A stretch of 64,000 nt of DNA from Marinobacter sp. AC-23 (lineage in GTDB: Bacteria; Pseudomonadota; Gammaproteobacteria; Pseudomonadales; Oleiphilaceae), in contig NZ_MBPP01000045.1 of the NCBI RefSeq assembly GCF_001858325.1, positions 62,001 to 126,000 of the forward strand, in the 5' to 3' direction. The number at the start of each line of letters is the position of its first letter. Positions within the stretch are counted from its first letter, which is position 1. Below the pieces are notes generated by a model. It did not search any database, had not been told where the DNA came from, and was given only the letters and a program-made list of their open reading frames with translations. Shown here one piece after another: positions 1 through 64,000 of this stretch. The position numbers and the translations under genes are program-made.

Positions 1-437
1 CTCAAGCAGATTGCCCGGCCCATGCTGCCGCTGGCACTGATGGTGTCTGCCTATATTTTTCTGCGGGGGCACAACCAGCCCGGCGGAGGCTTTATTGCCG
101 GTCTGATCACCTCAGTGGCACTGATTCTCCAGTACATTGCCAGCGGCATGATCTGGACTCAGGACCGCATTCCGTTCCGCTACCACAACGTGATTGGTCT
201 CGGCCTACTGTTTGCGACCATTGCTGGCGCCGGAAGCCTAGCTTCGGCTACCCCTTCCTGACCACCGCCTTTGGCTATATCACCTGGCCCATCGTGGGCA
301 AATTCGAGGTTGCCTCGGCACTGGTGTTTGACCTGGGCGTTTACATGACAGTGATCGGCGCCACCCTGCTGGCACTGGTCAGCATTGGCCGGCTGTCGCC
401 TCATTCGGCCATCAAGAGCAAACAGGAGGGCGTGTAA
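1..437 (+). CDS. mrpA: Mrp Na+/H+ antiporter subunit A/B, C-terminal (MnhB) part, 5' truncated by window edge and frameshifted
   Basis: The visible product is the C-terminal MnhB-type domain that many gammaproteobacteria carry fused to MrpA (PhaAB type). The frame open from base 1 shows the conserved stretch [14 protein letters not shown], followed by hydrophobic helices, and stops at 261. The continuation ([15 protein letters not shown] and two more helices) lies in the -1 frame and ends at the TAA at 435-437. Restoring one G at about 241 joins the two parts. The stop overlaps the mrpC start (TAATG), as usual in mrp operons. The protein is an inner-membrane part of the hetero-oligomeric Na+/H+ antiporter. 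Whether the upstream part is a full MrpA cannot be seen. The frameshift matches a genome-wide pattern in this window and is probably a sequencing error. Confidence 0.88.
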
Positions 438-793
438 TGGAACTGTTATTTGCACTGGTTATCGGTGCCTTAACGGCATCCGGCGTTTATCTGCTGCTAC
501 GCGCCCGTACCTTCCCCGTCATCATGGGGATCACCCTGTTGTCCTACGGCGTAAACCTGTTCCTGTTTGCCACCGGGCGCCTCGCCACCGGCCAGCAACC
601 AGTCATCGGAACCTCAGCCAGCTATGCCGACCCACTGCCTCAGGCGCTGGTGCTCACAGCAATTGTTATTGGTTTTGCTATGACGGCATTCTTGGTGGTT
701 CTGTCCCTACGTAACCTGGCAGACAATGAAAACGATCATGTGGATGGCCAACGCGAGGAAACACCCCCTCATCGAAACAAGAACGGGAGGTAA
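437..793 (+). CDS. mrpC: Mrp Na+/H+ antiporter subunit C
   Basis: 118 residues with three predicted membrane helices, homologous to NuoK of complex I. The conserved motif FPVIMGITLLSYGVNLFLF sits in helix 2 (about residues 27-45). It is a structural subunit of the Mrp/Mnh/Pha cation/proton antiporter in the inner membrane. The start ATG overlaps the stop of the preceding subunit, which implies translational coupling. The last 25 residues are polar and presumably cytoplasmic. Gene order A/B-C-D-E-F-G is the classic one. Intact. Confidence 0.95.
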   Translation: MELLFALVIGALTASGVYLLLRARTFPVIMGITLLSYGVNLFLFATGRLATGQQPVIGTSASYADPLPQALVLTAIVIGFAMTAFLVVLSLRNLADNENDHVDGQREETPPHRNKNGR

Positions 794-800
794 CCGGTAA

Positions 801-2338
801 ATGACTCACTGGCTTATCGCTCCCATTTTCATACCACTGCTTGGCGGCATTCTGCAGGTCGTTATGGCTACGCCCCGATCAGCTTGCGCCGTACGTTGGC
901 ACTGACTACCACGTTGCTGATGCTGGTATCTGCTATCGTGTTGCTGGTGCTAGCCAGTGACGGCAGCTACCGCATTTATGCCTTCGGTAACTGGCAACCA
1001 CCCTTCGGCATCGTTCTGGTGCTCGACCGGCTGGCGGCACTGATGTTGGTGCTAACAGCGGTTCTCGGCTTGTTCTGTCACATCTATGCCAGTGGCGGTG
1101 CCGATAAAGGTAACCGGCAATTTCATACACTGTTTCTGTTCCAGCTGACGGGCCTGAACATTGCGTTTTTAACCGGCGACCTGTTCAACCTGTTTGTTGC
1201 CTTTGAAGTGCTGCTTATTGCCTCTTACGGGCTGCTGATGCACGGCGGTGGAACGGCACGAACGGTTCCCGGGCTTCACTATGTCACCCTTAATCTGGTT
1301 GGCTCCGCGTTGTTCTTGATCGGTATCGGCATAATCTACAGCGTTACCGGCACCCTGAACATGGCAGACTTGGCTGTAAAAATCCCACAAGTTACCGGTA
1401 ATAACCTGAACCTTGTGAAGGCCGGCGGCATGATGTTGCTGGTAGTTTTCGGCCTGAAGGCCGCTATTCTACCGTTGTGTTTTTGGCTACCCAAGGCCTA
1501 TGCCCGAGCAACCGCGCCGGTTGCTGCGCTGTTTGCGGTTATGACCAAAGTGGGCATTTACGCCATTGTGAGAGTCTTCCCACTGATTTTTGGGGAAGGC
1601 GCCGGAGAGCTGGCCAATCTGGGCATGGACTGGCTGTTCCCGCTGGCTTTGATCACTCTGGGCATGGGCGTTATTGGTGCTCTGGGTGCGGATAGCCTTA
1701 AAACACTGGTGGCCTGGCAGGTTATTATCTCTGTAGGAACTCTGCTTGCGCCCATCGCGCTTGGCTCCGTGGCGGGCCTGTCTGCCGCGTTGTTCTATTT
1801 GGTCAGCACCACTTGGACGGTTGCAGGTCTGTTTCTGGTTTCCGAATTGGTCACAAGCCAACGAGGCTTGGCCGGCGACAGCATTGTTACGGCACCGAAA
1901 ATGCGCCACCGGACATTCCTAAGTGTGCTGTTTCTTATCGGTGCTGTGGCCGCTGGCGGCTTACCACCTCTGAGTGGCTTTTTTGGCAAGCTAATGATTC
2001 TCCAATCCGTTGAGCCAGGTGTCGAAATGGCTTGGCTGTGGGGCGTGCTATTGGTTGGCAGCTTCCTGACCCTTATAGCCTACAGCCGCGCCGGCAGTAT
2101 TGTATTTTGGTGGAACGTGGACGGTCACCAGGAAACCCCCGAACCCATGAACAACAGAGTTTCGATCTCCACCGGCATTCTTACCTGCCTTACCATGTTG
2201 ATCGTTGTACTGGCGGGACCAATAAGCGACTACACTCGCGCCACCGCTGAACAGTTGCACGACAACCGTGGCTATATCAATATTCTGCAGACACCCGTAC
2301 ACGTTCCGCAGAGCCCGTTGGTTGAGGAGAGTAACTGA
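801..2338 (+). CDS. mrpD: Mrp Na+/H+ antiporter subunit D, frameshifted near the start
   Basis: NuoM/NuoN-like proton-translocating subunit with about 14 membrane helices. The ATG at 801 gives MTHWLIAPIFIPLLGG, a typical MrpD N-terminus, but that frame closes quickly. The rest of the protein, from ISLRRTLAL onward, lies in the -1 frame. One missing G at about 866 (GGG read as GG) reunites them into 512 residues. The functional family marks are present: the helix-5 region with FVAFEVLLIASYGLL (acidic residue) and the lysine-bearing MTKVGIYAIVR. The 3' end overlaps mrpE (TGATG). A TTG start at 884 would be an artefact of the break. Likely intact in the living organism. Confidence 0.9.
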
Positions 2339-2826
2339 TGTTTGATCGTCTGAGTTTTCCTCAACCCTGGCTGAGCTGGGTTCTATTCCTTACCTGGCAG
2401 ATCCTCAGCGATGGGGTAAGCGGCGGCAGCGTGGTGCTTGGGCTTATCCTCGCTTGGCTGATCCCCCAGCTCACTCACGGGTTCTGGCCAGAGCGACCTG
2501 GCTTTGTAAAGCCCTGGCGCATGCCGGCATACATACTGCGAGTGCTGAAGGATATCGTGGTCGCCAGCTTTTCTGTGGCTTGGCTTATTCTCAGCCCTCG
2601 TTCACCGCGCCCGGCTTTTATCAGTTACCCGCTGAAGCTTGAGCACCCGCTGGCGATATCCATTCTGGCGAGCACCATCTCGCTCACCCCCGGAACCGTC
2701 AGCGCGGACATAAGTGACGATAACAAAACCCTACTGATCCATGCGCTGGACGCTACCAGTGATCAGGAGGTTATTGACGCCATTCACAACAGCTACGAAA
2801 AGCCGTTGATGGAGATGTTCCAATGA
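2338..2826 (+). CDS. mrpE: Mrp Na+/H+ antiporter subunit E
   Basis: 162 residues, MnhE family. Two or three N-terminal hydrophobic segments are followed by a cytoplasmic domain containing the family signature LASTISLTPGTVS (about residues 113-125). MrpE is required for full antiporter activity and assembly in studied systems. Its ATG overlaps the mrpD stop and its stop overlaps the mrpF start (ATGA), so translation is coupled. No irregularity. Confidence 0.95.
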   Translation: MFDRLSFPQPWLSWVLFLTWQILSDGVSGGSVVLGLILAWLIPQLTHGFWPERPGFVKPWRMPAYILRVLKDIVVASFSVAWLILSPRSPRPAFISYPLKLEHPLAISILASTISLTPGTVSADISDDNKTLLIHALDATSDQEVIDAIHNSYEKPLMEMFQ

Positions 2827-3092
2827 TCACCACTGCTCTGTACCTCACCATTGGTATGGTGACCCTGGCCACGCTGCTCAACGTATACCGTTTAATCAAA
2901 GGGCCGGATGAGCCCGACCGGGTTCTGGCCATTGATACGCTCTATATCAATGCCATTGCGCTGATTATTCTGCTGGGCATTACTCTGGGCACACGCATGT
3001 ACCTTGAGTCTGCTCTGCTAATTGCGGTTATGGGCTTTGTCAGTACCGTGGCCATGGCTAAATACCTGAAGCGGGGTAGCGTCATTGAGTAA
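2823..3092 (+). CDS. mrpF: Mrp Na+/H+ antiporter subunit F
   Basis: 89 residues with three predicted helices. The conserved segment RLIKGPDEPDRVLAID (about 22-37) is diagnostic for MrpF/MnhF. Small integral subunit of the antiporter. It overlaps mrpE by four bases and is followed 15 bp later by mrpG. Intact. Confidence 0.95.
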   Translation: MITTALYLTIGMVTLATLLNVYRLIKGPDEPDRVLAIDTLYINAIALIILLGITLGTRMYLESALLIAVMGFVSTVAMAKYLKRGSVIE

Positions 3093-3107
3093 CAATTGGA
3101 GTAATTT

Positions 3108-3440
3108 ATGAGTCTGTTCGCGGAATACGCCATTTCGGCGCTGTTGCTATTCGGTGGTGGGTTTACGCTGGTCGGCGCAATCGGCCTTGCCCGACTGCCA
3201 GACTTTTACACCCGGCTACACGGCCCTACCAAAGCGACCACCGTGGGCGTGGGCGCCATCATGTTCAGCTCGGTTATCTACTTCAGCAGTGTCGACCAAG
3301 GTATCGATTTTTCGGAAGTGCTGATCACGGTCTTTTTGTTTATGACTGCCCCCGTGAGCGCCAACATGCTAGCCAAAGCGGCCATGCATATAGGCGTTGA
3401 AACCGTAAAAGATACCGAAGGCGGTCCTTGGCATCAGTAA
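3108..3440 (+). CDS. mrpG: Mrp Na+/H+ antiporter subunit G
   Basis: 110 residues with three predicted helices. The family motif GLARLPDFYTRLHGPTKATT (about residues 25-44) is typical of MrpG/MnhG/PhaG. Last gene of the antiporter operon. A purine-rich stretch ending about 5 bp before the ATG (ATTGGAGTAATTT) serves as ribosome binding site. No clear terminator follows before the next gene. In marine bacteria this complex supports Na+ extrusion and pH homeostasis, although the transported ion cannot be read from sequence. Confidence 0.95.
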   Translation: MSLFAEYAISALLLFGGGFTLVGAIGLARLPDFYTRLHGPTKATTVGVGAIMFSSVIYFSSVDQGIDFSEVLITVFLFMTAPVSANMLAKAAMHIGVETVKDTEGGPWHQ

Positions 3441-3533
3441 CGCTCCTTTGCAAGCTTCCGGTTTTACTCAATTTATGTCAGATTGAGCCAACTTCTCAGA
3501 TAAAACAAACAAACGAGAAAGAGGATTCCAGAC

Positions 3534-5177
3534 ATGGTACAAACCCGAATTTTACCCGCGGCGGAAAACGCCCATCAGTACCCTCTTCTGATCAAGCAAC
3601 TGCTGCTTTCGGGGCCCAGGTACGCCCCTGATCAAGAAATTGTCTACGCCAACCGGAGCAAATACACCTACACCGATCTGGTTGAACGCATCCACCGGCT
3701 TGCCAATGTCCTCACCGATGCGGGCGTCAAGCCAGGCGATACAGTGGCGGTTATGGACTGGGATACGCCCCGTTACCTGGAATGCTTCTTCGCCATTCCC
3801 ATGATCGGTGCCGTTTTGCATACCATTAACGTGCGCCTTTCACCCGAGCAAATTGTTTACACCATGAACCACGCCGAAGACGGCGTGGTTCTGGTGCACG
3901 ATGATTTCCTACCGATTTTGGAAGGGCTACAAAGCGAAATCACAACCGTTAAGACCTATATCCAGCTTAGCGATGAAAAAAACGCCAAGGATACACAGCT
4001 CGATACTACCGGCGAATACGAGGCGCTTCTGGCCGGCGCTGCCACAGAATTCGACTTTCCGGATTTTGATGAAAACAGCGTTGCAACCACCTTCTACACG
4101 TCCGGCACTACCGGTAACCCGAAAGGGGTGTTTTTTAGTCACCGTCAATTGGTGTTGCATACACTCGCCATGACCGGGTCGCTTTCCGCCTACGACGAAA
4201 TGCCACTACTGCGTTCGTCGACTGTGTATATGCCGTTGACGCCGATGTTCCACGTGCACGCCTGGGGCGTTCCCTACGCGGCCACCATGCTGGGGATCAA
4301 GCAGGTGTATCCCGGCCGCTATGAGCCAGAATTGCTGGCCGACCTACTTAAAGAACACAAGGTATCCTTCTCGCACTGCGTGCCAACCGTCATGCAGATG
4401 GTGATGGGCACGGAGTCGATAAAAACTGCAGACTTGAGTAACTGGCACGTACTGATTGGCGGCAGCGCACTAACTAAAGGCCTGTGCGATGCTAGCGCTA
4501 AACTAGGCATCCGTATGTACACCGGCTATGGCATGTCAGAAACCTGCCCGCTATTGAGTACAACGTTCCTGAAGCCCGAAGACCTGGAATTGCCGTTGGA
4601 GCAGCAAACCCCCAAACGGATCAAAACCGGCATTGCGGTGCCTATGGCTGATCTTGAGATTGTTGATAACTCAGGCAAGCCGGTGGCGCACGATGGCCAG
4701 GCCCAAGGCGAGATAGTCGCCCGAGCACCCTGGTTAACCCAGAGTTACTTCAAACAGCCAGATAAAGGCGAAGAACTGTGGGAAGGTGGCTGGCTGCATA
4801 CAGGCGATGTCGCCTCCATGGAGCCAAACCACGTTATCACCATCAAGGATCGCATCAAGGATGTGATTAAAACCGGTGGTGAATGGTTGTCGTCACTGGA
4901 TCTGGAAAACCTGATAAGCCAGCATGCCGCCGTAGCAGGCGCTGCCGTAGTGGGCGTTCCGGATGAGAAGTGGGGAGAACGCCCCCATGCTCTGATCACC
5001 CTGAAGCCAGGCGAGCATGCCACTGTGGAAGATATACAAAACCACCTACAGCAATACGTCGATAAAGGCGAAATCAACAAGTGGGCAATCCCCTCCCGGA
5101 TGGATTTTGTTGAAGACATTCCAAAAACAAGTGTCGGCAAGATTAACAAGAAGATGATTCGAGACCAGCTAAAGTAA
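3534..5177 (+). CDS. Medium/long-chain fatty-acid-CoA ligase, AlkK-like
   Basis: 547-residue AMP-forming acyl-adenylate enzyme that activates fatty acids to CoA thioesters. Motifs in order: ATP-binding loop YTSGTTGNPKG (about 187-197), adenine-binding TGYGMSETCP (about 328-337), the hinge region HTGDVAS...IKDRIKDVIKTGGEW (about 421-447) and the C-terminal catalytic lysine in SVGKINKK (about 533-540). The overall sequence resembles AlkK-type ligases found with alkane and fatty-acid degradation, hence the substrate guess; chain length is inference. Start ATG follows AAAGAGGA at a good distance. It is a single-gene unit closed by a bidirectional terminator. A second, different AMP-forming ligase lies at 26648-28329. 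Confidence 0.9.
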   Translation: MVQTRILPAAENAHQYPLLIKQLLLSGPRYAPDQEIVYANRSKYTYTDLVERIHRLANVLTDAGVKPGDTVAVMDWDTPRYLECFFAIPMIGAVLHTINVRLSPEQIVYTMNHAEDGVVLVHDDFLPILEGLQSEITTVKTYIQLSDEKNAKDTQLDTTGEYEALLAGAATEFDFPDFDENSVATTFYTSGTTGNPKGVFFSHRQLVLHTLAMTGSLSAYDEMPLLRSSTVYMPLTPMFHVHAWGVPYAATMLGIKQVYPGRYEPELLADLLKEHKVSFSHCVPTVMQMVMGTESIKTADLSNWHVLIGGSALTKGLCDASAKLGIRMYTGYGMSETCPLLSTTFLKPEDLELPLEQQTPKRIKTGIAVPMADLEIVDNSGKPVAHDGQAQGEIVARAPWLTQSYFKQPDKGEELWEGGWLHTGDVASMEPNHVITIKDRIKDVIKTGGEWLSSLDLENLISQHAAVAGAAVVGVPDEKWGERPHALITLKPGEHATVEDIQNHLQQYVDKGEINKWAIPSRMDFVEDIPKTSVGKINKKMIRDQLK

Positions 5178-5194
5178 TCCGATCTGATACCAAC

Positions 5195-5231
5195 AAAAAT
5201 GGCCCGCCAGGTTTTCCTGCGGGCCATTTTT
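5195..5231. terminator. Bidirectional intrinsic terminator
   Basis: A hairpin of about 16 bp (AAAATGGCCCGC... paired with ...GCGGGCCATTTT) has a TTTT loop and one bulged C. It is flanked by an A-run on the left and a T-run on the right. It separates the convergent acyl-CoA ligase and dadA genes and can end transcription from both sides. Confidence 0.9.
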
Positions 5232-5283
5232 TTCATCGTATAGCCGCATGGGCTAACAAGGCTCTGTAAGTCAGGGGGAGGCG

Positions 5284-6537
5284 TTAAACTCCTGAAAACG
5301 TAAAATCCACTTCAGGTTTTCGACCATCAACGATGTCAGCTAACGCAGCAGCTGAGCCACAGGAATGTGTCCAGCCCAGGGTGCCATGGCCAGTATTTAA
5401 GTAAAGATTGGCGAAGTGGCTCTTGCCCACATATGGCACGTTGGAGGGAGTTGCAGGGCGAAGCCCTGTCCAGAACTCGGCCTGATCCCAGTAACCCGCC
5501 TCAGGCATTATTTCTGCGGTTCTGCGTACGATAGCACGACAGCGGGTGTAGTTGAGTGTGCGGCTATAACCGCTCAGCTCGGCAGTTCCAGCCACTCGAA
5601 TGCGGTCGCCAAGCCGGGAATAAACCAGTTTGTATTCATCATCCGTAAGGCTCACATTAAACGCCGCCTCTTCATTCTTCACCGGTACCGTGATGGAATA
5701 ACCTTTGGCAGGATAAATATTCAAAAACAGCCCAAGCTGCCGGGCAAGTGCGGCACTGAAGCTTCCCAGACTGAGAACATAGGCGTCTGCCCTCATGGTT
5801 TCGTGATGCCCGTCCTTCAACACCTGAACCCCAAGAATACGTTCGCCTGCGCGCTCAAAACCAAGAACATCGGTGCCATAACAGAACTCTACACCGGCTT
5901 CCTGGCAGCGTTCGGCCAGCGCTTGGGTAAACTTACGTGCGTCGCCAGATTCGTCTTCAGGCGTGTAGGTTGCGCCCGCTATTTTATGCTGGATATTCTT
6001 CAGTGCAGGCTCTAGCTCCACTGCTCTGCTCGCATCGATAACCTGCCGATCACACCCGAGATCACACATAATACGAGTTGGTTCAAGCGCTGCGTCGAAC
6101 TCAGCCGGATTGGTGTAAAAGTGCAGAATGCCCTTGGTAACCTGGTCATACTCAAGCCCGGCTTCCTGGCGCAAAGCCTGTAACTGGCTGCGGCTATAAG
6201 TGCCAAGATTAACCATCTGGCGAATATTATGGGCGGCTTTGGCAGAGGTACATTGAGTCAGAAAAGACATTGCCCAACGCCACTGCGCAGGATCCAGCTT
6301 TGGGCGGAACAGCAGAGGCGCATCTGCTCGAAACAACCATTTCAGTACTTTTAAAGGCGCGGAAGGATTGGCCCAAGGCTCAGCGTGGGAGACGGATACC
6401 TGACCTCCGTTTGCATAACTGGTTTCCAGGCCGGCTTGGCTCTGGCGATCAACCACCGTTACCTGATGACCCTGCTTTTGCAAAAACCAAGCGGTGGTTA
6501 CTCCGATAACGCCTGCGCCCAAAACCAGTATATGCAT
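5284..6537 (-). CDS. dadA: D-amino acid dehydrogenase small subunit
   Basis: 417-residue FAD-dependent oxidoreductase of the DAO family. It oxidises D-amino acids (classically D-alanine) to 2-oxo acids at the inner membrane. The N-terminus has the dinucleotide-binding fold LVLGAGVIGVTTAW (residues 4-17) followed by an acidic turn VVDR. The segment LETSYANGGQVS (about 37-48) and the C-terminal NTGHGTLGWTHSCGSA are characteristic of DadA. Length matches the family. No alanine racemase neighbour (dadX) is present in the window. It stands alone and is terminated jointly with the convergent ligase. Confidence 0.92.
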   Translation of the reverse strand: MHILVLGAGVIGVTTAWFLQKQGHQVTVVDRQSQAGLETSYANGGQVSVSHAEPWANPSAPLKVLKWLFRADAPLLFRPKLDPAQWRWAMSFLTQCTSAKAAHNIRQMVNLGTYSRSQLQALRQEAGLEYDQVTKGILHFYTNPAEFDAALEPTRIMCDLGCDRQVIDASRAVELEPALKNIQHKIAGATYTPEDESGDARKFTQALAERCQEAGVEFCYGTDVLGFERAGERILGVQVLKDGHHETMRADAYVLSLGSFSAALARQLGLFLNIYPAKGYSITVPVKNEEAAFNVSLTDDEYKLVYSRLGDRIRVAGTAELSGYSRTLNYTRCRAIVRRTAEIMPEAGYWDQAEFWTGLRPATPSNVPYVGKSHFANLYLNTGHGTLGWTHSCGSAAALADIVDGRKPEVDFTFSGV

Positions 6538-6679
6538 ACCTGCCTCCTGTTAAAGCGATCCCGCAACGTTGAAGGTGATTCAGGTTTTCCAACGAGGCTC
6601 AGATCAGTATTCGGAAAAGATAATATTTATTCGCGTGCCTGAGTGTAGCGTGAGAAAGCCAAGCTTGCGTCTTATACCA

Positions 6680-7036
6680 TTAGCCACCAGAACGCTTTAC
6701 CACCCAGCCTTTGAGTTCCAGAAGTGGCACCAGCAGATCCCGCTGATCACCCTGAATTTCCACCACACCGTCTTTAACCGTGCCGCCAGTGCCGCACTTG
6801 GCCTTAAGCACCTTTGCATAGGCTTTAAGCTCTTTCTCATCCATGGGTATACCGGTGACCAGAGTGACGCCTTTACCCTTGCGCCCTTTGGTTTCGCGGC
6901 TCACCCGCACAATGCCATCACCTTCCGGGCGCTGAGCCTGGCGGCAGGTGCAGTCAGAAACCGGGTGACGACATTCCGGGCACATGCGCCCCTGCTCGGT
7001 TGAAAATACCAACCCGCCTGAAGATAGCTTTGCCAT
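6680..7036 (-). CDS. yciH: SUI1/eIF1-like translation factor YciH
   Basis: 118 residues from the preferred start, an ATG preceded by GGAGGGCAA; an in-frame start 57 bp upstream is less likely. The N-terminus carries a small cysteine cluster (CPECRHPVSDCTCR), followed by the eIF1/SUI1 fold with RETKGRKGKGVTLVTGIP and GTGGTVKDGVVEIQGDQR. YciH is a bacterial homologue of eukaryotic initiation factor 1; its role in initiation fidelity or stress translation is known only partly. Stand-alone gene on the minus strand, 69 bp upstream of nothing related. Confidence 0.9.
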   Translation of the reverse strand: MAKLSSGGLVFSTEQGRMCPECRHPVSDCTCRQAQRPEGDGIVRVSRETKGRKGKGVTLVTGIPMDEKELKAYAKVLKAKCGTGGTVKDGVVEIQGDQRDLLVPLLELKGWVVKRSGG

Positions 7037-7105
7037 TTGCCCTCCGTATATTGGGCATCTGCAGCCTATGCCCATAGAGCCATCTGCTTGCAAACGCCTG
7101 CTTTT

Positions 7106-7636
7106 TCAGTCCAGTTCCGGAGGATACTTGGTGAACATCTCGGCGACCACCTCATCAACCAGCTTTCTGCGGTTTTCAGGAGACTGGTTTTCATTCAAGT
7201 AACGACGACTGGCTGCGCGCCAAACAACTTCTTCAGACTTCGCATCTACCAGCTCGACCACAAGCTTCCCTTCTTTAACTTCACGCACTGGTGGCGGTGC
7301 AGACAGCCCCCAGCCGAAGTTGCCGGTACCAAAGCCCAAGCCAAGTCCGAGACCAGACTGCTCAAGGCGCTCCTGTTCCACAATCTGCCAGCTCACCAGA
7401 AGGTCGGCCTCCGATTGTTCTACCTTGCTCATGGCTTTGCGATTTAATTCACGCGCCACTGCACTCTGAACACGGTTCCCATCCAATGAAACGAACGAAG
7501 AATTGTCAGCGTCTGCCGCGAAAGCCCAAGTTGAGTAGTCGCCGAAAACCACCCCTGAGTTGTAATCCGTCACTACATTGCTGGCACACCCGGCCATTGC
7601 CAGTGTTACCAGCGCTACCATCAGAATACGAACCAT
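7106..7636 (-). CDS. DUF4136 lipoprotein
   Basis: 176 residues. An N-terminal signal peptide ends in the lipobox LAMAGC (cysteine at about 17), so the product is a lipoprotein, probably of the outer membrane. The following TDYNSGVVFGDYSTWAF and the C-terminal YPPELD match the DUF4136 family, whose function is unknown. A Gly-rich stretch (GLGLGLGFGTGNFGWG) lies in the middle, as commonly seen in the family. ATG start preceded by AAGGAGTAG. Confidence 0.85.
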   Translation of the reverse strand: MVRILMVALVTLAMAGCASNVVTDYNSGVVFGDYSTWAFAADADNSSFVSLDGNRVQSAVARELNRKAMSKVEQSEADLLVSWQIVEQERLEQSGLGLGLGFGTGNFGWGLSAPPPVREVKEGKLVVELVDAKSEEVVWRAASRRYLNENQSPENRRKLVDEVVAEMFTKYPPELD

Positions 7637-7711
7637 TGTCTACTCCTTAGTTTCTGAGAGTCTTGATTCCAGTATACGCACAAGACACTTAATCGATGCA
7701 CACTTGCCCGG

Positions 7712-8316
7712 TCATGCCTCAAAACTGTAATCCAGTTTATGCGCATCGCAAAATGCAATGAACGTTGCCATCTGATCCTCCGGAACCAAAACACGAGCAG
7801 TTACCGACAGACCATAGTCGATTGATTCCAGCTCAGCCGCGTTAACGTCACACCAGTGCCGCAGAGGCTGTTCATCCGAAAAATCCATTGTGATGTTTGC
7901 TGCACTAACTGGCTTATGAAAAATCCTTCCAACCTCTGAAAGCACACTCTCAGCTGCTCCGGCGTAGGCTCGCACAAGCCTCCTGCGCCAAGCTTGATGC
8001 CGCCAAAATAACGGATCACCATCACCAGAACATCGCCCATATCCTTGTGCTGAATCACGTTCAAAATCGGCTTGCCTGCCGTACCGGAGGGCTCGCCGTC
8101 ATCGTTCATTCCGGCTTCGGCCGCAGAGCCGGGGCGACCAATCTGGTATGCCCAGCAAATGTGGCGGGCATCGGGATGATCCTGATGCGACTTTTCCAAC
8201 CAGCTTTTCACGTCATCCCTGGAACCCACGGGCGCAATCCGGGCAATAAAGCGGCTTTTTTTTACGTCTGTTTCGCGTTCAAGGAAGCCGGCAGGTACGG
8301 GATAATCTTTTTTCAT
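7712..8316 (-). CDS. yigZ: YigZ/IMPACT family protein, frameshifted
   Basis: The N-terminal part (MKKDYPVPAGFLERE..., then KSRFIARIAP, DARHICWAYQIG, DDGEPSGTAGKPIL, VIRYFGGIKLGAGGL) is the conserved UPF0029/IMPACT domain. The C-terminal part (VRAYAGAAESVL...) is the DUF1949-type ferredoxin-like domain and lies in another frame. One missing base at about 7975 restores a 201-residue protein, the usual YigZ length. The family is related to the yeast Gcn1-binding protein Yih1; the bacterial role is unclear. It starts 20 bp after the stop of the histidine kinase and may be co-transcribed with it. An apparent 616-residue kinase-YigZ fusion is produced only by the frameshifts. Confidence 0.88.
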
Positions 8317-8335
8317 GAACTCGCCTGTGGTTTCA

Positions 8336-9651
8336 TTAATTAACAGCAAATATCGGCAGGCGAGCCACAACTTGCAAGCCTCCACGCTCGCTGTTTCTGG
8401 CTGTAATTTCACCGTCATGGGCCAGAATAATGTCTTTGGCAATTGCCAGCCCAGACCCCAGCCTTGCCCTCCCCGGGACTTATCCGCCCGGAAGAAGGGC
8501 ACAAACAGGTGCTCAAGAATATCATCCGCAACACCAGGGCCTTCATCCTCAATCGTAAGGCTTACCCAGCCTGCCGAGAATGCCAGCGCAACACGTACCA
8601 CTTTTCCCGGCGGCGTATAATCAAGGGCGTTCTGAAGGATATTGTCGAACGCCCGCTGCAACAGGCCCGCATCACCCAACACCGACACACCGGTGCTCTC
8701 AGGCATTGAGTCGAGCTTGCAGTCCACTCTCTGGTGTTCCGCATAATCTGCAGCATCCTGTAAAACGCGGTTCAACAGATCTACCGGTCGCACCGGTTCC
8801 CGTGCGATATCACCACCCTGCTCGGTAACCCGGTACAACGTCAGTATCTGCCCGGTCATGGTTTCAAGGCGTTCATTCTGGCGCAGAATGCTGGCCATCA
8901 ACTCAGCTTCAACACCGCCTTCGCTGGCAAGCTCAATAGCAACCCTCTGGCGCGCCAAAGGCGTTCGCAAATCGTGGGAAATATCTCGCAGCAGGTGTTT
9001 CTGCCGCTCCAGCAGAGTACAAAGCTGTTCGGTCATCGCGTTAAATGCGGCAGCTAGCTGCCCAACCTCATCCCGGCGACTCGCTATGCGCTCATTGACC
9101 CGCAGATCTGTATTGCCTCCGGCGATCGCCTGTGCCGTGCTTTCCATGTGCCGCATTGGCCGCGACACAAAGCGCGCAATCAGCCAGCAAGCCAGGGTAA
9201 TCAAAACAAACGCCAAGCCCATTTCCATAAACCGGAAAACACGAGGCTCCAGCCAGCCTTCACCATGCATTTTTGGCCAGGCAACCAGACGGTACCCATC
9301 ACCCACATCGACAATTGCGGGCTTTTGCCGATACCAACCGGATTTTATGCGTGAGCGGATAGCTGAGGGTAAACGGTTGTCATCATCCGCACTGATCATC
9401 ATAAGGTGCAAGCCTAGCTCATCCCCTTGTTCCCTAAGGAATCTGTGCGCTTCTCTGCGGCCACGGTTGTCACGGATGGCCGACACCTCAAACCCAAGGT
9501 CCCGCAGCTCAAGCTGACGCTCGATGGCTGCGCGCTCTCGGTCCAGCATTACCCGTGAGGCCAGGTTGCTGACAACCACTGTTACGGCCATGGCCAGCCA
9601 TATCAGCAGAAAAATACGCCAGAACAGCGGAATGATCAGCCGGCGCTTCAT
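8336..9651 (-). CDS. Sensor histidine kinase, CpxA-like, frameshifted near C-terminus
   Basis: 438 residues after repair. Membrane helix 1 at about 9-30, periplasmic loop, helix 2 at about 145-162, HAMP domain, then the phospho-acceptor box with His226 in RDISHDLRTPL, N-box with NILQNALDYTP, and G-boxes DEGPGV and the GLGLAIAK segment. The last box is split: reading frame is lost at about 8451 (GGGG read as GGG) and the end, AIAKDIILAHDGEI to ARLPIFAVN, is in the next frame. The start overlaps the regulator stop (ATGA). With the CpxR-like regulator and the divergent Spy-like gene this suggests an envelope-stress sensor; the exact signal is inference. Confidence 0.88.
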
Positions 9652-10334
9652 GTTGGCACCCGATAGCTGTAACCAAGGCCACGCACCGTCTCGATTCTGG
9701 GAGGGTCATCGTTGCCCAGTTTTTTACGAAGGTTGCTAATGTGCATATCGAGGGTGCGATCAAAGGCCTCCAAGCGGCGCCCCAGAGCCCACTGCATCAA
9801 ATCTGTCTTACGCACCACGCTGCCGGCATGGGACAGCAGCACTTGCAGAATCTCATATTCAGTGGCCGTCAATTCCAGAGGCTCCTCGAGCTGGTATATG
9901 CGCCGGTGGCCCGGCTCAACGCGCAGATCTCCGTGGTGTCGAGCAGCTTTAACTTCTGTTTTCTGATCCCAGGCAACCCGGCGCAGAATCGCCTGAAGCC
10001 GAGCCACCAGCTCACGGGGGTTACAGGGCTTGGGAATATAATCATCCGCACCCACCTCAAAACCCACGATGCGATCCGTTTCATCACCCCGGGCAGTCAA
10101 CAATACCACCGGCAGATGCGTTGCAGCGCGCAGTTCGCGCAGCACTTCAAGGCCATTGATATCCGGCAGCATAATGTCCAGCACAACAATATCGCAGTGT
10201 TGCCCAAGTGCCAGCGCCAGACCGTCCTTGCCATTAGCGGCCTCACGCACGGTAAACCCCTGACCACTTAAATAGCGGGCCAGTAATTCACGGAGCTCGT
10301 CGTCATCTTCTACCAGCAAGACTCTGTTCTGCAT
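9648..10334 (-). CDS. OmpR-family response regulator, CpxR-like
   Basis: 228 residues. The receiver domain has the acidic pocket (ED at 9-10), phospho-acceptor Asp53 in VVLDIMLPD, Thr80 and Lys102 (IPKP). The C-terminal winged helix ends with the classic TVRGLGYSYRVPT. It overlaps the downstream kinase gene by four bases. Divergent from the Spy/CpxP-like gene about 216 bp away, the arrangement seen for cpxRA-cpxP in other gammaproteobacteria. I could not find a convincing pair of CpxR half-sites in the intergenic region, so the Cpx assignment rests on gene context and sequence style. Confidence 0.9.
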   Translation of the reverse strand: MQNRVLLVEDDDELRELLARYLSGQGFTVREAANGKDGLALALGQHCDIVVLDIMLPDINGLEVLRELRAATHLPVVLLTARGDETDRIVGFEVGADDYIPKPCNPRELVARLQAILRRVAWDQKTEVKAARHHGDLRVEPGHRRIYQLEEPLELTATEYEILQVLLSHAGSVVRKTDLMQWALGRRLEAFDRTLDMHISNLRKKLGNDDPPRIETVRGLGYSYRVPT

Positions 10335-10550
10335 CGCTTGTCTCTACCAAGTTTGCTTGATCAATATGCACCAATTGTGCTGTCCAAAGTCTAACACGGG
10401 CCCCGGAACCTGCCGGCGCCAGCCCAGACTCCTTTGCAGAACCTTTACATGCCATTGACGCTCGCTTACCAGTCTCCACAGTACTATAGGGGTGAATCAT
10501 GCTTCTGCCGCAACCGGCCAAGCAGCTACTTCATTGTGAGAGGAACTATC
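10335..10550. promoter_or_regulatory. Divergent promoter region between CpxR-like and Spy-like genes
   Basis: 216 bp without coding evidence between two divergent starts. It must carry promoters for both sides. A TTTAC at 10444-10448 and a TTAC near 10467 loosely resemble CpxR half-sites on the minus strand, but their spacing does not fit the usual five-base gap, so no operator is called. Confidence 0.4.
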
Positions 10551-10901
10551 ATGAGCCAACGTAAACGATCCATCATTACTGCCAGCCTTCTGGCGACCAC
10601 CCTGCTTGCAGCCAGCCCGGCTTTACTTGCCGGCAACCATTCGAGTCATCATGGTGACAACCAGCATGATATGACAGAAATGTGCGACAACATGCGTGAA
10701 GGTAAAGGGCATTTCAACAAAGCAGATCGGCAAGAGAAAATGGCCGAACAGCGTGAAGCCATGGCCAACCGCTTGAAGCTGAGCGATGAGCAGCGGGAAA
10801 TCTGGAGCGAGATGCACGAAGAAAAGCGCCAACAACACGAAAAACGCATGGGGAAGTGGCAGAAAAAGATGGATGAACGCTGTGCACAATCACAAAAGTG
10901 A
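10551..10901 (+). CDS. Spy/CpxP-family periplasmic protein
   Basis: 116 residues from the ATG that follows GAGAGGAACTATC; an upstream in-frame extension is rejected because the chosen start begins a clear signal peptide (basic MSQRKR, hydrophobic core, cut near ALLAG). The mature part is His-rich at its start, then helical and charged with the LTxxQ-like element LKLSDEQREIW (about 75-85), a mark of the Spy/CpxP chaperone or sensor-inhibitor family. Expected in the periplasm. Divergent from the CpxR-like regulator, which probably controls it. Confidence 0.82.
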   Translation: MSQRKRSIITASLLATTLLAASPALLAGNHSSHHGDNQHDMTEMCDNMREGKGHFNKADRQEKMAEQREAMANRLKLSDEQREIWSEMHEEKRQQHEKRMGKWQKKMDERCAQSQK

Positions 10902-10958
10902 TCACAAGACGGGTTTTGACGTAAGGTAACGGGAGCGATAAAGGAGTCCGCCCCGGCC

Positions 10959-12128
10959 ATGTCAAAACCCGCAGTATCAAACATAACACTTGAGGCCTGC
11001 CACTCCCTTTCCGATATACCGCGGAAGACTTGGGAGCAATTGGCAGGCACCGACAACCCTTTTTTGCGATACGATTTTTTCGAAGCCCTGGAAACCTCCG
11101 GCTGTACCAGCGCAGAAACCGGCTGGAAACCGTGCCATCTTATATTCCGCCTCAAAGGTGAGATTGCAGGGGTCGCACCCGCCTACCTCAAATCCCACTC
11201 CATGGGCGAGTATGTGTTTGACTGGGCATGGGCAGACGCCTACCGCCGGTACGGCATGGAATACTACCCCAAGCTCCTGATAGCTGTACCTTTTACACCG
11301 TCTCAGGGGGCAAGATTACTGCTCGCCCCGCAGCTGCGCGCGGAGCTCGACAGCCAGGTGATTCACGGCCTTCTGGACACACTCATCGGCCGTCTGGGCG
11401 CTCACTCCTGGCACCTTCTGTTTCCCGATGCGCAAGATCAACAATTGCTTCACCAAGAAGACCAACTGCACCGCATTGGCTGCCAGTTCCACTGGCATAA
11501 TCGCAATTACGGGTGCTTCGAGGACTTTTTAGGTGAACTCACTTCACGCAAGCGTAAGTCCATACGCAAGGAGCGCCGGCAGGTAGCCGAACAAGATATT
11601 ACCTTCACTCGGTTTCATGGTTCCGACATTCCCGATCAGGTTCTGGCGGCATTTTACGTGTTCTATCAAGCCACCTATCTGAAACGCGGGCAACGGCCTT
11701 ATCTCACCCAGCAATTCTTTGAAAAGATGCGAGAGGCTATGCCCGAGCATTTGCATGTAATCATGGCGGTAAAGGATGGCGCGATGATCGCAGGCGCCCT
11801 GTTTCTTAGTGGGCGAGATACACTCTATGGCCGCTATTGGGGCTGCCTTGAGGAATACAGCCACTTGCACTTCGAAACCTGTTACTACAAGGGCATTGAA
11901 CTGGCCATTGAGCTGGGCCTTCAAACATTTGATGCAGGGGCGCAAGGGGAGCACAAACTGGTGCGAGGTTTTGAGCCGATGCTCACGCATTCGTGGCACG
12001 GCATTGCTCACCCGGGCTTTCATGAAGCCATTGAAGCATTCACACGAGAGGAGGCGGAACAGGTTATGGGTTACTACGAAGATGCCAAAACGGTGCTGCC
12101 GTTCCGGCAAAACAACGGAGCCGAATAA
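10959..12128 (+). CDS. FemAB-like GNAT-superfamily N-acetyltransferase (PF04339 type)
   Basis: 389 residues. The family of long, FemAB-like proteins (formerly DUF482) is recognised by the N-terminal NPFLRYDFFEALETSG (about residues 30-45), the basic SRKRKSIRKERRQV (about 195-208), and the C-terminal FDAGAQGEHKLVRGF. Substrate unknown. A cytoplasmic protein with no membrane segment. AAGGAG lies about 12 bp before the ATG. The gene stands alone between the Spy-like gene and the convergent dodecin. Confidence 0.8.
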   Translation: MSKPAVSNITLEACHSLSDIPRKTWEQLAGTDNPFLRYDFFEALETSGCTSAETGWKPCHLIFRLKGEIAGVAPAYLKSHSMGEYVFDWAWADAYRRYGMEYYPKLLIAVPFTPSQGARLLLAPQLRAELDSQVIHGLLDTLIGRLGAHSWHLLFPDAQDQQLLHQEDQLHRIGCQFHWHNRNYGCFEDFLGELTSRKRKSIRKERRQVAEQDITFTRFHGSDIPDQVLAAFYVFYQATYLKRGQRPYLTQQFFEKMREAMPEHLHVIMAVKDGAMIAGALFLSGRDTLYGRYWGCLEEYSHLHFETCYYKGIELAIELGLQTFDAGAQGEHKLVRGFEPMLTHSWHGIAHPGFHEAIEAFTREEAEQVMGYYEDAKTVLPFRQNNGAE

Positions 12129-12164
12129 GCCACCCATCGGGCGCCACACGGCTCCGCATTCATA

Positions 12165-12380
12165 TCAGCTTTCTTTAACCCGGAAACCTATCTTCAGCGA
12201 CACTTGGTAATGGCCAACCTTGCCATCAACAATGTGTCCACGGGTTTCCGTCACTTCAAACCACTCCATATTGCGGATGCTCTTCGCCGATTCTGCCAGG
12301 GCATTTTCAATTGCACCCTCAATGCTTTTTTCTGACGAACCAACAATTTCGACTTTCTTGTACACATGATTATCGGACAT
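12165..12380 (-). CDS. Dodecin, flavin-binding protein
   Basis: 71 residues, the usual dodecin size. MSDNHVYKKVEIVGSSEKS and NMEWFEVTETRGHI are family signatures; Trp40 is the residue that stacks on the flavin isoalloxazine rings, and the QVSLKIGFRV strand closes the fold. Dodecins form hollow dodecamers that store or buffer riboflavin/FMN. AAGGAGCATCGGT precedes the ATG. Single gene. Confidence 0.93.
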   Translation of the reverse strand: MSDNHVYKKVEIVGSSEKSIEGAIENALAESAKSIRNMEWFEVTETRGHIVDGKVGHYQVSLKIGFRVKES

Positions 12381-12484
12381 ACCGATGCTCCTTGTACTCA
12401 GTGGCTTTCAAAAAAAGCCTATAAGACAAGTCGCCTTCCGGCAAATCAAAATCTCGTAACACCAAGCAAACTATTTTTTATTAC

Positions 12485-12796
12485 CTAAACCATATACCGA
12501 ACAAGAGCAGCCGAAAGGATGCCAGCCGCAATCGCTGGCAGTGGCTTCTTGAGAATGAGCATGGCAACGGCGGTAACCGAGAGAGCTGCAAGCGCGCCGG
12601 CATCACCGGCAAACGCCATGGGTACAATGATGGCAATGAGAACGGAGCTGGCCATGGTGTTGATAAAGCTCTCAACGCGAGGACTTATCCGCACATAGGA
12701 CATGATAAATACGCCCCCGAACCGGGTTGCCAACGTAACCAATGTCATGATCAAGATCAGTGCCAGAACACCGGCAGTGGTGGTTTCAATGGTCAT
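12485..12796 (-). CDS. azlD: Branched-chain amino acid exporter small subunit, AzlD family
   Basis: 103 residues with four predicted helices. TLATRFGGVFIMS near residue 20-32 is the AzlD signature. It pairs with the upstream AzlC subunit, whose stop overlaps its start by four bases. Together they form an inner-membrane exporter of branched-chain amino acids (as in BrnFE/AzlCD). The same region also holds leucine dehydrogenase and an amino-acid symporter, but they are separate units. Confidence 0.88.
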   Translation of the reverse strand: MTIETTTAGVLALILIMTLVTLATRFGGVFIMSYVRISPRVESFINTMASSVLIAIIVPMAFAGDAGALAALSVTAVAMLILKKPLPAIAAGILSAALVRYMV

Positions 12797-13526
12797 GCCG
12801 GCTCCTCCTCACCCTCGTCAACCGGCTTCTTTTCAAGCCAAAAGAGGCCGACTAAACCGCCGGCAAGTGCCCCTGCAACCACATGCGTGTTAGCCGGCAG
12901 CCACTTCCATGCTGCCAGTGAGGCGGCAGCAGCAAGTACCCAGGCAACCAGCACACGCGGCTCTTCTTCCCGCCCAACGCCATCGCCAACAAAAAACAGC
13001 CCAATACCATATCCATCCCAAGGCTTTTCGGGTCCTGCAAAAGCCCACCGAAATACACCCCCAGCCAGGTGCCAACAATCCAGGCCAGCCAAAGCACCAA
13101 CCCGCCGCCCAGAATCACCTCAAGGTTTCGCCTGCCGCTTTGGTATTCCTGGGCTGACACGGCCCAGTTGGCATCCGTAAGAAGCAGCATAAGGCCGTAA
13201 CGCTTAGCGGGAGAAACATCCTTCAGCATGGGATAAAGCGAAGCGCCCATCAGAAGGTGTCGGGAATTAATGGCAAAAACCACGACCATAACGGGGATAA
13301 CCGAGACTTCTGCCCCCCACATATCAATCGCGGCAAACTGCGAGGCACCGGCAAAGACCAGGGTACTCATCAGCAGAGATTCCAGAGGACCTAGCCCCTT
13401 CTGCACAGCTGCGAGACCGAACGCGGCGCCAAATGCCACCACGAACAGGGAAATAGGAAACATCCGGATAAGTTCTGAGCGAACCTTCCCAGGCTGGAAC
13501 TGGTATGAATGTGCGGTGTTTATCAT
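12793..13526 (-). CDS. azlC: Branched-chain amino acid exporter large subunit, AzlC family, frameshifted
   Basis: 244 residues after repair. The family stretch FVVAFGAAFGLAAVQKGLGPLES cannot be mistaken (about 28-50), followed by FAGASQFAAID and NSRHLLMGASLYP. After LLAMALGGK the frame is lost at about 12968 (AAA read as AA); the last 76 residues (EEPRVLVAWVLAAA...) run in the next frame and end with a four-base overlap of azlD. About seven membrane helices. Co-transcribed with azlD. Confidence 0.88.
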
Positions 13527-13594
13527 CTACGCAAGCTAAGGAAGTTTAGCGGAAACGCGTATTAGTACTTTCCGAAGCACTGGATCTCGACAGC

Positions 13595-14672
13595 CTATGT
13601 CTCGGGGGTCTCGGGGGCCATGTCCGAGCCATCCATCAGCCGCGCCCGAACACGAGGCAGGTGTTCCGGATAGTGATTCTGAACAAAGGTTACCAGGCCC
13701 TCCCGCACAGCACACCGAAGCTCCCAGGCCTTACTGGAATCCGGGGCGCCCATGAGGAACCGTATTTGCAAAGCCCGTTCATTGGAATCAGTGACCTGCA
13801 CTGTCTCTGTCCTGCCGTCCCATTGAGGGGCCTGCCGGAGCAGGCGCGCAAATTCCTCACGCAACGGATCAACCGGTACGGCGTAGTCCAACCACAGAAA
13901 AACAGTACCCATCATATCCGTGGTATTCCGCGACCAGTTCTGAAATGGGTTCTCGATAAACCACTGCAACGGCACGATCAGCCTGCGCAGATCCCATACC
14001 CGCAACACCACGTAAGTGGCGGTCACTTCCTCTACCCAGCACCACTCCCCCTGAACATGAAGTACATCGTCGATGCGGAACGGCTGAGTCAGCGCGATCT
14101 GCATGCCCGCCAGCAGGTTGCCCAGCACCGGGCGGGCCGCAAAGCCCAGAACGATGCCACCGATGCCCGCGGAGGCCAACAAACTGCCACCAACGTGGCG
14201 TACGCCCTCAAAGGTCATCAGGCTGCCCCCAGCCCTATAATCACAATCAGGATATTGAGCCCGCGAACAAGAAACCGGGTCTGGGTTTCGACTTTACGAG
14301 CACGTTTCCACTGGCCCTCCAGCACTGGGTTGAGCGTCACAATCACCTCACCGATGGCCGAGGTGCAACACACCGCGGCCCAGGTCAGCGACAGGATCAA
14401 CAGTAACGTGGCGAGATGCTGCAGTTCTGCCAGTATGGGCAAACCTTCGGGCGCGGTTTCCAAAACCCCGTTCAGCACAAGCAAACACACGAAAACGCCC
14501 AGGGCGCGAGCCGCGGCATCGAGAAAAATACGGGGAACCGCCTTGGAGCGAGTAAACCGCCGTATCAACGCCAACCCAATGCGGTAGCTGCGTAAGTTGC
14601 TACTAACGCCAATAGCGCCGACGCCCCCGGCAAAAGCCATGCGGTGAGGCCTGCCTTGATAGACTCCAACAT
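13595..14672 (-). CDS. MscS-family mechanosensitive channel, two frameshifts
   Basis: 359 residues after repair of two one-base losses. The ATG at 14672 opens MLESIKAGLTAWLLPGASAL; this frame is lost at about 14567 (TTT read as TT). The middle part (RRFTRSKAVPRIF...GLGAA) continues in a second frame until about 14221, where one C is missing. The third part holds the pore and beta domain: ASAGIGGIVLGFAARPVLGN, FRIDDVLHVQG, and RLIVPLQWFIENPFQNWSR. These are hallmarks of MscS-like channels that release solutes on osmotic downshock. The C-terminal tail is soluble. The start was chosen because it restores the N-terminal helix. Confidence 0.85.
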
Positions 14673-15086
14673 CCTGTACTCCCGGGGAAATTACTCTGAA
14701 GCCCTCAAATTAGCCCATGTCCACGGGTGATGGCAAAAGTGAATTGATCCCGGCTTTTAAAATAGCCAGAGTCTTACAGTCATCTCATCTACAATTGACC
14801 TCTTCGCTAAGAGCGATTAGTTTATATTCCGCCCGGCCCCACAAGGGCTATCCCCTTTGGGAGATCCGGGCACCTGAAATCAAAATGCCGGCCACAAGCC
14901 GGATGACAAAAACAACACCGCCACTGCCGCCGAGATCCGGCCAAGTGGAAAGGATTTCAAAATGCTTATATCAGCACGTCTCCGGGGCGTCTTGTGCAGC
15001 GCACAACTGATCCCGCCGGTTAAGATAAACACCTTTCATTTCCGCCGGAAAACCTCCGTGTGGCCTAAGGAAGAGAGGTGATCCCC
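14673..15086. other. Non-coding stretch between mscS-like and leucine dehydrogenase genes
   Basis: About 410 bp between two divergent genes. No convincing gene is seen; a 97-codon open frame at 14717-15010 lacks a ribosome binding site and has an unnatural Pro/Ser/Lys-rich composition. An imperfect hairpin lies at 14831-14871 (GCCCGG paired with CCGGGC outside, CCC..AAGGG with CCCCTTTGGG inside). Promoters for both flanking genes must lie here. No riboswitch class is recognised. Confidence 0.5.
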
Positions 15087-16187
15087 ATGTCTGTATTCAG
15101 CCATCCCGAGTTTGATAACCACGAACATCTGTCTTTTTTCTGCGACCCGGAAACCGGGCTCAAGGCCATTGTAGCTGTCCACAACACCTCCCGCGGGCCG
15201 GCACTAGGCGGATGCAGGATGTTCCCCTATGCCAGCGATGAAGAAGCCTTACGAGATGTGCTGCGCCTGTCGCGGGGCATGACCTACAAATCTGCGCTCG
15301 CCAATCTTGACCTGGGCGGTGGCAAATCGGTCATCATCGGCGATCCGCGCAAGCAGAAAAGCGAAGCATTGCTGGAAGCCATGGGCAAGCACCTGGAAGG
15401 CCTTGGTGGCCAGTACATTGCCGCCGAAGATTCCGGCACCAGCGTGCCAGACCTGAAAGTAATGGGCCGGCATACGAAATACGTTGCCGGCATTGTCGAG
15501 CGCACCGCTTTTGATGGTCAACCCAGCAATGGTGATCCCTCCCCGGCCACAGCCTATGGCACATTCGTTGGTCTAGGGGCGGCAGTAAAGCACAAGCTTG
15601 GCCGCGAGGATCTGACCGGTTTGAAGGTTGCTATCCAAGGCGTGGGTAACGTGGGTTACCGCTTGGCTCGGCATTTAAAAGACGCTGGCGCTGAACTTTG
15701 GGTGTACGACATTCACCAGGAAAACATGCAACGCGCAGTGGATGAGCTCGGCGCCAATGCAGCATCTGCCAACGACATACTGTTCCTGCCGGTAGATGTG
15801 GTCGCACCCTGCGCCATGGGTGCCGTGCTTAACGACGACAGTATTCCCCGCCTGCAAGCTACGATTGTTGCGGGAGCAGCAAACAACCTCTTGCAGCGCC
15901 CAGATCACGACCAGGCATTGAAAGACCGAGGCATCCTCTATGCTCCGGACTTCGCAATTAATGCTGGCGGCATTATCGATGTGTTCTATGAGCGTACCGG
16001 GGCTTCACCGGAAAAAGTTCGAGCCCATGTGGAAGGCATTGGCCAAACGCTTTCGGAGATCTTTGTGCGCTCCGATAGCAGCGGCATTCCAACTGGCGCA
16101 GTTGCCAATACGCTCGCCGAAGAGCGCTTCCGGACGCGCGCAAGCGCAGCCGGAACATCACACGAACAGCTTGTTGGCGCAGAGTAA
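15087..16187 (+). CDS. Leucine (Glu/Leu/Phe/Val family) dehydrogenase
   Basis: 366 residues from the ATG that follows AGAGGTGATCCCC; a GTG nine bases upstream overlaps that ribosome binding site. The enzyme deaminates branched-chain amino acids to 2-oxo acids with NAD+. The catalytic core shows [21 protein letters not shown] with Lys68 and Lys80, and the NAD-binding loop [13 protein letters not shown] is at about 183-195. [15 protein letters not shown] near the C-terminus fits leucine/valine dehydrogenases rather than glutamate dehydrogenases. Followed 85 bp later by an amino-acid symporter, so uptake and oxidation may be linked. Confidence 0.9.
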
Positions 16188-16272
16188 TTAACGGGTTTCG
16201 CGTTAAGGGGCCATAACTAAAGCACGGCCTCTGCTCTTCCAAACAACAACAAATATCTGGCAGGAGACAATC

Positions 16273-17681
16273 ATGTCTGAATCACACGCACCTACTTCAG
16301 GGGCAACCGAAGGCTCGAACGCCAAACGAGGCTCTGGTCCTCGCGCCTTGTTTTTATTCTTGCAGCCACGGGTTCGGCCGTTGGCCTGGGTAACATTTGG
16401 AAATTCCCCTACATCACCGGTGAAAACGGCGGTGGTGCCTTTGTACTGGTTTATCTGCTGTGTATCGCCGCGATAGGCCTACCTATCATGATGGCCGAGG
16501 TACTTATTGGCCGCCGTGGTGGTCATAGCCCGGTGAACAGCCTCAGGCAGATTGCCAAGCAAGATAGGCTGAAACCCGCCTGGCGTGCGGTCGGCGCGGT
16601 CGGGGTGCTTGCGGGCTTTTTGATTCTTTCGTTCTATTCTGTCATCGGCGGCTGGGCGGTCTCTTATGTAGGCAAATCCGCCACCGGGCAGCTTGCAGGC
16701 CAATCTGCGGATGCCATTGGCGCGATTTTCTCTGACTTACTGGCAGATCCCGCCACGTTGCTGATGTGGCACACCCTGTTTATGGCGCTGGTGATGTTTG
16801 TGGTGGCCAAAGGTGTTCGTGCCGGGCTTGAGCGGGCTGTCAGCATTCTCATGCCAGCCTTGTTCCTTCTGCTGCTGACGGTTGTAGGCTACGCCATGAC
16901 CACCGGCGAGTTCGGCCGGGCTGTGACCTTTCTGTTTCAACCAGACTTCTCCAAGCTCACCACCGCTGGCGTATTAGTAGCGCTAGGCCACGCGTTTTTC
17001 ACACTGAGCCTCGGCATGGCTGTGATGATGGCTTACGGCTCCTACCTGCCAAAGAATATTTCCATCGCCAAAACCTCCATTGCGGTGTGCGTCATAGATA
17101 CCGGCGTGGCACTGCTAGCTGGCCTGGCCATTTTCCCGATTGTGTTCGCCAACGGCCTTGAGCCTGGCGCCGGCCCCGGCCTGATCTTTCAGACCCTGCC
17201 GCTGGCGTTTGGGCAGATGCCTATGGGCAGCGTGTTCGGAACCCTGTTCTTTGTACTGCTGATCTTTGCCGCATGGACATCAGGCATTTCCCTGCTGGAG
17301 CCCATCGTGGAGTGGCTGGAAGAGCAAAAAGGCATGAACCGCACCACCAGTACGCTGGGCGCGGGTTTCGTTTGCTGGGCTCTGGGTATTGCATCGATCC
17401 TTTCCCTGAACCTGTGGTCGGACTTTGCACCACTGGGATGGATAGGCATGCTTGAAGGTAAAACCATTTTTGATCTGCTAGACTTCTTTACCGCGAATAT
17501 CCTGTTGCCTCTGGGCGGTCTGCTGGTCGCGATATTTGCTGGCTGGATCATGTCACGCAAGGCCATGGAGGAAGAGCTGGCGCTCTCAAAGCCCATGTTC
17601 CGCCTCTGGTACGTTACCGTGCGCTTCATCACGCCTGTGGCTGTGGGAACGGTGTTTATTTACAACCTTATCGGGGCGTGA
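16273..17681 (+). CDS. Neurotransmitter:sodium symporter (LeuT/SNF family), frameshifted
   Basis: 469 residues after repair. The ATG follows CAGGAGACAATC. The first frame ends soon; one G is missing at about 16330 (GGG read as GG). The joined product reads LWSSRLVFILAATGSAVGLGNIWKFPYITGENGGGAF, the highly conserved helix 1 with the Na+-binding AVGLGNIWKFPY. Later helices include LGHAFFTLSLGMAVMMAYGSY, also typical of bacterial SNF transporters. Twelve or so helices. Probable Na+-driven amino-acid uptake; neighbour leucine dehydrogenase suggests branched-chain or aromatic substrates, which is inference. Confidence 0.88.
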
Positions 17682-17701
17682 GCCGCGCCAGATAACCAGC
17701 A

Positions 17702-17728
17702 AGCCTATAACTGATCGAGGGAGGCTCT
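17702..17728. repeat. Left copy of 27-bp direct repeat framing the exchanger gene
   Basis: Bases 17702-17728 are identical to 18925-18951. The right copy is the 3' end of the sirtuin gene including its stop codon, so the left copy is a displaced piece of that gene end. The left copy runs directly into a 15-base inverted partial copy, making a perfect 30-bp palindrome at 17714-17743. Confidence 0.85.
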
Positions 17729-17743
17729 AGAGCCTCCCTCGAT
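17714..17743. terminator. Perfect 30-bp palindrome downstream of the symporter gene
   Basis: Self-complementary over its entire length, giving a hairpin with a 13-bp stem and TAGA loop. It sits 32 bp after the symporter stop. It lacks a T-run on either strand, so it is a poor intrinsic terminator by sequence, but its position fits a 3' stabilising or terminating hairpin. It was apparently generated from two inverted pieces of the sirtuin gene end. Confidence 0.55.
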
Positions 17744-17826
17744 AAACGCCTTGAGAAATAAATCCGCCCCGATTTTCCGCTAGTGTATCCTCTGCTAAGA
17801 CTCACCTGCCAAGGAGCTCGCGTAAC

Positions 17827-18878
17827 GTGTTAATCCCACCAACGGAAAGCTGGACTCTACTGCAGGGTGGCCTGGTTTTTTTGGTGTGTGCCGTCATAAT
17901 CGCGATTGCTGGAACGCGCATCACCCGGATTGTCGACCAGTTGGCTGACCGTACTGGAATTGGCGAGGCGGCCGCAGGTGCCGTGCTGCTGGGCGCGTCA
18001 ACTTCCTTGGGCGGCTCAGTTCTCTCGGTCACCGCAGCATGGCATGGCAATGTCGATCTGGCGGTCAGCAACGCGCTGGGGGGTATCGCCGTGCAGACAT
18101 TTTTCCTGGCGGTTGCGACATGGTCTATCGTCGGGCCAACCTGGAACATGCTGCGGCGTCGGCTCCAAACATGATGCAGAACGGATTACTAATCTGTCTA
18201 CTGGCATTGATCCTGTTCGCGCCATATCTGCCAGACGTTACCGTCAGCGGGGTTCACCCGGTAACGCCGGTATTGTTTGCTGTTTATCTCTACGGCATTT
18301 ACCTGGTGCGTGCGGCATCAACATCGCCGATGTGGTTGCCATCCGTCACTCGGGAAACCCGTGAAGACAAACCCGATGACGTGACTGCTATGCCTCCGCT
18401 GTCTCGCCTTTGGGTCGAGTTTCTGGTGTTGATGGCTATTCTGGGTATCGCAGGCTGGGCACTGGAGCCCGCGGCCACCGTGATTGCCACCAAAACGAAT
18501 CTGACGCAGACAGTCGTTGGTGTGCTGCTCACGGCCGTTAGCACCTCAATTCCCGAACTGGTGACGTCGGTTGCTGCGGTTCGTCGTGGGGCGCTCACTT
18601 TGGCGGTGGGCGGGATCATTGGCGGTAATGCATTTGACACTTTGTTCACCGCCGCATCGGATATTGCCTACCGGGACGGGTCGATCTACCACGCAATGCC
18701 CGAGGACTCGAAATTCTTGGCGGTTCTCACAATACTGATGTCAGGCGTGCTGATGATGGGACTGATTCGTCGAGAACGTCATGGAATTTGGAAAATCGGC
18801 ATGGAGAGCGCGGTCATTATGGTGCTGTACGTTTTCGGAGCCGTGTTGCTGGTTGTCGGTATCCAGGCTTCAAGCTAG
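17827..18878 (+). CDS. Sodium/calcium exchanger family (CaCA) membrane protein, frameshifted
   Basis: 350 residues after repair, with about ten helices. GTG start preceded by AAGGAG at a distance of 11 bp. Two Na_Ca_ex repeats are visible: repeat 1 with LLGASTSLGGSVLSVTAA and AVSNALGGIAVQT, repeat 2 with TAVSTSIPELVTSVAAV and GGIIGGNAFDTLF. Frame is lost at about 18117 after FFLAVA (one G missing) and continues with DMVYRRANLEHA. Repeat 1 lacks the usual P-E pair while repeat 2 keeps it, so ion selectivity may differ from classical exchangers. The gene is framed by a 27-bp direct repeat, suggesting insertion. Confidence 0.82.
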
Positions 18879-18924
18879 TGGAACCGCCTGAGCTATCCAG
18901 AAAGCTCCTTCACTTGGTGGCGCC

Positions 18925-18951
18925 AGCCTATAACTGATCGAGGGAGGCTCT
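18925..18951. repeat. Right copy of 27-bp direct repeat (end of sirtuin gene)
   Basis: Identical to 17702-17728. Here the repeat includes the last eight codons and the stop of the sirtuin gene on the minus strand plus three bases beyond. Confidence 0.85.
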
Positions 18952-19829
18952 CAGGGTCTCCCCGATTCGTGCATTCAGCTTCAACTCCGCCAGCTCTTCA
19001 GCGCGGGTTCTACCCAGATTAAGAGTCGCAATTGGCTTACCGAATTCTTTGGCGTACCGGCAAAAACGAAAGCCTGAGAACACCATCAAAGACGAGCCGA
19101 TCACCAGCAATCCATCACTGGCCTTCAGTGCATCCATTGCAGACTGCACCCTTTGCTTCGGCACGTAATCCCCGAAAAACACCACATCCGGCTTCAGTAT
19201 GCCGCTGCATTGCGGGCAATCAGCGAGGAGAAAATCTGAAAAATCCACGTTCAGGTCCGCATCACCATCCGGGGCGGCATCTGCTTTGTACTGTCGGAAA
19301 TCCGGATTGAGAGCCGCACAGCGGGCGTGTACATCATCCCGGGGCTCCGGTAGCCACAGCTCATACACAGCACTTCATCCGCACGGCCATGCAGGTCGCT
19401 CACGGCGTGCGTACCGGCTTTTTGATGCAGGCGATCCACATTTTGGGTCACCACCAGGCTGGAGTGGTTGCGCAACTCGAGGTCAGCGATACAGTAATGG
19501 GAGGGATTAGGCATGGCATTGCGGATGACCGGCCAGCCAATCAGGCTACGCCCCCAGTAGCGCTGGCGGGTTTCATGGTTTTCCATGAAATCAAGGTGCT
19601 GAACCGGCTGCTTGCGCTTCCAGGCGCCTTCGCCATCGCGGTAATCGGGAATGCCAGAATCTGTGCTAACGCCTGCACCGGTCAGTATAAGAAGCCTGGG
19701 GTAGCGGTGAATAAATTCCGCCAGCAGCTCACCCGCCTGCTCCGGCTCATGCAAAACCGGCGGCTTATCCAGCTCTGGGAGGCGCTGGTTAGAACTGAAG
19801 GGGCGGGTTCGGTGGGTCGTCACTGGCAT
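18928..19829 (-). CDS. Sirtuin-family NAD-dependent protein deacylase, frameshifted
   Basis: 300 residues after repair. The NAD-binding motif GAGVSTDSGIPDYR (about 51-64) and the catalytic TQNVDRLHQKAG with its following LHG histidine are intact in the first frame. Frame is lost at about 19341 after CGYRSP (CCCCC read as CCCC). The rest supplies the second half of the zinc site: CMSCG from part one pairs with CPQCSG of part two, then PDVVFFGDYVP and VIGSSLMVFSG. Removes acyl groups from lysines in the cytoplasm. The C-terminal codons form one arm of a direct repeat also found at 17702. Confidence 0.88.
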
Positions 19830-19845
19830 ACAAACTCCGGCTGTT

Positions 19846-20577
19846 TCAGCCCGGTTTGCGGGCCAAGTAAACGGTGTTGAACGATTCTCTGTTCTGGAAC
19901 GGATTGTAGAAGCTCACCACGTGGCAGACTACGTCGGTGAATATCTCCCGCAAGATGTCCATGAATACGGCGTCTTCACCCTCGTTGGACCACATGGCAA
20001 AGATACCACGGGTTTTGAGTTGTCGGGCCATGCGGCTTATGTTTTCGGTGGTGTAGAAGCTGGCGTTCGAGTCGTTCAGCAGAGCCCGCGGCGAGTGGTC
20101 GATATCCAGTAAGATAGCATCAAACTCTTTGCCAGGCGCTTCAGGGTCAAAGCCTCCACTCTCGGGATCGGCAATGGCCAGGTCAAAGAAACTACCGTGT
20201 ATATAGCGGCTGCGGGCATCTGCATTAATATCTTTCCCAAGAGGCACATACTCCTGCTGGTGCCAGCGGATAACCGGCTCCAGGTACTCAACGATCAGCA
20301 ACTCACTCACTCGTTCATGCTTTAGGGCGGCGACGGCGGTATAACCTAACCCCAAGCCGCCAACGACGACGCTTAGGTTGTCGCCTTCGGCTTCACCCAA
20401 CCCAAGATCAGAAAGAGCCACCTCGGCGTCCACAAACATGCTGGACATGAGAAACTCTTCGCCAAGCTTTACCTCGAAGATATCTCGGTCGCCCAGTGCC
20501 GGGATACGGCGGCGCCGGAGTGTGATTTCGCCGATTTCGGAGGGTTGGCTATCAATTTGCTCGAAAAGACGTCCCAC
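19846..20577 (-). CDS. Spermidine synthase-like methyltransferase-fold protein
   Basis: 243 residues from a GTG that follows AAAAGAGGCAACACC. A longer open frame to 20745 exists, but its extra part translates a hairpin repeat element and is rejected. The product has a Rossmann-type fold with VVVGGLGLGYTAVAAL (nucleotide-binding loop) and the acidic motif DAILLDIDHSPRALL. It resembles spermidine synthases in fold, but the catalytic loop differs from bona fide SpeE, and no speD is nearby. True reaction unknown. A paralogue with the same ILLDID motif lies at 49797-50471. It is downstream of DUF1415 in the same direction. Confidence 0.72.
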   Translation of the reverse strand: MGRLFEQIDSQPSEIGEITLRRRRIPALGDRDIFEVKLGEEFLMSSMFVDAEVALSDLGLGEAEGDNLSVVVGGLGLGYTAVAALKHERVSELLIVEYLEPVIRWHQQEYVPLGKDINADARSRYIHGSFFDLAIADPESGGFDPEAPGKEFDAILLDIDHSPRALLNDSNASFYTTENISRMARQLKTRGIFAMWSNEGEDAVFMDILREIFTDVVCHVVSFYNPFQNRESFNTVYLARKPG

Positions 20578-20644
20578 GGTGTTGCCTCTTTTATCGTGAC
20601 TGAGTAACTGGCCTTGAGCCTGGTTGATTTGGCTCCGTGCTGTC

Positions 20645-20747
20645 GCATGTGGGTCGCCCCGCCCAAAAACCGCTGTGAATACGTCCGTGTACGCTTGGCT
20701 CCGCCATCCATGGCTCCGCACATTTTTGGGCGGGGCGACCCACATGC
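20645..20747. repeat. Long hairpin repeat element, copy 1
   Basis: A perfect 25-bp inverted repeat (arms 20645-20669 and 20723-20747) encloses a 53-base loop. The loop, read on the minus strand, is about 90% identical to the loop of the element at 21368-21465. The arm sequences of the two copies differ except for the inner AAAAA/TTTTT. It lies between DUF1415 and the spermidine-synthase-like gene. The loop contains the octamer GGCTCCGC twice. Confidence 0.9.
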
Positions 20748-20755
20748 TCTTCGAT

Positions 20756-21319
20756 CTACTCCCCTGTTACCGGCGATACCTTTAAGCAGTCGGTGAGAAC
20801 TGTCCGCATTTTCTCGGCACCGAGTTTGTTCATCAGTTCAATATTACGACGCGGAATTCCATCCACATCCGGATGGCTATCAATCGCGGCTTCCAGACTG
20901 GCTTCACGCAACAGGTGCAGCATTGGGAACGGAGAGCGGTTGGTGTAGTTCTCGGCAGCATCCGGTTCCGTGTCTGCAAACTGATAATCTGGGTGGAAAC
21001 TGGCGATCTGGTACACGCCTTCCATGTCCAGATACGTGAGCAAACCATCCGCAGCGTCCAGAAACTCGTTGTAGTCCGCAAAATCCTGCATTACATGGGG
21101 ATGAATCAGGAGAGTGGTTTCGGTTTCAGGCTCATCATCCAAGCGCAGGAGTTCAGTTTGCAGGACCTGGAGAAGTGAATCCTCGTTACCAGCTTCGGAG
21201 ACCACAAACCGAACCCGGTCTCTGACCAGTTCCCGTTTTGCGAACGGGCAAAGGTTGTAACCGACAACGACATCCTCAACCCATTTACGGGTTGCGTGAA
21301 CTACCGATCCTTCGCTCAC
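20756..21319 (-). CDS. DUF1415 family protein
   Basis: 187 residues, complete. Recognised by TRKWVEDVVVGYNLCPFAKREL at the N-terminus (cited here only in part: NLCPFAKREL at about 22-31), TTLLIHPHVMQDFADYNEFL, the FHPDYQFADTEPD segment and the NRSPFPMLHLLREASL stretch. Function unknown; the family is widespread in proteobacteria. Two conserved residues, Cys and His, are compatible with a metal or redox role, but this is speculation. The gene is bracketed on both sides by copies of a hairpin repeat element whose loops point in opposite directions. Confidence 0.85.
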   Translation of the reverse strand: MSEGSVVHATRKWVEDVVVGYNLCPFAKRELVRDRVRFVVSEAGNEDSLLQVLQTELLRLDDEPETETTLLIHPHVMQDFADYNEFLDAADGLLTYLDMEGVYQIASFHPDYQFADTEPDAAENYTNRSPFPMLHLLREASLEAAIDSHPDVDGIPRRNIELMNKLGAEKMRTVLTDCLKVSPVTGE

Positions 21320-21367
21320 TCAAAATTCCTCTAGTTGTTGATCCAACCTACCAAAGTCAGGTCGAGT

Positions 21368-21465
21368 AGGCGGGCAGGGCGAGCCAAAAATGTGCGAAGC
21401 ATGGATGGCGTAGCCAAGCGTACACGGACGTATCCACAGCGTTTTTTGGCTCGCCCTGCCCGCCT
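21368..21465. repeat. Long hairpin repeat element, copy 2
   Basis: A perfect 23-bp inverted repeat (arms 21368-21390 and 21443-21465) encloses a 52-base loop. Compared with copy 1 the loop has four substitutions and one deletion, while the arms are unrelated outside the AAAAA/TTTTT end. It lies between the ybiT stop and the DUF1415 start region. The loop is on the plus strand, opposite to copy 1. Confidence 0.9.
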
Positions 21466-21492
21466 GCCCAGCACCCATAGTTTTAGTAAGTT

Positions 21493-23078
21493 TTACAGGT
21501 AACCTTGGCTACGAAGGTAATCATCATAGGTGCCACTAAAGTCCGTAATACCCTCAGGCGTCACCTCAATAATCCGAGTTGCCAGCGAAGACACAAACTC
21601 ACGGTCGTGGCTCACGAAAACCAGCGTGCCGGGATAGTTCTCAAGCGCCAGGTTCAACGCCTCGATGGACTCCATATCCAAGTGGTTGGTGGGCTCATCC
21701 AGGAGCATCACATTTGGCTTTTGCAGAATCAGCTTGCCGAACAGCATGCGGCCCTGCTCGCCGCCCGAGATGACCCGCACAGATTTACCTATGTCATCAC
21801 CAGAGAACAGCATACGCCCCAAGGTGCCGCGTACCAGTTGCTCACCGCCCGTTGTCCACTGGGACATCCATTCAGACAACGTGTCGTCTGCGGCAAAATC
21901 CGCCGTATGATCCTGAGCGTAATAGCCCACCTCGGCGCTGTCGGTCCACTTTATTTCACCGCTGTCAGGCTCGTAAGCACCGGCCAGGCACTGCAGCAGC
22001 GTGGTTTTACCAATGCCATTGGGCCCGATGATAGCCACGCGCTCGCCCGCTTCAACCTGCAAGTTCAACTTGTTGAACAGCGTTTTTCCATCGAAACCCT
22101 TGGTCAGATCCCGAATGGTAACCGCTTGGCGATGCAGCTTCTTGCCCTGTTCAAAACGGATAAACGGGCTGATGCGGCTAGAAGGCTTTACTTCGTCCAG
22201 CTGGATTTTGTCGATTTGACGGGCGCGGGAGGTGGCCTGCTTTGCTTTCGAGGCATTGGCAGAGAAGCGGCTAACAAACTGCTGAAGCTCCGCAATCTGG
22301 GCCTTTTTCTTCGCGTTATCTGAGAGCATGCGCTCGCGAGCCTGGGTGGCAGCGGTCATGTACTCGTCATAGTTGCCCGGGAACAGCCTCAGCTCGCCGT
22401 AATCCAGGTCAGCCATGTGGGTGCACACGCTGTTCAGGAAGTGGCGGTCGTGGGAAATGATGATCATGGTGCTGCTACGAGCCACCAGAATGCTTTCCAG
22501 CCAGCGGATGGTATTGATGTCCAGGTGGTTGGTAGGCTCATCCAGCAACAGCACATCAGGATCCGAAAACAGTGCCTGCGCCAGCAGCACTCGCAGCTTC
22601 CAGCCCGGTGCCAGGCTACTCATGGGCCGTCGTGCTGTTCCAGAGGAATATCCAGGCCCAAAAGCAGTTCACCAGCGCGGGATTCGGCCGTGTAGCCGTC
22701 CATTTCTGCAAACTGTACTTCCAGATCGGCCACCGCCATGCCGTCTTCTTCGCTCATTTCGGCTAGAGAGTAGATGCGATCGCGCTCTTTTTTTACATCC
22801 CACAGCTCTTCATGGCCCATGATCACGGTGTCAATAACCGAGCAAGTCTCATAGGCAAACTGGTCCTGCCGCAGTTTACCCAGGCGAACATTCGGTTCCA
22901 GCATAACCTGGCCGCCCGAAGGTTCCAGGTCGTTACCCAGGATTTTCATCAGCGTGGATTTACCGCAGCCGTTGGCACCGATCAGGCCATAACGATTACC
23001 GTTACCGAATTTGGCGGAAACATTTTCAAACAGGGGTTTGGCCCCGAATTGCATGGTGATATTGGCAGTAGAGATCAA
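21493..23078 (-). CDS. ybiT: ABC-F family ATPase YbiT, frameshifted
   Basis: 528 residues after repair, matching the E. coli YbiT length, with sequence resemblance through the whole protein. First ATPase: Walker [10 protein letters not shown] (34-42). Signature region [15 protein letters not shown] and Walker [12 protein letters not shown] lie beyond a break at about 22624 (CCCC read as CCC, within QHDGPMSS). The linker between domains is basic ([18 protein letters not shown]). Second ATPase: [40 protein letters not shown] proteins act on ribosomes without membrane domains; YbiT's precise duty is little known. Confidence 0.93.
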
Positions 23079-23261
23079 GAAACAAACCTATAGATGTGAG
23101 GGCCAGCACCGCGCCGGCTAAAGAAAGCCGGCATTGTACAGGTTTGCGGTGGTAACCGTGAGGCCGCAGAAACACCGATAAAAAGGACTTGCCTCAAGCG
23201 AAGGGTACGGGCAGCATTCCCTCTCTGAGGTACCCATTCATTTTATTTAAGGATAATGACC

Positions 23262-23539
23262 ATGGCACAGGCAACCGCACGCCACATTTTGGTAGACAGC
23301 GAAGCGAAATGCGAAGAACTGAAAGCCGCCATCGAAGGCGGTCAGGATTTTGCCGAAGTAGCCAAACAGCACTCCTCCTGCCCATCCGGCCGCAGCGGCG
23401 GCGATCTGGCTCATTCGGCCCTGGCCAGATGGTTCCAGAGTTCGATTCCGTGGTCTTCAGCGGAGAAATCAACAAGGTTCTCGGCCCTGTAAAAACCCAG
23501 TTTGGCTATCACCTGCTGGAAGTCACCAGCCGCAGCTAA
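23262..23539 (+). CDS. ppiC: Parvulin-type peptidyl-prolyl isomerase PpiC, frameshifted
   Basis: 92 residues after repair, the standard PpiC size. MAQATARHILV starts seven bases after AAGGAT; an ATG six bases earlier is too close. HILVDSEAKCEEL, GGQDFAEVAKQHSSCPS and GPGQMVPEFDSVVF with the final FGYHLLEV are parvulin signatures. Frame is lost at about 23408 (GGG read as GG). Cytoplasmic prolyl cis-trans isomerase. Convergent with the next gene. Confidence 0.92.
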
Positions 23540-23586
23540 GGGGCCTGCAAGCGCGGTTATAGAATTCTCTTACCGCGAGTTGCTGT

Positions 23587-23615
23587 GTTGGCTCCTGATA
23601 ACTTCAGGAGCCAAC
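23587..23615. terminator. Hairpin between convergent ppiC and DUF2059-like gene
   Basis: A perfect 12-bp stem (GTTGGCTCCTGA with TCAGGAGCCAAC) has a five-base loop. It lies between two converging stops. No T-run follows, so termination strength is uncertain. Confidence 0.6.
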
Positions 23616-23649
23616 CTCTCCCACGATATTGCCTTTTTCAGCGCCAGCC

Positions 23650-24468
23650 CTACTTTTGCGGCGAGAGAAAACGCGCCATTTGCTTGCCAATGGATTCAAT
23701 CGGGTCGGTAATAGCCTGTTGAATGCTCCGGGTAACGGTTTTTGAAAACGCAGATCCCGCGTCGCTTTCCAAAAAGTCGATATATAGCCCCATCTCTTGA
23801 GAACTGATCTTTTCATAGGTGTGCAGAAAGCTGTCATATACCTGCTGTTCAACCACGCCACGTATTTTGCCGCGCTGGTTTTCTATATTCTGTTTGAGCC
23901 CATCGTAGTTTTCCGAATCACTGCGAAATGCCGCCATGGCAGTTGCAAGCCCAAGCTGCACGGCAATGGTGGTATCCACTGCGCTTTCGGTGGCGCGGGC
24001 TGCACGGTCAAACCGTTCAAACATCCGGGCGCGATCTGTACCTTTATATTTTTTGTTCAGTTCCGGAGCCCTGGCCTGAATCTGCTGCCAGGCGGCCGGA
24101 TCTGAAGCCGCGATTTCCGCCGCCGAGATTTTCCGGGCGACCGGTGTCTCATACCAGCTCTGCACGGCTTCAAGCTGCTTCCCGGAGAGGTCACTTTCCA
24201 GATTTTTTACAATCTGCTGTTCTATGTCCGTCGCTCGGAAGCTATTGGTCACAACATACCCAATAGTGTCTGCAACCATGGGTGGCAACTGCTGGCTACG
24301 CTTCAGACCTTCGCGAATGCCTTCGCTCATCATGGCCGGGTAGCGATCAACAATGTCGTCGATGGGCGATGCGGCAAGAACCTGCTGGGCGCTGGGTGCA
24401 GCCATAACGGGGCCGGCCAGAAACAGACCGGTGATTAAAAGAGGTTTAACTAGGGTACCAAGCTTCAT
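23650..24468 (-). CDS. Secreted DUF2059-like protein
   Basis: 272 residues with a typical signal peptide (MKLGTLVKPLLITGLFLAG, cut near VMAAP). The remainder is helical; QSWYETPVARKIS (about 102-114) resembles the DUF2059 core, and a related pattern SQEMGLYIDFLESDAGSAFSK repeats in the C-terminal half, so the protein may be two diverged copies of that helical domain. Periplasmic. Function unknown. Convergent with ppiC. Confidence 0.65.
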   Translation of the reverse strand: MKLGTLVKPLLITGLFLAGPVMAAPSAQQVLAASPIDDIVDRYPAMMSEGIREGLKRSQQLPPMVADTIGYVVTNSFRATDIEQQIVKNLESDLSGKQLEAVQSWYETPVARKISAAEIAASDPAAWQQIQARAPELNKKYKGTDRARMFERFDRAARATESAVDTTIAVQLGLATAMAAFRSDSENYDGLKQNIENQRGKIRGVVEQQVYDSFLHTYEKISSQEMGLYIDFLESDAGSAFSKTVTRSIQQAITDPIESIGKQMARFLSPQK

Positions 24469-24536
24469 TTAACTATCATCCTGTTTGATGGATGCTGCGT
24501 TTATGACACGCGCACCCTCCCCTGAGCAAGCAATCC

Positions 24537-25277
24537 ATGGGTTGTGGAGATGACAGTTTGGTAGGAAAATTCTGGAAGCCGGCACGCCCGCGTCGGAGAA
24601 GGCGCCAGAACCGCCGCGATCGGTGGCGATCCCGTGTGAAATGGTACGGGCTTCCGGTGCTGGGTTTGGTTATTGGCACCTGGGCAACACTGCGCTTCAG
24701 TTTGCTTGCACCAGACCCTCCGGTTAACCCGGACGATGTGTGCGATATCTTTCGGGAGCATACGGTCTGGTACGACTACGCAAGCGACTCTCAGGAGCGC
24801 TGGGGGACTCCCATCGCCACCCAGATGGCTTTCGTATACTACGAGTCTTCGTTCCGCAGCCATGCCCGGCCACCCCGAACTCTATTATGGGGTTTTATAC
24901 CCTGGTCCCGGCCGACCACAGCGTACGGCTATGCCCAAGCTCTGGATCCAGCCTGGGGAGAATATCTGGCGGCCACCGGCGATGGCTTTTTTACCGTGCG
25001 CACAGATATGGAGTACGCGCTGGATTTTGTAGGTTGGTATAACCAACTTACCCATCGCCAGCTTGGCATTCCCTTCCATAACCCTCGCCAGCTTTACCTG
25101 GCCTACCACGAAGGCCGTGGCGGCTACGCCCGTAAAACGTTCGCCCGCAAGCCAGCAGTAACCGCTTTGTCTTCACGGGTTCAGTCGCGAGCCTTTCGTT
25201 ACGACAACCAGCTCAAGTCCTGCGAGCAGGAATTCCAATGCTGGCGCTGGTATCAATTCTGGCCATTTTGTGGTTAA
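24537..25277 (+). CDS. Membrane-anchored lysozyme-like (SLT) protein
   Basis: 246 residues. A very basic N-terminus (ARPRRRRRQNRRDRWRSR) precedes one membrane helix (about 35-55), leaving the rest in the periplasm. The fold follows transglycosylases: TQMAFVYYESSFRSHARPP with a probable catalytic Glu at about 103, TAYGYAQALDPAW, and LAYHEGRGGY. This corresponds to a recognised but little-studied group of SLT-domain proteins. The C-terminus is rich in Cys and aromatic residues. The ATG lacks a strong ribosome binding site, so the start is tentative. Confidence 0.68.
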   Translation: MGCGDDSLVGKFWKPARPRRRRRQNRRDRWRSRVKWYGLPVLGLVIGTWATLRFSLLAPDPPVNPDDVCDIFREHTVWYDYASDSQERWGTPIATQMAFVYYESSFRSHARPPRTLLWGFIPWSRPTTAYGYAQALDPAWGEYLAATGDGFFTVRTDMEYALDFVGWYNQLTHRQLGIPFHNPRQLYLAYHEGRGGYARKTFARKPAVTALSSRVQSRAFRYDNQLKSCEQEFQCWRWYQFWPFCG

Positions 25278-25295
25278 AAGCAGGCGCACTGATGA

Positions 25296-26201
25296 TTATG
25301 CTGTGGGGCTGAATTCGATTGCCGCCGTCTGCGCCCGCAGGCGATCGACCAGAAACTCCATCACAATACGAACTCTCGCCATTTGCTGCGTGTCCTGGCT
25401 TACGTGCACCCAAAGGTCAACACTTTCCCCCTCAAGAGGGGCTGACAGGCGGCGCAGTTCTTTGGTGCCCTCCCCCAGATAACAAGGCAGAACCGCAAGG
25501 CCTGCGCCCGACCGTGTTAACGCATGCATGGCGTGCAAACTGTTACAACGGATGACCGACGAGGCATGTTTCAAGTGCTTGCGATACCACCGGCCCGTTG
25601 CCAGGTGGCTGAAGGTGTCATCCGGAATAATCCAGAGACAGTCTTCGGGCTGGTTCTCAATATCCATATTGCGGTGGCGCCGGCAGTAGCTGGCGGAACC
25701 GTATACCGCAGACTCAATCGCCGCGATACGCTCACCTTCCAGCGTTGCCTGGGGCTTGTTCTCGGGGCGCAAAGTAAGATCCGCCTCCCTATGAGTGAGG
25801 TTGGTGACGTCGTTATCGGTAAGCACTTCCAGCTCGATATCAGGAAACTCTCGCACCAGCTCAGCCAAAACCGACCCAAGCAGCTCACTCATCATTGTGT
25901 CTTCAGTCGCCAACCGCACCCGGCCCACTGGCGCGGAATCCTGCCCCACCAGCTTGCGTTCAAGATTTTCCATTTCAGTCGACAGCTTCTCCGCATTGCG
26001 AAAAGCGGTCTCGCCCACGGGCGTTAGCTGTAACCCATCCCGGTTGCGCTCAAAAAACTGCACCCCCAACGACTCTTCCATCTGGTCCAGTCGGCGCAAA
26101 ACGGTGGTTTGATGCACACCCAGTATTTCTCCGGCTTTGGCGAGGGTTCCACCTATTGCCAGAGCGTGTATATATCGAAGATAATCCCAATCCATAGCCA
26201 C
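25296..26201 (-). CDS. LysR-family transcriptional regulator
   Basis: 301 residues. The N-terminal winged helix reads LRYIHALAIGGTLAKAGEILGVHQTTVLRRLDQMEE (helix-turn-helix about residues 20-40), followed by the typical FFERNRDGLQLTPVGE. The C-terminal effector domain is complete. An alternative start two codons downstream (MDWDYL) is equally possible. It diverges from a small basic ORF and is convergent with the SLT-like gene. Regulated target unknown; the adjacent small ORF is the obvious candidate. Confidence 0.88.
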   Translation of the reverse strand: MAMDWDYLRYIHALAIGGTLAKAGEILGVHQTTVLRRLDQMEESLGVQFFERNRDGLQLTPVGETAFRNAEKLSTEMENLERKLVGQDSAPVGRVRLATEDTMMSELLGSVLAELVREFPDIELEVLTDNDVTNLTHREADLTLRPENKPQATLEGERIAAIESAVYGSASYCRRHRNMDIENQPEDCLWIIPDDTFSHLATGRWYRKHLKHASSVIRCNSLHAMHALTRSGAGLAVLPCYLGEGTKELRRLSAPLEGESVDLWVHVSQDTQQMARVRIVMEFLVDRLRAQTAAIEFSPTA

Positions 26202-26336
26202 TGCATATTTGCAACATGAGTACGGAGTTTAACGTATTTACGCTGCAAAAAAATACCACTAAGATTCAAAGTATATTCGGGGAAGCCCTTTTATTTACTC
26301 ACAAATAGCAACTCACCAGATAAGGAGGAAGTCGCT

Positions 26337-26531
26337 ATGGCACAAAGACATATCGCAACCGTTCAACCGCTACCATCCAGTATCCTCCACAATAGTACTG
26401 CGGTGAGAAGCCAGCACACACGTGCGGCTGCGAAGATAGCGGTTCAGTTCATGAATCGTAAACTGCGGTCATTTAACCGCAAGGCTGTAGCTGTAACGCC
26501 CGATATCGCTCAGATGCAAGGCGGACACTGA
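26337..26531 (+). CDS. Small basic hypothetical protein
   Basis: 64 residues, not recognised. It has an excellent ribosome binding site (AAGGAGGAAGTCGCT before ATG) and its own intrinsic terminator 18 bp after the stop, which argue for expression. The product is rich in Arg, Lys, Gln and His (for example RAAAKIAVQFMNRKLRSFNRK, given in part as FMNRKLRSFNRK at 38-49) with no signal or membrane segment. The 5' region to the divergent LysR gene is about 135 bp and A+T-rich. Confidence 0.55.
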   Translation: MAQRHIATVQPLPSSILHNSTAVRSQHTRAAAKIAVQFMNRKLRSFNRKAVAVTPDIAQMQGGH

Positions 26532-26548
26532 TTCCAGTCAGGCAAACG

Positions 26549-26580
26549 TAAAGGGCTGCGCCATATAGCGCAGCCCTTTA
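26549..26580 (+). terminator. Intrinsic terminator after the small basic ORF
   Basis: A perfect 13-bp stem (TAAAGGGCTGCGC with its complement) has the loop CATATA. It ends in CCCTTTA, a short T-tract. It lies 18 bp after the small ORF. Confidence 0.85.
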
Positions 26581-26596
26581 ACAAGTAGCCAAACTG

Positions 26597-26636
26597 AAAA
26601 CGCCGGCGGCTCTGCTACCAGAGCCGCCGGCGTTTT
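26597..26636. terminator. Bidirectional terminator of the acyl-CoA ligase gene
   Basis: A perfect 18-bp, G+C-rich stem starts with AAAA and ends with TTTT, with loop CTAC. It lies 12 bp beyond the minus-strand ligase stop. It works in both directions and stands directly next to the terminator at 26549-26580. Confidence 0.92.
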
Positions 26637-26647
26637 GCATTATTCAG

Positions 26648-28329
26648 TCAGAATTCCCACACCACTTTCTTGTTCTGCTCAAACCAGTCATCCATCTTGC
26701 GATTGTAAACATCCTCAATCACGTTGCGTTTGATTTTCATGGTGGGCGTCAACATCCCGTTTTCCATGGTCCAGGCTCTTTCACAACCACCACGAATGAA
26801 ATCTTTTCGTGCGCTTCACAACCTTCGTTCACGGCTTTGAGCTCGTTTTCCAGCTCCCGTTCAACCTCATCACGGCTAATTCCTGTTGCGAGCGCATTCC
26901 GGGCTTCTTCCGAAAACAGCAACATCATGCAGGGCTGAGGTTGGTTGGAACCTGCCACACAGACAACTTCTACCGAAGGATGATTAAATCGATTCTCGAT
27001 AGGAACCGGCACCACATATTTGCCTTTGGACGTTTTGAACAGGTCTTTCACTCTGCCTGTGATCCGCAGATAACCGTCGGCGTTAATCTCGCCCATATCG
27101 CCTGTCCTAAGAAAGCCATCTGCGGTGACATCCTCATGGGTTTTTTCTTCGTTTTGATAGTAGCCCAGCATCATTCCCGTGCTTTTTACCTGCAGCTCAC
27201 CACCCTCACCAATACGATGCTCAACACCTGGGTTGGTCACGCCTACATAACCGATCCGGGCTTGTCCAGGCCGGCTGGCATGGGAGTATCCGAAGTTTTC
27301 CGTCATACCATAAACTTCCAGCAACTCCAGCCCAAGGCTTCGATACCAAGTGATAATCTCTTCCGACAAAGGCGCAGCACCTGTCAAGGCAGCCCGGCAA
27401 TGGTCCAGCCCCAGCTGCTTGAGCACCTTCTTTTTCACCATTGAGCGGACGAACGGAATGCTGAACAGCAACTTCTGTTTTTTGAGCGGCAGTTTGGCGT
27501 TAACGCCTAGGTAGAACTTCATCCACAGGCGGGGAACAGAGAAAAACAGGGTTGGCCGCGCACGCTGCAAATCCTGCTGGAAGGTGTCCAGGGTATTGGC
27601 AAAGTACACATGAAAGCCGAAATACAGGGATTGCGTTTCCACCGCCGCCCGCTCCGCAACGTGAGCCAGTGGAAGATACGACAGCATGCGGTCATCTGAC
27701 GACGCAGTGAACATCTGCTGCAACCCATCTGCGACCGACATCATAGCCCCAAAACTGTGCATTACCCCCTTGGGGCGACCGGTGCTGCCTGATGTATACA
27801 CAATAGTAGCCAGCGCTTCCGGATCCGGTAATGTCGGAGAAGCCGGTTCGTGCTCAGCAATAATATCCTGCCACTTAGGCGTGTCCTTTCGCGGCGACAT
27901 AGGCAAGGAGATAATCGGAAGACCAGATGGAATATGCTCTTTTATATCGTTCCAGCCATCCGCCGTGCCGTCGAGCTTCCCCAGAAACAGCAGTTTTGCT
28001 TCACTATGCTCAAGGACATAAGCAGCAGCTTCCCCGGTGAGGGTGGGGTATAGCGGCACAGAGACATGCCCTGCCGCCCAGATCGCAAGATCCGACAGTA
28101 TCCAGTGCGCACTGTTCTTGCCCAGGATGGCAATATTGCTGCGCGTTGGTAACTCAAGACTGTGGAGATGAGCCGCCATGCGTGACACTTGATCAGCAGC
28201 TTGCTTCCAGGTGATGTCCTCCACCGAGCCGTCGGGGCAAGGCTGGGTCAGATATGTTTTTTCCGGGCTGTTCTCTGCCCAGTAGTACAAACAGTGCAAA
28301 GAGGTCTGCCTGCGGGGATCCACTGCCAT
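26648..28329 (-). CDS. AMP-forming long-chain acyl-CoA ligase (FadD/FACL family), frameshifted near C-terminus
   Basis: 560 residues after repair. ATP loop TIVYTSGSTGRPKGVMHS (about 170-187), EVYGMTENFGYSH as adenine motif, and the hinge RTGDMGEINADGYLRITGRVKDLFKTSKGKYV (in part: TGDMGEI, GRVKDLFKTSKGKYV). The original frame ends early after VVVKEP; one T missing at about 26773 restores WTMENGMLTPTMKIKRNVIE with the catalytic lysine and a normal C-terminus. This subgroup resembles eukaryotic-type long-chain ligases. A separate enzyme from that at 3534. Single gene with its own terminator. Confidence 0.88.
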
Positions 28330-28575
28330 GAAAACTCCTTATTGTTGTTGTCGCTGCCGGCTTCTCACCAACATCGGAATAACTGTCTATTTTATTGTAA
28401 TAGTAGCGTTATTTTTTGAGAGCTCAATGGCATTAAACACCCGCTCTACTGACTAAACCATCCCATATTTTGTATACGGAGCGGTACAGCCGATATTTTT
28501 ATGTGACATTTATCAAGATTGGTCTAGAGTAAAAAAACGAAGCGCATCGAATTCCACCACTCACAGGAGACCGCC

Positions 28576-28683
28576 ATGAGGCAGTCAACTCGCTCTTTCC
28601 TGATTTTCCCAGCGTGGGGATTTATCCTGCTTGGCTCAGCCGCTTTCTTATACAGCGCCTTCGCCGGCATGCTGGGCTCCTAA
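28576..28683 (+). CDS. Small membrane protein, 35 residues
   Basis: Not recognised, but several signs support it. AGGAGACCGCC precedes the ATG with ideal spacing. The product has a short polar, basic start (MRQSTRS) followed by one hydrophobic helix (about 8-30) and a Gly-rich end, that is, a single-pass membrane peptide. About 70 bp upstream, ATTTATCAAGATTGG includes an ATCAA that could be half of an FNR/ANR site, though the other half is poor. Situated between two minus-strand genes with no role suggested by context. Confidence 0.5.
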   Translation: MRQSTRSFLIFPAWGFILLGSAAFLYSAFAGMLGS

Positions 28684-28716
28684 AAATGCCGTGTTAAAAA
28701 AGATGCGAGAATTCGC

Positions 28717-29145
28717 CTAACGCCGGAAGCGGGTTTCCAGCACCACGGCCGAGTTGGTGCGCTCAACACCGTCAAGATTACCGATCTCATCCAGTACGGC
28801 ACTCAACTCCTCCAGAGATTGTGCCTGTAAAATGGCTATCAGATCGTACTCACCGCTTACTGAAAATAGCTGTGATACTTGGCTAATACCTTCAAGCGCA
28901 GCATTTGTTCGCGCCGTCAGCTTCTGAGCAACCTTTATCGACACATGAGCCTCCACCTGGCTGGAAGAAAAAGCCCCGCCCAACTGGACCGCATACCCCG
29001 CAATTACGCCGCTGGCTTCCAGGCGAGCAATCCTGTTTTGAACTGTTGAGCGCGATAGATGCAACGCCTTGGCCAAATCTGTAATACTGACTCGAGCGTT
29101 TTGGCGCAGCAGCATGAGCAAGTTCTGATCCTTACTTCCAATCAT
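28717..29145 (-). CDS. Lrp/AsnC-family transcriptional regulator
   Basis: 142 residues from MIGSKDQNLLMLL, preferred because GGAAGAG lies ahead and it matches the usual Lrp N-terminus; the open frame extends 17 codons further upstream. Helix-turn-helix in VSITDLAKALHLSRSTVQNRIARLE, here summarised as HLSRSTVQNRIARLEASG; RAM (ligand) domain follows with VSGEYDLIAIL. It diverges from astA, separated by about 115 bp, and most probably controls the astA-DUF1338 pair in response to amino acids. Confidence 0.88.
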   Translation of the reverse strand: MIGSKDQNLLMLLRQNARVSITDLAKALHLSRSTVQNRIARLEASGVIAGYAVQLGGAFSSSQVEAHVSIKVAQKLTARTNAALEGISQVSQLFSVSGEYDLIAILQAQSLEELSAVLDEIGNLDGVERTNSAVVLETRFRR

Positions 29146-29261
29146 TTTGCCAAACTCTTCCGTTATTTTGATAACAGCATAGCGCATTACGATCAAAGTG
29201 CATCTGCAAACCGGCAGAGCCTCACTGCATACTGACTCGAAACAATGTCAGGTTGCCGCTC

Positions 29262-30368
29262 ATGATTATTCGCCCTATTACCGACAAAGATCTGGATGTC
29301 CTTTTTCAGATAGCCGAAGAGTCCGGCCCTGGGTTTACATCCCTTATGCCCAACAGGGACGCTTTGGCGCGAAAAATTTCTCACTCGATTGCCAGCTTTG
29401 AGCGCAAGGTAATAAGCCCTGGCGATGAGCACTATCTGTTTGTGCTGGAAGACGAATCCACAGGCGACATCCTCGGCACCACCGGAATTGAGGCCAACGC
29501 AGGACACACTCGGCCGCTGTATCATTTCCGGCGAAACACCGTTACTCATCACTCCCGGGATCTTGATCTTCGTCGCAGCGTGGAAACCCTCACCCGCTGC
29601 AACCATTACACCGGCTATTCGGAGATCTGCTCGCTTTATCTACGCCCGGAGTTCCGCCAGGCCAATGCGGGTAAACTGCTCTCCAGGGTGCGCTTCCTGT
29701 TTATGGCGCTTCACCCGGAGCGTTTTTCTCACAAGATCATTGCCGAGATGCGCGGGGTTTCTGATACCTCCGGCCAATCACCATTCTGGAACTGGCTGAA
29801 TACGCACTTTGTCGATATGGAGTTTGGCCAGGCAACACACCTGGTTGGCTCCGGCTACACCGATTTCATTGATGAGCTAATGCCGTCCCACCCGCTTTAC
29901 ACCTGCCTGATGAGCCCGCAAGCTCGAGCCGTTCTTAGTGAGGTACACAGTCATACTCGGCCGGCCTTGCGGATACTCGAGGCGGAAGGGTTTCAGCATA
30001 AAGGTTTTATAGACCTGTTTGATGCGGGGCCAACGGTGGAGTGTGCCCTGGCTGACATTCGTAGTGTGAGAGTTTCTTCTGAATGCAGGGTTAGAGTGGC
30101 CGAGCCATACTCAAGCATGCGCAGCGGCTATGGTTGTACCAGTCATATACAAAACGAACCAACGCTGATAACAAACGCAGGTGTAGCAGATTTTCGGGCA
30201 ACGATTACATCCGAGGTGTCGGAGCAGTCAGATACGTTGACCATTTCGCCTGCCCTTGCAAAAAAACTTCGCCTTGAAAACGGTAACCTCTCGCGCATTT
30301 TGCCTTTAATTCAGGGGGCACCGGCACAAACCCAAAATACAGCTACGGAGCTAAGCTATGCATACTGA
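29262..30368 (+). CDS. astA: Arginine N-succinyltransferase
   Basis: 368 residues from the ATG of MIIRPITDKDLDVL; a TTG nine bases upstream is not needed. AstA performs the first step of the arginine succinyltransferase pathway, transferring succinyl from succinyl-CoA to arginine. GNAT-type fold with YSEICSLYLRPEFRQANAGKLLS (in part EICSLYLRPEFR, about 125-136), SPFWNWLNTHFVDMEF, and RILEAEGFQHKGFIDLFDAGP (in part EAEGFQHKGFIDLFDAGP). Other ast genes (astBCDE) are not in the window. It overlaps the next start by 11 bases, implying translational coupling. Confidence 0.92.
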   Translation: MIIRPITDKDLDVLFQIAEESGPGFTSLMPNRDALARKISHSIASFERKVISPGDEHYLFVLEDESTGDILGTTGIEANAGHTRPLYHFRRNTVTHHSRDLDLRRSVETLTRCNHYTGYSEICSLYLRPEFRQANAGKLLSRVRFLFMALHPERFSHKIIAEMRGVSDTSGQSPFWNWLNTHFVDMEFGQATHLVGSGYTDFIDELMPSHPLYTCLMSPQARAVLSEVHSHTRPALRILEAEGFQHKGFIDLFDAGPTVECALADIRSVRVSSECRVRVAEPYSSMRSGYGCTSHIQNEPTLITNAGVADFRATITSEVSEQSDTLTISPALAKKLRLENGNLSRILPLIQGAPAQTQNTATELSYAY

Positions 30369-31164
30369 TCGCAACGCCTTGTTCGAGAATCTTTGGCAGA
30401 ATTATAAAAACGTTACACCGTCGGCTGCGCAAATCCACCGTATTTTGGGTGCCGAAGAAGGCCAGGCAATCATTAACGATCATATTGCCTTGCGAACCTT
30501 CAATCTGCAGCCAGTTGGCTTGGAGGCCCTTGCCGAACACTTCCTGGCCCTGGGTTACCGCGAAGGTGGCGAGTACCACTTCAAAGGCAAGAAGCTCTAT
30601 GCCCGGCATTATGAGCACGCGGACCCCGAGGCCCCGAGGGTGTTTATTTCAGAGTTACTGACGGAGCAATGCTCGCCGGAGCTTCAGGTTGTGGTAAAAA
30701 AACTCGTTCAAGGAATAACAAACCAACAGGTTGCTGAAGACAGCTTTCTGTATTCAGGCAGACATTGGGATCTGGATTACGACACTTACCGCAAGCTGCT
30801 CGAAGAGAGCGAGTATGCCGCCTGGCTGGCTGCCTGGGGCTACAGGGCAAACCACTTCACCGTAAGCGTTAATCAGTTGCACAACTTTGAAACAGTCGCT
30901 GATATTAATCAGCTTCTGACCAACAACGGCTTTACAGTAAACGCCTCCGGCGGGGAAGTGAAAGGCTCGCCCGAAGACCTTCTTGAACAGTCCTCCACCA
31001 TGGCCGACAGGGTTCCTGTTCAGTTTAGTGACCGCAAAATGACCATTCCCAGCTGCTTTTATGAGTTCGCATTACGCTATCCGAAGCCCGACGGCAGCCT
31101 TTACAACGGGTTTGTTGCCGCCTCTGCAGACAAAATCTTCGAGAGCACCAACTCAGGCATGTAA
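30358..31164 (+). CDS. DUF1338 family protein (2-oxoadipate dioxygenase/decarboxylase-like), short form
   Basis: 268 residues. The family includes HglS of Pseudomonas, a non-haem Fe(II) enzyme making D-2-hydroxyglutarate from 2-oxoadipate in lysine catabolism. Candidate metal ligands are visible: His in NDHIALRTF (about 41-48), His in ANHFTVSVNQ (about 167) and Glu in FYEFALRYP (about 239). It is much shorter than the long HglS form. Its start lies inside the astA end (ATGCATACTGA overlap), so its substrate may belong to arginine, ornithine or lysine breakdown; that is inference. Confidence 0.8.
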   Translation: MHTDRNALFENLWQNYKNVTPSAAQIHRILGAEEGQAIINDHIALRTFNLQPVGLEALAEHFLALGYREGGEYHFKGKKLYARHYEHADPEAPRVFISELLTEQCSPELQVVVKKLVQGITNQQVAEDSFLYSGRHWDLDYDTYRKLLEESEYAAWLAAWGYRANHFTVSVNQLHNFETVADINQLLTNNGFTVNASGGEVKGSPEDLLEQSSTMADRVPVQFSDRKMTIPSCFYEFALRYPKPDGSLYNGFVAASADKIFESTNSGM

Positions 31165-31367
31165 TACCTGGTGGGCGTTTACCTGCAGGCACCGTTTACT
31201 TGTCGTTACAAAGAGATAACTTTTTACAACGGTGCGCCTCAACATAATTGTCTACTTTTTAAACACCAGTAGAAATCAGAGGCTACCGATCAAGCACTAC
31301 CGGTGGCCGCACAACAACAAAACTACAACGGGGGCGCCACAAGGGCAGGCTCCGCCAGGGAGCATTC

Positions 31368-32033
31368 ATGTCTGCATCGGTAAACCATCTTGACGAGCGC
31401 ACCCGGGATTCGGCTGAGCTACTTGAAGATATCATGCCATCGGCGATCACTCTGGCCATGATGCTACGCCATAAAAAAATGGCTGCCTGGCTGAGGGCAG
31501 AGCTGGACGGCTACCAGGATCGTGAGGTTGCCCCGCCCTATCGCCGGGATTTGCCAGGGCATATTGTAGCGAAATCCCCCCAGTACGGATGGATCCCAGC
31601 GCCGGTAAGCGATCAGCAAACACAGGAATTTGCCCATCTTGATCTGACGGATGGCACAAAATCCCTGGAGAAAATCTGCGTCAACAGCAAAAAGGGCGAC
31701 GGAAATCGGCTACTATTGGAGGCCGAGGACATGGCCACCCTGCAGAAGCAAATCAACCTCAGTGCCGAGCTGGCAATTAACCTGAGCCGCGATACCTACT
31801 CACGACTTTTAAGAACCGTGCGAGGTGCAATCTACCTGTGGACACAGGCGCTCATGGCGAAAGGAATGGCAGGTGAGCATAACCACTATAGCCCTGAAGA
31901 GCGTGCGCAAGTCGCAGAACTGGACACCCCTGAACACTTCTGGCGCAAAGCCATGGGTGAGATAGATGCTCTGCCCATTCCCGACGTGCGTTCTGCCGGC
32001 TTTTTCGAACGTATGTTCGGGAGGGCAAGCTGA
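31368..32033 (+). CDS. AbiTii-domain-like protein
   Basis: 221 residues, soluble. The N-terminal half, LLEDIMPSAITLAMMLRHKKMAAWLRAELDGYQDREVAPPYR (key parts AWLRAELDGYQD and VAPPYRR), followed by YGWIPAPVS, closely recalls the AbiTii domain found in proteins linked to abortive phage infection. The C-terminal half has helices and ends in FFERMFGRAS. GGGAG before the ATG. No toxin or nuclease partner lies alongside; neighbours are a lipoprotein and a hydrolase. The domain name is from memory of the family pattern, so confidence is moderate. Confidence 0.55.
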   Translation: MSASVNHLDERTRDSAELLEDIMPSAITLAMMLRHKKMAAWLRAELDGYQDREVAPPYRRDLPGHIVAKSPQYGWIPAPVSDQQTQEFAHLDLTDGTKSLEKICVNSKKGDGNRLLLEAEDMATLQKQINLSAELAINLSRDTYSRLLRTVRGAIYLWTQALMAKGMAGEHNHYSPEERAQVAELDTPEHFWRKAMGEIDALPIPDVRSAGFFERMFGRAS

Positions 32034-32093
32034 GCTAAACTAACGCCTTGTTCCCGGACAATTCCATTTTGTTCAATGCAGCAAGGAGTTTCA

Positions 32094-32591
32094 ATGAAAC
32101 CTGTCGTTATGTTTATGTTGGCCTGCCTTCTTGTCCTCGCGGGCTGCCAGTCGATGCCAGATACAAACCCGGCCAACAAGCAAAACAACGAAAGCATGCC
32201 CGCGAGCGCAGACGGACGAGACCGAAGTGTCGTTTTCATCAGCTCCCAGCACTGCTTGAGCGAATATCTGAGCGATCAAAGCAGAGTTCATTACGGCCCC
32301 TGCCTCAAAATCATCAGCGTAGACGGCAATGTGCCACAGGTTCGAGACGACGGTTTCTTAGAGCTGCCCGTTGCCACTACCGCCACCCTTGGCACCAGTT
32401 GCGTTTACCGCCACGCCGATGGCTCGCCTATCCCTGCAACCATGGAAACTGCGGATTTCTATGTCACCCCGAATACGTTCACCAAGCCGGGGCAGCGCTG
32501 GTATCTGCATGCGCACAGGCAGGCGAGACAGGTTGTTGGCTGTGAGCCTACGTTGTCCCGTTCTAAAAGCCCGACCCAGGCAACGGATTGA
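32094..32591 (+). CDS. Hypothetical lipoprotein
   Basis: 165 residues from the ATG that follows AAGGAGTTTCA. Signal peptide with lipobox LVLAGC (Cys at about 17), so the product is lipid-anchored, likely in the outer membrane. The mature part has four further cysteines (HCLSEY, GPCLKI, TSCVYR, VGCEP), possibly two disulfides. No known domain recognised. Its TGA overlaps the TTG start of the next gene. Confidence 0.65.
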   Translation: MKPVVMFMLACLLVLAGCQSMPDTNPANKQNNESMPASADGRDRSVVFISSQHCLSEYLSDQSRVHYGPCLKIISVDGNVPQVRDDGFLELPVATTATLGTSCVYRHADGSPIPATMETADFYVTPNTFTKPGQRWYLHAHRQARQVVGCEPTLSRSKSPTQATD

Positions 32592-33484
32592 AAAACCTGA
32601 TTCTGCGCGATGGCCGCACTCTGGCCTACACGGATCTTGGTGATCCGCAGGGCTACCCACTGATTTTTGGCCACGGCATGCCAGGCTGCCGGTTGCAGGG
32701 CCTGTTCTTCCATAATCAGGCCCTGCAACATGGGTTCAGAATTCTTACGCCCGACCGCCCTGGCATCGGCAGTTCAGACTATCAACACGGGCGCCAATTG
32801 CTGGATTACCCGAAAGATATCGAGCAAATGGCAGACGCGCTTGGCTTGGACAGATTCAGTCATTTTGGCTGGTCCAGCGGAGGTTCACGCACTCTCGCCT
32901 GCTGCCACGCACTGGGTAACCGGGTGGACCTGGGCGTCTGCCTTTCGGGTTACACAAACTTTGCTGAATACAGAGGCCACCAAACACTGTTTGAAAAAAC
33001 ACGTTGGCCGGGGCCACGGCTGGCCCGATATAGTCCGGGGCTCGTACGGCTCGCGGTGCGACTGGTAACGCACCTCTCCCGGCGCCATCCGCGACTGTAC
33101 ATGCACGAAGCCCGGAACCTGGTTAACCAGTCCGATCGCGACCTGCTTAACCTGTTACTCCGTGGAGACACCTTTCGGCAGGATCAGATGGCTTGCCTGG
33201 AAAGCGGCGGCAAGGCAATCGCCACTGACCTACTCACCGAGCTTAACGACTGGGGCTTCAGCCTGAAACAGATAAACACACCTGTTCTTGTTTTCCAGGG
33301 GGAGGACGATACGTTCGTACCCGCAGACTATGCCCGCCACCTTGCGGAACTTCTTCCCAACGCAGAATTGACACTGATGCCGGATGCCGGTCACCTTTAC
33401 CCTTTGACTGAAGGTTTCCAAAACAGGCTTTTTGAGCGCATCCATCGACAATTAACAGATAGAACACCACAAAGGAGCACCTAA
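32588..33484 (+). CDS. Alpha/beta-fold hydrolase
   Basis: 298 residues. Motifs: oxyanion segment FGHGMPGCRLQG (about 27-38), DRPGIGSSDYQ, nucleophile elbow GWSSGG (Ser about 95), acid in FQGEDDTFVPADYA, and catalytic His in MPDAGHLYPL. Resembles proline-iminopeptidase/haloperoxidase-like hydrolases; substrate not predictable. The start is a TTG that overlaps the lipoprotein stop (TTGA), suggesting coupling. The next gene follows after 5 bp. Confidence 0.82.
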   Translation: MKNLILRDGRTLAYTDLGDPQGYPLIFGHGMPGCRLQGLFFHNQALQHGFRILTPDRPGIGSSDYQHGRQLLDYPKDIEQMADALGLDRFSHFGWSSGGSRTLACCHALGNRVDLGVCLSGYTNFAEYRGHQTLFEKTRWPGPRLARYSPGLVRLAVRLVTHLSRRHPRLYMHEARNLVNQSDRDLLNLLLRGDTFRQDQMACLESGGKAIATDLLTELNDWGFSLKQINTPVLVFQGEDDTFVPADYARHLAELLPNAELTLMPDAGHLYPLTEGFQNRLFERIHRQLTDRTPQRST

Positions 33485-33489
33485 CCTTT

Positions 33490-34274
33490 ATGACATCCGA
33501 TATCAGTGTCGTTTGGCTTGGCGCGTTGGCAAGTCTGTTAGCTGGCCTTGCAACCGGCATTGGTGCCCTGGCGGTATTCTTCATTAAATCTCTGTCTGAC
33601 CGGCTGCAAGACAGCATGCTCGCGGGCGCAGCCGGTGTGATGCTTGCGGCATCCTTTTTTTCGCTACTGCTTCCGGGGCTGGAACACGGCGAGGCGTTAC
33701 TGGGTTCAACCTGGGCTGCGGCGCTGCTGGTCATATTCGGCATTCTGTCTGGCGCCGGGGCTTTGTATTATATCCATCAGAAACTGCCCCATGAACACTT
33801 CAATTTAGGGCCGGAAGGCCCTAATGCCTCGCATATACGCCGTATTTGGCTGTTTATTATCGCCATTACTCTGCATAACTTTCCCGAAGGCATGGCGGTA
33901 GGTGTCGGTTTTGCCGGAGGGGATATACGCAATGGCTTTGTGCTGGCAATGGGTATTGGCATTCAGAACATCCCGGAAGGCCTCGCCGTAGCCCTTTCAT
34001 TGATGGCTATTCAATACTCTCGTGTCCGAGCCTTCACTATTGCACTTCTGACCGGGCTGGCCGAGCCCATTGGCGGTGTATTCGGCGCCGCACTGGTATG
34101 GCTGGCAGAACCGATTATGCCTGGACACTTGGTTTTGCCGCGGGTGCTATGCTGTTCATTATCAGCAATGAGATTATTCCTGAAACCCACCGAAACAGTT
34201 ATAAAACCCTGGCGACCTTCTCGCTGTTGGTAGGTTTTGTTGTAATGATGTTTCTGGACGCCACTTTGGGTTGA
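33490..34274 (+). CDS. ZIP-family metal transporter, frameshifted
   Basis: 261 residues after repair. Eight helices are expected, with metal-binding motifs in helices 4 and 5: TLHNFPEGMAVGVGF and GIQNIPEGLAVALSL. A cytoplasmic His-containing loop (LPHEHFN) lies between helices 3 and 4. Frame is lost at about 34120 (CCC read as CC) and the last two helices (WTLGFAAGAMLFIISNEIIP, LLVGFVVMMFLDATLG) follow in the next frame. Similar to the bacterial ZupT/GufA branch importing Zn2+ or other divalent metals. Five bp downstream of the hydrolase, so part of that unit. Confidence 0.88.
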
Positions 34275-34304
34275 TGTCGCGTCGAATCATTTGGAGAAAC
34301 CATC

Positions 34305-35978
34305 TTGCCCGATAACAAAAAAACACCAGGGCTGTACGAATTTGATTATATCGTCGTAGGTGCCGGAACAGCCGGCTGCCTGCTAGCTAATCGCCTGAGT
34401 GCCAACCCAAAAAATCGGGTGTTGCTGATTGAAGCTGGAGGACGCGACAACTACCACTGGATTCATATCCCGGTGGGCTATCTCTATTGCATAGACAATC
34501 CGCGTACCGACTGGTGCTTCCGCACTGAACCCGCGCCGGGGCTCAACAACCGCTCGTTGATATACCCTCGCGGCAAAACCTTGGGCGGTTGCTCCAGCAT
34601 CAACGGCATGCTGTACATACGAGGCCAAGCAAGGGATTACGACCAATGGGCAGAGATAACCGGCGATGACGCCTGGAGCTGGAACAACTGCCTGCCAGAT
34701 TTCATGCGCCATGAGGATCATCATGGCCTGGACGCCGGCAGCGGTGCAAATCACTCTGACAAGCGCTTCCACGGCCATGGTGGCGAGTGGCGGGTGGAGC
34801 GCCAGCGCCTGAAATGGCAGGTTCTTGAAGACTTTGCAGACGCAGCGTTTGAGGCGGGTGTACCCCGCACAAAAGACTTCAACTGCGGCGACAATGAAGG
34901 CGTGGATTATTTCGAAGTAAACCAGCGTGCCGGCTGGCGCTGGAATACCTCCAAGGCCTTTTTGCGAAGCGCCTCGAAACGGCCCAACCTCACCGTTTGG
35001 CATTCCACCCAGGTACTGGGGCTGGAAATCAACACCGAGGCAGAGCAACCCAGGTGCACCGGTGTGCGCACAACAAGTCCCAGTGTAGGCGAAGAGACAC
35101 TCGCCATGGCCAGCCGCGAGGTTATTCTCTCGGCCGGTGCGATCGGCTCACCCCAACTCTTGCAATTATCTGGCATCGGGCCGTCCAACCTGCTTCAGGA
35201 ATTGAACATTCCGTTGGTCGCAGACTTGCCAGGTGTAGGCGAAAACCTTCAAGACCACCTGCAAATCCGGTCTGTGTACAAAGTAAGTAACGCCCTCACC
35301 TTGAATACTATGGCCAACTCTTTGTGGGGTAAGGCTCGCATTGGGCTGGAGTATTTGTTTAAACGTTCAGGCCCTATGAGCATGGCGCCTTCACAGCTGT
35401 GTGCGTTTACCCGTAGCTCCGATGAATACGAATACCCCAATATCCAATACCACGTTCAGCCCTTGAGTCTGGATGCCTTCGGCCAGCCCCTACACCCGTT
35501 CCCGGCCATTACCGCCAGCGTGTGCAACCTGAACCCCACCAGCCGGGGCACGGTGCGTATCCGTAGCAGCAACCCCCTGGAAGCCCCAGCTATCGCACCT
35601 AACTACCTGAGCACTCCGGAGGACAGAAAGGTGGCCGCTGACTCACTACGAGTAACACGCCGCATCGCCGGACAGCCGGCCTTATCAAAGTACCGGCCCG
35701 AGGAATACAAGCCGGGGCCAGAGTATCAGACCGATGAAGACCTGAGCCGCCTGGCTGGCGACATAGGCACCACTATTTTTCACCCTGTGGGTACAACGCG
35801 TATGGGGCGACAGGACGACACCATGGCCGTGGTGGATTCCCACCTGCGGGTTAGAGGTGTGCAAAGTTTGCGCGTGGTGGATGCGGGGGTGATGCCCGTC
35901 ATTACCAGCGGCAATACCAACTCACCGACATTGATGATTGCAGAGAAAGCCGCTAGCTGGATTTTGGCTAACAATTAA
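34305..35978 (+). CDS. GMC-family FAD oxidoreductase (choline dehydrogenase-like)
   Basis: 557 residues starting with TTG after GGAGAAACCATC. N-terminal ADP-binding fold DYIVVGAGTAGCLLANRLS (about 14-32) and ELIEAGG-like LLIEAGG; first GMC signature GKTLGGCSSINGMLYIRGQ (about 95-113); second signature LSAGAIGSPQLLQLSGIG; C-terminal catalytic HPVGTTRMG and TSGNTNSPTLMIAEKAA. The enzyme oxidises an alcohol with a flavin; choline is only one option. Ends overlapping the convergent gene by four bases. Confidence 0.88.
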   Translation: MPDNKKTPGLYEFDYIVVGAGTAGCLLANRLSANPKNRVLLIEAGGRDNYHWIHIPVGYLYCIDNPRTDWCFRTEPAPGLNNRSLIYPRGKTLGGCSSINGMLYIRGQARDYDQWAEITGDDAWSWNNCLPDFMRHEDHHGLDAGSGANHSDKRFHGHGGEWRVERQRLKWQVLEDFADAAFEAGVPRTKDFNCGDNEGVDYFEVNQRAGWRWNTSKAFLRSASKRPNLTVWHSTQVLGLEINTEAEQPRCTGVRTTSPSVGEETLAMASREVILSAGAIGSPQLLQLSGIGPSNLLQELNIPLVADLPGVGENLQDHLQIRSVYKVSNALTLNTMANSLWGKARIGLEYLFKRSGPMSMAPSQLCAFTRSSDEYEYPNIQYHVQPLSLDAFGQPLHPFPAITASVCNLNPTSRGTVRIRSSNPLEAPAIAPNYLSTPEDRKVAADSLRVTRRIAGQPALSKYRPEEYKPGPEYQTDEDLSRLAGDIGTTIFHPVGTTRMGRQDDTMAVVDSHLRVRGVQSLRVVDAGVMPVITSGNTNSPTLMIAEKAASWILANN

Positions 35979-36655
35979 CCGGTCTGATCAGATAACTTAA
36001 CGATATCCTGATATTCGCGGATCTGCACAACCTGTTCTGCAGCAGACTCAGAGGCGAGACTGCAGGCCTCGTTAACCATGGCACGGGCAACCTTAGCGGC
36101 TTCTATGCCACGATACTTTTCCAACGGCCCAAAAAGAGCGCGGTTGATCAGTGGCATGGCCTTGGCGCCCATAGCCTCTCCCAGGCGGCTCTCAGGTCTG
36201 TTACCTAAAAGCAGGCTAGGATGGTATATCGACAGATAAGGGTACCCAAGCCCCTTAACGCCATTCTCCAACTCGCCTTTGACTCGATTATAGAAAATAG
36301 TCGATGAAGAAGACGAACCTATCGCAGACATCAAAATAAACGCCTGAGCACCTGCTGCACGGCCAAGCTCCGCCGCTTTCAGGCAGTAGCCATAGTCGAC
36401 TTTGCGAAACTGCTCCTGAGAGCCTGCCTTTTTGATGGTTGTGCCCAGGCAACACATGATCACATTCACCTCGAACAACCCGGCATGGTCCTCCATGCGA
36501 TCAAAATCCATCTCTTGCTGGTGCAGCTTGGAGTGAACAATGTTCAAGGGTTTCCGGACAGGCACGACGACCGATTCAACTTCGTCGCGGGCAAGCAGTT
36601 CGTTCAGAGCAATCCCACCGGTCAGACCGGTTGCTCCCAATAACAACACTTTCAT
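35975..36655 (-). CDS. NAD(P)-binding oxidoreductase, HTATIP2/SDR-like
   Basis: 226 residues from MKVLLLG, preceded by GGAAGAGAGCCTT; an in-frame start seven codons upstream is possible. The nucleotide-binding loop VLLLGATGLTGGIALNELL (about 3-21) marks an atypical short-chain dehydrogenase. The middle reads CCLGTTIKKAGSQEQFRKVD and YNRVKGELENGVKGLGY, as in the HTATIP2/YbjT-like group. Function unknown; possibly quinone or electron-transfer related. Convergent overlap of four bases with the GMC gene. Confidence 0.78.
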   Translation of the reverse strand: MKVLLLGATGLTGGIALNELLARDEVESVVVPVRKPLNIVHSKLHQQEMDFDRMEDHAGLFEVNVIMCCLGTTIKKAGSQEQFRKVDYGYCLKAAELGRAAGAQAFILMSAIGSSSSSTIFYNRVKGELENGVKGLGYPYLSIYHPSLLLGNRPESRLGEAMGAKAMPLINRALFGPLEKYRGIEAAKVARAMVNEACSLASESAAEQVVQIREYQDIVKLSDQTG

Positions 36656-36770
36656 AAGGCTCTCTTCCGTCAGCACAAGCGTTCATCGTACCAAAGAACC
36701 ACTCAGCTCTGTGAACCTGCCAATTAAATGAACTAACCAGGCGGGACCAATCGTTTTGAGCAGGAAGGCC

Positions 36771-37466
36771 CTACAGCCCCTTCAGGTATTGCAGCCCCGA
36801 AAGCTGATCCATCTGGCCACGAATCCAAAATACCCGGTCCCGGACATAAGGCGATGGCGAAGCAATACTCAACACATTCGGATTAGGCAGAACTGCCGCG
36901 AGCCGGGCTGACTGGTTGGCCGACAGCTGGCTCGCAGAGATGCCAAAATAAACCCTGCTCGCCGCTTCCACGCCGTAAATGCCAGGGCCAAATTCGGCGA
37001 TATTCAAATACACCTCAAGAATTCGCCGCTTGGGCCAAAGCCCGTCAACGGCAAGCGCAAGCCCGGCTTCCAGGGTTTTACGGACAAAGCTGCGACCGTT
37101 CCAGAGAAACAGATTTTTTGCGGTTTGTTGAGTAATCGTGCTGGCCCCCCTGAGGCCTTCCCCCGCATGATACTCGGCCAGCGCTTTACGAATCGCGGCA
37201 AAATCAACGCCCCAATGATCCGGAAACCGTTGATCCTCGCTGGCTACAACCGCCAGCGGCATCCAGGGCGAAACATCGGAAAGACTGACCCATTGCTGTT
37301 TCAGGTCTTTATGCGGGTTTGTGAGGCTGTAGCTGAGCATAAACGCCGAGGTGGGCGGGTTTACATATCGGAACAGGAGCAACACGGACAAGAACAACAC
37401 CACCAGAGTGACGAACACCCAAGCAATCCCACGAAACAGTCGTTTTGCTATAGATTTACGAGCCAT
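36771..37466 (-). CDS. mtgA: Monofunctional biosynthetic peptidoglycan transglycosylase
   Basis: 231 residues, one N-terminal membrane helix (about 12-33), GT51 domain in the periplasm. Catalytic Glu77 in [15 protein letters not shown]; further motifs [29 protein letters not shown] and [20 protein letters not shown]. It polymerises lipid II glycan strands. It starts seven bases after the stop of the lipid-kinase-like gene, so both are one unit. Confidence 0.94.
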
Positions 37467-37473
37467 AAACGCG

Positions 37474-38376
37474 CTACCTGAGCCCCGGCCGACCGCTATC
37501 GGCTTCTCCCGTGCTCACCACCGAAGAGCCGATTACTCTAAGGCAGTGCTTGCGACATACCGCATGAAGCGGTGTTTTGCCCGCCACATCACCATCCACG
37601 GTAATGGTTTTTACACTGGAAGTCAGAATATCGCAGCGCCTGCCTTTCAGGTGCACAATCGTACTGGTGCGCTTCGGCGTTTTGCCACTAAACTGAACCA
37701 AAAAGAAGGTGAACAGTAGCTGCAAAAATGGCCGTGGTTTCACGGCAATAACATCCAGCAGTCCATCATCGGCGGTCGCTTGCGGAATTTCATTACCACC
37801 CCCGAAAAACGCGCCGCTAGAGACAGCAATCGATAGCCAATGCCCGCGCACAAAAGCCTGATCACACTGTATCTTAGCGTGAAACCCCCGCTTAGCATTC
37901 ACCCGACGCAACAACTCGACGCCATAACTAAAACGACCAAGCAGTTTTTTGGCAGAGCCTTGTGATTCTCTGGCTGGAAGGGTTCCCAAACCAATGTGCG
38001 CAACATTGAGAAAAATTCCGCCCCCAAACTCGGCCACATCGACCAGCTGCGTTACCCCTTGCCGAACCAGTTCGCACACCGCTGCTGGCTCATCTGGCAA
38101 GGCCAAATTACGGGCGAAATCGTTTGCGGTACCCGAAGGCAGAACTGCCAGCGTAGCGTTGCATTCAAGGCATAAACTCGCCCCCGCGTTAACCGACCCA
38201 TCACCGCCGGCAACCATAACAATGTCATCTGACTTTACTTGCGTTTTCCAGCTTTGCTCCTGGAGGTCACAACACTCCGGGCTTGTGATGCCAACATTTG
38301 CCAGCTCTTCAAGCCAGAACTCCCGGCCTCTCTGGCCATCGCCCGCCTTTGGATTTGCAACCAGCCAATAGGTCAT
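37474..38376 (-). CDS. Diacylglycerol kinase-catalytic-domain protein (YegS-like lipid kinase)
   Basis: 300 residues. DAGK catalytic motifs: [11 protein letters not shown] at the N-terminus, [13 protein letters not shown] (about 54-66) and [15 protein letters not shown] (about 80-94). The C-terminal domain with [18 protein letters not shown] and [17 protein letters not shown] closes the fold. Phosphorylates a lipid, probably diacylglycerol or a related species, from the cytoplasmic side. Upstream partner of mtgA in one operon. Confidence 0.85.
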
Positions 38377-38608
38377 ACCATTTCTATCTCTGCAGCAGCT
38401 TAAGACATTTTCTGGGTAATAATCGTTTCAAGATACCCCAAACGCATCCGTGCTGACGTTACGATAAGGACACCAGAGTGCTTTCCAACTGCCGATTTTT
38501 CAGACTATAGTCCAGAACTCAAAGCAAATATAACCAACCGGAATCTGGCTATGATTATTGCTCTGATCACGCCTGTGCGCATCAAATCGGCGTACACGAT
38601 TGGGCTCT

Positions 38609-39496
38609 TTAAGCGGGGCGTCTTTGTGAAACCACCAGGGCAACGCCGGTAATGGACACAACCCCACCCATGATTGCCAATACGCCCAACCGCTCATCAA
38701 ACAGCCAAAAGGCTTCCAGAGCGGTTACCGGGGGCACAAGATAAAACAAGCTGGCGACTTGCGAGGCGGCACCACGGCGAATGAGCCACATCAGCAGCAA
38801 AATGGCGCCAATAGAAACGCCCAGCACTAGCCAGGCCATGGAAAGCTGCAACTGCACAGACCACACTACTTCGCGGGTTTCCAGCATTAGTGCGGCAACA
38901 GCAAAAAATACTGCGGCAGCGCCGTACTGGATGATAGTGCCCGCCACAAGATCTGCCCCCGTGCCATGGCGCTTCTGATACACCGTACCCACAGAGATGC
39001 CTGCTAAGGCAAGTAATGCCCAGACCAGTGTCCAGAGAGGAAATCCTGCGCCGGGGGTGCCGCTACCAAACTTCTCCAACAGAACCAGCGTTACACCCAG
39101 CAGGCCAAGGCCCAGTCCTAGCCATTGTCGCCATGAAACGGTTTCTTTCAGAACAAGAACGGCGACGCCCGTGGTTACCAATGGCTGCAAGCCAACCACC
39201 AGCGACACGATTCCCGAAGGCATCCCTCCCTGAATTGCGTAATAAACACCGCCAAGATAGCAGCCATGAACCAGCAAACCGGTTACAGCAAGGTGCCCGG
39301 CCGCCCGCCAGCCAGGCCAGCGGGTTTTGAGCATCCAGGCCAGGCCTACAAGCAGGCCCAGAGTTAGCAGCATACGAATCAGCAGAAGGGTAAACGGCTC
39401 AGCATAGGGCAAGCCGTATTTGGCACCAATAAAACCAGTGCTCCACAGCCATACGAACAGGGCAGGGACAAAAAATGAATAGAAAAAAGAGCGCAT
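38609..39496 (-). CDS. EamA/DMT-superfamily transporter
   Basis: 295 residues with ten predicted helices in two EamA repeats. WSTGFIGAKYGLPYAEPFTLLLIRM at the start (in part WSTGFIGAKYGLPYAEP) and GGVYYAIQGGMPSGIVSLV, VGLQPLVTTGVAVLVLKE are typical. The last repeat ends with PPVTALEAFWLFDERLG. Probably a metabolite or amino-acid exporter; substrate unknown. Single gene with divergent neighbours at a distance. Confidence 0.85.
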   Translation of the reverse strand: MRSFFYSFFVPALFVWLWSTGFIGAKYGLPYAEPFTLLLIRMLLTLGLLVGLAWMLKTRWPGWRAAGHLAVTGLLVHGCYLGGVYYAIQGGMPSGIVSLVVGLQPLVTTGVAVLVLKETVSWRQWLGLGLGLLGVTLVLLEKFGSGTPGAGFPLWTLVWALLALAGISVGTVYQKRHGTGADLVAGTIIQYGAAAVFFAVAALMLETREVVWSVQLQLSMAWLVLGVSIGAILLLMWLIRRGAASQVASLFYLVPPVTALEAFWLFDERLGVLAIMGGVVSITGVALVVSQRRPA

Positions 39497-39622
39497 AACG
39501 GGCTGCCGGGGTCAGTTATCTGAAACGTCGATCAGTTTAGAGACTAATGCGTAAGCAGAACAGATACAGACGCCCGGCAGGGCAACCGGTACAGATGGCG
39601 CGCCAAGCCGACCGCATCACTG

Positions 39623-39859
39623 TTACGTTGTAAGAATAGACTGCAGCTTCTGGCTGAGCTCCACAGCTTCGCTACCCAAAGGCGTGAGGTAGCCTCCGTC
39701 ATCTTGCGTAATCAGCCCCTTGGTAAAGAGCCGCTCTGCTGCCTGAACGGTTTCTGGCGCCGCGTCGTTCCGGTGCACCTTAATGCCGGCCTGACCTGAG
39801 GAAGACTCAAATTGGGATAGCAGATTAAGCTCGTCAATATGTTCTGAAGAAAGTGGCAT
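39623..39859 (-). CDS. TIGR02647 family small protein
   Basis: 78 residues. The pattern SQAGIKVHRNDAAPETVQAAERLFTKGLITQDDGGYLTPLG (key parts GIKVH and KGLITQDDGGYLTPLG) matches the TIGR02647 family known from Pseudomonas and relatives. It looks like a small winged-helix fold, possibly DNA-binding, but the function is unknown. Located 26 bp downstream of the coiled-coil protein gene, with which it may be co-transcribed. Confidence 0.78.
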   Translation of the reverse strand: MPLSSEHIDELNLLSQFESSSGQAGIKVHRNDAAPETVQAAERLFTKGLITQDDGGYLTPLGSEAVELSQKLQSILTT

Positions 39860-39885
39860 GATGTTTCCTTGTCTGGTTTTAGTGG

Positions 39886-40362
39886 TCAGATACTTTTATT
39901 TCTTTTGTCCTGATCAAGGGTTAAATCCCGCTCAGTCTCATTCCACTGCTCGGAAAGTGCTTCATAGGCATCCGAGAAACCCTTTTTGGCTCGCTCCCAT
40001 GCCGATGCTGAACTAGCTTTGAGCTCGTTGTACCAAGCCTGCACTCGCTCACGTTGCTCGCGCAGAGACGCAAGGCTCTCTTGTGAGCGTTCCCGGGCAG
40101 AGTTGCTCATCTCGTCCCAATTATCCGCGAGCTCTTTCTCTAGCTCTGCAATTCGTTTATCCAGAGCTGAGAGCACCCGGTTAATGGAATCCTCCGCCTT
40201 ATCCTTCTGGTCGGCACCGTATTCTTGCAGTGCCTCCCCAAGCTCATGGCTCTGTTGCTTGAGTTTGTTGACTGATGAGTCTTCAGGTTCTGCGTGCAGG
40301 GGCGAAGCAAGCGCCCAGGACGCTGTTAAAGCCAGTGCGCAGACAATATGTTTGATAGCCAT
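39886..40362 (-). CDS. Periplasmic coiled-coil protein
   Basis: 158 residues with a clean signal peptide (cut after PLHAEP). The mature part is strongly charged and helical; heptad-like repeats rich in Glu, Lys, Leu and Ala (LDKRIAELEKELADNWDEM, LASLREQRERVQAW) suggest a long coiled coil like apolipoprotein-type or YtxH/hydrophobin-adaptor helices. No known domain. Possible role in envelope stress together with the divergent DUF1328 gene; this is only a neighbourhood hint. Confidence 0.65.
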   Translation of the reverse strand: MAIKHIVCALALTASWALASPLHAEPEDSSVNKLKQQSHELGEALQEYGADQKDKAEDSINRVLSALDKRIAELEKELADNWDEMSNSARERSQESLASLREQRERVQAWYNELKASSASAWERAKKGFSDAYEALSEQWNETERDLTLDQDKRNKSI

Positions 40363-40610
40363 AGATTACTCCGATGCCTCATTCATCAAGAATAGCAGCC
40401 GTGCAATGATAACAATATACCGACCAACAGCTTATCTTATAAAAGCGTAACTAACTGCTAATAAATCCTATTTATACCTTTAAGAACATGACTTTAAAAA
40501 TGCGTAAAAACTTAAAATCTGGCCAAAAAGGGCTCTAGCTCTGCTTATTATTTGTGCATTCCTGCTACCTGTGCCACTTTTAAAGCGAAGCCAAACAAGG
40601 AGGATTTGCC

Positions 40611-40787
40611 ATGCTTTATTGGGCTGTAGTTTGTCTTGTTATTGCAATTATCGCTGGTGTTCTGGGCTTTGGGGGTATTGCGGGTACCGCCGCAGGCATT
40701 GCCAAAGTACTGTTCTTTATTTTTCTCATTCTGTTGGTCATTTCTCTCGTCGCTAACGCAGTACGCGGGCGTGGACCAAAAATCTAA
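40611..40787 (+). CDS. DUF1328 (YtjA) family small membrane protein
   Basis: 58 residues, preceded by AAGGAGGATTTGCC. Starts with [20 protein letters not shown], followed by [22 protein letters not shown]: two membrane helices with the G-x-x-G-rich turn typical of the YtjA family. Often stress-induced in gammaproteobacteria. Function unknown. Divergent from the coiled-coil protein, separated by an A+T-rich region of about 250 bp that should hold the promoters. Confidence 0.9.
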
Positions 40788-40932
40788 CGCTCTTTGTGAG
40801 CCGGGTAACATTACTCCGACAAGTCTTAATGTTTTTTCGGCCTAGCGAAGTCGTATAATCATACTCACGTTCGTTTTAGCAGGGCCGGCAGCCAAGAGTT
40901 GTTCTGCCGGTCACGTTTTCCGTGAGTAGCCT

Positions 40933-41631
40933 ATGCCCCACCCCAGATACATCGTCCTGCCCTTAATTGCCGCCTTGGTCTGGCTCACTTCTCCGGCTGC
41001 TGCAGACAGCATAAAACGGGTTGTGCACCCGGATGGCCGCGTTGAGTTTACCAATGTAAAAAGCAATAGCCCCGGGCGAGCCTCCAGCAAAAACGAGACG
41101 GTGTTTCGGTACAAGGACCATAATGGCATTGTCGCATACAGCGGAACCCAGCCTTCGGTGGAAGATTTCGACGTCATCAGCTTTTACTGTTACGCCTGCG
41201 ACCCGGACTCTCGTGTTAATTGGCGCACGACTCCTCTGTTCGCCGGCCGCTACAATACAGAAATCAAAACAGCTGCCCAGGAGTATGGCGTAGATCCGGC
41301 ACTGGTACGCGCAGTGATTCATGCAGAATCTGCATTCAATGAAAAGGCTCTTTCCCCAGTGGGCGCACAAGGGCTTATGCAGCTGATGCCGGGAACGGCT
41401 CTGGAGGTTGGCGTACAGAATGCGATGGTGGCAGCAGACAACATCCGTGGCGGAGTTACCTATCTTGCCAAAATGCTGGAACGCTTCAAGGGTGATACCC
41501 GGCTGGCAACCGCCGCCTACAACGCTGGGCCGGGCACCGTAAGCCGTTACGGCGGGGTTCCACCGTATGCTGAAACCAAGGCTTACGTTGAGCGTGTTGG
41601 CATATTGCGCGAGCGCTATGCCACTAACTGA
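40933..41631 (+). CDS. Lytic transglycosylase, DUF4124 plus SLT domain
   Basis: 232 residues. Signal peptide (cut near PAAADS), a DUF4124-like beta segment (about 27-70, HPDGRVEFTN, RYKDHNGIVAYSGTQP), then the SLT domain with the catalytic Glu at about 133 in RAVIHAESAFNEKALSPVGA, GLMQLMPGTA, GVTYLAKMLERF and TAAYNAGPGTVSRYGGVPPY. Cleaves peptidoglycan glycan strands in the periplasm. Convergent with putA across a hairpin. Confidence 0.92.
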   Translation: MPHPRYIVLPLIAALVWLTSPAAADSIKRVVHPDGRVEFTNVKSNSPGRASSKNETVFRYKDHNGIVAYSGTQPSVEDFDVISFYCYACDPDSRVNWRTTPLFAGRYNTEIKTAAQEYGVDPALVRAVIHAESAFNEKALSPVGAQGLMQLMPGTALEVGVQNAMVAADNIRGGVTYLAKMLERFKGDTRLATAAYNAGPGTVSRYGGVPPYAETKAYVERVGILRERYATN

Positions 41632-41638
41632 TCAAAAC

Positions 41639-41670
41639 ACCAGAGACCCCATCCCTGGGGAGTCTCTGGT
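41639..41670. terminator. Terminator between convergent transglycosylase and putA genes
   Basis: A nine-bp perfect stem (ACCAGAGAC with GTCTCTGGT) continues inward with CCC/GGG pairs. On the minus strand it is followed by GTGTTTT, fitting a terminator for putA; on the plus strand no T-run follows. Confidence 0.75.
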
Positions 41671-41682
41671 CGCGGCAACGGC

Positions 41683-44600
41683 TTACTCAGACGCAGCAAT
41701 CAGGCTGGCGTTACCTCCAGCAGCCGTTGTGTCCACACACAGGTGCCGTTCAATCACAAATCGCTGATCAAGGGTGTGCTCTGTGATCAGCGGCAGCAAC
41801 GCGCCATCCCGCTTAGCCAGTGCCTGCCTATACTTACGCAGAACCGGCTTTTCAGCACAGCTTACAACCGCTTCAAACCCTCGGGCTGTAGCCAAGCTTC
41901 CGGATCCAATTGCCCTTCGGCTCCCGTGATGGGTAGCCCAGCTTGTGCCGCACGGCTAACTGTATCGCCAACGCCCGGCGCAACCACCACTACCTTGTTA
42001 CCTTGGGACAACGCCATAGCAACCTGTGCCAAGGCTGTTTCCTTGTCTGGCCCTATACACAGCACCACGCCACGGGCGTGATTGCTAAGGCGGTTAAGCT
42101 CTCCTGTTGGTCCTGGCAATTCTTCAGCTTCGGCGTCCAGAGGCGCTGGCACTTTCCCAAAAATTGGCTGCATAGCGTCAATTCTGGCTTCTGACCCCAG
42201 CAATTTGATTTTATTCAAACTACCAATGAGTTCCTCTAGCTTCTTGCCGTCAACCGTCTTGCCACCAGATTCCAGAGGGCGCTCAACGGTATCACCTTTC
42301 AAGAAACGGCGAAGATACTGTGGACCACCTGCTTTAGGGCCAGTTCCAGAAAGACCTTCACCACCAAATGGCTGGGAACCCACGATGGCACCAATCTGGT
42401 TACGGTTAACGTAGGTGTTGCCCACTTTGATACGGCTTGCAATCCGCTCAACCCGATTATCAACCCGGCTATGAATGCCGAAGGTTAGCCCGTACCCCCG
42501 GGCATTCACGGCATCCACTACCTGGTCAATTTCCTTGGCTTCAAAGGTGGCCACGTGCAGTACCGGGCCGAAAATTTCTTCTTCCATGTCTGCGATTCCG
42601 CTAACCTTCAGCACCGCAGGAGACACAAACAACCCGTTTTCCGGTACCGGAATCTTTTTAAGCAGGCGCCCTTCACGCTCAAACTTATCGCAGTGATCCA
42701 CGATCTTCTTGCGGGCAGCCTCATCGATTACCGGGCCAACATCTGTAGATAGCGCCCAAGGATCGCCAATACCTAGCTCTTCCATGGCGCCATAGAGCAT
42801 TTCAAGCAGGTTCTCAGCAATATCCTTCTGCACATACAGCATGCGCAGCGCTGAGCAGCGCTGACCGGCACTCTGGAAGGACGATGCGAGCACGTCACGT
42901 ACCACCTGCTCCGGTAGCGCAGTTGAATCCACAATCATTGCGTTCAGGCCGCCGGTTTCCGCAACCAGAGGTGCATCCGGGGCCATGTTTTCTGCCATTA
43001 CTTTGTTAATACGCTGAGCAGTTGCGGTGGAGCCCGTAAAGCACACTCCCGCCACCCGTGGATCAGAGGTCAGCGCCGTACCTACGGTAGAGCCCGTGCC
43101 TGGCAGAAGCTGGATGGCATCTTTGGGGATACCGGCTTCGTGCATAAGCTCAACAGCACGAACCGCCAGCAACGAGGTTTGCTCTGCAGGCTTGGCAACC
43201 ACGACGTTGCCGGCAGCCAGGTTCGCCAAAATCTGACCAGCAAAGATGGCCAACGGGAAGTTCCAGGGCGAGATACAACAGATTATACCGCGAGCTTCGC
43301 CGTTATCTTTGTTACGAATACCTTCGTTGGCATAAAACTGGGAAAAGTCCACAGCTTCACGAATCTCGGCAATGGCATCCAACAAAGACTTGCCGGCTTC
43401 GCGGGTTGTCAGTGCAAACAGTTCATCTGAATTCTGTTCCAACAGATCGCCCACCTTGCGAACACAGGCAGCGCGTTCTTCCGCTGACATGGCGGACCAG
43501 CTTATAAAGCCTTGCTCAGCGGCGGTAATGGCTGCATCCACATCGGCTTCATTCGCGTGGGTTATATGCCCAACCAGGTCATCCGGCTTTGCAGGATTTT
43601 TAACCTCCACCACATCTGTACCGGCTACCTCTGCGGCAATGAGCGGGCCACCCGCCCACCGGTGGCGAAGAAAAGCATCACGGCCTTTGTCAATCTGCGC
43701 AACGGTTACCGGATCGGTAATATCCCAACCTTTGGAGTTTCGGCGATTGGCACCAAACAGGTCTGCAGGGCGCACAATGACTTTACTGGACAAGTTTTCA
43801 CCCAGCTCCTGAACAATATCAATAGGGTCCTTCGCAATTTCTTCAGGACTGATACTGGTGTCAACAATCTGGTTGACGAAGGAGCTGTTAGCGCCATTTT
43901 CAAGCAACCGGCGAACCAGGTAGGCCAGCAAATCGCTGTGCTTACCCACGGGTGCGTAAATCCTGCAAGGCACACCGCTCTCAGCAAGAACCTGATCGTG
44001 CAGCGATTCGCCCATACCGTGCAAACGCTGGAATTCGTAATTCTTCAGCCCGGCCGTTCGCGTCATTTCCAAAACAGCAGAGACAGAGTGCGCATTGTGG
44101 GTGGCAAACTGCGGGTAAATGCGGTCGCTCATATCCACAAGCTTCTTTGCGCAAGAAAGGAACGCAACGTCACTGCCGGCCTTGCGGGTAAATACAGGAA
44201 AGTCCGTCAAGCCCATGACTTGGGCGCGCTTGATCTCGGCATCCCAGTAAGCACCTTTCACCAGACGCACCATGATGCGGCGGTCGAGCTTTTCCGACAA
44301 CGCGTAGAGCCAGTCAAGGGTGTGCGACGCGCGTTTGCCAAATGCCTGAACCACCACGCCAAAACCATCCCAATTCGCCAGTGCCGGGTCGGCCATTATG
44401 CCTTCGATAACATCCAGCGAAAGATCAAGGCGATCTTGTTCTTCGGCATCAATGTTAAAGCCCATATTCGCAGCTGCCGCTTTTTTGGCCAGCTTTAACG
44501 CACGGGGTAACAACTCATTCATTACTCGTTCTTTCTGGCCGTACTCGTAACGAGCCAGCAACGCAGAGAGCTTTACCGAGATACCCGGATTTTTGCGCAC

Positions 44601-45311
44601 ATCGCCTGAGCAGTTCTTGGCTATGCTATCGATGGCGTTGGAATAGGATTCAAAATAGCGCCGGGCATCGGCATCGGTGCGGGCAGCTTCGCCAAGCATG
44701 TCGTAGGAGTATGTGTAGCCCTTTGCCATGTAGGGCTTAGCTTCGCTCTGTGCTTCTTCGATATCACGCCCCAGAACAAACTGCCGACCCATTTCTTTCA
44801 TTGCCTGCCCAGCAACTGTACGAACCACAGGCTCGCCCAAGCGCTTAACCAACCTGCGAAGCGTATCGCCCACGGTGTGGCGCTCAGAATCTTTCAAAAG
44901 GTTGCTGGTCAACAAAAGCGCGACAGTAGTGGAGTTAATAAAGGTAGAAGACGCTTTACCTACGTGGGCTCCCCAGTTGCCTGACGTGATCTTATCTTCA
45001 ATCAGCGCATGGATGGTCGTGTTATCAGGCACACGTAGCAATGCCTCCGCCAGACACATAAGCGCTACGCCCTCTTTGGTGGTGAGGCCGTATTCCGCAA
45101 GGAATTTTTCCATAATCGTGGATTTCGCGCTATCCCGAACACTGCGCACCAAGTCGGCCGCGCGGGCAGAAATAGCTTTACGTTCTGCCCCAGACAACTG
45201 AGCGTCAGCAATCATCTCGTGGATCACCTTGTACTCATCTTCGAGATAGTAATCGCGAATCGCCTGCCGACTGCTGGCAAGCTCCGGAGCCACTGATTGC
45301 TGCGATCTCAT
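41683..45311 (-). CDS. putA: Bifunctional proline dehydrogenase / P5C dehydrogenase PutA, frameshifted near C-terminus
   Basis: 1209 residues after repair. It oxidises proline to glutamate with FAD and NAD+. The N-terminal half is the PRODH barrel (EEQDRLDLSLDVIEG, RLVKGAYWDAEIKRAQ, FATHNAHS). The second half is the aldehyde dehydrogenase: SPWNFPLAIFAGQI, VAETGGLNAMIV (Glu about 784) and the nucleophile Cys about 820 in SAGQRCSALRML. No N-terminal ribbon-helix-helix domain is present, so unlike E. coli PutA it should not regulate itself. Frame is lost at about 41892 (GGG read as GG); the last 69 residues (ATARGFEAVVSCAEKP...) follow in the next frame. Divergent from its likely regulator. Confidence 0.93.
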
Positions 45312-45594
45312 ACTTGTACCCTCTCAGTTGTTTGTCTTCCCGCATTCTACCGACAACGGCAAAGACTATTTCTCTGTAAAAACCGAATACACTTGCCGCT
45401 TCGGCTTTATTAGCGAATATAAATGTATTAATTATCTCTCATGAAATACAATTTCAGGCAAAACTCCCTGAACCACTCAACAAAACCAACTCAAAGCCCC
45501 AGTGATACTTGGCATTTATAGCCTACAGCATAGTGCCCATGTCCATGGCTTGCCCAAAAGTGGCGGTTTTACGCTTTGTGAAGGATAGAACAAC
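45312..45594. promoter_or_regulatory. Divergent putA / Lrp-type regulator promoter region
   Basis: 283 bp without coding evidence, with a marked A+T-rich centre at about 45405-45460 (TTAGCGAATATAAATGTATTAATT). Such a region suits Lrp-family binding and wrapping. No exact operator is called. Confidence 0.5.
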
Positions 45595-46047
45595 ATGAAC
45601 GAGCTGGATCGAATCGACCATTCCATCATTCGCGAATTGCAGAAGAACGCTCGGATTACGGTTACCGAACTTGCGTCACGGGTCGGTTTATCCAAAACTC
45701 CGTGTCAAGTGCGCATGCGCCGACTCGAAGAGCAGGGATTTATTACAGGCTACACGGTGCTGGTTAATCAGACCAAGCTAGGCCAAAGCCATATCGCCTT
45801 CGCTCAGATCACCCTGAACGACACCAGCAGCGAGGCGCTGAAGGCTTTCAACGCAGCCGTTAAGCAGATTGCCGCGATTGAGCAGTGCCACATGATTGCC
45901 GCCAATTTTGATTATTTGATGAAAGTGCGAACGCGCAACATGGCGGAGTACCGCCAGGTATTGGGAGAGCAGATTTCCGCCCTGCCCCATGTACTGCAAA
46001 CCAGTACATTTGTGGTCATGGAAAATGTAAAAGACGCGGGGCTTTAG
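45595..46047 (+). CDS. Lrp/AsnC-family regulator, probable proline-responsive PutR
   Basis: 150 residues. DHSIIRELQKNARITVTELA and VGLSKTPCQVRMRRLEEQGFI form the helix-turn-helix (about 8-50). The RAM domain follows with AIEQCHMIAANFDYLMKV. PutR-type Lrp proteins activate putA in response to proline in Pseudomonas/Agrobacterium-like settings, and the divergent position here supports the same role. The start follows AAGGATAGAACAAC. Convergent with an unknown gene, stops five bases apart. Confidence 0.85.
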   Translation: MNELDRIDHSIIRELQKNARITVTELASRVGLSKTPCQVRMRRLEEQGFITGYTVLVNQTKLGQSHIAFAQITLNDTSSEALKAFNAAVKQIAAIEQCHMIAANFDYLMKVRTRNMAEYRQVLGEQISALPHVLQTSTFVVMENVKDAGL

Positions 46048-46052
46048 AAAGC

Positions 46053-46826
46053 CTACTTGTTGACTCTCGCTAGCCCCAGAGAAGACACGTGCAGACCCAG
46101 CTCACTGCGATACATGGCATTGCCGATACCCAACACAATGTTCTCCACTTTGAAATTTGAGGACACTGCGCTTGCGCCACCGGGAGAGCGGGATTCCAGA
46201 ACAAGCACCAGTCGCAGGAGATCCATTAGCCGGATGACCAAATCGAGAATACCGAAATCCTCGGGCGCGTCGTCGATCTCAGTTAGAACATAGTCCCTGG
46301 CGGACTCCACAACATAAGCTTCGTGATCGGTTAAATGCTCTGTACCAAGGCATTTGATGGATTCTACGCGCTGCTGCCGTTCACGCCGGATAGCCTCCAT
46401 GCACACCTGCCCGGAGTTTTCAGGCAAATCCCCCTGGCGCAGAATGCCAGCGAGCCGGAAGTCTACCTTCCCTTCACTGCGCATCTGTTCGAACTCGTTT
46501 TTCAGGCTCATTTTTGCATGAGGCAAATACCGACGAACCGCCGTTTCGCGGGCGCGTTCCAGGTCTTCCGTAGTCGCCAGACTCACCAGCGAGCTCATCA
46601 CCCGCACGCAGTGGAGCAAGTGTTGCCAAATAGCCGGCTCAATGGAGTGAGGGTTATGCGGAAGGACACGTTTGATAGACACAAACTCGAAGTAGAGTGC
46701 TGTCACCTCCTGCTCCGAGAAATCAGACGTCCGGATAATCCGCCGCAACCCTAGCTTTTCAATATCCAACAAAAGGCTGGGGATCAGCATCAGGACGTAA
46801 TGTTGGGCACCTTCCGAAATCGGCAT
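46053..46826 (-). CDS. Hypothetical protein
   Basis: 257 residues, not recognised. Soluble and mostly helical, no signal peptide. The middle part has charged patches (ETAVRRYLPHAKMSLKNEF, AIRRERQQRVESIK); the C-terminal third is hydrophobic and amphipathic (DLVIRLMDLLRLVLVLE). It lies 31 bp after the MFS transporter and in the same direction, so it belongs to the yeiP-MFS unit. Base use looks like its neighbours. Confidence 0.6.
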   Translation of the reverse strand: MPISEGAQHYVLMLIPSLLLDIEKLGLRRIIRTSDFSEQEVTALYFEFVSIKRVLPHNPHSIEPAIWQHLLHCVRVMSSLVSLATTEDLERARETAVRRYLPHAKMSLKNEFEQMRSEGKVDFRLAGILRQGDLPENSGQVCMEAIRRERQQRVESIKCLGTEHLTDHEAYVVESARDYVLTEIDDAPEDFGILDLVIRLMDLLRLVLVLESRSPGGASAVSSNFKVENIVLGIGNAMYRSELGLHVSSLGLARVNK

Positions 46827-46857
46827 ATCTATTAGCTGCTCCGCTTTGGGCTTGCCT

Positions 46858-48033
46858 TTACCTTAGCACCATTTCTCTACCCTTAACCCCACGCGCCACA
46901 TGAATCACCAGCACACCCAACGCCATCACCACCAGGGTAAGCCAAAGGCCATTGGTATAGTTGCCTTCCACATCGGCCAAGTAGCCAACAACAGCGGGCG
47001 CGAGCATCTGGGCAATCCCGTAGCTGAAGGTAAGCCGGCTCATGGGCCGAGAGGGATTTTCAGGGAACTCGCGCCCCACCATCGCTAGCATCATGCTGAC
47101 AATACCAATGAAGCTGGCGCCATAAATGACTGCGCTGAGCATTACGCTGGCCATACTGGTGTTAATGATCAGCATTAGAATACTTACAGAGTTGAGCGTG
47201 TAGGCAAGATAGAGTGCCGTCCATTGCCCCCAGCGGCGGGTAAATACATCCCACAGCCAACAGGCGGGCGTAGCCGCCAGGCCGGCAATCAGCCAGATAA
47301 GCCAGCCTCGGCCGCTGAGCTCCGGCATGGATTCGGCAATAGCCACGAGAAAAGTTGCCGTGACTACATAACCAACACCGGCACAGAAGTAGGCCAGTTG
47401 CAGCATAACAATAAATCGGCTTCGCTCATCGCCGGCGCCTGCGCTGCCCGTTTTCGGCATAGCACAGGCACGATAGTCAGGCATCCAGCGCCAGACGGGG
47501 ATCAATAGCACCAGCGCTGCCAGCCCGTATATCACCCATTGCTGATCCCAGGTGAACTGCCCCCGAATCAGTTCTGCCAAAACGGCCGTTAGCACAATGC
47601 CCAGGCCGATCCCCGAGAAAAACACGCCAAGCTCGGATTTTTGGTTGTTCTTGATTAACCAACTCATCAGCAGGCCGGCACCGAGCAACATCCCCGCTGA
47701 GGTACTCAGCCCGGAGATGAAGCGCAGTAGATACCAAAGCCAGAGGTTGGTGGTGTACCCCATGAGAACGGTGGAAACCACCGCGACAACAAGCCCCAAC
47801 TGATACAACTTTACTTTAAGGCCGATATCACTGATTCGCGTGATCAGCAGCGCGCCCGTAAGGTAGCCTGCGTAGTTCACAGTTGCCAGCAAGCCAATCA
47901 CCGACTGGCTCAGCCCAAGCGCCTCTACCATCTCGGGGATCATCGGCGTGTATGAGAACCGGGCGATACCCACCGTGACCACAACCGCGATCACGCTGGC
48001 AACCAGTACCTTGAGGGTCTCCTTCGTTATCAT
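46858..48033 (-). CDS. MFS transporter, YbfB-like
   Basis: 391 residues with about twelve helices. The N-terminal VTVGIARFSYTPMIPEMVEALGLS (in part ARFSYTPMIPEMVEALG, about 24-40) and NYAGYLTGALLITRI are characteristic of the YbfB/MFS_4 group. Substrate unknown. Starts 18 bp after the yeiP stop, so likely co-transcribed. Confidence 0.85.
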   Translation of the reverse strand: MITKETLKVLVASVIAVVVTVGIARFSYTPMIPEMVEALGLSQSVIGLLATVNYAGYLTGALLITRISDIGLKVKLYQLGLVVAVVSTVLMGYTTNLWLWYLLRFISGLSTSAGMLLGAGLLMSWLIKNNQKSELGVFFSGIGLGIVLTAVLAELIRGQFTWDQQWVIYGLAALVLLIPVWRWMPDYRACAMPKTGSAGAGDERSRFIVMLQLAYFCAGVGYVVTATFLVAIAESMPELSGRGWLIWLIAGLAATPACWLWDVFTRRWGQWTALYLAYTLNSVSILMLIINTSMASVMLSAVIYGASFIGIVSMMLAMVGREFPENPSRPMSRLTFSYGIAQMLAPAVVGYLADVEGNYTNGLWLTLVVMALGVLVIHVARGVKGREMVLR

Positions 48034-48051
48034 GGGTCTCCTTACCTCACA

Positions 48052-48618
48052 TTAAGCCCGGCTCAAGAACTTCCGCTCTTCCACATTGATCTTGATGCGA
48101 TCGCCCGTGGATATGTGCTCAGGAACCTGTATTACCAGGCCGGTTGCCATTCTCGCAGGCTTGGTGCGAGCGGTTGCTGACCCACCCTTTACTGACGGGT
48201 CGGTTTCCTCAATATCCAGCTCAACGGTTGGCGGTAACGCCAGGGAAACCGGCGCTTCACTGACCAGAATCACCATAACGCCCTGGGTATCTTCGCTGAT
48301 GAACAGCAGTTCGTCCGCAATGGCTTCACGGTTCAGGCTGTACTGCGTAAAGTCTTCGTTATCCATGAAGACGTATTCATCGCCATCAGAATAGGAAAAG
48401 GATGCAGCCCTGCGCACAAGATCGGCAAGGTTCAGCATATCCGTGTCTTTAAACGTCTGGTCAATCTTGTTGCCTGTTACCACGTCGTACATGCGCATGC
48501 GGTAGAGACTGCCGCCGGCACGGCCCTGAGGAACAGAGCGCTCAATATCCTTGACGAAATATACCCGCCCTTCGTATTCAACTGCAGAATTCTTCTTGAT
48601 TTCACTTGCTCTAGGCAT
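48052..48618 (-). CDS. yeiP: Elongation factor P-like protein YeiP
   Basis: 188 residues, three OB-like beta domains as in [23 protein letters not shown] and [23 protein letters not shown] replace the usual EF-P loop: the tip carries Arg-Ala where EF-P has the modified Lys, as in the YeiP branch. C-terminal [17 protein letters not shown]. Binds ribosomes, probably relieving stalls at special motifs; data on YeiP are limited. First gene of a three-gene minus-strand unit. Confidence 0.92.
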
Positions 48619-48903
48619 TTTTTAAAGCTCCAAAACAATACCGTAAACGCATCCATACTGGGTATAAGCCAGCCTGTTTCACTCCTGGCGATTCTACCCG
48701 CAGACCTGCCCTGCCGATACAGGACAAGTGGACACTATAGGACATTCTGTAAAAAGCTTCCTGGCGCTATAATCGGATTCATATAAGAAAAACCAATTTG
48801 ATGTAAGCTATGCCCCATTGTGACCATCATATTTGCCCTAACCTGGTTTCAGGCAGGCACATTACGCATGGTCAGCACGCTTACGGCTAATCTGAAAGGT
48901 GTT

Positions 48904-49758
48904 ATGAAAGTACCCAAGAGACTACAACCCCTAGTCGACGACGGCATGGTCGACGAAGTGCTTTACCAGCTTATGAGCGGTAAAGAAGCACAAGTTTACG
49001 TGGTGCGATGTGGCGAAGACCTACGCTGCGCAAAGGTATTCAAGGAAGCGAAGAAGCGGAGCTTCAAACAGGCTGTTGAGTACCAGGAAGGGAGAAAGGT
49101 ACGTAATAGCCGCCGCGCCCGAGCCATGAGCAAAAAGACCCGGTACGGGCAGAAAGAGCAGGAGAATGCTTGGCTCAATGCAGAAGTGGATGCCCTTTAT
49201 CGCCTAGCCAGGGCCGGCGTACGCGTACCAGAGCCCATGGGGTTTGTGGACGGTGTATTGCTGATGGAGATGATTGCCGATGCCGATGGCAAAGCTGCCC
49301 CACGGCTGGACGACATTACTCTTGTTCCAGAGCAGGCCAGAGATTACCACCACCGGGTTATCGCAGAGATTGTCCGAATGCTAAGTGTTGGACTGATCCA
49401 CGGCGACCTGTCGGAATTCAACGTACTGGTGGAGGGCAAAGGCCCTGTGATCATTGACCTGCCCCAGGCTGTAAACGCTGCCGGCAACAATAACGCCGAG
49501 CGCATGCTTGAGCGGGATGTGGACAATATGCGCCGCTATTTTGGCAAATACGCGCCCGACCTTCTGGTTACCGATTACGGTAAGGAAATCTGGGCGCTGT
49601 ATGAAAGCGGCGACCTGCACGCAGACAGTGAGCTTACCGGGTGTTTCGAGCACGACACCCGCAGCGCCGATGTGGACGAGCTTATGGCGGTAATCGATTC
49701 TGCCAAAGAGGAAGAGCGCGAACGCCAGGAGCGCATGCTGGACGACGACGAGGACTAG
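48904..49758 (+). CDS. RIO-family serine protein kinase
   Basis: 284 residues from MKVPKRLQPLVDDGMVDEV; an open frame 28 codons longer is rejected for its unlikely N-terminus. ATP-binding lysine region GKEAQVYVVRCGEDLRCAKVFKE, catalytic loop LIHGDLSEFNVLV (about 163-175) and metal-binding IIDLPQAVN (about 180-188) are RIO kinase hallmarks. A basic stretch NSRRARAMSKKTRYG lies between. The C-terminus is very acidic (EEERERQERMLDDDED). Targets in bacteria unknown. Divergent from yeiP. Confidence 0.88.
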   Translation: MKVPKRLQPLVDDGMVDEVLYQLMSGKEAQVYVVRCGEDLRCAKVFKEAKKRSFKQAVEYQEGRKVRNSRRARAMSKKTRYGQKEQENAWLNAEVDALYRLARAGVRVPEPMGFVDGVLLMEMIADADGKAAPRLDDITLVPEQARDYHHRVIAEIVRMLSVGLIHGDLSEFNVLVEGKGPVIIDLPQAVNAAGNNNAERMLERDVDNMRRYFGKYAPDLLVTDYGKEIWALYESGDLHADSELTGCFEHDTRSADVDELMAVIDSAKEEERERQERMLDDDED

Positions 49759-49765
49759 CGCCCTG

Positions 49766-49791
49766 TGGCTAGCCGCCAGCCAGGCTAGCCA
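49766..49791. terminator. Hairpin between RIO kinase and convergent gene
   Basis: A perfect nine-bp stem (TGGCTAGCC with GGCTAGCCA) has an eight-base loop. It begins eight bases after the RIO stop. It lacks a T-run. Confidence 0.55.
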
Positions 49792-49796
49792 AGTGC

Positions 49797-50471
49797 TTAC
49801 CACGCAAGCCAGATAACGTGTTTAGCACCTTTGCCGGGGCGGTGAGCCCGCACGGTTACGGCTTCCGCCGTAAGACCCGCGCGCTTCAGCCGTTCGGTGA
49901 AGGTTGGATCCTGCCCTGCCGACCAATAGGCCAGAACACCATCTGGCCGAAGCGCCGCCTGGGCAGCGTCAATACCCGCCGGCGTGTACAGCCAATCGTT
50001 TTCTTTGCGCGTCAGGCCCTCTGGGCCGTTATCTATATCCAGCAAAATAGCGTCGTAGCTGGCAGGCGAGCTTTTGATCAATTGCACGACATCGCCAATG
50101 TGTACTCGGGCGCGGGGGTCGTTTAGTGGATAGCCCGCTGCACTGCCTAAAGGCCCCTGGTTCCAGTGCTCTACTTCGGGCACAAGCTCAGCGACCGTCA
50201 CCTCTGCGGTGTCACCCAGTGATTGCAAAGCTGCAGCAAGGGTGAAGCCCATGCCCAGTCCGCCAATCAGCACTTTAGGTGCAGGATGATCCGCAATGCG
50301 CTCACAAGCCAGAGTGGCAAGCGCATCCTCAGAGCCATGCAGGCGAGTGTTCATCAGCTCACCTGAAGTACCCGCGATTCGAATGGAGAATTCCTGATCG
50401 CGCTGCAGCAGGCGTAACTCTGTGCCTTTTCCGGGGATAATCGCAGTACCAAGCAACTCGAAGCGAGCCAT
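49797..50471 (-). CDS. Spermidine synthase-like methyltransferase-fold protein, paralogue
   Basis: 224 residues. VLIGGLGMGFTLAAALQSLG (in part GGLGMGFTLAAAL, about 71-83), ITVAELVPEVEHW-like TVAELVPEVEHWNQG and DAILLDIDNGPEGLTRKEND define the nucleotide-binding fold. The motif ILLDID-x-x-P is shared with the protein at 19846-20577, so both belong to one subgroup distinct from classical SpeE. The N-terminus MARFELLGTAIIPGKGTELRLL is a small beta sheet. Probably a transferase using an aminopropyl or methyl donor; the reaction is unknown. Confidence 0.72.
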   Translation of the reverse strand: MARFELLGTAIIPGKGTELRLLQRDQEFSIRIAGTSGELMNTRLHGSEDALATLACERIADHPAPKVLIGGLGMGFTLAAALQSLGDTAEVTVAELVPEVEHWNQGPLGSAAGYPLNDPRARVHIGDVVQLIKSSPASYDAILLDIDNGPEGLTRKENDWLYTPAGIDAAQAALRPDGVLAYWSAGQDPTFTERLKRAGLTAEAVTVRAHRPGKGAKHVIWLAW

Positions 50472-50510
50472 AAAAACCTCTGAAGGTGGAATCCTGAATA
50501 GTGAGGGAAA

Positions 50511-50950
50511 TCAATGCTGCGCGAGAATGGCTCGTTCTGTATGCCCGGGCAATACGCCGGTTAACCAGGCCTCAACAACAACCTCGCCGTGTTGGTTGGA
50601 CAGTATCGCTTCAGCCTTTGCGCGGTTGCGCTCATCGGCTTCGGTAATGGTGAACTCACAGGTAATGGTATCGCCGAAGTAAACTGGCCGGCGGAACCGG
50701 AAATTCATTCCGGATGCCAGCCAGCCAATTTGCCACCCACTTCGGTAATCATGCCTCCGACCAGCAAGCCGTGGCAGATTTTACCCCGGAAATCCTTGGC
50801 AGCGGCGAAACGCTCATCGTAGTGAATCGGATTCATATCCCGGCTGATTTCGCCGAACGCTACCGTGTCATTCTCAGTGAACGTTCGGGTAACCGTAAAC
50901 ACGTCACCCGCTTTGAGGCCCCGAATGGCCTGTTCTCGAATATACGTCAC
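50511..50950 (-). CDS. MaoC-like (hotdog) dehydratase, frameshifted
   Basis: 146 residues after repair. Starts with GTG after CGGAGAGC. Hydratase-2 signature: FGEISRDMNPIHYDERFAA with the Asp and His of the active site (D39 and H44, approximately), then KICHGLLVGGMITEVGG. One C is lost at about 50732 and the rest, QIGWLASGMNFRFRRPVYFGDT, follows in the next frame. Likely (R)-specific enoyl-CoA hydratase or a related acyl-CoA enzyme. Adjacent genes are unrelated in function. Confidence 0.85.
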
Positions 50951-50987
50951 TAAGGGCTCTCCGGGACTCTGTCAGGTATATAAAGCG

Positions 50988-51352
50988 TCACACTCGGCCA
51001 GCCAGGCGGCGCTCAACCCATGAATGGTAAAGTTTGGCCAGGGAAGGTCGAATCACGGGTAAGGATATCAGCCATGCCAGTGGTTTCAGTACCGGGACTC
51101 GCGACATTAACAGTATGTACGCGTCCATCTCACGATGGATTTCGCCTGATCATCCTTCACATGCAATTCCCGAAGTGCTTTACCCGGATCTACACCCTGC
51201 TGGCGCAGCTCGTCGTCGCGACCTGTGATGTCCAGCCATTCAACCGACTCACCGGTTTTCCCCGCCAGCTTTTCGTACCAGCGGCGATCCTTGATACAGG
51301 TGGAGCAGGAACCATCGTAAAAAACGATCAGCTTGCCGGATTTCAGACTCAT
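50988..51352 (-). CDS. DCC-family thiol-disulfide oxidoreductase (DUF393), frameshifted
   Basis: 121 residues after repair. The ATG follows GGGAGGGCTTTT. VFYDGSCSTCIKDRRWYEKL contains the CxxC redox pair (about 14-17) and the family DxxC setting, then VEWLDITGRDDEL. The frame is lost at about 51145 (GGG read as GG); the end, GEIHREMDAYILLMSRVPV...WLISLPVIRPSLAKLYHSWV (in part), restores a normal C-terminus. Function in bacteria unclear; related proteins have thioredoxin-like folds. Confidence 0.85.
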
Positions 51353-51409
51353 AAAAGCCCTCCCGTCATAACGAAAGCCTGGCAAGTACTCTAACACACC
51401 CGGCAAGCT

Positions 51410-52666
51410 TCAGCCGGCAGGCTCAGAAAGCGCAACAGCAGGTTCCGCTGCATGTTTGCGTTCGCTACGTGCGATAACCGCGGTGCCCACCAAATCCCCG
51501 GTAACATTAAGCCCCGTAGCACCCATACCGACCAGTGCATCAATGGAAACCAGCAATGCGACCGTTTCGATAGGCAGCCCAACCTGGGCAAAAACCGTGG
51601 CAATCATCACAATGCCAGCCCCGGGAACACCCGCGGTTCCGATGGAGGTAAGCGTACCAATGAGTACAATTTCCGCCATGGTCATCAGATCCAGGGGAAT
51701 ACCAACAACATTGGCCGCAAACACCGCAGAAATCGCGATACGAATCGCCGCGCCGTCCATATTAATAGTGGCGCCTAGCGGCAAGCTGAAACCATAGATC
51801 TGCTTGGGAATACCCAACCGCCGTGCCGCATCCAGTGTCAGCGGCAAGGTGCCTGAACTGCTCTGGGTAGCAAAAGCCGTTGCCATGGGCGTACGCGCTT
51901 CACGAAAAAATTCCCGCACTCGCACACCGTAAAAGCGCATCAGAATGCAGTAAACAACCAGGTGCACAGCCAGCGCGATATAAAGCACCATCACCATATC
52001 GCCCAGCGCCAGTATAGTGGTCATGCCCTGCTCACCAGCGGTCTTGGCAACAATCGCGAACACACCAATAGGAACGTACTGCAGCACGCCAGACATGACT
52101 TTCAGGGTGATCTCGTTAAGCCCTTCTACAACCTTGTAAAGGTGTTCGCCAAGCTCTGCATGGGCCTCACTCTCACGTAGTTTCAGCAGCGCAATACCAA
52201 AAACAATGGCAGTGAAGATGATGCCCAACAGGTTTAGCTCGGTAAACGCTGCAAAAATATTATCGGGCACGATTTTCAGCAGCACACTCACGAACCCGGG
52301 GTTATCCGGCACTTTTACATCTGCGCTTTCATCCAGCGCCATACCGCTTCCTGGCTCAAGCAGGGTAGCCACAACCAACCCCACCACAATGGCCAGTGCT
52401 GAGGTCATCACGTAAAACCCGAACAGTTTGCGCCCAACTCGGCCCATGCTGCCGATATTGGCCTGATTGATACCCACCATCAGGGTGAACAACACAATAG
52501 GCACAATTAGAAACTTGAGCAGGCGCAGCAGCAACTCGCCAAAGGGCGCCAGCCAGTCGGCAGCCTGCTGCCCGCCGAGCATTCCGACTGCAACACCTAG
52601 CACCAGTGCGATGCTTACGCGAAGGATCAGTGAGGAGTTCAGATAGCTATGGAAGAGGGCTCTCAT
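51410..52666 (-). CDS. Dicarboxylate/amino acid:cation symporter (DAACS family)
   Basis: 418 residues from MRALFHSYLNSS; a start ten codons upstream is less likely. Motifs of the GltP/DctA family: ATQSSSGTLPLTLDA (reentrant loop 1), GATINMDGAAIRIAI (helix 7 substrate and Na+ site), GTAGVPGAGIVMI (loop 2) and ALVGMGATGLNVTGD in helix 8. Na+- or H+-coupled uptake of glutamate, aspartate, serine/threonine or C4-dicarboxylates. Its neighbour, threonine aldolase, is on the same strand 106 bp upstream, which may hint at hydroxy-amino acids; that is speculative. Confidence 0.88.
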   Translation of the reverse strand: MRALFHSYLNSSLILRVSIALVLGVAVGMLGGQQAADWLAPFGELLLRLLKFLIVPIVLFTLMVGINQANIGSMGRVGRKLFGFYVMTSALAIVVGLVVATLLEPGSGMALDESADVKVPDNPGFVSVLLKIVPDNIFAAFTELNLLGIIFTAIVFGIALLKLRESEAHAELGEHLYKVVEGLNEITLKVMSGVLQYVPIGVFAIVAKTAGEQGMTTILALGDMVMVLYIALAVHLVVYCILMRFYGVRVREFFREARTPMATAFATQSSSGTLPLTLDAARRLGIPKQIYGFSLPLGATINMDGAAIRIAISAVFAANVVGIPLDLMTMAEIVLIGTLTSIGTAGVPGAGIVMIATVFAQVGLPIETVALLVSIDALVGMGATGLNVTGDLVGTAVIARSERKHAAEPAVALSEPAG

Positions 52667-52771
52667 CCGATCGCCCCCGATAATAATGATGTGCACAATG
52701 GCATAGTACGAGTTCCTGATTCGGGATGGCGCCGATTGTGGTGGAAATCATCAGGCAGGTAAACCGCTAGC

Positions 52772-53803
52772 TTATGCCTGCAACTGGCGCACATCCGCCA
52801 AAAACCGATCAACAACCTCCGGTGTGGTGGCCCAGGAGCACATCAGGCGTGCGCAGCCGCCGATAAAGTTGTAGAAACGCCAACCTTTTGCCCGCAACGC
52901 AGCCTGCAAGGCCTCGGGCATTTCTACAAAAACCCCATTTACCTGCCTTGGGTACCTGAGCTTAATTCCTGGCAAGCCGGCCAGTCCATCAGCAAGCCTT
53001 GTCGCACAGGCGTTGGCATGACGGGCATTTTCCAGCCACACATTATTTTCTAGCAACCCACACCAGGGCGCAGAAATATATCGCATTTTAGAGGCCAGTT
53101 GTCCGGCCTGCTTGCAGCGCCATTCAAAGTCTTCGGCCAGCGCCTTATTAAAAAACACCACAGCCTCGCCCAAGGCCAAACCATTCTTGGTTCCGGAAAA
53201 ACACAGCACATCAACGCCCACTTTCCAGGTGATTTCCGATGGGTGTACATCTAGCGCCGCCACAGCATTCGCAAACCGAGCGCCGTCCATGTGTATATTC
53301 AGTTTGTACTGATCCGCCAGTGTGCGGATATCGCGAAGTTCATCCGGCGTATAGATGGTGCCAACTTCCGTTGCCTGAGTAAGGCTAAGAACCTTGGGTT
53401 TAGGGTAGTGAATATCGGTGCGCTTAGTCACCAGATGCTCAATACTCTCCGGTGTCAGCTTCCCGTTTTCGCCCTGCCCTAACAACAGTTTGGCACCATT
53501 GGAGGCATATTCCGGCCCGCCACACTCATCTGTTTCAATGTGCGCCAGCTCATGGCATATCACGCTGTGAAACGATTGCCCCATGGACGCCAGCGCCAAC
53601 GAGTTGGCCGCCGTACCATTAAATACAAAGTAGACATCGCAATCTGTATCAAACAAAGAGCGCAACCCATCTGCTGCCCGCTGTGTCCAGCTATCCTCGC
53701 CGTACGCTGGCTCATCCACGCGGTTTGCCGCCTCCATCGCCTTCCAGGCCTGGGGACATACGCCACTGTAATTATCGCTGGCAAACTGCTCCGAACGTGA
53801 CAC
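52772..53803 (-). CDS. ltaE: Low-specificity L-threonine aldolase
   Basis: 343 residues from the GTG that follows GAGGAGTGTTGCC; a TTG 15 bases upstream overlaps that site. PLP-dependent fold type I. QFASDNYSGVCP at the N-terminus, VFNGTAANSLALASM, HIETDECGGPEYASNGAKL, NIHMDGARFANA with the PLP-binding Asp, and SGTKNGLALGEAV with the Schiff-base Lys (about 205). Splits threonine or allo-threonine to glycine and acetaldehyde. Confidence 0.92.
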   Translation of the reverse strand: MSRSEQFASDNYSGVCPQAWKAMEAANRVDEPAYGEDSWTQRAADGLRSLFDTDCDVYFVFNGTAANSLALASMGQSFHSVICHELAHIETDECGGPEYASNGAKLLLGQGENGKLTPESIEHLVTKRTDIHYPKPKVLSLTQATEVGTIYTPDELRDIRTLADQYKLNIHMDGARFANAVAALDVHPSEITWKVGVDVLCFSGTKNGLALGEAVVFFNKALAEDFEWRCKQAGQLASKMRYISAPWCGLLENNVWLENARHANACATRLADGLAGLPGIKLRYPRQVNGVFVEMPEALQAALRAKGWRFYNFIGGCARLMCSWATTPEVVDRFLADVRQLQA

Positions 53804-53924
53804 GGCAACACTCCTCAATCGGGTAATTAAACGCGGGGAATCCCTTGAAGCTACACGAGTTTTTATTGAACGCCAATGAGACCAGAGTACGAGGCCGTTT
53901 GGTACGCAGAGCGAGGATCGATCA

Positions 53925-56024
53925 TCAGGCGGCTATCACTGGAGATGCGCTTTGATCACTGGACGACGTCGGGTTATTAGCTCCAGCAATGGTTCTGGCG
54001 GTTCGCTCAAACGTCAGGGCTATGCGCTCGAACATACCTTCAACGGTTGCCGTTTGTGCATCTGCCTCTTTGGTTGCATGAACAGCGGCTAGCAACTCGG
54101 CACTCACTTTCCGGAATCGGGCGTTTATTTCGCCGCGGGCGCTTAACAGATAGGTGTCTGCCAACACCTGTTGCCACTGGGCAAGTTTCGCATCTACCTC
54201 AGCGCTGCGATGGTTTTTGATCCGCCTTCTCAGGCGAATGGACATATGGCCAATGTTAAGGCCGGTAAAGCCCAGGTCCGTCATATCCCGGTTGGAGCTC
54301 CCCGATCCCTGATCATAGTTGGCAAGCCGCAACAGGCGCTCCCCCATGCGGCCATTAAGCCAGCTCTCAGGCCGGCGCTGGTAATCAATGGCGGTAAGAT
54401 CGCGAGCGGTTGCTTTGAGTAGCCGGCGCTGCATGAGTTGGCCATCCAAAGGCGTGATCAGTTTGAACACCCAGTAAAGAATACTGATACCCACAAACAG
54501 TCCCAGAGCATTACTGGTCGCAACGTCCGTACTGAACGTCATATTGTTTCCGGGCTGAACAATAAGCGTAAAAGGGATGCAAAAGCCTAGGCCGTAAGGC
54601 AGAGTCGGCCGATCTGCAAGCGCCAACAGACCTATAAAATAAGGCCCGGCAAGCACCAGCACCAACATTTCAAAGTCTCCACTACTTCTCGACAAAAGAC
54701 CCAGCCCGAAAAACAGCGCCACCGGGATCGCCACCACAACCCCGAGCAGCAGGCGGCGCAGCATGAACGTCAACACGACCAGAGAAAAGCGGGCAAACAT
54801 TACAGAAAATACCACGGGCATGATCATAAGCATGATGGCCGCAGGGCTGCCGGTGCCTAACCATATCGTTGCCCCGATTGCGAACACGACCGCTGTTCGG
54901 AACCCATTAACAATACCCACCAACGGATCCCTGTGGGTTTTCAGCTTGGAGGCTTTGAGCAGTGTCTGATCGCGGTTTTCAAGTGCGTTGTAAGCCCTCA
55001 AGACCATAACCAGATCCGCCACCAGCTCCACAGCTGTCTGGGTAAGGCGGATAACAATGGCAGATTCGTTTACGTAAGCGGCTCTATGTTCCAGAAGTGC
55101 CCGCCTCAGTGCCTGGGCCTGATGATAGGATTCTTCATAGCTGTCTGCTTCTGCGATTCGTATGAAGAGAGTTCGCATGTCTGCCAGTAAGTTGCTGAAT
55201 GCCTTTGAAACCAAATCCGGATGATTTCTCGGAAAGCGCCCCATAATTTGCGTCACCGCCAACAGAGACATCACCTTGTTGCAGAGCAGGTTTGCTGCCC
55301 TGCTCCGCCCCGGCCCTTCAGGCCCCTCATAGGCCACAGCGCTGGAATCATCATTCAGCACAACCAGCGTTTCCAAAATCTCATCCGCATGCTGGTGTCG
55401 CTGCTCATGGGTGCTGCTCGGGTCCAGCTCCAGTGAGAGGTATTCGAGGGTTTTGTTGATCACGTTTCGGGAATGATTACGAAGGCTGTCTTTTACCGTC
55501 ACCGGCCACAACAACTGGCTGACCAGCATGGCACAGAGAGCACCAACCGTTATTTCGCTGATACGGGACTGGGCAATATCAAACACGGCCCGACCGTCCG
55601 CGGCACTGGCGTCGGCCATAACCATGATGACCACCAGGCCTGCCGTCATTCCTGACATGGCAAAGGCGTAGATGAAGTTAGTGTTGTGCACCATGGAGGA
55701 GGCAGCGGAGTTCAGGCCAATCCACAGCGTGAGACAGGCCAGTGCCAACAGCGGGTAAGGCATGAAAAATGCCAGGATTAAAATCCCCACACCGCCGCCC
55801 ACCACCGAACCGGAAATCTGGCACAGGGCTTTTTCAGTTACCAGCCCGCTTTCCGGGCGAATCTGTAGGAAAACGGCGGATACCAGCGCCCAATAGGGAC
55901 GGTCAAGCTGCAGGTACATGGACACCAGCAACGCCAGCGCCATGGATATCACCCCTTTCACAGCAAATATCACCGCGTGCCTGTTTGGCGTCAGAAGCTG
56001 GGCAAGCAGCGGGTGAAGCGTCAT
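53925..56024 (-). CDS. FUSC-family efflux pump, AaeB-like
   Basis: 699 residues from the ATG of MTLHPLLAQLL (GGGGAG ahead at 9 bp). Two blocks of about five helices (about 20-180 and 385-530) are separated by cytoplasmic helical domains, the layout of FUSC/AaeB proteins. Motifs: LDRPYWALVSAVFLQIRPESG in helix 2 and VVGGGVGILILAFF. In E. coli AaeAB exports aromatic carboxylic acids. The 3' soluble tail ends in polar Ser/Asn. Third gene of an AaeXAB-like operon. Confidence 0.88.
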   Translation of the reverse strand: MTLHPLLAQLLTPNRHAVIFAVKGVISMALALLVSMYLQLDRPYWALVSAVFLQIRPESGLVTEKALCQISGSVVGGGVGILILAFFMPYPLLALACLTLWIGLNSAASSMVHNTNFIYAFAMSGMTAGLVVIMVMADASAADGRAVFDIAQSRISEITVGALCAMLVSQLLWPVTVKDSLRNHSRNVINKTLEYLSLELDPSSTHEQRHQHADEILETLVVLNDDSSAVAYEGPEGPGRSRAANLLCNKVMSLLAVTQIMGRFPRNHPDLVSKAFSNLLADMRTLFIRIAEADSYEESYHQAQALRRALLEHRAAYVNESAIVIRLTQTAVELVADLVMVLRAYNALENRDQTLLKASKLKTHRDPLVGIVNGFRTAVVFAIGATIWLGTGSPAAIMLMIMPVVFSVMFARFSLVVLTFMLRRLLLGVVVAIPVALFFGLGLLSRSSGDFEMLVLVLAGPYFIGLLALADRPTLPYGLGFCIPFTLIVQPGNNMTFSTDVATSNALGLFVGISILYWVFKLITPLDGQLMQRRLLKATARDLTAIDYQRRPESWLNGRMGERLLRLANYDQGSGSSNRDMTDLGFTGLNIGHMSIRLRRRIKNHRSAEVDAKLAQWQQVLADTYLLSARGEINARFRKVSAELLAAVHATKEADAQTATVEGMFERIALTFERTARTIAGANNPTSSSDQSASPVIAA

Positions 56025-56038
56025 GAAAGGCAACTCCC

Positions 56039-56911
56039 CTAGTCTGATTCGGGATCAGCTTCCAGATAAATGGAAACCGTCATGCCGGCACTGATATTTA
56101 CACCTTCCGGAAGGGGGTCGAGGGCTATATCCACCGGGATGCGCTGGGCAAGGCGCACCCAGTTAAAGGCTTGCTGCACCTGGGGCAGCATCTGGCTATC
56201 ACTGCTGGTATTCGAATCCGCAATACCACGGGCGATGCTGGCCACCTCGCCACTAAGCTTTTTACCGCCAGACAGCAGAGTAATCCGGGCTTTTTGCCCT
56301 ACCTGCACCAAATGCAGCTTGGTTTCTTCAAAGTACCCGGTTACGTAAAAAGAGTCGCTTTTAATAAGCGATAATACGTCTGTGCCCCGAGATGCGAAAT
56401 TGCCCTGGCGTAAAGAAAGGTTGTTCACAATACCGCTCTCGGGCGCCAGCACCTTTGTCCGCTTCAGATCAATTCGGGCTGTATTGAGCTCGGCTTGTGC
56501 AAGCTGATAACTGGCTTTGGCTGTCTCGGCGCGAATACGATAGGCCTCCAGGCTTTCCTCGCTAATAGACCTGCTCTCAGCCATGCGCTGCCGGCGTTCA
56601 TACTGATGCTTGGCGAGATCCCAACCTGTGCGCTCCTGAGCAAGGCGCGCATTATTCTCTGCGAATTTTGCCCGATAGCGGGTATCGTCGATAGTGAACA
56701 GTGGGTCGCCTTTGCTAACAAGCTGGTTGTTGTCCACATTCACACCGGTTACCCAACCCGACACGTCAGGCGCGATCGTGATGACATCCGCGCGAATCCG
56801 GCCGTCTCGTGTCCAGGGCGAATAGAGGTAGTGATCCCACACCCAGGCCCCAGCTATAACGGCAGCAGCTACCACCAGCAATGTCAGTCCAACGCGCCCC
56901 AACTTTCCCAT
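56039..56911 (-). CDS. HlyD-family membrane fusion protein, AaeA-like
   Basis: 290 residues from MGKLGRVGLTLLVVAAAV (start after GGAAGCTC). One N-terminal helix, then YSPWTRDGRIRADVITIAPDVSGWV (in part SPWTRDGRIRADVI, about 33-46), a coiled-coil hairpin, and the lipoyl/barrel halves with LAPESGIVNNLSLRQGNF. Periplasmic adaptor linking the FUSC pump to an outer-membrane channel. It starts 10 bp after the DUF1656 gene and ends 14 bp before the pump gene. Confidence 0.9.
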   Translation of the reverse strand: MGKLGRVGLTLLVVAAAVIAGAWVWDHYLYSPWTRDGRIRADVITIAPDVSGWVTGVNVDNNQLVSKGDPLFTIDDTRYRAKFAENNARLAQERTGWDLAKHQYERRQRMAESRSISEESLEAYRIRAETAKASYQLAQAELNTARIDLKRTKVLAPESGIVNNLSLRQGNFASRGTDVLSLIKSDSFYVTGYFEETKLHLVQVGQKARITLLSGGKKLSGEVASIARGIADSNTSSDSQMLPQVQQAFNWVRLAQRIPVDIALDPLPEGVNISAGMTVSIYLEADPESD

Positions 56912-56921
56912 GAGCTTCCTT

Positions 56922-57122
56922 TTAGTCCCCAAACAGATAAACAATAGCAGCCAAATAACAAACGAAGACAGCCACATCAAACCAGGCTTCCTTCCAAATA
57001 TAATGGCGCAGGCCCAAATAATGCAGAGCCAGTCGCGTAGCTGCCGTCAAAATAAACGCCATAGGCACCAGCACCACGAAGGGGCTGAACAACATTCCAC
57101 CAATGCTCATTTCGTAAAGCAT
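56922..57122 (-). CDS. DUF1656 (AaeX-like) small membrane protein
   Basis: 66 residues from MLYEMSIGGMLFSPFV, preceded by AAGGATGAC. Two membrane helices; ending WFDVAVFVCYLAAIVYLF. The DUF1656 family nearly always precedes an HlyD-FUSC pair, as here. Role in the pump is unknown. First gene of the operon. Confidence 0.9.
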   Translation of the reverse strand: MLYEMSIGGMLFSPFVVLVPMAFILTAATRLALHYLGLRHYIWKEAWFDVAVFVCYLAAIVYLFGD

Positions 57123-57181
57123 GTCATCCTTATTATCGACGTGTTGCCGCAAGAAGCATTCCGATAACCCATAAAATACGT

Positions 57182-58189
57182 TTATCTGGGCCGCAGAATA
57201 TAGATGCCGTCACTACCCTGGCTGCTAATATTGGTGTTAGGTACAAACTCAATAAAGCTGACTTGCGAGCGATTAGCCAGACTTTCCGGCAACGCAAACC
57301 AATTCAGGTTGGATTCGCGAGCGCCAAGCACCGGTTTTACACCATATTCACGAAATCGCAGCACTTCACCCTGTAACGTCAGCTCGTGAACAGCGGGGCC
57401 TGTGTAGGCCAGCGGTATTGAGAGGTAGTAGCTGCTATCCAGAACCCGATTCGCGTTCAGCGATACCCAATCCAAACGCCCCGGCCTGCGATAGGTTAAA
57501 CCGTCTTCTGGCAGCATATCTGAGGTTTCCCGAAGCCTGCGATTATCAGCCGCCAGGTTACCTGTCTCTGGGTCTTTCAGATAAACCATGCGATCAAACT
57601 TTGGCGGGAAGGCCGCAATCCGGGAGCCCAAGTCAAAATCATTCTTAACGTCAATATCGGGAGAAGTGTAAATGACCAGCCAACGGCCCTCAATACGCAT
57701 GTATGCGGGAAACAAGCCCAACTCGAAGCTCGGCCTTCTACCATAAACCACCACGTCTGACTTTTCGTAAAGCTCAGTGAACACACGCCTCCAGCTTTCG
57801 ACCTTCAACGTACGCGTTGTGTCGTCGTTCAGGCTAGCCGCAAAGACATTAAGCTTCGGTTCCGCCTCACTTAGATCGTAGATACCCTCACTGGTGACAA
57901 AGTAGTGTGTCATCGGGATGCGATCCATATCTTCGCTCCACTCTAGGGTGAACCTTAGTTGCCCGCTTGAGTCGAACGTTTTCACCTGCTTTGCCTGTGC
58001 CAGAAAAAAGCTGCCTTCAGGGCTGTAACTGACATCAGCGAGATAGCTGTCGCTCAGAAACACCAGCTCAAAATGTTCTGAGGCGCTTCCATCGCGAAGC
58101 AAGGGAGGGTTAGTCAAAGTGTCTGCGGCCACTAATTGCGCCCCCGACATAAGACACGCTGACATGATCACCCCTGAAATAAAGCGCAT
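57182..58189 (-). CDS. Hypothetical secreted protein
   Basis: 335 residues from MRFISGVIMSACLMSG (AAGAGG ahead at 10 bp); a longer frame begins at 58246. Signal peptide cut near LVAADT. The mature part is rich in beta strands, Asp, Ser and aromatic residues, with repeats like LADVSYSPEGSFFLAQAKQ and TRTLKVESWRRVF; it could be a beta-propeller. No family recognised. It stands just upstream of the AaeXAB-like operon on the same strand (59 bp) and could share its transcription. Confidence 0.6.
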   Translation of the reverse strand: MRFISGVIMSACLMSGAQLVAADTLTNPPLLRDGSASEHFELVFLSDSYLADVSYSPEGSFFLAQAKQVKTFDSSGQLRFTLEWSEDMDRIPMTHYFVTSEGIYDLSEAEPKLNVFAASLNDDTTRTLKVESWRRVFTELYEKSDVVVYGRRPSFELGLFPAYMRIEGRWLVIYTSPDIDVKNDFDLGSRIAAFPPKFDRMVYLKDPETGNLAADNRRLRETSDMLPEDGLTYRRPGRLDWVSLNANRVLDSSYYLSIPLAYTGPAVHELTLQGEVLRFREYGVKPVLGARESNLNWFALPESLANRSQVSFIEFVPNTNISSQGSDGIYILRPR

Positions 58190-58320
58190 AAAGCCAGAGC
58201 CTCTTGAAAATAATACAGCGTGACTTACGACCAAGTGTTTGATCATAGGTGCCGTTTTAGTTTTTGGCTAATCTGCATGTGCTAGAGTGACGGCTATGTG
58301 TAGGCAACGAGTTTAAAAGA

Positions 58321-59148
58321 ATGTCCCCGGTGATTTTATTTGCAGTCTTTGCCATAGTCTTAATCGCAACGGCGGTGTTCTACCTGTTTTTCTACCGCGC
58401 CTGGCGGCGGGAACTGGAGCTAAAACAACCCTTCCCGAAGGCCTGGCGAAAGCATCTGCAGTCGACAGTACCTTTGTACCGCCAATTGCCTACGCATCTG
58501 CAGAAAGCCCTGCGAGACCAGATTCAGCTATTCATTGCAGAAAAGCACTTCTATGGCTGCGCTGGTTTTGAGGTAGACGACCGGGTTCGAGTAGCGATCG
58601 CCGGGCACGCGTGCTTGCTAACGGTTATGCGTTCGTATGCGGATTACAACGAGGTTCGCAGCATTCTTGTCTACCCGGATGTTTACCGGGTACAAGCCCA
58701 GGAACGCGACGGCATGGTGGTTGGCGTCAGCGATCAGGTCCGGGCAGGTGAAGCCTCATCGCTGGGGCAAGTGGTATTGGCCTGGTCGGAATGTGAAAGC
58801 GGGGCCATCAACAAAAATGGCCCACATAACGTCATTCTCCACGAGTTTGCCCATCAGCTTGATTACCTCGATGGAACAGCCGACGGCGCGCCACCCCTTA
58901 GCGGAGAGCAAGCTAAGGAGTGGCAACAGACCATGACCATTGCCTATGATAATCTCCGGCACTCCCTGAGGCACCACCGAACAAGCTGGCTCGACCCTTA
59001 TGGTGCAACAAAGCCAGCTGAGTTCTTTGCGGTACTGACAGAAACCTTTTATCAGCAACCGCAACACCTGAAAGAACAACAACCGGCCGTGTATGACCTG
59101 CTCCGCGACTTCTACAGAATAGACCCTGGCGAGTTAGCGCCGAGCTAA
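58321..59148 (+). CDS. mtfA: MtfA-family (M90) zinc metallopeptidase
   Basis: 275 residues. One N-terminal membrane helix (about 4-25), then the M90 domain. The zinc site HEFAHQLDYLDG (about 175-186) and the third ligand in AEFFAVLTETFYQQP are present, as are CAGFEVDDRVRVAIAGHACLL (in part EVDDRVRVAIAGHACLL) and YPDVYRVQ. In E. coli MtfA binds the repressor Mlc and has peptidase activity; here an N-terminal anchor is added. Divergent from the secreted protein. Confidence 0.9.
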   Translation: MSPVILFAVFAIVLIATAVFYLFFYRAWRRELELKQPFPKAWRKHLQSTVPLYRQLPTHLQKALRDQIQLFIAEKHFYGCAGFEVDDRVRVAIAGHACLLTVMRSYADYNEVRSILVYPDVYRVQAQERDGMVVGVSDQVRAGEASSLGQVVLAWSECESGAINKNGPHNVILHEFAHQLDYLDGTADGAPPLSGEQAKEWQQTMTIAYDNLRHSLRHHRTSWLDPYGATKPAEFFAVLTETFYQQPQHLKEQQPAVYDLLRDFYRIDPGELAPS

Positions 59149-59151
59149 CTC
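59131..59151. terminator. Hairpin overlapping the mtfA stop
   Basis: A perfect eight-bp stem (GAGTTAGC with GCTAACTC) has a five-base loop. It covers the last codons of mtfA and precedes the convergent hydratase gene. No T-run. Confidence 0.45.
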
Positions 59152-59165
59152 ACCCAAAACGCCTT

Positions 59166-59864
59166 CTAAGCTGAAAGGCCCAAGCTCTCCGAATCCTTCT
59201 TAATGCTAAGATCCAGCAGTTCCAGATAGCCGGCTTTGGTTTTTAGTTTGGTCTGGGCGTGTGCTCGCATATTCAGTTTCCGGAACCCTTGGGCCAGCTC
59301 GTTGGCACGGGTCAAGAGCTGATCCGGCGCAACCACTTCGTCCAGGTAGCCGGCTGCCACTGCGCCTTCGGGGCTGTATATTTCGGCGTTGATAACCGAA
59401 CGGTAAAAATGAGCCGGGGCCAAACGATGCCGCGCAATCTCAATGCCTGCGTGGTGCATGGTCATGCCGATGGCCACTTCATTAAGGCCAAGTTTGAAAC
59501 TACCCTCAATACCTAGCCGGTAGTCCACAGACAGCATAATAAACGCGCCTTTAGCAATAGCGTGGCCACTGCATGCGCCAATAACCGGAAACGGGAAAGC
59601 AGCCAAGCGGCGGGTAAGCGTTGAACCCACGGCAACCAATGCCGCGGCCTCATTCATACCTTTTTGCATTTCTTTCAGATCGTAGCCGGCAGAGAATATT
59701 CCCGGTTGACCAGTCAGAATAACCACAGCCTTGTCTTGTTCCGCCTGATCGAGGGCTTTGTTCAGCTGCTCAAACACTTGATGGCTCAGGGCATTCGCCT
59801 TTCCGTTGTTAATAACGATTGTCGCGACACCATCGTTCAGTGTGTAATTTACTAAATCCGTCAC
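59166..59864 (-). CDS. Enoyl-CoA hydratase/isomerase family protein
   Basis: 232 residues with a GTG start after AGAGGAAACGCCG. Crotonase fold: INNGKANALSHQVFEQL, GIFSAGYDLKEMQ (first oxyanion hole), GACSGHAIAKGAFIML (second oxyanion hole), RLGIEGSFKLGLNEVAIGM. The catalytic glutamates of classical hydratases are not both obvious: position two is Glu in LNEVAIG, position one is unclear. Shorter than the typical 255-260 residues. Acts on acyl-CoA in the cytoplasm. Confidence 0.85.
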   Translation of the reverse strand: MTDLVNYTLNDGVATIVINNGKANALSHQVFEQLNKALDQAEQDKAVVILTGQPGIFSAGYDLKEMQKGMNEAAALVAVGSTLTRRLAAFPFPVIGACSGHAIAKGAFIMLSVDYRLGIEGSFKLGLNEVAIGMTMHHAGIEIARHRLAPAHFYRSVINAEIYSPEGAVAAGYLDEVVAPDQLLTRANELAQGFRKLNMRAHAQTKLKTKAGYLELLDLSIKKDSESLGLSA

Positions 59865-59970
59865 CGGCGTTTCCTCTTGGTGGAGTTAAGTCTGATTTCG
59901 CAGAACTTTGCCAGCTTATGCTGGCTGCCACAAACTATTCTTCGCCGAATACCGATTCTTTCTCGATGGC

Positions 59971-61452
59971 TCAGGGGCGCCGCCGAAGCGTCATCCGCAA
60001 CTGGGCAGTGAAACCTTTCTTCGACGACAGCGGTATCAGGTGGCTATCGCCATCAACCTCGGCTTTGCTTCCGCCGCGCTCACTCCACTGTTCATCAGTA
60101 GTTACATATCGCAGGTTCCAACCGTCGCCGGCAGGGGTCATTTTCAGTGTCAGGGTATCGCGATAAAGGTATTCGCCCTCAACCCTATGCTCGGTCCACA
60201 GGGCACCGTCAACAAAATAATCTGTCGCGGATACGGCAAGCTCAACGGTCATCACAAGAGTGCGGCCACGATCAACCGTAATTTTTGAACTATCAAGGAA
60301 CGTGGAGAACAACACCGGAGAGCGAGCAGAATCCAGGCCGGCTTGCTTTGGTTTCATCATTTCATCGAACTTTCGCAGCACCGCGCTGAAGGTCTCCCGG
60401 CGCCTTTCCGTCAGCCGAAAGCTGCGGGCTCCCCTGGGCGATACTGTGGCCTCAAAATAATAGGAGGCGCGAACCCTATGCCCCTCCTTCCTTGCCTTTT
60501 CCACAGAAGGCGGCAGCGGCAACGACTCGACATCCATCACGCCATCTACACGGACGTCGCCAAACAGGAACCGCACCATGTTCTGGTAGCCATCTTCTGA
60601 ATTGACGATGCCATAGGGGCCACTGTGGCTGCGGTATACAAAGGCTCTGGGCGCACCCTGAACCGTCGCATTCTCGATAGCCACCAACCCATCACTCATT
60701 TTGCCCGCCAGCCACTTTGACACACCTTTGGCTGCCCCATAGTCCTGCTGATTGGTCCCTACCAGGCAAAAAAAGCGATCCGGGTCGAACTTGCCATCCA
60801 AAGAGTCCACTCTTTCAGGCCTGCCTTCTAGCCCCAGATACCCCGCCATGGTTGCACGATTAAAGTTGTTGATATCCCACAAGCCGAGGAATGCAGGCAC
60901 GTTGATCCCAGCCATTTCTATGCCGTTATGCGGCGTGGCATAGGTGAACACCTTATCCACTATTTGTCGTACGGCCGGTGTACTGATTCCGCCATTTTGC
61001 AAAAGACACCTACATACCAAGCCGCCCATGGAGTGTGCTACGAGGTGCACCCGAAATTCAGCCCGCAGAGCTGCATCGCCACCGCATATCTGGTTACGGA
61101 TATTCAGAATCAAATCCCGCAGTTGCAATGCCGCTGCGGGAATGGACAGCGGCTTCCCTTCGCCAAAGTCCCGGTCTGCCTGATCGTAATAACGGTAGAT
61201 AACGACGGTTTTTAGGGTGATGTCCCGGTCGATTTCGGCACCGTCAGAAAACGCATCTGTATATCCGTAATCCTTCATCAAGCGCATCATCGGTGATTCA
61301 AAAACCTGCTTGTAAACAGCTCCATCCCAGGATTGGCGCACCTTTGTCGCGCCCAGATTAAAGCCCATATAAGGCATGGAGACGGTATCGGCAATTTCGC
61401 TGGCCGTCATGGCGTAGCCACGAACGTAGATGATGGGGTGGAACTGGCTCAT
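59971..61452 (-). CDS. Lipase-like alpha/beta hydrolase
   Basis: 493 residues. PIIYVRGYAMTASEI at the start forms the oxyanion region, and VHLVAHSMGGLVCRCLLQN is the nucleophile elbow (Ser about 140). KVFTYATPHNGIEMAG follows as in lipase/DUF676 folds. YGIVNSEDGYQNMVRFLFGD contains a candidate acid or His region. A C-terminal beta domain (about 300-493, rich in EATVSPRGARSF) is unusual. No signal peptide. Substrate unknown. An imperfect hairpin lies in its 5' region (61466-61493). Confidence 0.75.
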   Translation of the reverse strand: MSQFHPIIYVRGYAMTASEIADTVSMPYMGFNLGATKVRQSWDGAVYKQVFESPMMRLMKDYGYTDAFSDGAEIDRDITLKTVVIYRYYDQADRDFGEGKPLSIPAAALQLRDLILNIRNQICGGDAALRAEFRVHLVAHSMGGLVCRCLLQNGGISTPAVRQIVDKVFTYATPHNGIEMAGINVPAFLGLWDINNFNRATMAGYLGLEGRPERVDSLDGKFDPDRFFCLVGTNQQDYGAAKGVSKWLAGKMSDGLVAIENATVQGAPRAFVYRSHSGPYGIVNSEDGYQNMVRFLFGDVRVDGVMDVESLPLPPSVEKARKEGHRVRASYYFEATVSPRGARSFRLTERRRETFSAVLRKFDEMMKPKQAGLDSARSPVLFSTFLDSSKITVDRGRTLVMTVELAVSATDYFVDGALWTEHRVEGEYLYRDTLTLKMTPAGDGWNLRYVTTDEQWSERGGSKAEVDGDSHLIPLSSKKGFTAQLRMTLRRRP

Positions 61453-61587
61453 GAGGCGCGCATCCTTTCAGGCTGATCCTGCCCTGAAAGCATGCGAGAT
61501 CTGTTCCGGAACGTTTTTTATAGGGCAGAGACCGGCACTTGCGCGACGCAACCTAAAATGGTCTGGAAGAATGTGTAAAAAAGACTG

Positions 61588-61611
61588 ACGGGCGAAGCCA
61601 ACTCAGCCCGT
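61588..61611 (-). terminator. Terminator of the small membrane protein gene
   Basis: On the minus strand ACGGGC pairs with GCCCGT across a 12-base loop, followed by CAGTCTTTTTT. It lies about 25 bp after the stop of the gene at 61636. Confidence 0.7.
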
Positions 61612-61635
61612 TCACTCATCAGTTATTGGCATTGC

Positions 61636-61815
61636 TCAGGAAAAGTAATACCGGATTAGTTGTGCCACGATCAACAGCGCCATTAGTGGAAAGATGAAGC
61701 GCGTTAAATTGCCATAATTACGCGCTTCACCTTTCGGAGCATATTTCTCCACCAAAGGCAGGATAACAACCAGGGCCAAAAACAGAACGGCGAGAATAAT
61801 CAGCAATGTTCCCAT
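61636..61815 (-). CDS. Small membrane protein
   Basis: 59 residues from MGTLLIILAVLFLALVVILP, preceded by AAGGAGCCTTTTG. Two membrane helices separated by the polar EKYAPKGEARNYGNLTRF. Not assigned to a family, but the ribosome binding site and a downstream terminator support it. Confidence 0.75.
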   Translation of the reverse strand: MGTLLIILAVLFLALVVILPLVEKYAPKGEARNYGNLTRFIFPLMALLIVAQLIRYYFS

Positions 61816-61880
61816 CAAAAGGCTCCTTGAATACCGGTTTTCGAGCCCACCGGGCCTGAACATGAATTTCCTGCCTGAAA

Positions 61881-61905
61881 GTTATCCCGCGAATCTGTGG
61901 ATAAC
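61881..61905. promoter_or_regulatory. Inverted repeat containing a DnaA-box sequence
   Basis: GTTATCC and GGATAAC form a seven-bp inverted repeat with an 11-base spacer. The right arm overlaps a perfect DnaA-box nonamer TGTGGATAA at 61896-61904. It lies upstream of the small membrane protein gene and downstream of trxC. A lone DnaA box may be chance. Confidence 0.4.
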
Positions 61906-62025
61906 TTTGTGAACAGGCGCGGGACAAGCCAGTTCAGGCCAGTTAAAACGGGCGTTCGACAAATATGACCGTTAACTGACCAGATCATTTACTGTTCAGT
62001 GACTTCCATGCTGAGCCGCCGGCTC

Positions 62026-62466
62026 TCAGCACCCATTACTCTGCAGCCATTGATTGATCTGGCCCTGATTCATGGCGCCACTTTGCCGGGCCAGTTCGCG
62101 GCCATTGCGAAACAGCATCAACGTAGGAATGCTGCGAATACTGTATTGCCCAGCCGGGCCAGGATGTTCTTCGGTACTGAGTTTGGCAAAACGCACTTTA
62201 CCCTGCCAGCCGCTAGCCGCCTTTTCAAACTGAGGCGCCATCACTTTGCAAGGGCCACACCAGCTCGCCCAGAAGTCCACCAACACCGGCAGGTCGCTAC
62301 GCCCAGTATGGGCAGCAAAGCTTTGCCCTGTAAGTTCTAGCACGCTCTCTGGCCATAAAGGCTGCTTACAGGCTCCACAATTACCGCCAGATGCCAAGCG
62401 AGCTTCTGGCACACGGTTGACCTTGTCGCAATGTGGACAAACTACGTGTTTGAGATTGTCACTCAT
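62026..62466 (-). CDS. trxC: Thioredoxin 2
   Basis: 146 residues. An N-terminal zinc domain with four Cys (VCPHCDK at 9-15, NCGACKQPL at about 29-37) precedes the thioredoxin fold. The active site is DFWASWCGPCKVMAPQFE, and cis-proline RSIPTLMLFRNG is present. The zinc module distinguishes TrxC from TrxA. Reduces disulfides in the cytoplasm. DUF2750 gene lies 51 bp upstream on the same strand. Confidence 0.94.
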   Translation of the reverse strand: MSDNLKHVVCPHCDKVNRVPEARLASGGNCGACKQPLWPESVLELTGQSFAAHTGRSDLPVLVDFWASWCGPCKVMAPQFEKAASGWQGKVRFAKLSTEEHPGPAGQYSIRSIPTLMLFRNGRELARQSGAMNQGQINQWLQSNGC

Positions 62467-62517
62467 GAATCTACCTCACAGCACTTAAAGTCGATCTCTC
62501 TCGATAGAAAATAAAAA

Positions 62518-62901
62518 CTAGAAGCTGGACAGCTCATCTTGCAGGTCTTTTTTCAGTTCGTCCGCTTCAGTTATCCACACGGTTTTATCGAGGCCCGGGA
62601 ATACACCAACCTGCAGTCCATCTTTCGACAAACCCGGCACCCACTTTTTGAAAAAATCCGGCAGCGAGATGCTCTTTGGCTTCAAATCATCGGAACCTTT
62701 AGCGTACTCAACGGCAAATTCCGAGCTGGGCCAAACCGGCAAGTGCGCCACTCCATCGTCTTCCGAGACGATGGACAGAAAGCGGCTCTCCGAATTAACG
62801 AGTATCCAGATCTCCCGCTCTTCCAACACTTCACTCAAAAAGTAGTCGTATCGTTCTTCGCCGCTCGACTCGAGCACACTCGTTAACTGCTCATCACTCA
62901 T
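62518..62901 (-). CDS. DUF2750 family protein
   Basis: 127 residues. RYDYFLSEVLEEREIWILVN, AHLPVWPSSEFAVEYAK and the final GLQVGVFPGLDKTVWITEADELKKDL (in part VGVFPGLDKTVWITEADEL) match the DUF2750 pattern. Acidic, soluble; function unknown. Lies between the DUF2339 gene and trxC on the same strand. Confidence 0.85.
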   Translation of the reverse strand: MSDEQLTSVLESSGEERYDYFLSEVLEEREIWILVNSESRFLSIVSEDDGVAHLPVWPSSEFAVEYAKGSDDLKPKSISLPDFFKKWVPGLSKDGLQVGVFPGLDKTVWITEADELKKDLQDELSSF

Positions 62902-62930
62902 AATCGGTTTCTCTGTTTAATGAATTAGCC

Positions 62931-64000
62931 TCAAGGGGCCTGAATACTGGCACGCTGCGCTTTTCGGTACATCCATGCAAGGCCCAACAAGGCGAGCCCC
63001 AACCCCATAAAGGCCGCGACCCGCCAGAATCCTTGCAGGCCGGCCATATCGATCAGGAAGATTTTGCCGATCACAGTACCCAACAAAGCCATGCCTGCTT
63101 TGTACAAGATAATATGGGCACTTTTTGTCGAATAAACCGTGGAGTAGATAATAGCGCCGATGGCGTAGAACATGCCGACCACCGAATAGGTATACAGCTC
63201 ACCCTCTGTCATACCAAACCGCAGCGCCATGTCGCTGCCTTGCCAGAGCTGACGAACCTCCAGGACAGTGAACAAAAGAAACCCCGCACCCGCAACACAC
63301 AGCGACCAGAGCCTGGGCACAATCTCCGGGAACCGCTGATAACAAGCGCCAGAAGTACCGGCCCTCCAAAGGCAGGAAGCAGCATATTGAAGACGGGTGT
63401 ACTGCCGATGGTGCCGTCATTCCACCAAGGGTTGTGCAAGGTGAGCAGCGTGAGGTAGCTGATTCCGGAAAGTGCCAACAAAATCCATGAGAACAACCGA
63501 TAAAGCCAGGCCAGTGATTGGCTGGTTTTGGCCCGAACCGCATAAGTTACACTGAGCGCACCCCAGAGCAGCGTGTTCATGGTTGCTTCAATAAGACTGT
63601 ATTCGTGGACAAAAATATCGCCGTCGTAAAGCCAGTAGCGCAGCTCCGTGCCTAGGAACAACACCAGCAAATGCAGGGTTGCTCCTTCCAGCCAAGGGCG
63701 AATCGAATGGCGCTTGTCAGCCAGTCTGGTTGCAACCGCGGCCAACAACGTGGCGCCGCCATAGGTCCACAAAGACCAATGCACACTGGTATCATAACCC
63801 TGCACCCAGGGGTTGAAGGTAAGTCGTGCAACAACCAGCGCTAACACGCCTTTTAACAACAAGTACAACTCCGGCATTTGATACCGCCGCGCCAGCCAGA
63901 CAAGGCTGACGAACTGAACCGATAGCGCCAGCGTGAGTGACGATTCGCGAAAGGCCATAACGGTCGCCAAGGAATAACTAACGTGCGCCGCCATCAATGC
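62931..64000 (-). CDS. DUF2339 membrane protein, 5' truncated by window edge, frameshifted
   Basis: The visible 356 residues or so form the C-terminal part of a large polytopic protein with many helices. LAWLYRLFSWILLALSGISYL and FGGPVLLALV precede a break at about 63341 (TTT read as TT); YQRFPEIVPRLWSLCVAGAGFLL continues in the next frame (in part YQRFPEIVPRLW). KIFLIDMAGLQGFWRVAAFMGLGLALLG at the end (in part IFLIDMAGLQGFWRVAAF) is the DUF2339 hallmark. Function unknown. The start lies beyond the window. Confidence 0.8.

Follow-up and report, generated by a model that had tools for sequence, protein, structure and literature searches.

A dispersed YPAL-type hairpin element of gammaproteobacteria as a candidate two-site Csr/Rsm-binding structure

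The 64,000-nucleotide stretch of the Marinobacter sp. AC-23 genome analyzed here (hereafter the window) contains two copies of a dispersed YPAL-type element. The element family is real, widespread and conserved. Its copies are long hairpins with a conserved twin-loop motif, arms that drift in pairs, and an asymmetry between their two strands. The best explanation we can offer, and one that we put close to an even chance, is that one strand of the element (the GGA strand) acts as a two-site Csr/Rsm-binding hairpin, mounted on a stem that needs pairing and not a particular sequence. In its working form, the GGA strand would fold as a long stem, usually 27-30 bp and of any sequence that pairs, closed by a junction. 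The junction would present two C-ANGGAN-G hairpin loops with their octamers 14-17 nt apart and, as RNA, both loops could be gripped by one CsrA/RsmA dimer. Each transcribed copy may then tether the regulator, or titrate it, at a gene's 3′ end or close by, and the long stem may shield the RNA end or set the RNA up for double-strand processing.

Two copies in the window and a family across the class

The two copies, their parts and the gene between them are as follows (positions are those of the window).

20645-20747: element copy 1; the GGA strand, presumably the active one, is the minus strand and is sense to the DUF1415 gene; the copy lies 8 bases past the DUF1415 stop codon
20645-20669: copy 1, outer stem arm 1; 25 bp, perfect; private to copy 1 except for its inner CCAAAA-like end
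20680-20691, minus strand: copy 1, mini-hairpin P2, TACA-CGGA-CGTA; octamer CACGGACG at 20682-20689
20703-20714, minus strand: copy 1, mini-hairpin P3, GCCA-TGGA-TGGC; octamer CATGGATG at 20705-20712
20723-20747: copy 1, outer stem arm 2; 25 bp, perfect; 53 nt between the arms
20756-21319, minus strand: DUF1415 gene (PF07209), between the two copies; a neighbor, outside the element
21368-21465: element copy 2; the GGA strand is the plus strand, antisense to an ABC-F-like ATPase gene and to the DUF1415 gene
21368-21390: copy 2, outer stem arm 1; 23 bp, perfect
21400-21407, plus strand: copy 2, P3 octamer CATGGATG; the P3 stem is one base shorter in this copy
21421-21432, plus strand: copy 2, mini-hairpin P2, TACA-CGGA-CGTA; octamer CACGGACG at 21423-21430
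21443-21465: copy 2, outer stem arm 2; 23 bp, perfect; 52 nt between the arms

The perfect arms of 25 and 23 bp described in the original prediction were recovered at these positions. So was the likeness of the two centers when one copy is reversed (an inverted match of 50 nt at 94%). The copies do bracket the DUF1415 gene, as had been noted; bracketing a gene is no rule of the family. A 25-base piece of the core, allowing up to three mismatches, occurs in the window at these two places only and in none of 100 shuffles. Both strands of both copies have folding z-scores between -7.3 and -8.7. In the predicted folds of lowest energy, neither window copy shows both mini-hairpins together, a point against the Csr/Rsm RNA reading; the centroid fold of copy 1 has both. 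An Rfam scan of the window at gathering cut-offs gave no match. The ABC-F-like ATPase (named by eye; 21493-23078) is split over two minus-strand ORFs, 21493-22623 and 22620-23078, that overlap in different frames, owing to a frameshift or a sequence error.

A search of the genome and its relatives with the loop, as proposed in the original prediction, finds further copies in the genome, the genus and the class. In the draft genome of the window, 27 places match the center. Four of these are chance 14-mers and were dropped. The other 23 are real (E up to 5.8e-9), and in all of them complementary arms of 20-33 pairs, in some cases with a few mismatches, adjoin the center. A 67-base center, used as the query, matches 96 of 100 genomes sampled from the genus. 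A covariance model built from the 23 copies matches 73/194 genomes of the order (E 1e-3), 48/274 of the class (E 1e-5), and 16/299 of a phylum sample, for which mainly the matching genomes were listed, all 16 within the class. A loop-only first look at six genomes of the genus gave 37 to 78 candidates each, chance ones included. When the same six were searched in depth they had 46 to 123 model matches each, and two genomes of other families had 23 and 137 (E 1e-6, up to 150 candidates scored per genome); these counts may include opposite-strand echoes of some hairpins, since echoes scored up to 49.7 bits in another search, from which such mirror-strand matches were left out. The hosts among the matches listed for a 28-base pattern include Marinobacter, Microbulbifer, Marinobacterium, Saccharospirillum, Pectobacterium, Sodalis, Zobellella, Sedimenticola, and a Pseudomonas, and the similar cores in other gammaproteobacteria mentioned in the original prediction are thus real. 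The loop had no match at E 1e-5 in collections of plasmids and phages. With a Pectobacterium copy as the query, 5/5426 E. coli genomes match, and four of the five places are on plasmids. In the E. coli records (H1-H5), all from wastewater, the match is to a fragment of a YPAL-like core, with 80.7% identity over 78% of the query.

Conserved core, private stems and paired change

The conserved center was originally described as a plain loop. It is instead a junction with two mini-hairpins, both of which are capped by C-ANGGAN-G on the GGA strand. Read along this strand, the center consists of approximately CGT, hairpin P3, CGAGC, hairpin P2, and then TTTACAGCGT. Hairpins were picked from the fetched loci by a stem score of at least 18 and a center of 47-61 nt, whatever their sequence. 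Fetching loci by the DUF1415 protein alone takes no account of the element; the 70 loci obtained in this way have 73 distinct hairpins, 68 with two CANGGANG octamers and five with one. A wider set of 268 hairpins omits the loci fetched by the 28-base pattern, and most of its loci were fetched by the loop or the model; here 239 hairpins have two octamers, 26 have one, and three have none. Shuffled loops have two octamers in 3 of 13,400 cases. One octamer-less outlier (L138) looks unrelated to the family. The two octamers are spaced 14-17 nt apart.

Within the genus, the A of the P2 loop is kept in 152/153 copies, though in 89/153 it stands opposite a C and does not pair. The first N of the loop takes all four bases, and the closing C-G is present in 151/153. 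Because the A is kept even where it has no pairing partner, its conservation points to recognition. As the original prediction had it, the loop is the conserved part of the element; equal-length loops of the 23 copies are 0.90 identical, and the loop is probably also the part that is recognized. The mini-stems of 105 copies from other families vary on both sides (the outer P3 pairs are GC, CG, AU, and UA; P2 has UA, CG, and GC), and 97.8% of the cells of each mini-stem are paired in an alignment that was fitted to the model. In the shuffle control for these copies, both-side changes were reached in 110/500 shuffles and further pair types in 500/500, so that two of the five measures do not exceed the shuffles. 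The corresponding control for the 23 copies gave 2 and 25 of 500 shuffles. Paired cells and covariation scores were matched by 0/500 shuffles in both controls. Three enlarged elements, one upstream of DUF1415 (L067) and two downstream (L072 and L086), have extra branched sequence in the center. By eye, the inserts of L067 and L072 hold a further CATGGACG-capped hairpin.

The outer stem is nearly perfect, usually 27-30 bp long (median 29 bp), and private to each copy. Over all copies, 96.8% of the stem pairs are Watson-Crick. The arms differ from copy to copy save for the inner CCAAAA-like end, and a faint G-rich likeness remains. To call the stems unrelated was nearly right; outside the inner pairs, the arm identity of the 23 copies (0.36-0.38) exceeds that of shuffled arms (0.28). 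The arms covary, both in the covariance-model test that had been suggested and at orthologous DUF1415 sites. It had also been argued that simple duplication could not give such copies, and that the arms must have been replaced or have co-evolved. Co-evolution stands, in that the arms covary; duplication followed by paired drift suffices, and replacement is not needed. The possibility that the arms are copied from the target at insertion was set aside, because the arms of different copies share more likeness than shuffled arms and covary at the same site.

The DUF1415 sites allow the same position to be compared between genomes. Among 70 genomes of the genus, an intact element is found upstream of the gene in 43 and downstream in 34. 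Over 220 random genome pairs per site, divergence is 0.27-0.53 for the outer arms, where it increases with third codon distance (bins up to 0.6), and only 0.07-0.29 for the loops. Arm changes on both sides outnumber one-sided changes by 5716 to 802 at site U and by 3987 to 209 at site D, the comparisons being non-independent. In the closest comparisons (one or two changed pairs), one-sided changes are the more common at site U, 14 against 8; at site D they number 1 against 10. This behavior agrees with selection for pairing, to which template-switch repair perhaps contributes. Several DUF1415 sites without an element keep remnants of the arms and are deletions. Others have a short spacer alone and cannot be distinguished from sites that were never filled. 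Downstream of one DUF1415 gene (L062), only a short perfect palindrome, GCCGGTGGGTAACCCACCGGC, is left of the element, as though the center had been lost by deletion between the arms.

For 26 genomes that have an element at both DUF1415 sites, loop likeness is 0.91 within a genome, versus 0.77-0.78 for the same site between two groups of genomes. The arms are 0.43-0.52 alike between the groups, hardly above the arms of different sites (0.46). The loop type shifts together at both sites, from 52-53 nt (one of 38) in one group to mostly 57-58 nt in the other, as if homogenized. Homogenization and repeated re-insertion both fit this joint shift.

The folded strand, its genes and competing explanations

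The strands of a perfect palindrome fold alike, and therefore only the imperfections of a stem distinguish the two: where one strand has a G-U, the other has an A-C. Leaving out the outer three pairs of each stem, stems read on the GGA strand have 161 G-U, 48 A-C, and 98 other mismatches among 9,495 pairs. Copy by copy, G-U is in excess in 107 of 359 hairpins, A-C in 24, and the two are equal in 228. The G-U:A-C counts are 89:22 and 72:26 for the two directions in which loci were stored, 104:33 outside the genus, and 136:43 without the DUF1415 loci. They are 26:7 where both genes run in the GGA direction, 41:11 where GGA is antisense to both, 45:12 in convergent settings and 13:7 in divergent ones. 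Orthologs of the copy 2 site, where GGA is antisense, give 20:4; the genome of the window alone gives 5:2, which is too few cases. The test of the GGA strand was prompted by a null result for the sense strand, which showed no bias in same-direction settings (37 G-U versus 48 A-C). Folding of the GGA strand thus seems to be of importance also at sites where the mRNA has the opposite strand. G-T is also better tolerated than A-C in single-stranded DNA, and so the G-U excess alone does not mean RNA.

Gene context could be assigned to 288 copies, that is, the 359 hairpins minus 71 with a flank under 600 bases, no GGA, or no ORF on one side. In the frame of the GGA strand, the neighboring genes are convergent in 110, both reverse in 81, both forward in 70, and divergent in 27. 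By simple ORF calls, the median distances to the stop codon facing the element are 33-65 nt. That GGA is antisense to both neighbors in 81/288 copies is the main evidence against the Csr/Rsm RNA reading. A simple sense CsrA site in the 3′ UTR is weakened as a candidate, with GGA antisense in 81/151 same-direction settings; the strongest point against such a role is that the elements adjoin stop codons without choosing sides. This leaves a GGA RNA made by read-through or antisense transcription, a role in single-stranded DNA, or retention for the stem only. The motifs are intact to a similar extent in the two settings, in 168/180 copies where the upstream gene reads GGA and in 95/108 elsewhere (p 0.13). 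The flank profile has no conserved promoter-like block for the GGA strand, and it shows no clear U-tract beyond the stem for either strand.

Some copies occur in clusters. One locus (L389:488-1852, G141:C1) has six tandem units of about 227 bp, each with an element match (the last partial) and GTAGGAGCGGCTTCAGCCGCGA, which resembles a GTAG-type REP. The array looks like two repeat classes multiplied together. Adjacent pairs with the GGA strands pointing outwards are found at L390:2003-2287, L391:1245-1547, and L392:671-955. Among 150 listed matches, all six pairs under 500 bp in the genus have this one relative orientation. Close neighbors in the same direction occur outside the genus (L105, L127, G568, and G792).

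Favoring the Csr/Rsm-binding reading is the match of the loops to what is reported for these proteins. The CsrA SELEX consensus is RUACARGGAUGU with ACA and GGA invariant, the A and GGA of the RsmE hexaloop ANGGAN contact the protein and its N positions vary, and a CsrA dimer bridges two sites 10-63 nt apart, according to the account in PMC7652899. The element has ANGGAN hexaloops closed by C-G, two per RNA, with a spacing within 10-63 nt. The fit is one of sequence and structure, from which binding is predicted. The full SELEX string is found on the GGA strand in 26/268 hairpins and on the other strand in 0/359. A csrA match is present in 72 of the 73 genomes of the order with the element, and the exception is 88% complete; csrA is nearly universal regardless (182/194 genomes of the order). 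Transcription of the GGA strand and its binding by CsrA, with the consequences of that binding, are inferred. A bolder proposal, which we think improbable, is that many gammaproteobacteria have a decentralized Csr/Rsm buffer. Dozens of two-site traps, perhaps more than 100 in some genomes, would lie near gene ends, some antisense, and the level of free CsrA would be set by overall transcription instead of by one dedicated sponge RNA, with the core homogenized in each genome and the stems local and drifting.

Three other explanations were considered. The elements may be MITEs, whose GGA strand, as single-stranded DNA, would form a hairpin recognized by a transposase or other nuclease; the capped hairpins would be landing sites and the copies otherwise idle. 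MITE/REP-like mobility is possible, and a mobile YPAL with target duplications has been reported (PMC2229807). The independence of element orientation from the genes is in keeping with it, as are the six-unit array and the outward-facing pairs of the genus. The GGA strand is also mildly on the lagging side (90/150 listed matches in six genomes), assuming a terminus opposite dnaA, with a p of 0.018 that is too small as the matches are partly orthologous. However, close pairs in the same orientation also occur outside the genus. One or two Y1 transposases are present in six of the eight genomes examined, and no Y1 (IS200/RAYT-type) transposase was found in the draft genome of the window, with its 23 copies, nor in G028, with 46 model matches. 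Elements sit at the two DUF1415 sites in 43 and 34 of 70 genomes of the genus, both motifs are kept in 68/73 hairpins there, and the conserved unpaired A is explained by Csr/Rsm recognition. We consider the MITE explanation unlikely. An element that serves as a two-way transcription terminator or 3′-end stabilizer, in which the stem alone matters, seems to us a little less probable still. Such a role would agree with the location near gene 3′ ends, with convergent settings being the most common and divergent the rarest, and with the statement that YPAL is expressed with upstream genes and perhaps affects RNA stability (PMC2229807). It does not explain the conserved twin loops or the tolerance of wobble pairs on one strand regardless of gene direction. 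The plain terminator of the original prediction is poorly supported, because the flank profile is without a clear U-tract past the stem.

The remaining alternative, and to our minds a distinctly improbable one, is mutational self-repair, in which template switching in DNA keeps the arms complementary without selection for pairing. The arms diverge at the DUF1415 sites and stems nonetheless remain overwhelmingly Watson-Crick, and the excess of both-side over one-sided changes at sites U and D is what this process would give. Against it, the closest comparisons at site U are mostly one-sided (those at site D are not), and a strand-symmetric process predicts no excess of G-U over A-C on one strand. 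Self-repair may act together with selection. Returning to the Csr/Rsm-binding reading, if the loops bind CsrA, these cells have far more CsrA sites than have been counted. Otherwise, a DNA-level process maintains twin hexaloops and near-perfect private palindromes.

Relation to known systems

REPs and REPINs are defined by a short conserved stem with a GTAG/CGTC tag and a small loop, with a RAYT transposase for GTAG repeats, in the account of PMC3733652. The element has a long private stem around a center of about 53 nt, and neither the genome of the window (G000) nor G028 has a Y1 transposase. Intrinsic terminators have a U-tract directly after a G+C-rich stem; the flank profile of the element shows no clear T run there. 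The sponge RNAs CsrB, RsmY, and RsmZ likewise have paired ANGGAN hairpins suited to a dimeric protein. They are single dedicated RNAs with several sites, whereas the element has two sites per copy and many copies. Among eight genomes, RF00166 was found in none (the controls include no Pseudomonas) and RF00018 in one, below the cut-off.

Only one annotated bacterial RNA family passes its cut-off on an element. This is Ysr224 (RF02770), a Yersinia sRNA, with 77.3 bits on a Pectobacterium fontis copy against a cut-off of 70. The match is on the TCC strand, opposite to the GGA strand, which speaks against the Csr/Rsm reading; scores in two other families are 38.0 and 29.9, and there was no match at the cut-off in the window. 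TwoAYGGAY (RF01731), listed for human gut, gammaproteobacteria, and Clostridiales (Weinberg 2010, PMC2864571), is the nearest Rfam model of bacterial type. It has two GGA-capped hairpins inside an outer stem that is called not well conserved. The element too has two A(Y)GGA(Y)-loop hairpins in an unconserved outer stem, with a first N that is not always Y. Copy 1 scores 27.3 bits, below the gathering cut-off of 43 (E 0.075), and TwoAYGGAY is not among the matches listed at E 0.01 for 16 further loci. The CsrA-binding idea is not new for this look-alike, having been proposed from motif matching (PMC4333381), and the proposal favors the Csr/Rsm reading of the element.

We class the element with YPAL/RU-2 of Yersinia, for which we draw on four accounts (PMC2229807, PMC2759123, PMC2267715, and PMC2847712). 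The RU-2/YPAL sequence printed in Table 1b of PMC2759123 has a center composed of CGTCC, a hairpin GCGCCAAGGATGGCGC, a CGAGC linker, a hairpin TACATGGATGTA, and TTTACGGCGT, by eye the same order of parts as in the element. Like the element, YPAL is intergenic and multicopy. According to PMC2229807, it moved recently, duplicates 3-26 bp of its target, has its targets at dyads or beside them, and may affect upstream RNA. The hosts given in these accounts are Yersinia, Erwinia carotovora, and three E. coli matches. YPAL differs in being a single sequence family of about 168 bp (PMC2267715), as opposed to private arms with a median stem of 29 bp, and the inverted repeat described for it is an internal one of 7 bp only (PMC2229807), as opposed to stems of 27-30 bp. 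We found no paper in the open-licence literature that links YPAL to CsrA, nor one that describes a dispersed family spanning the class, stems private to each copy, or the strand signal. The sources cited assign YPAL to Yersinia and related bacteria as a repeat, and describe TwoAYGGAY as an RNA whose function is unknown. A core of this kind is now seen across a bacterial class at tens of copies per genome, in a form that the Rfam cut-offs leave unlabeled in the window.
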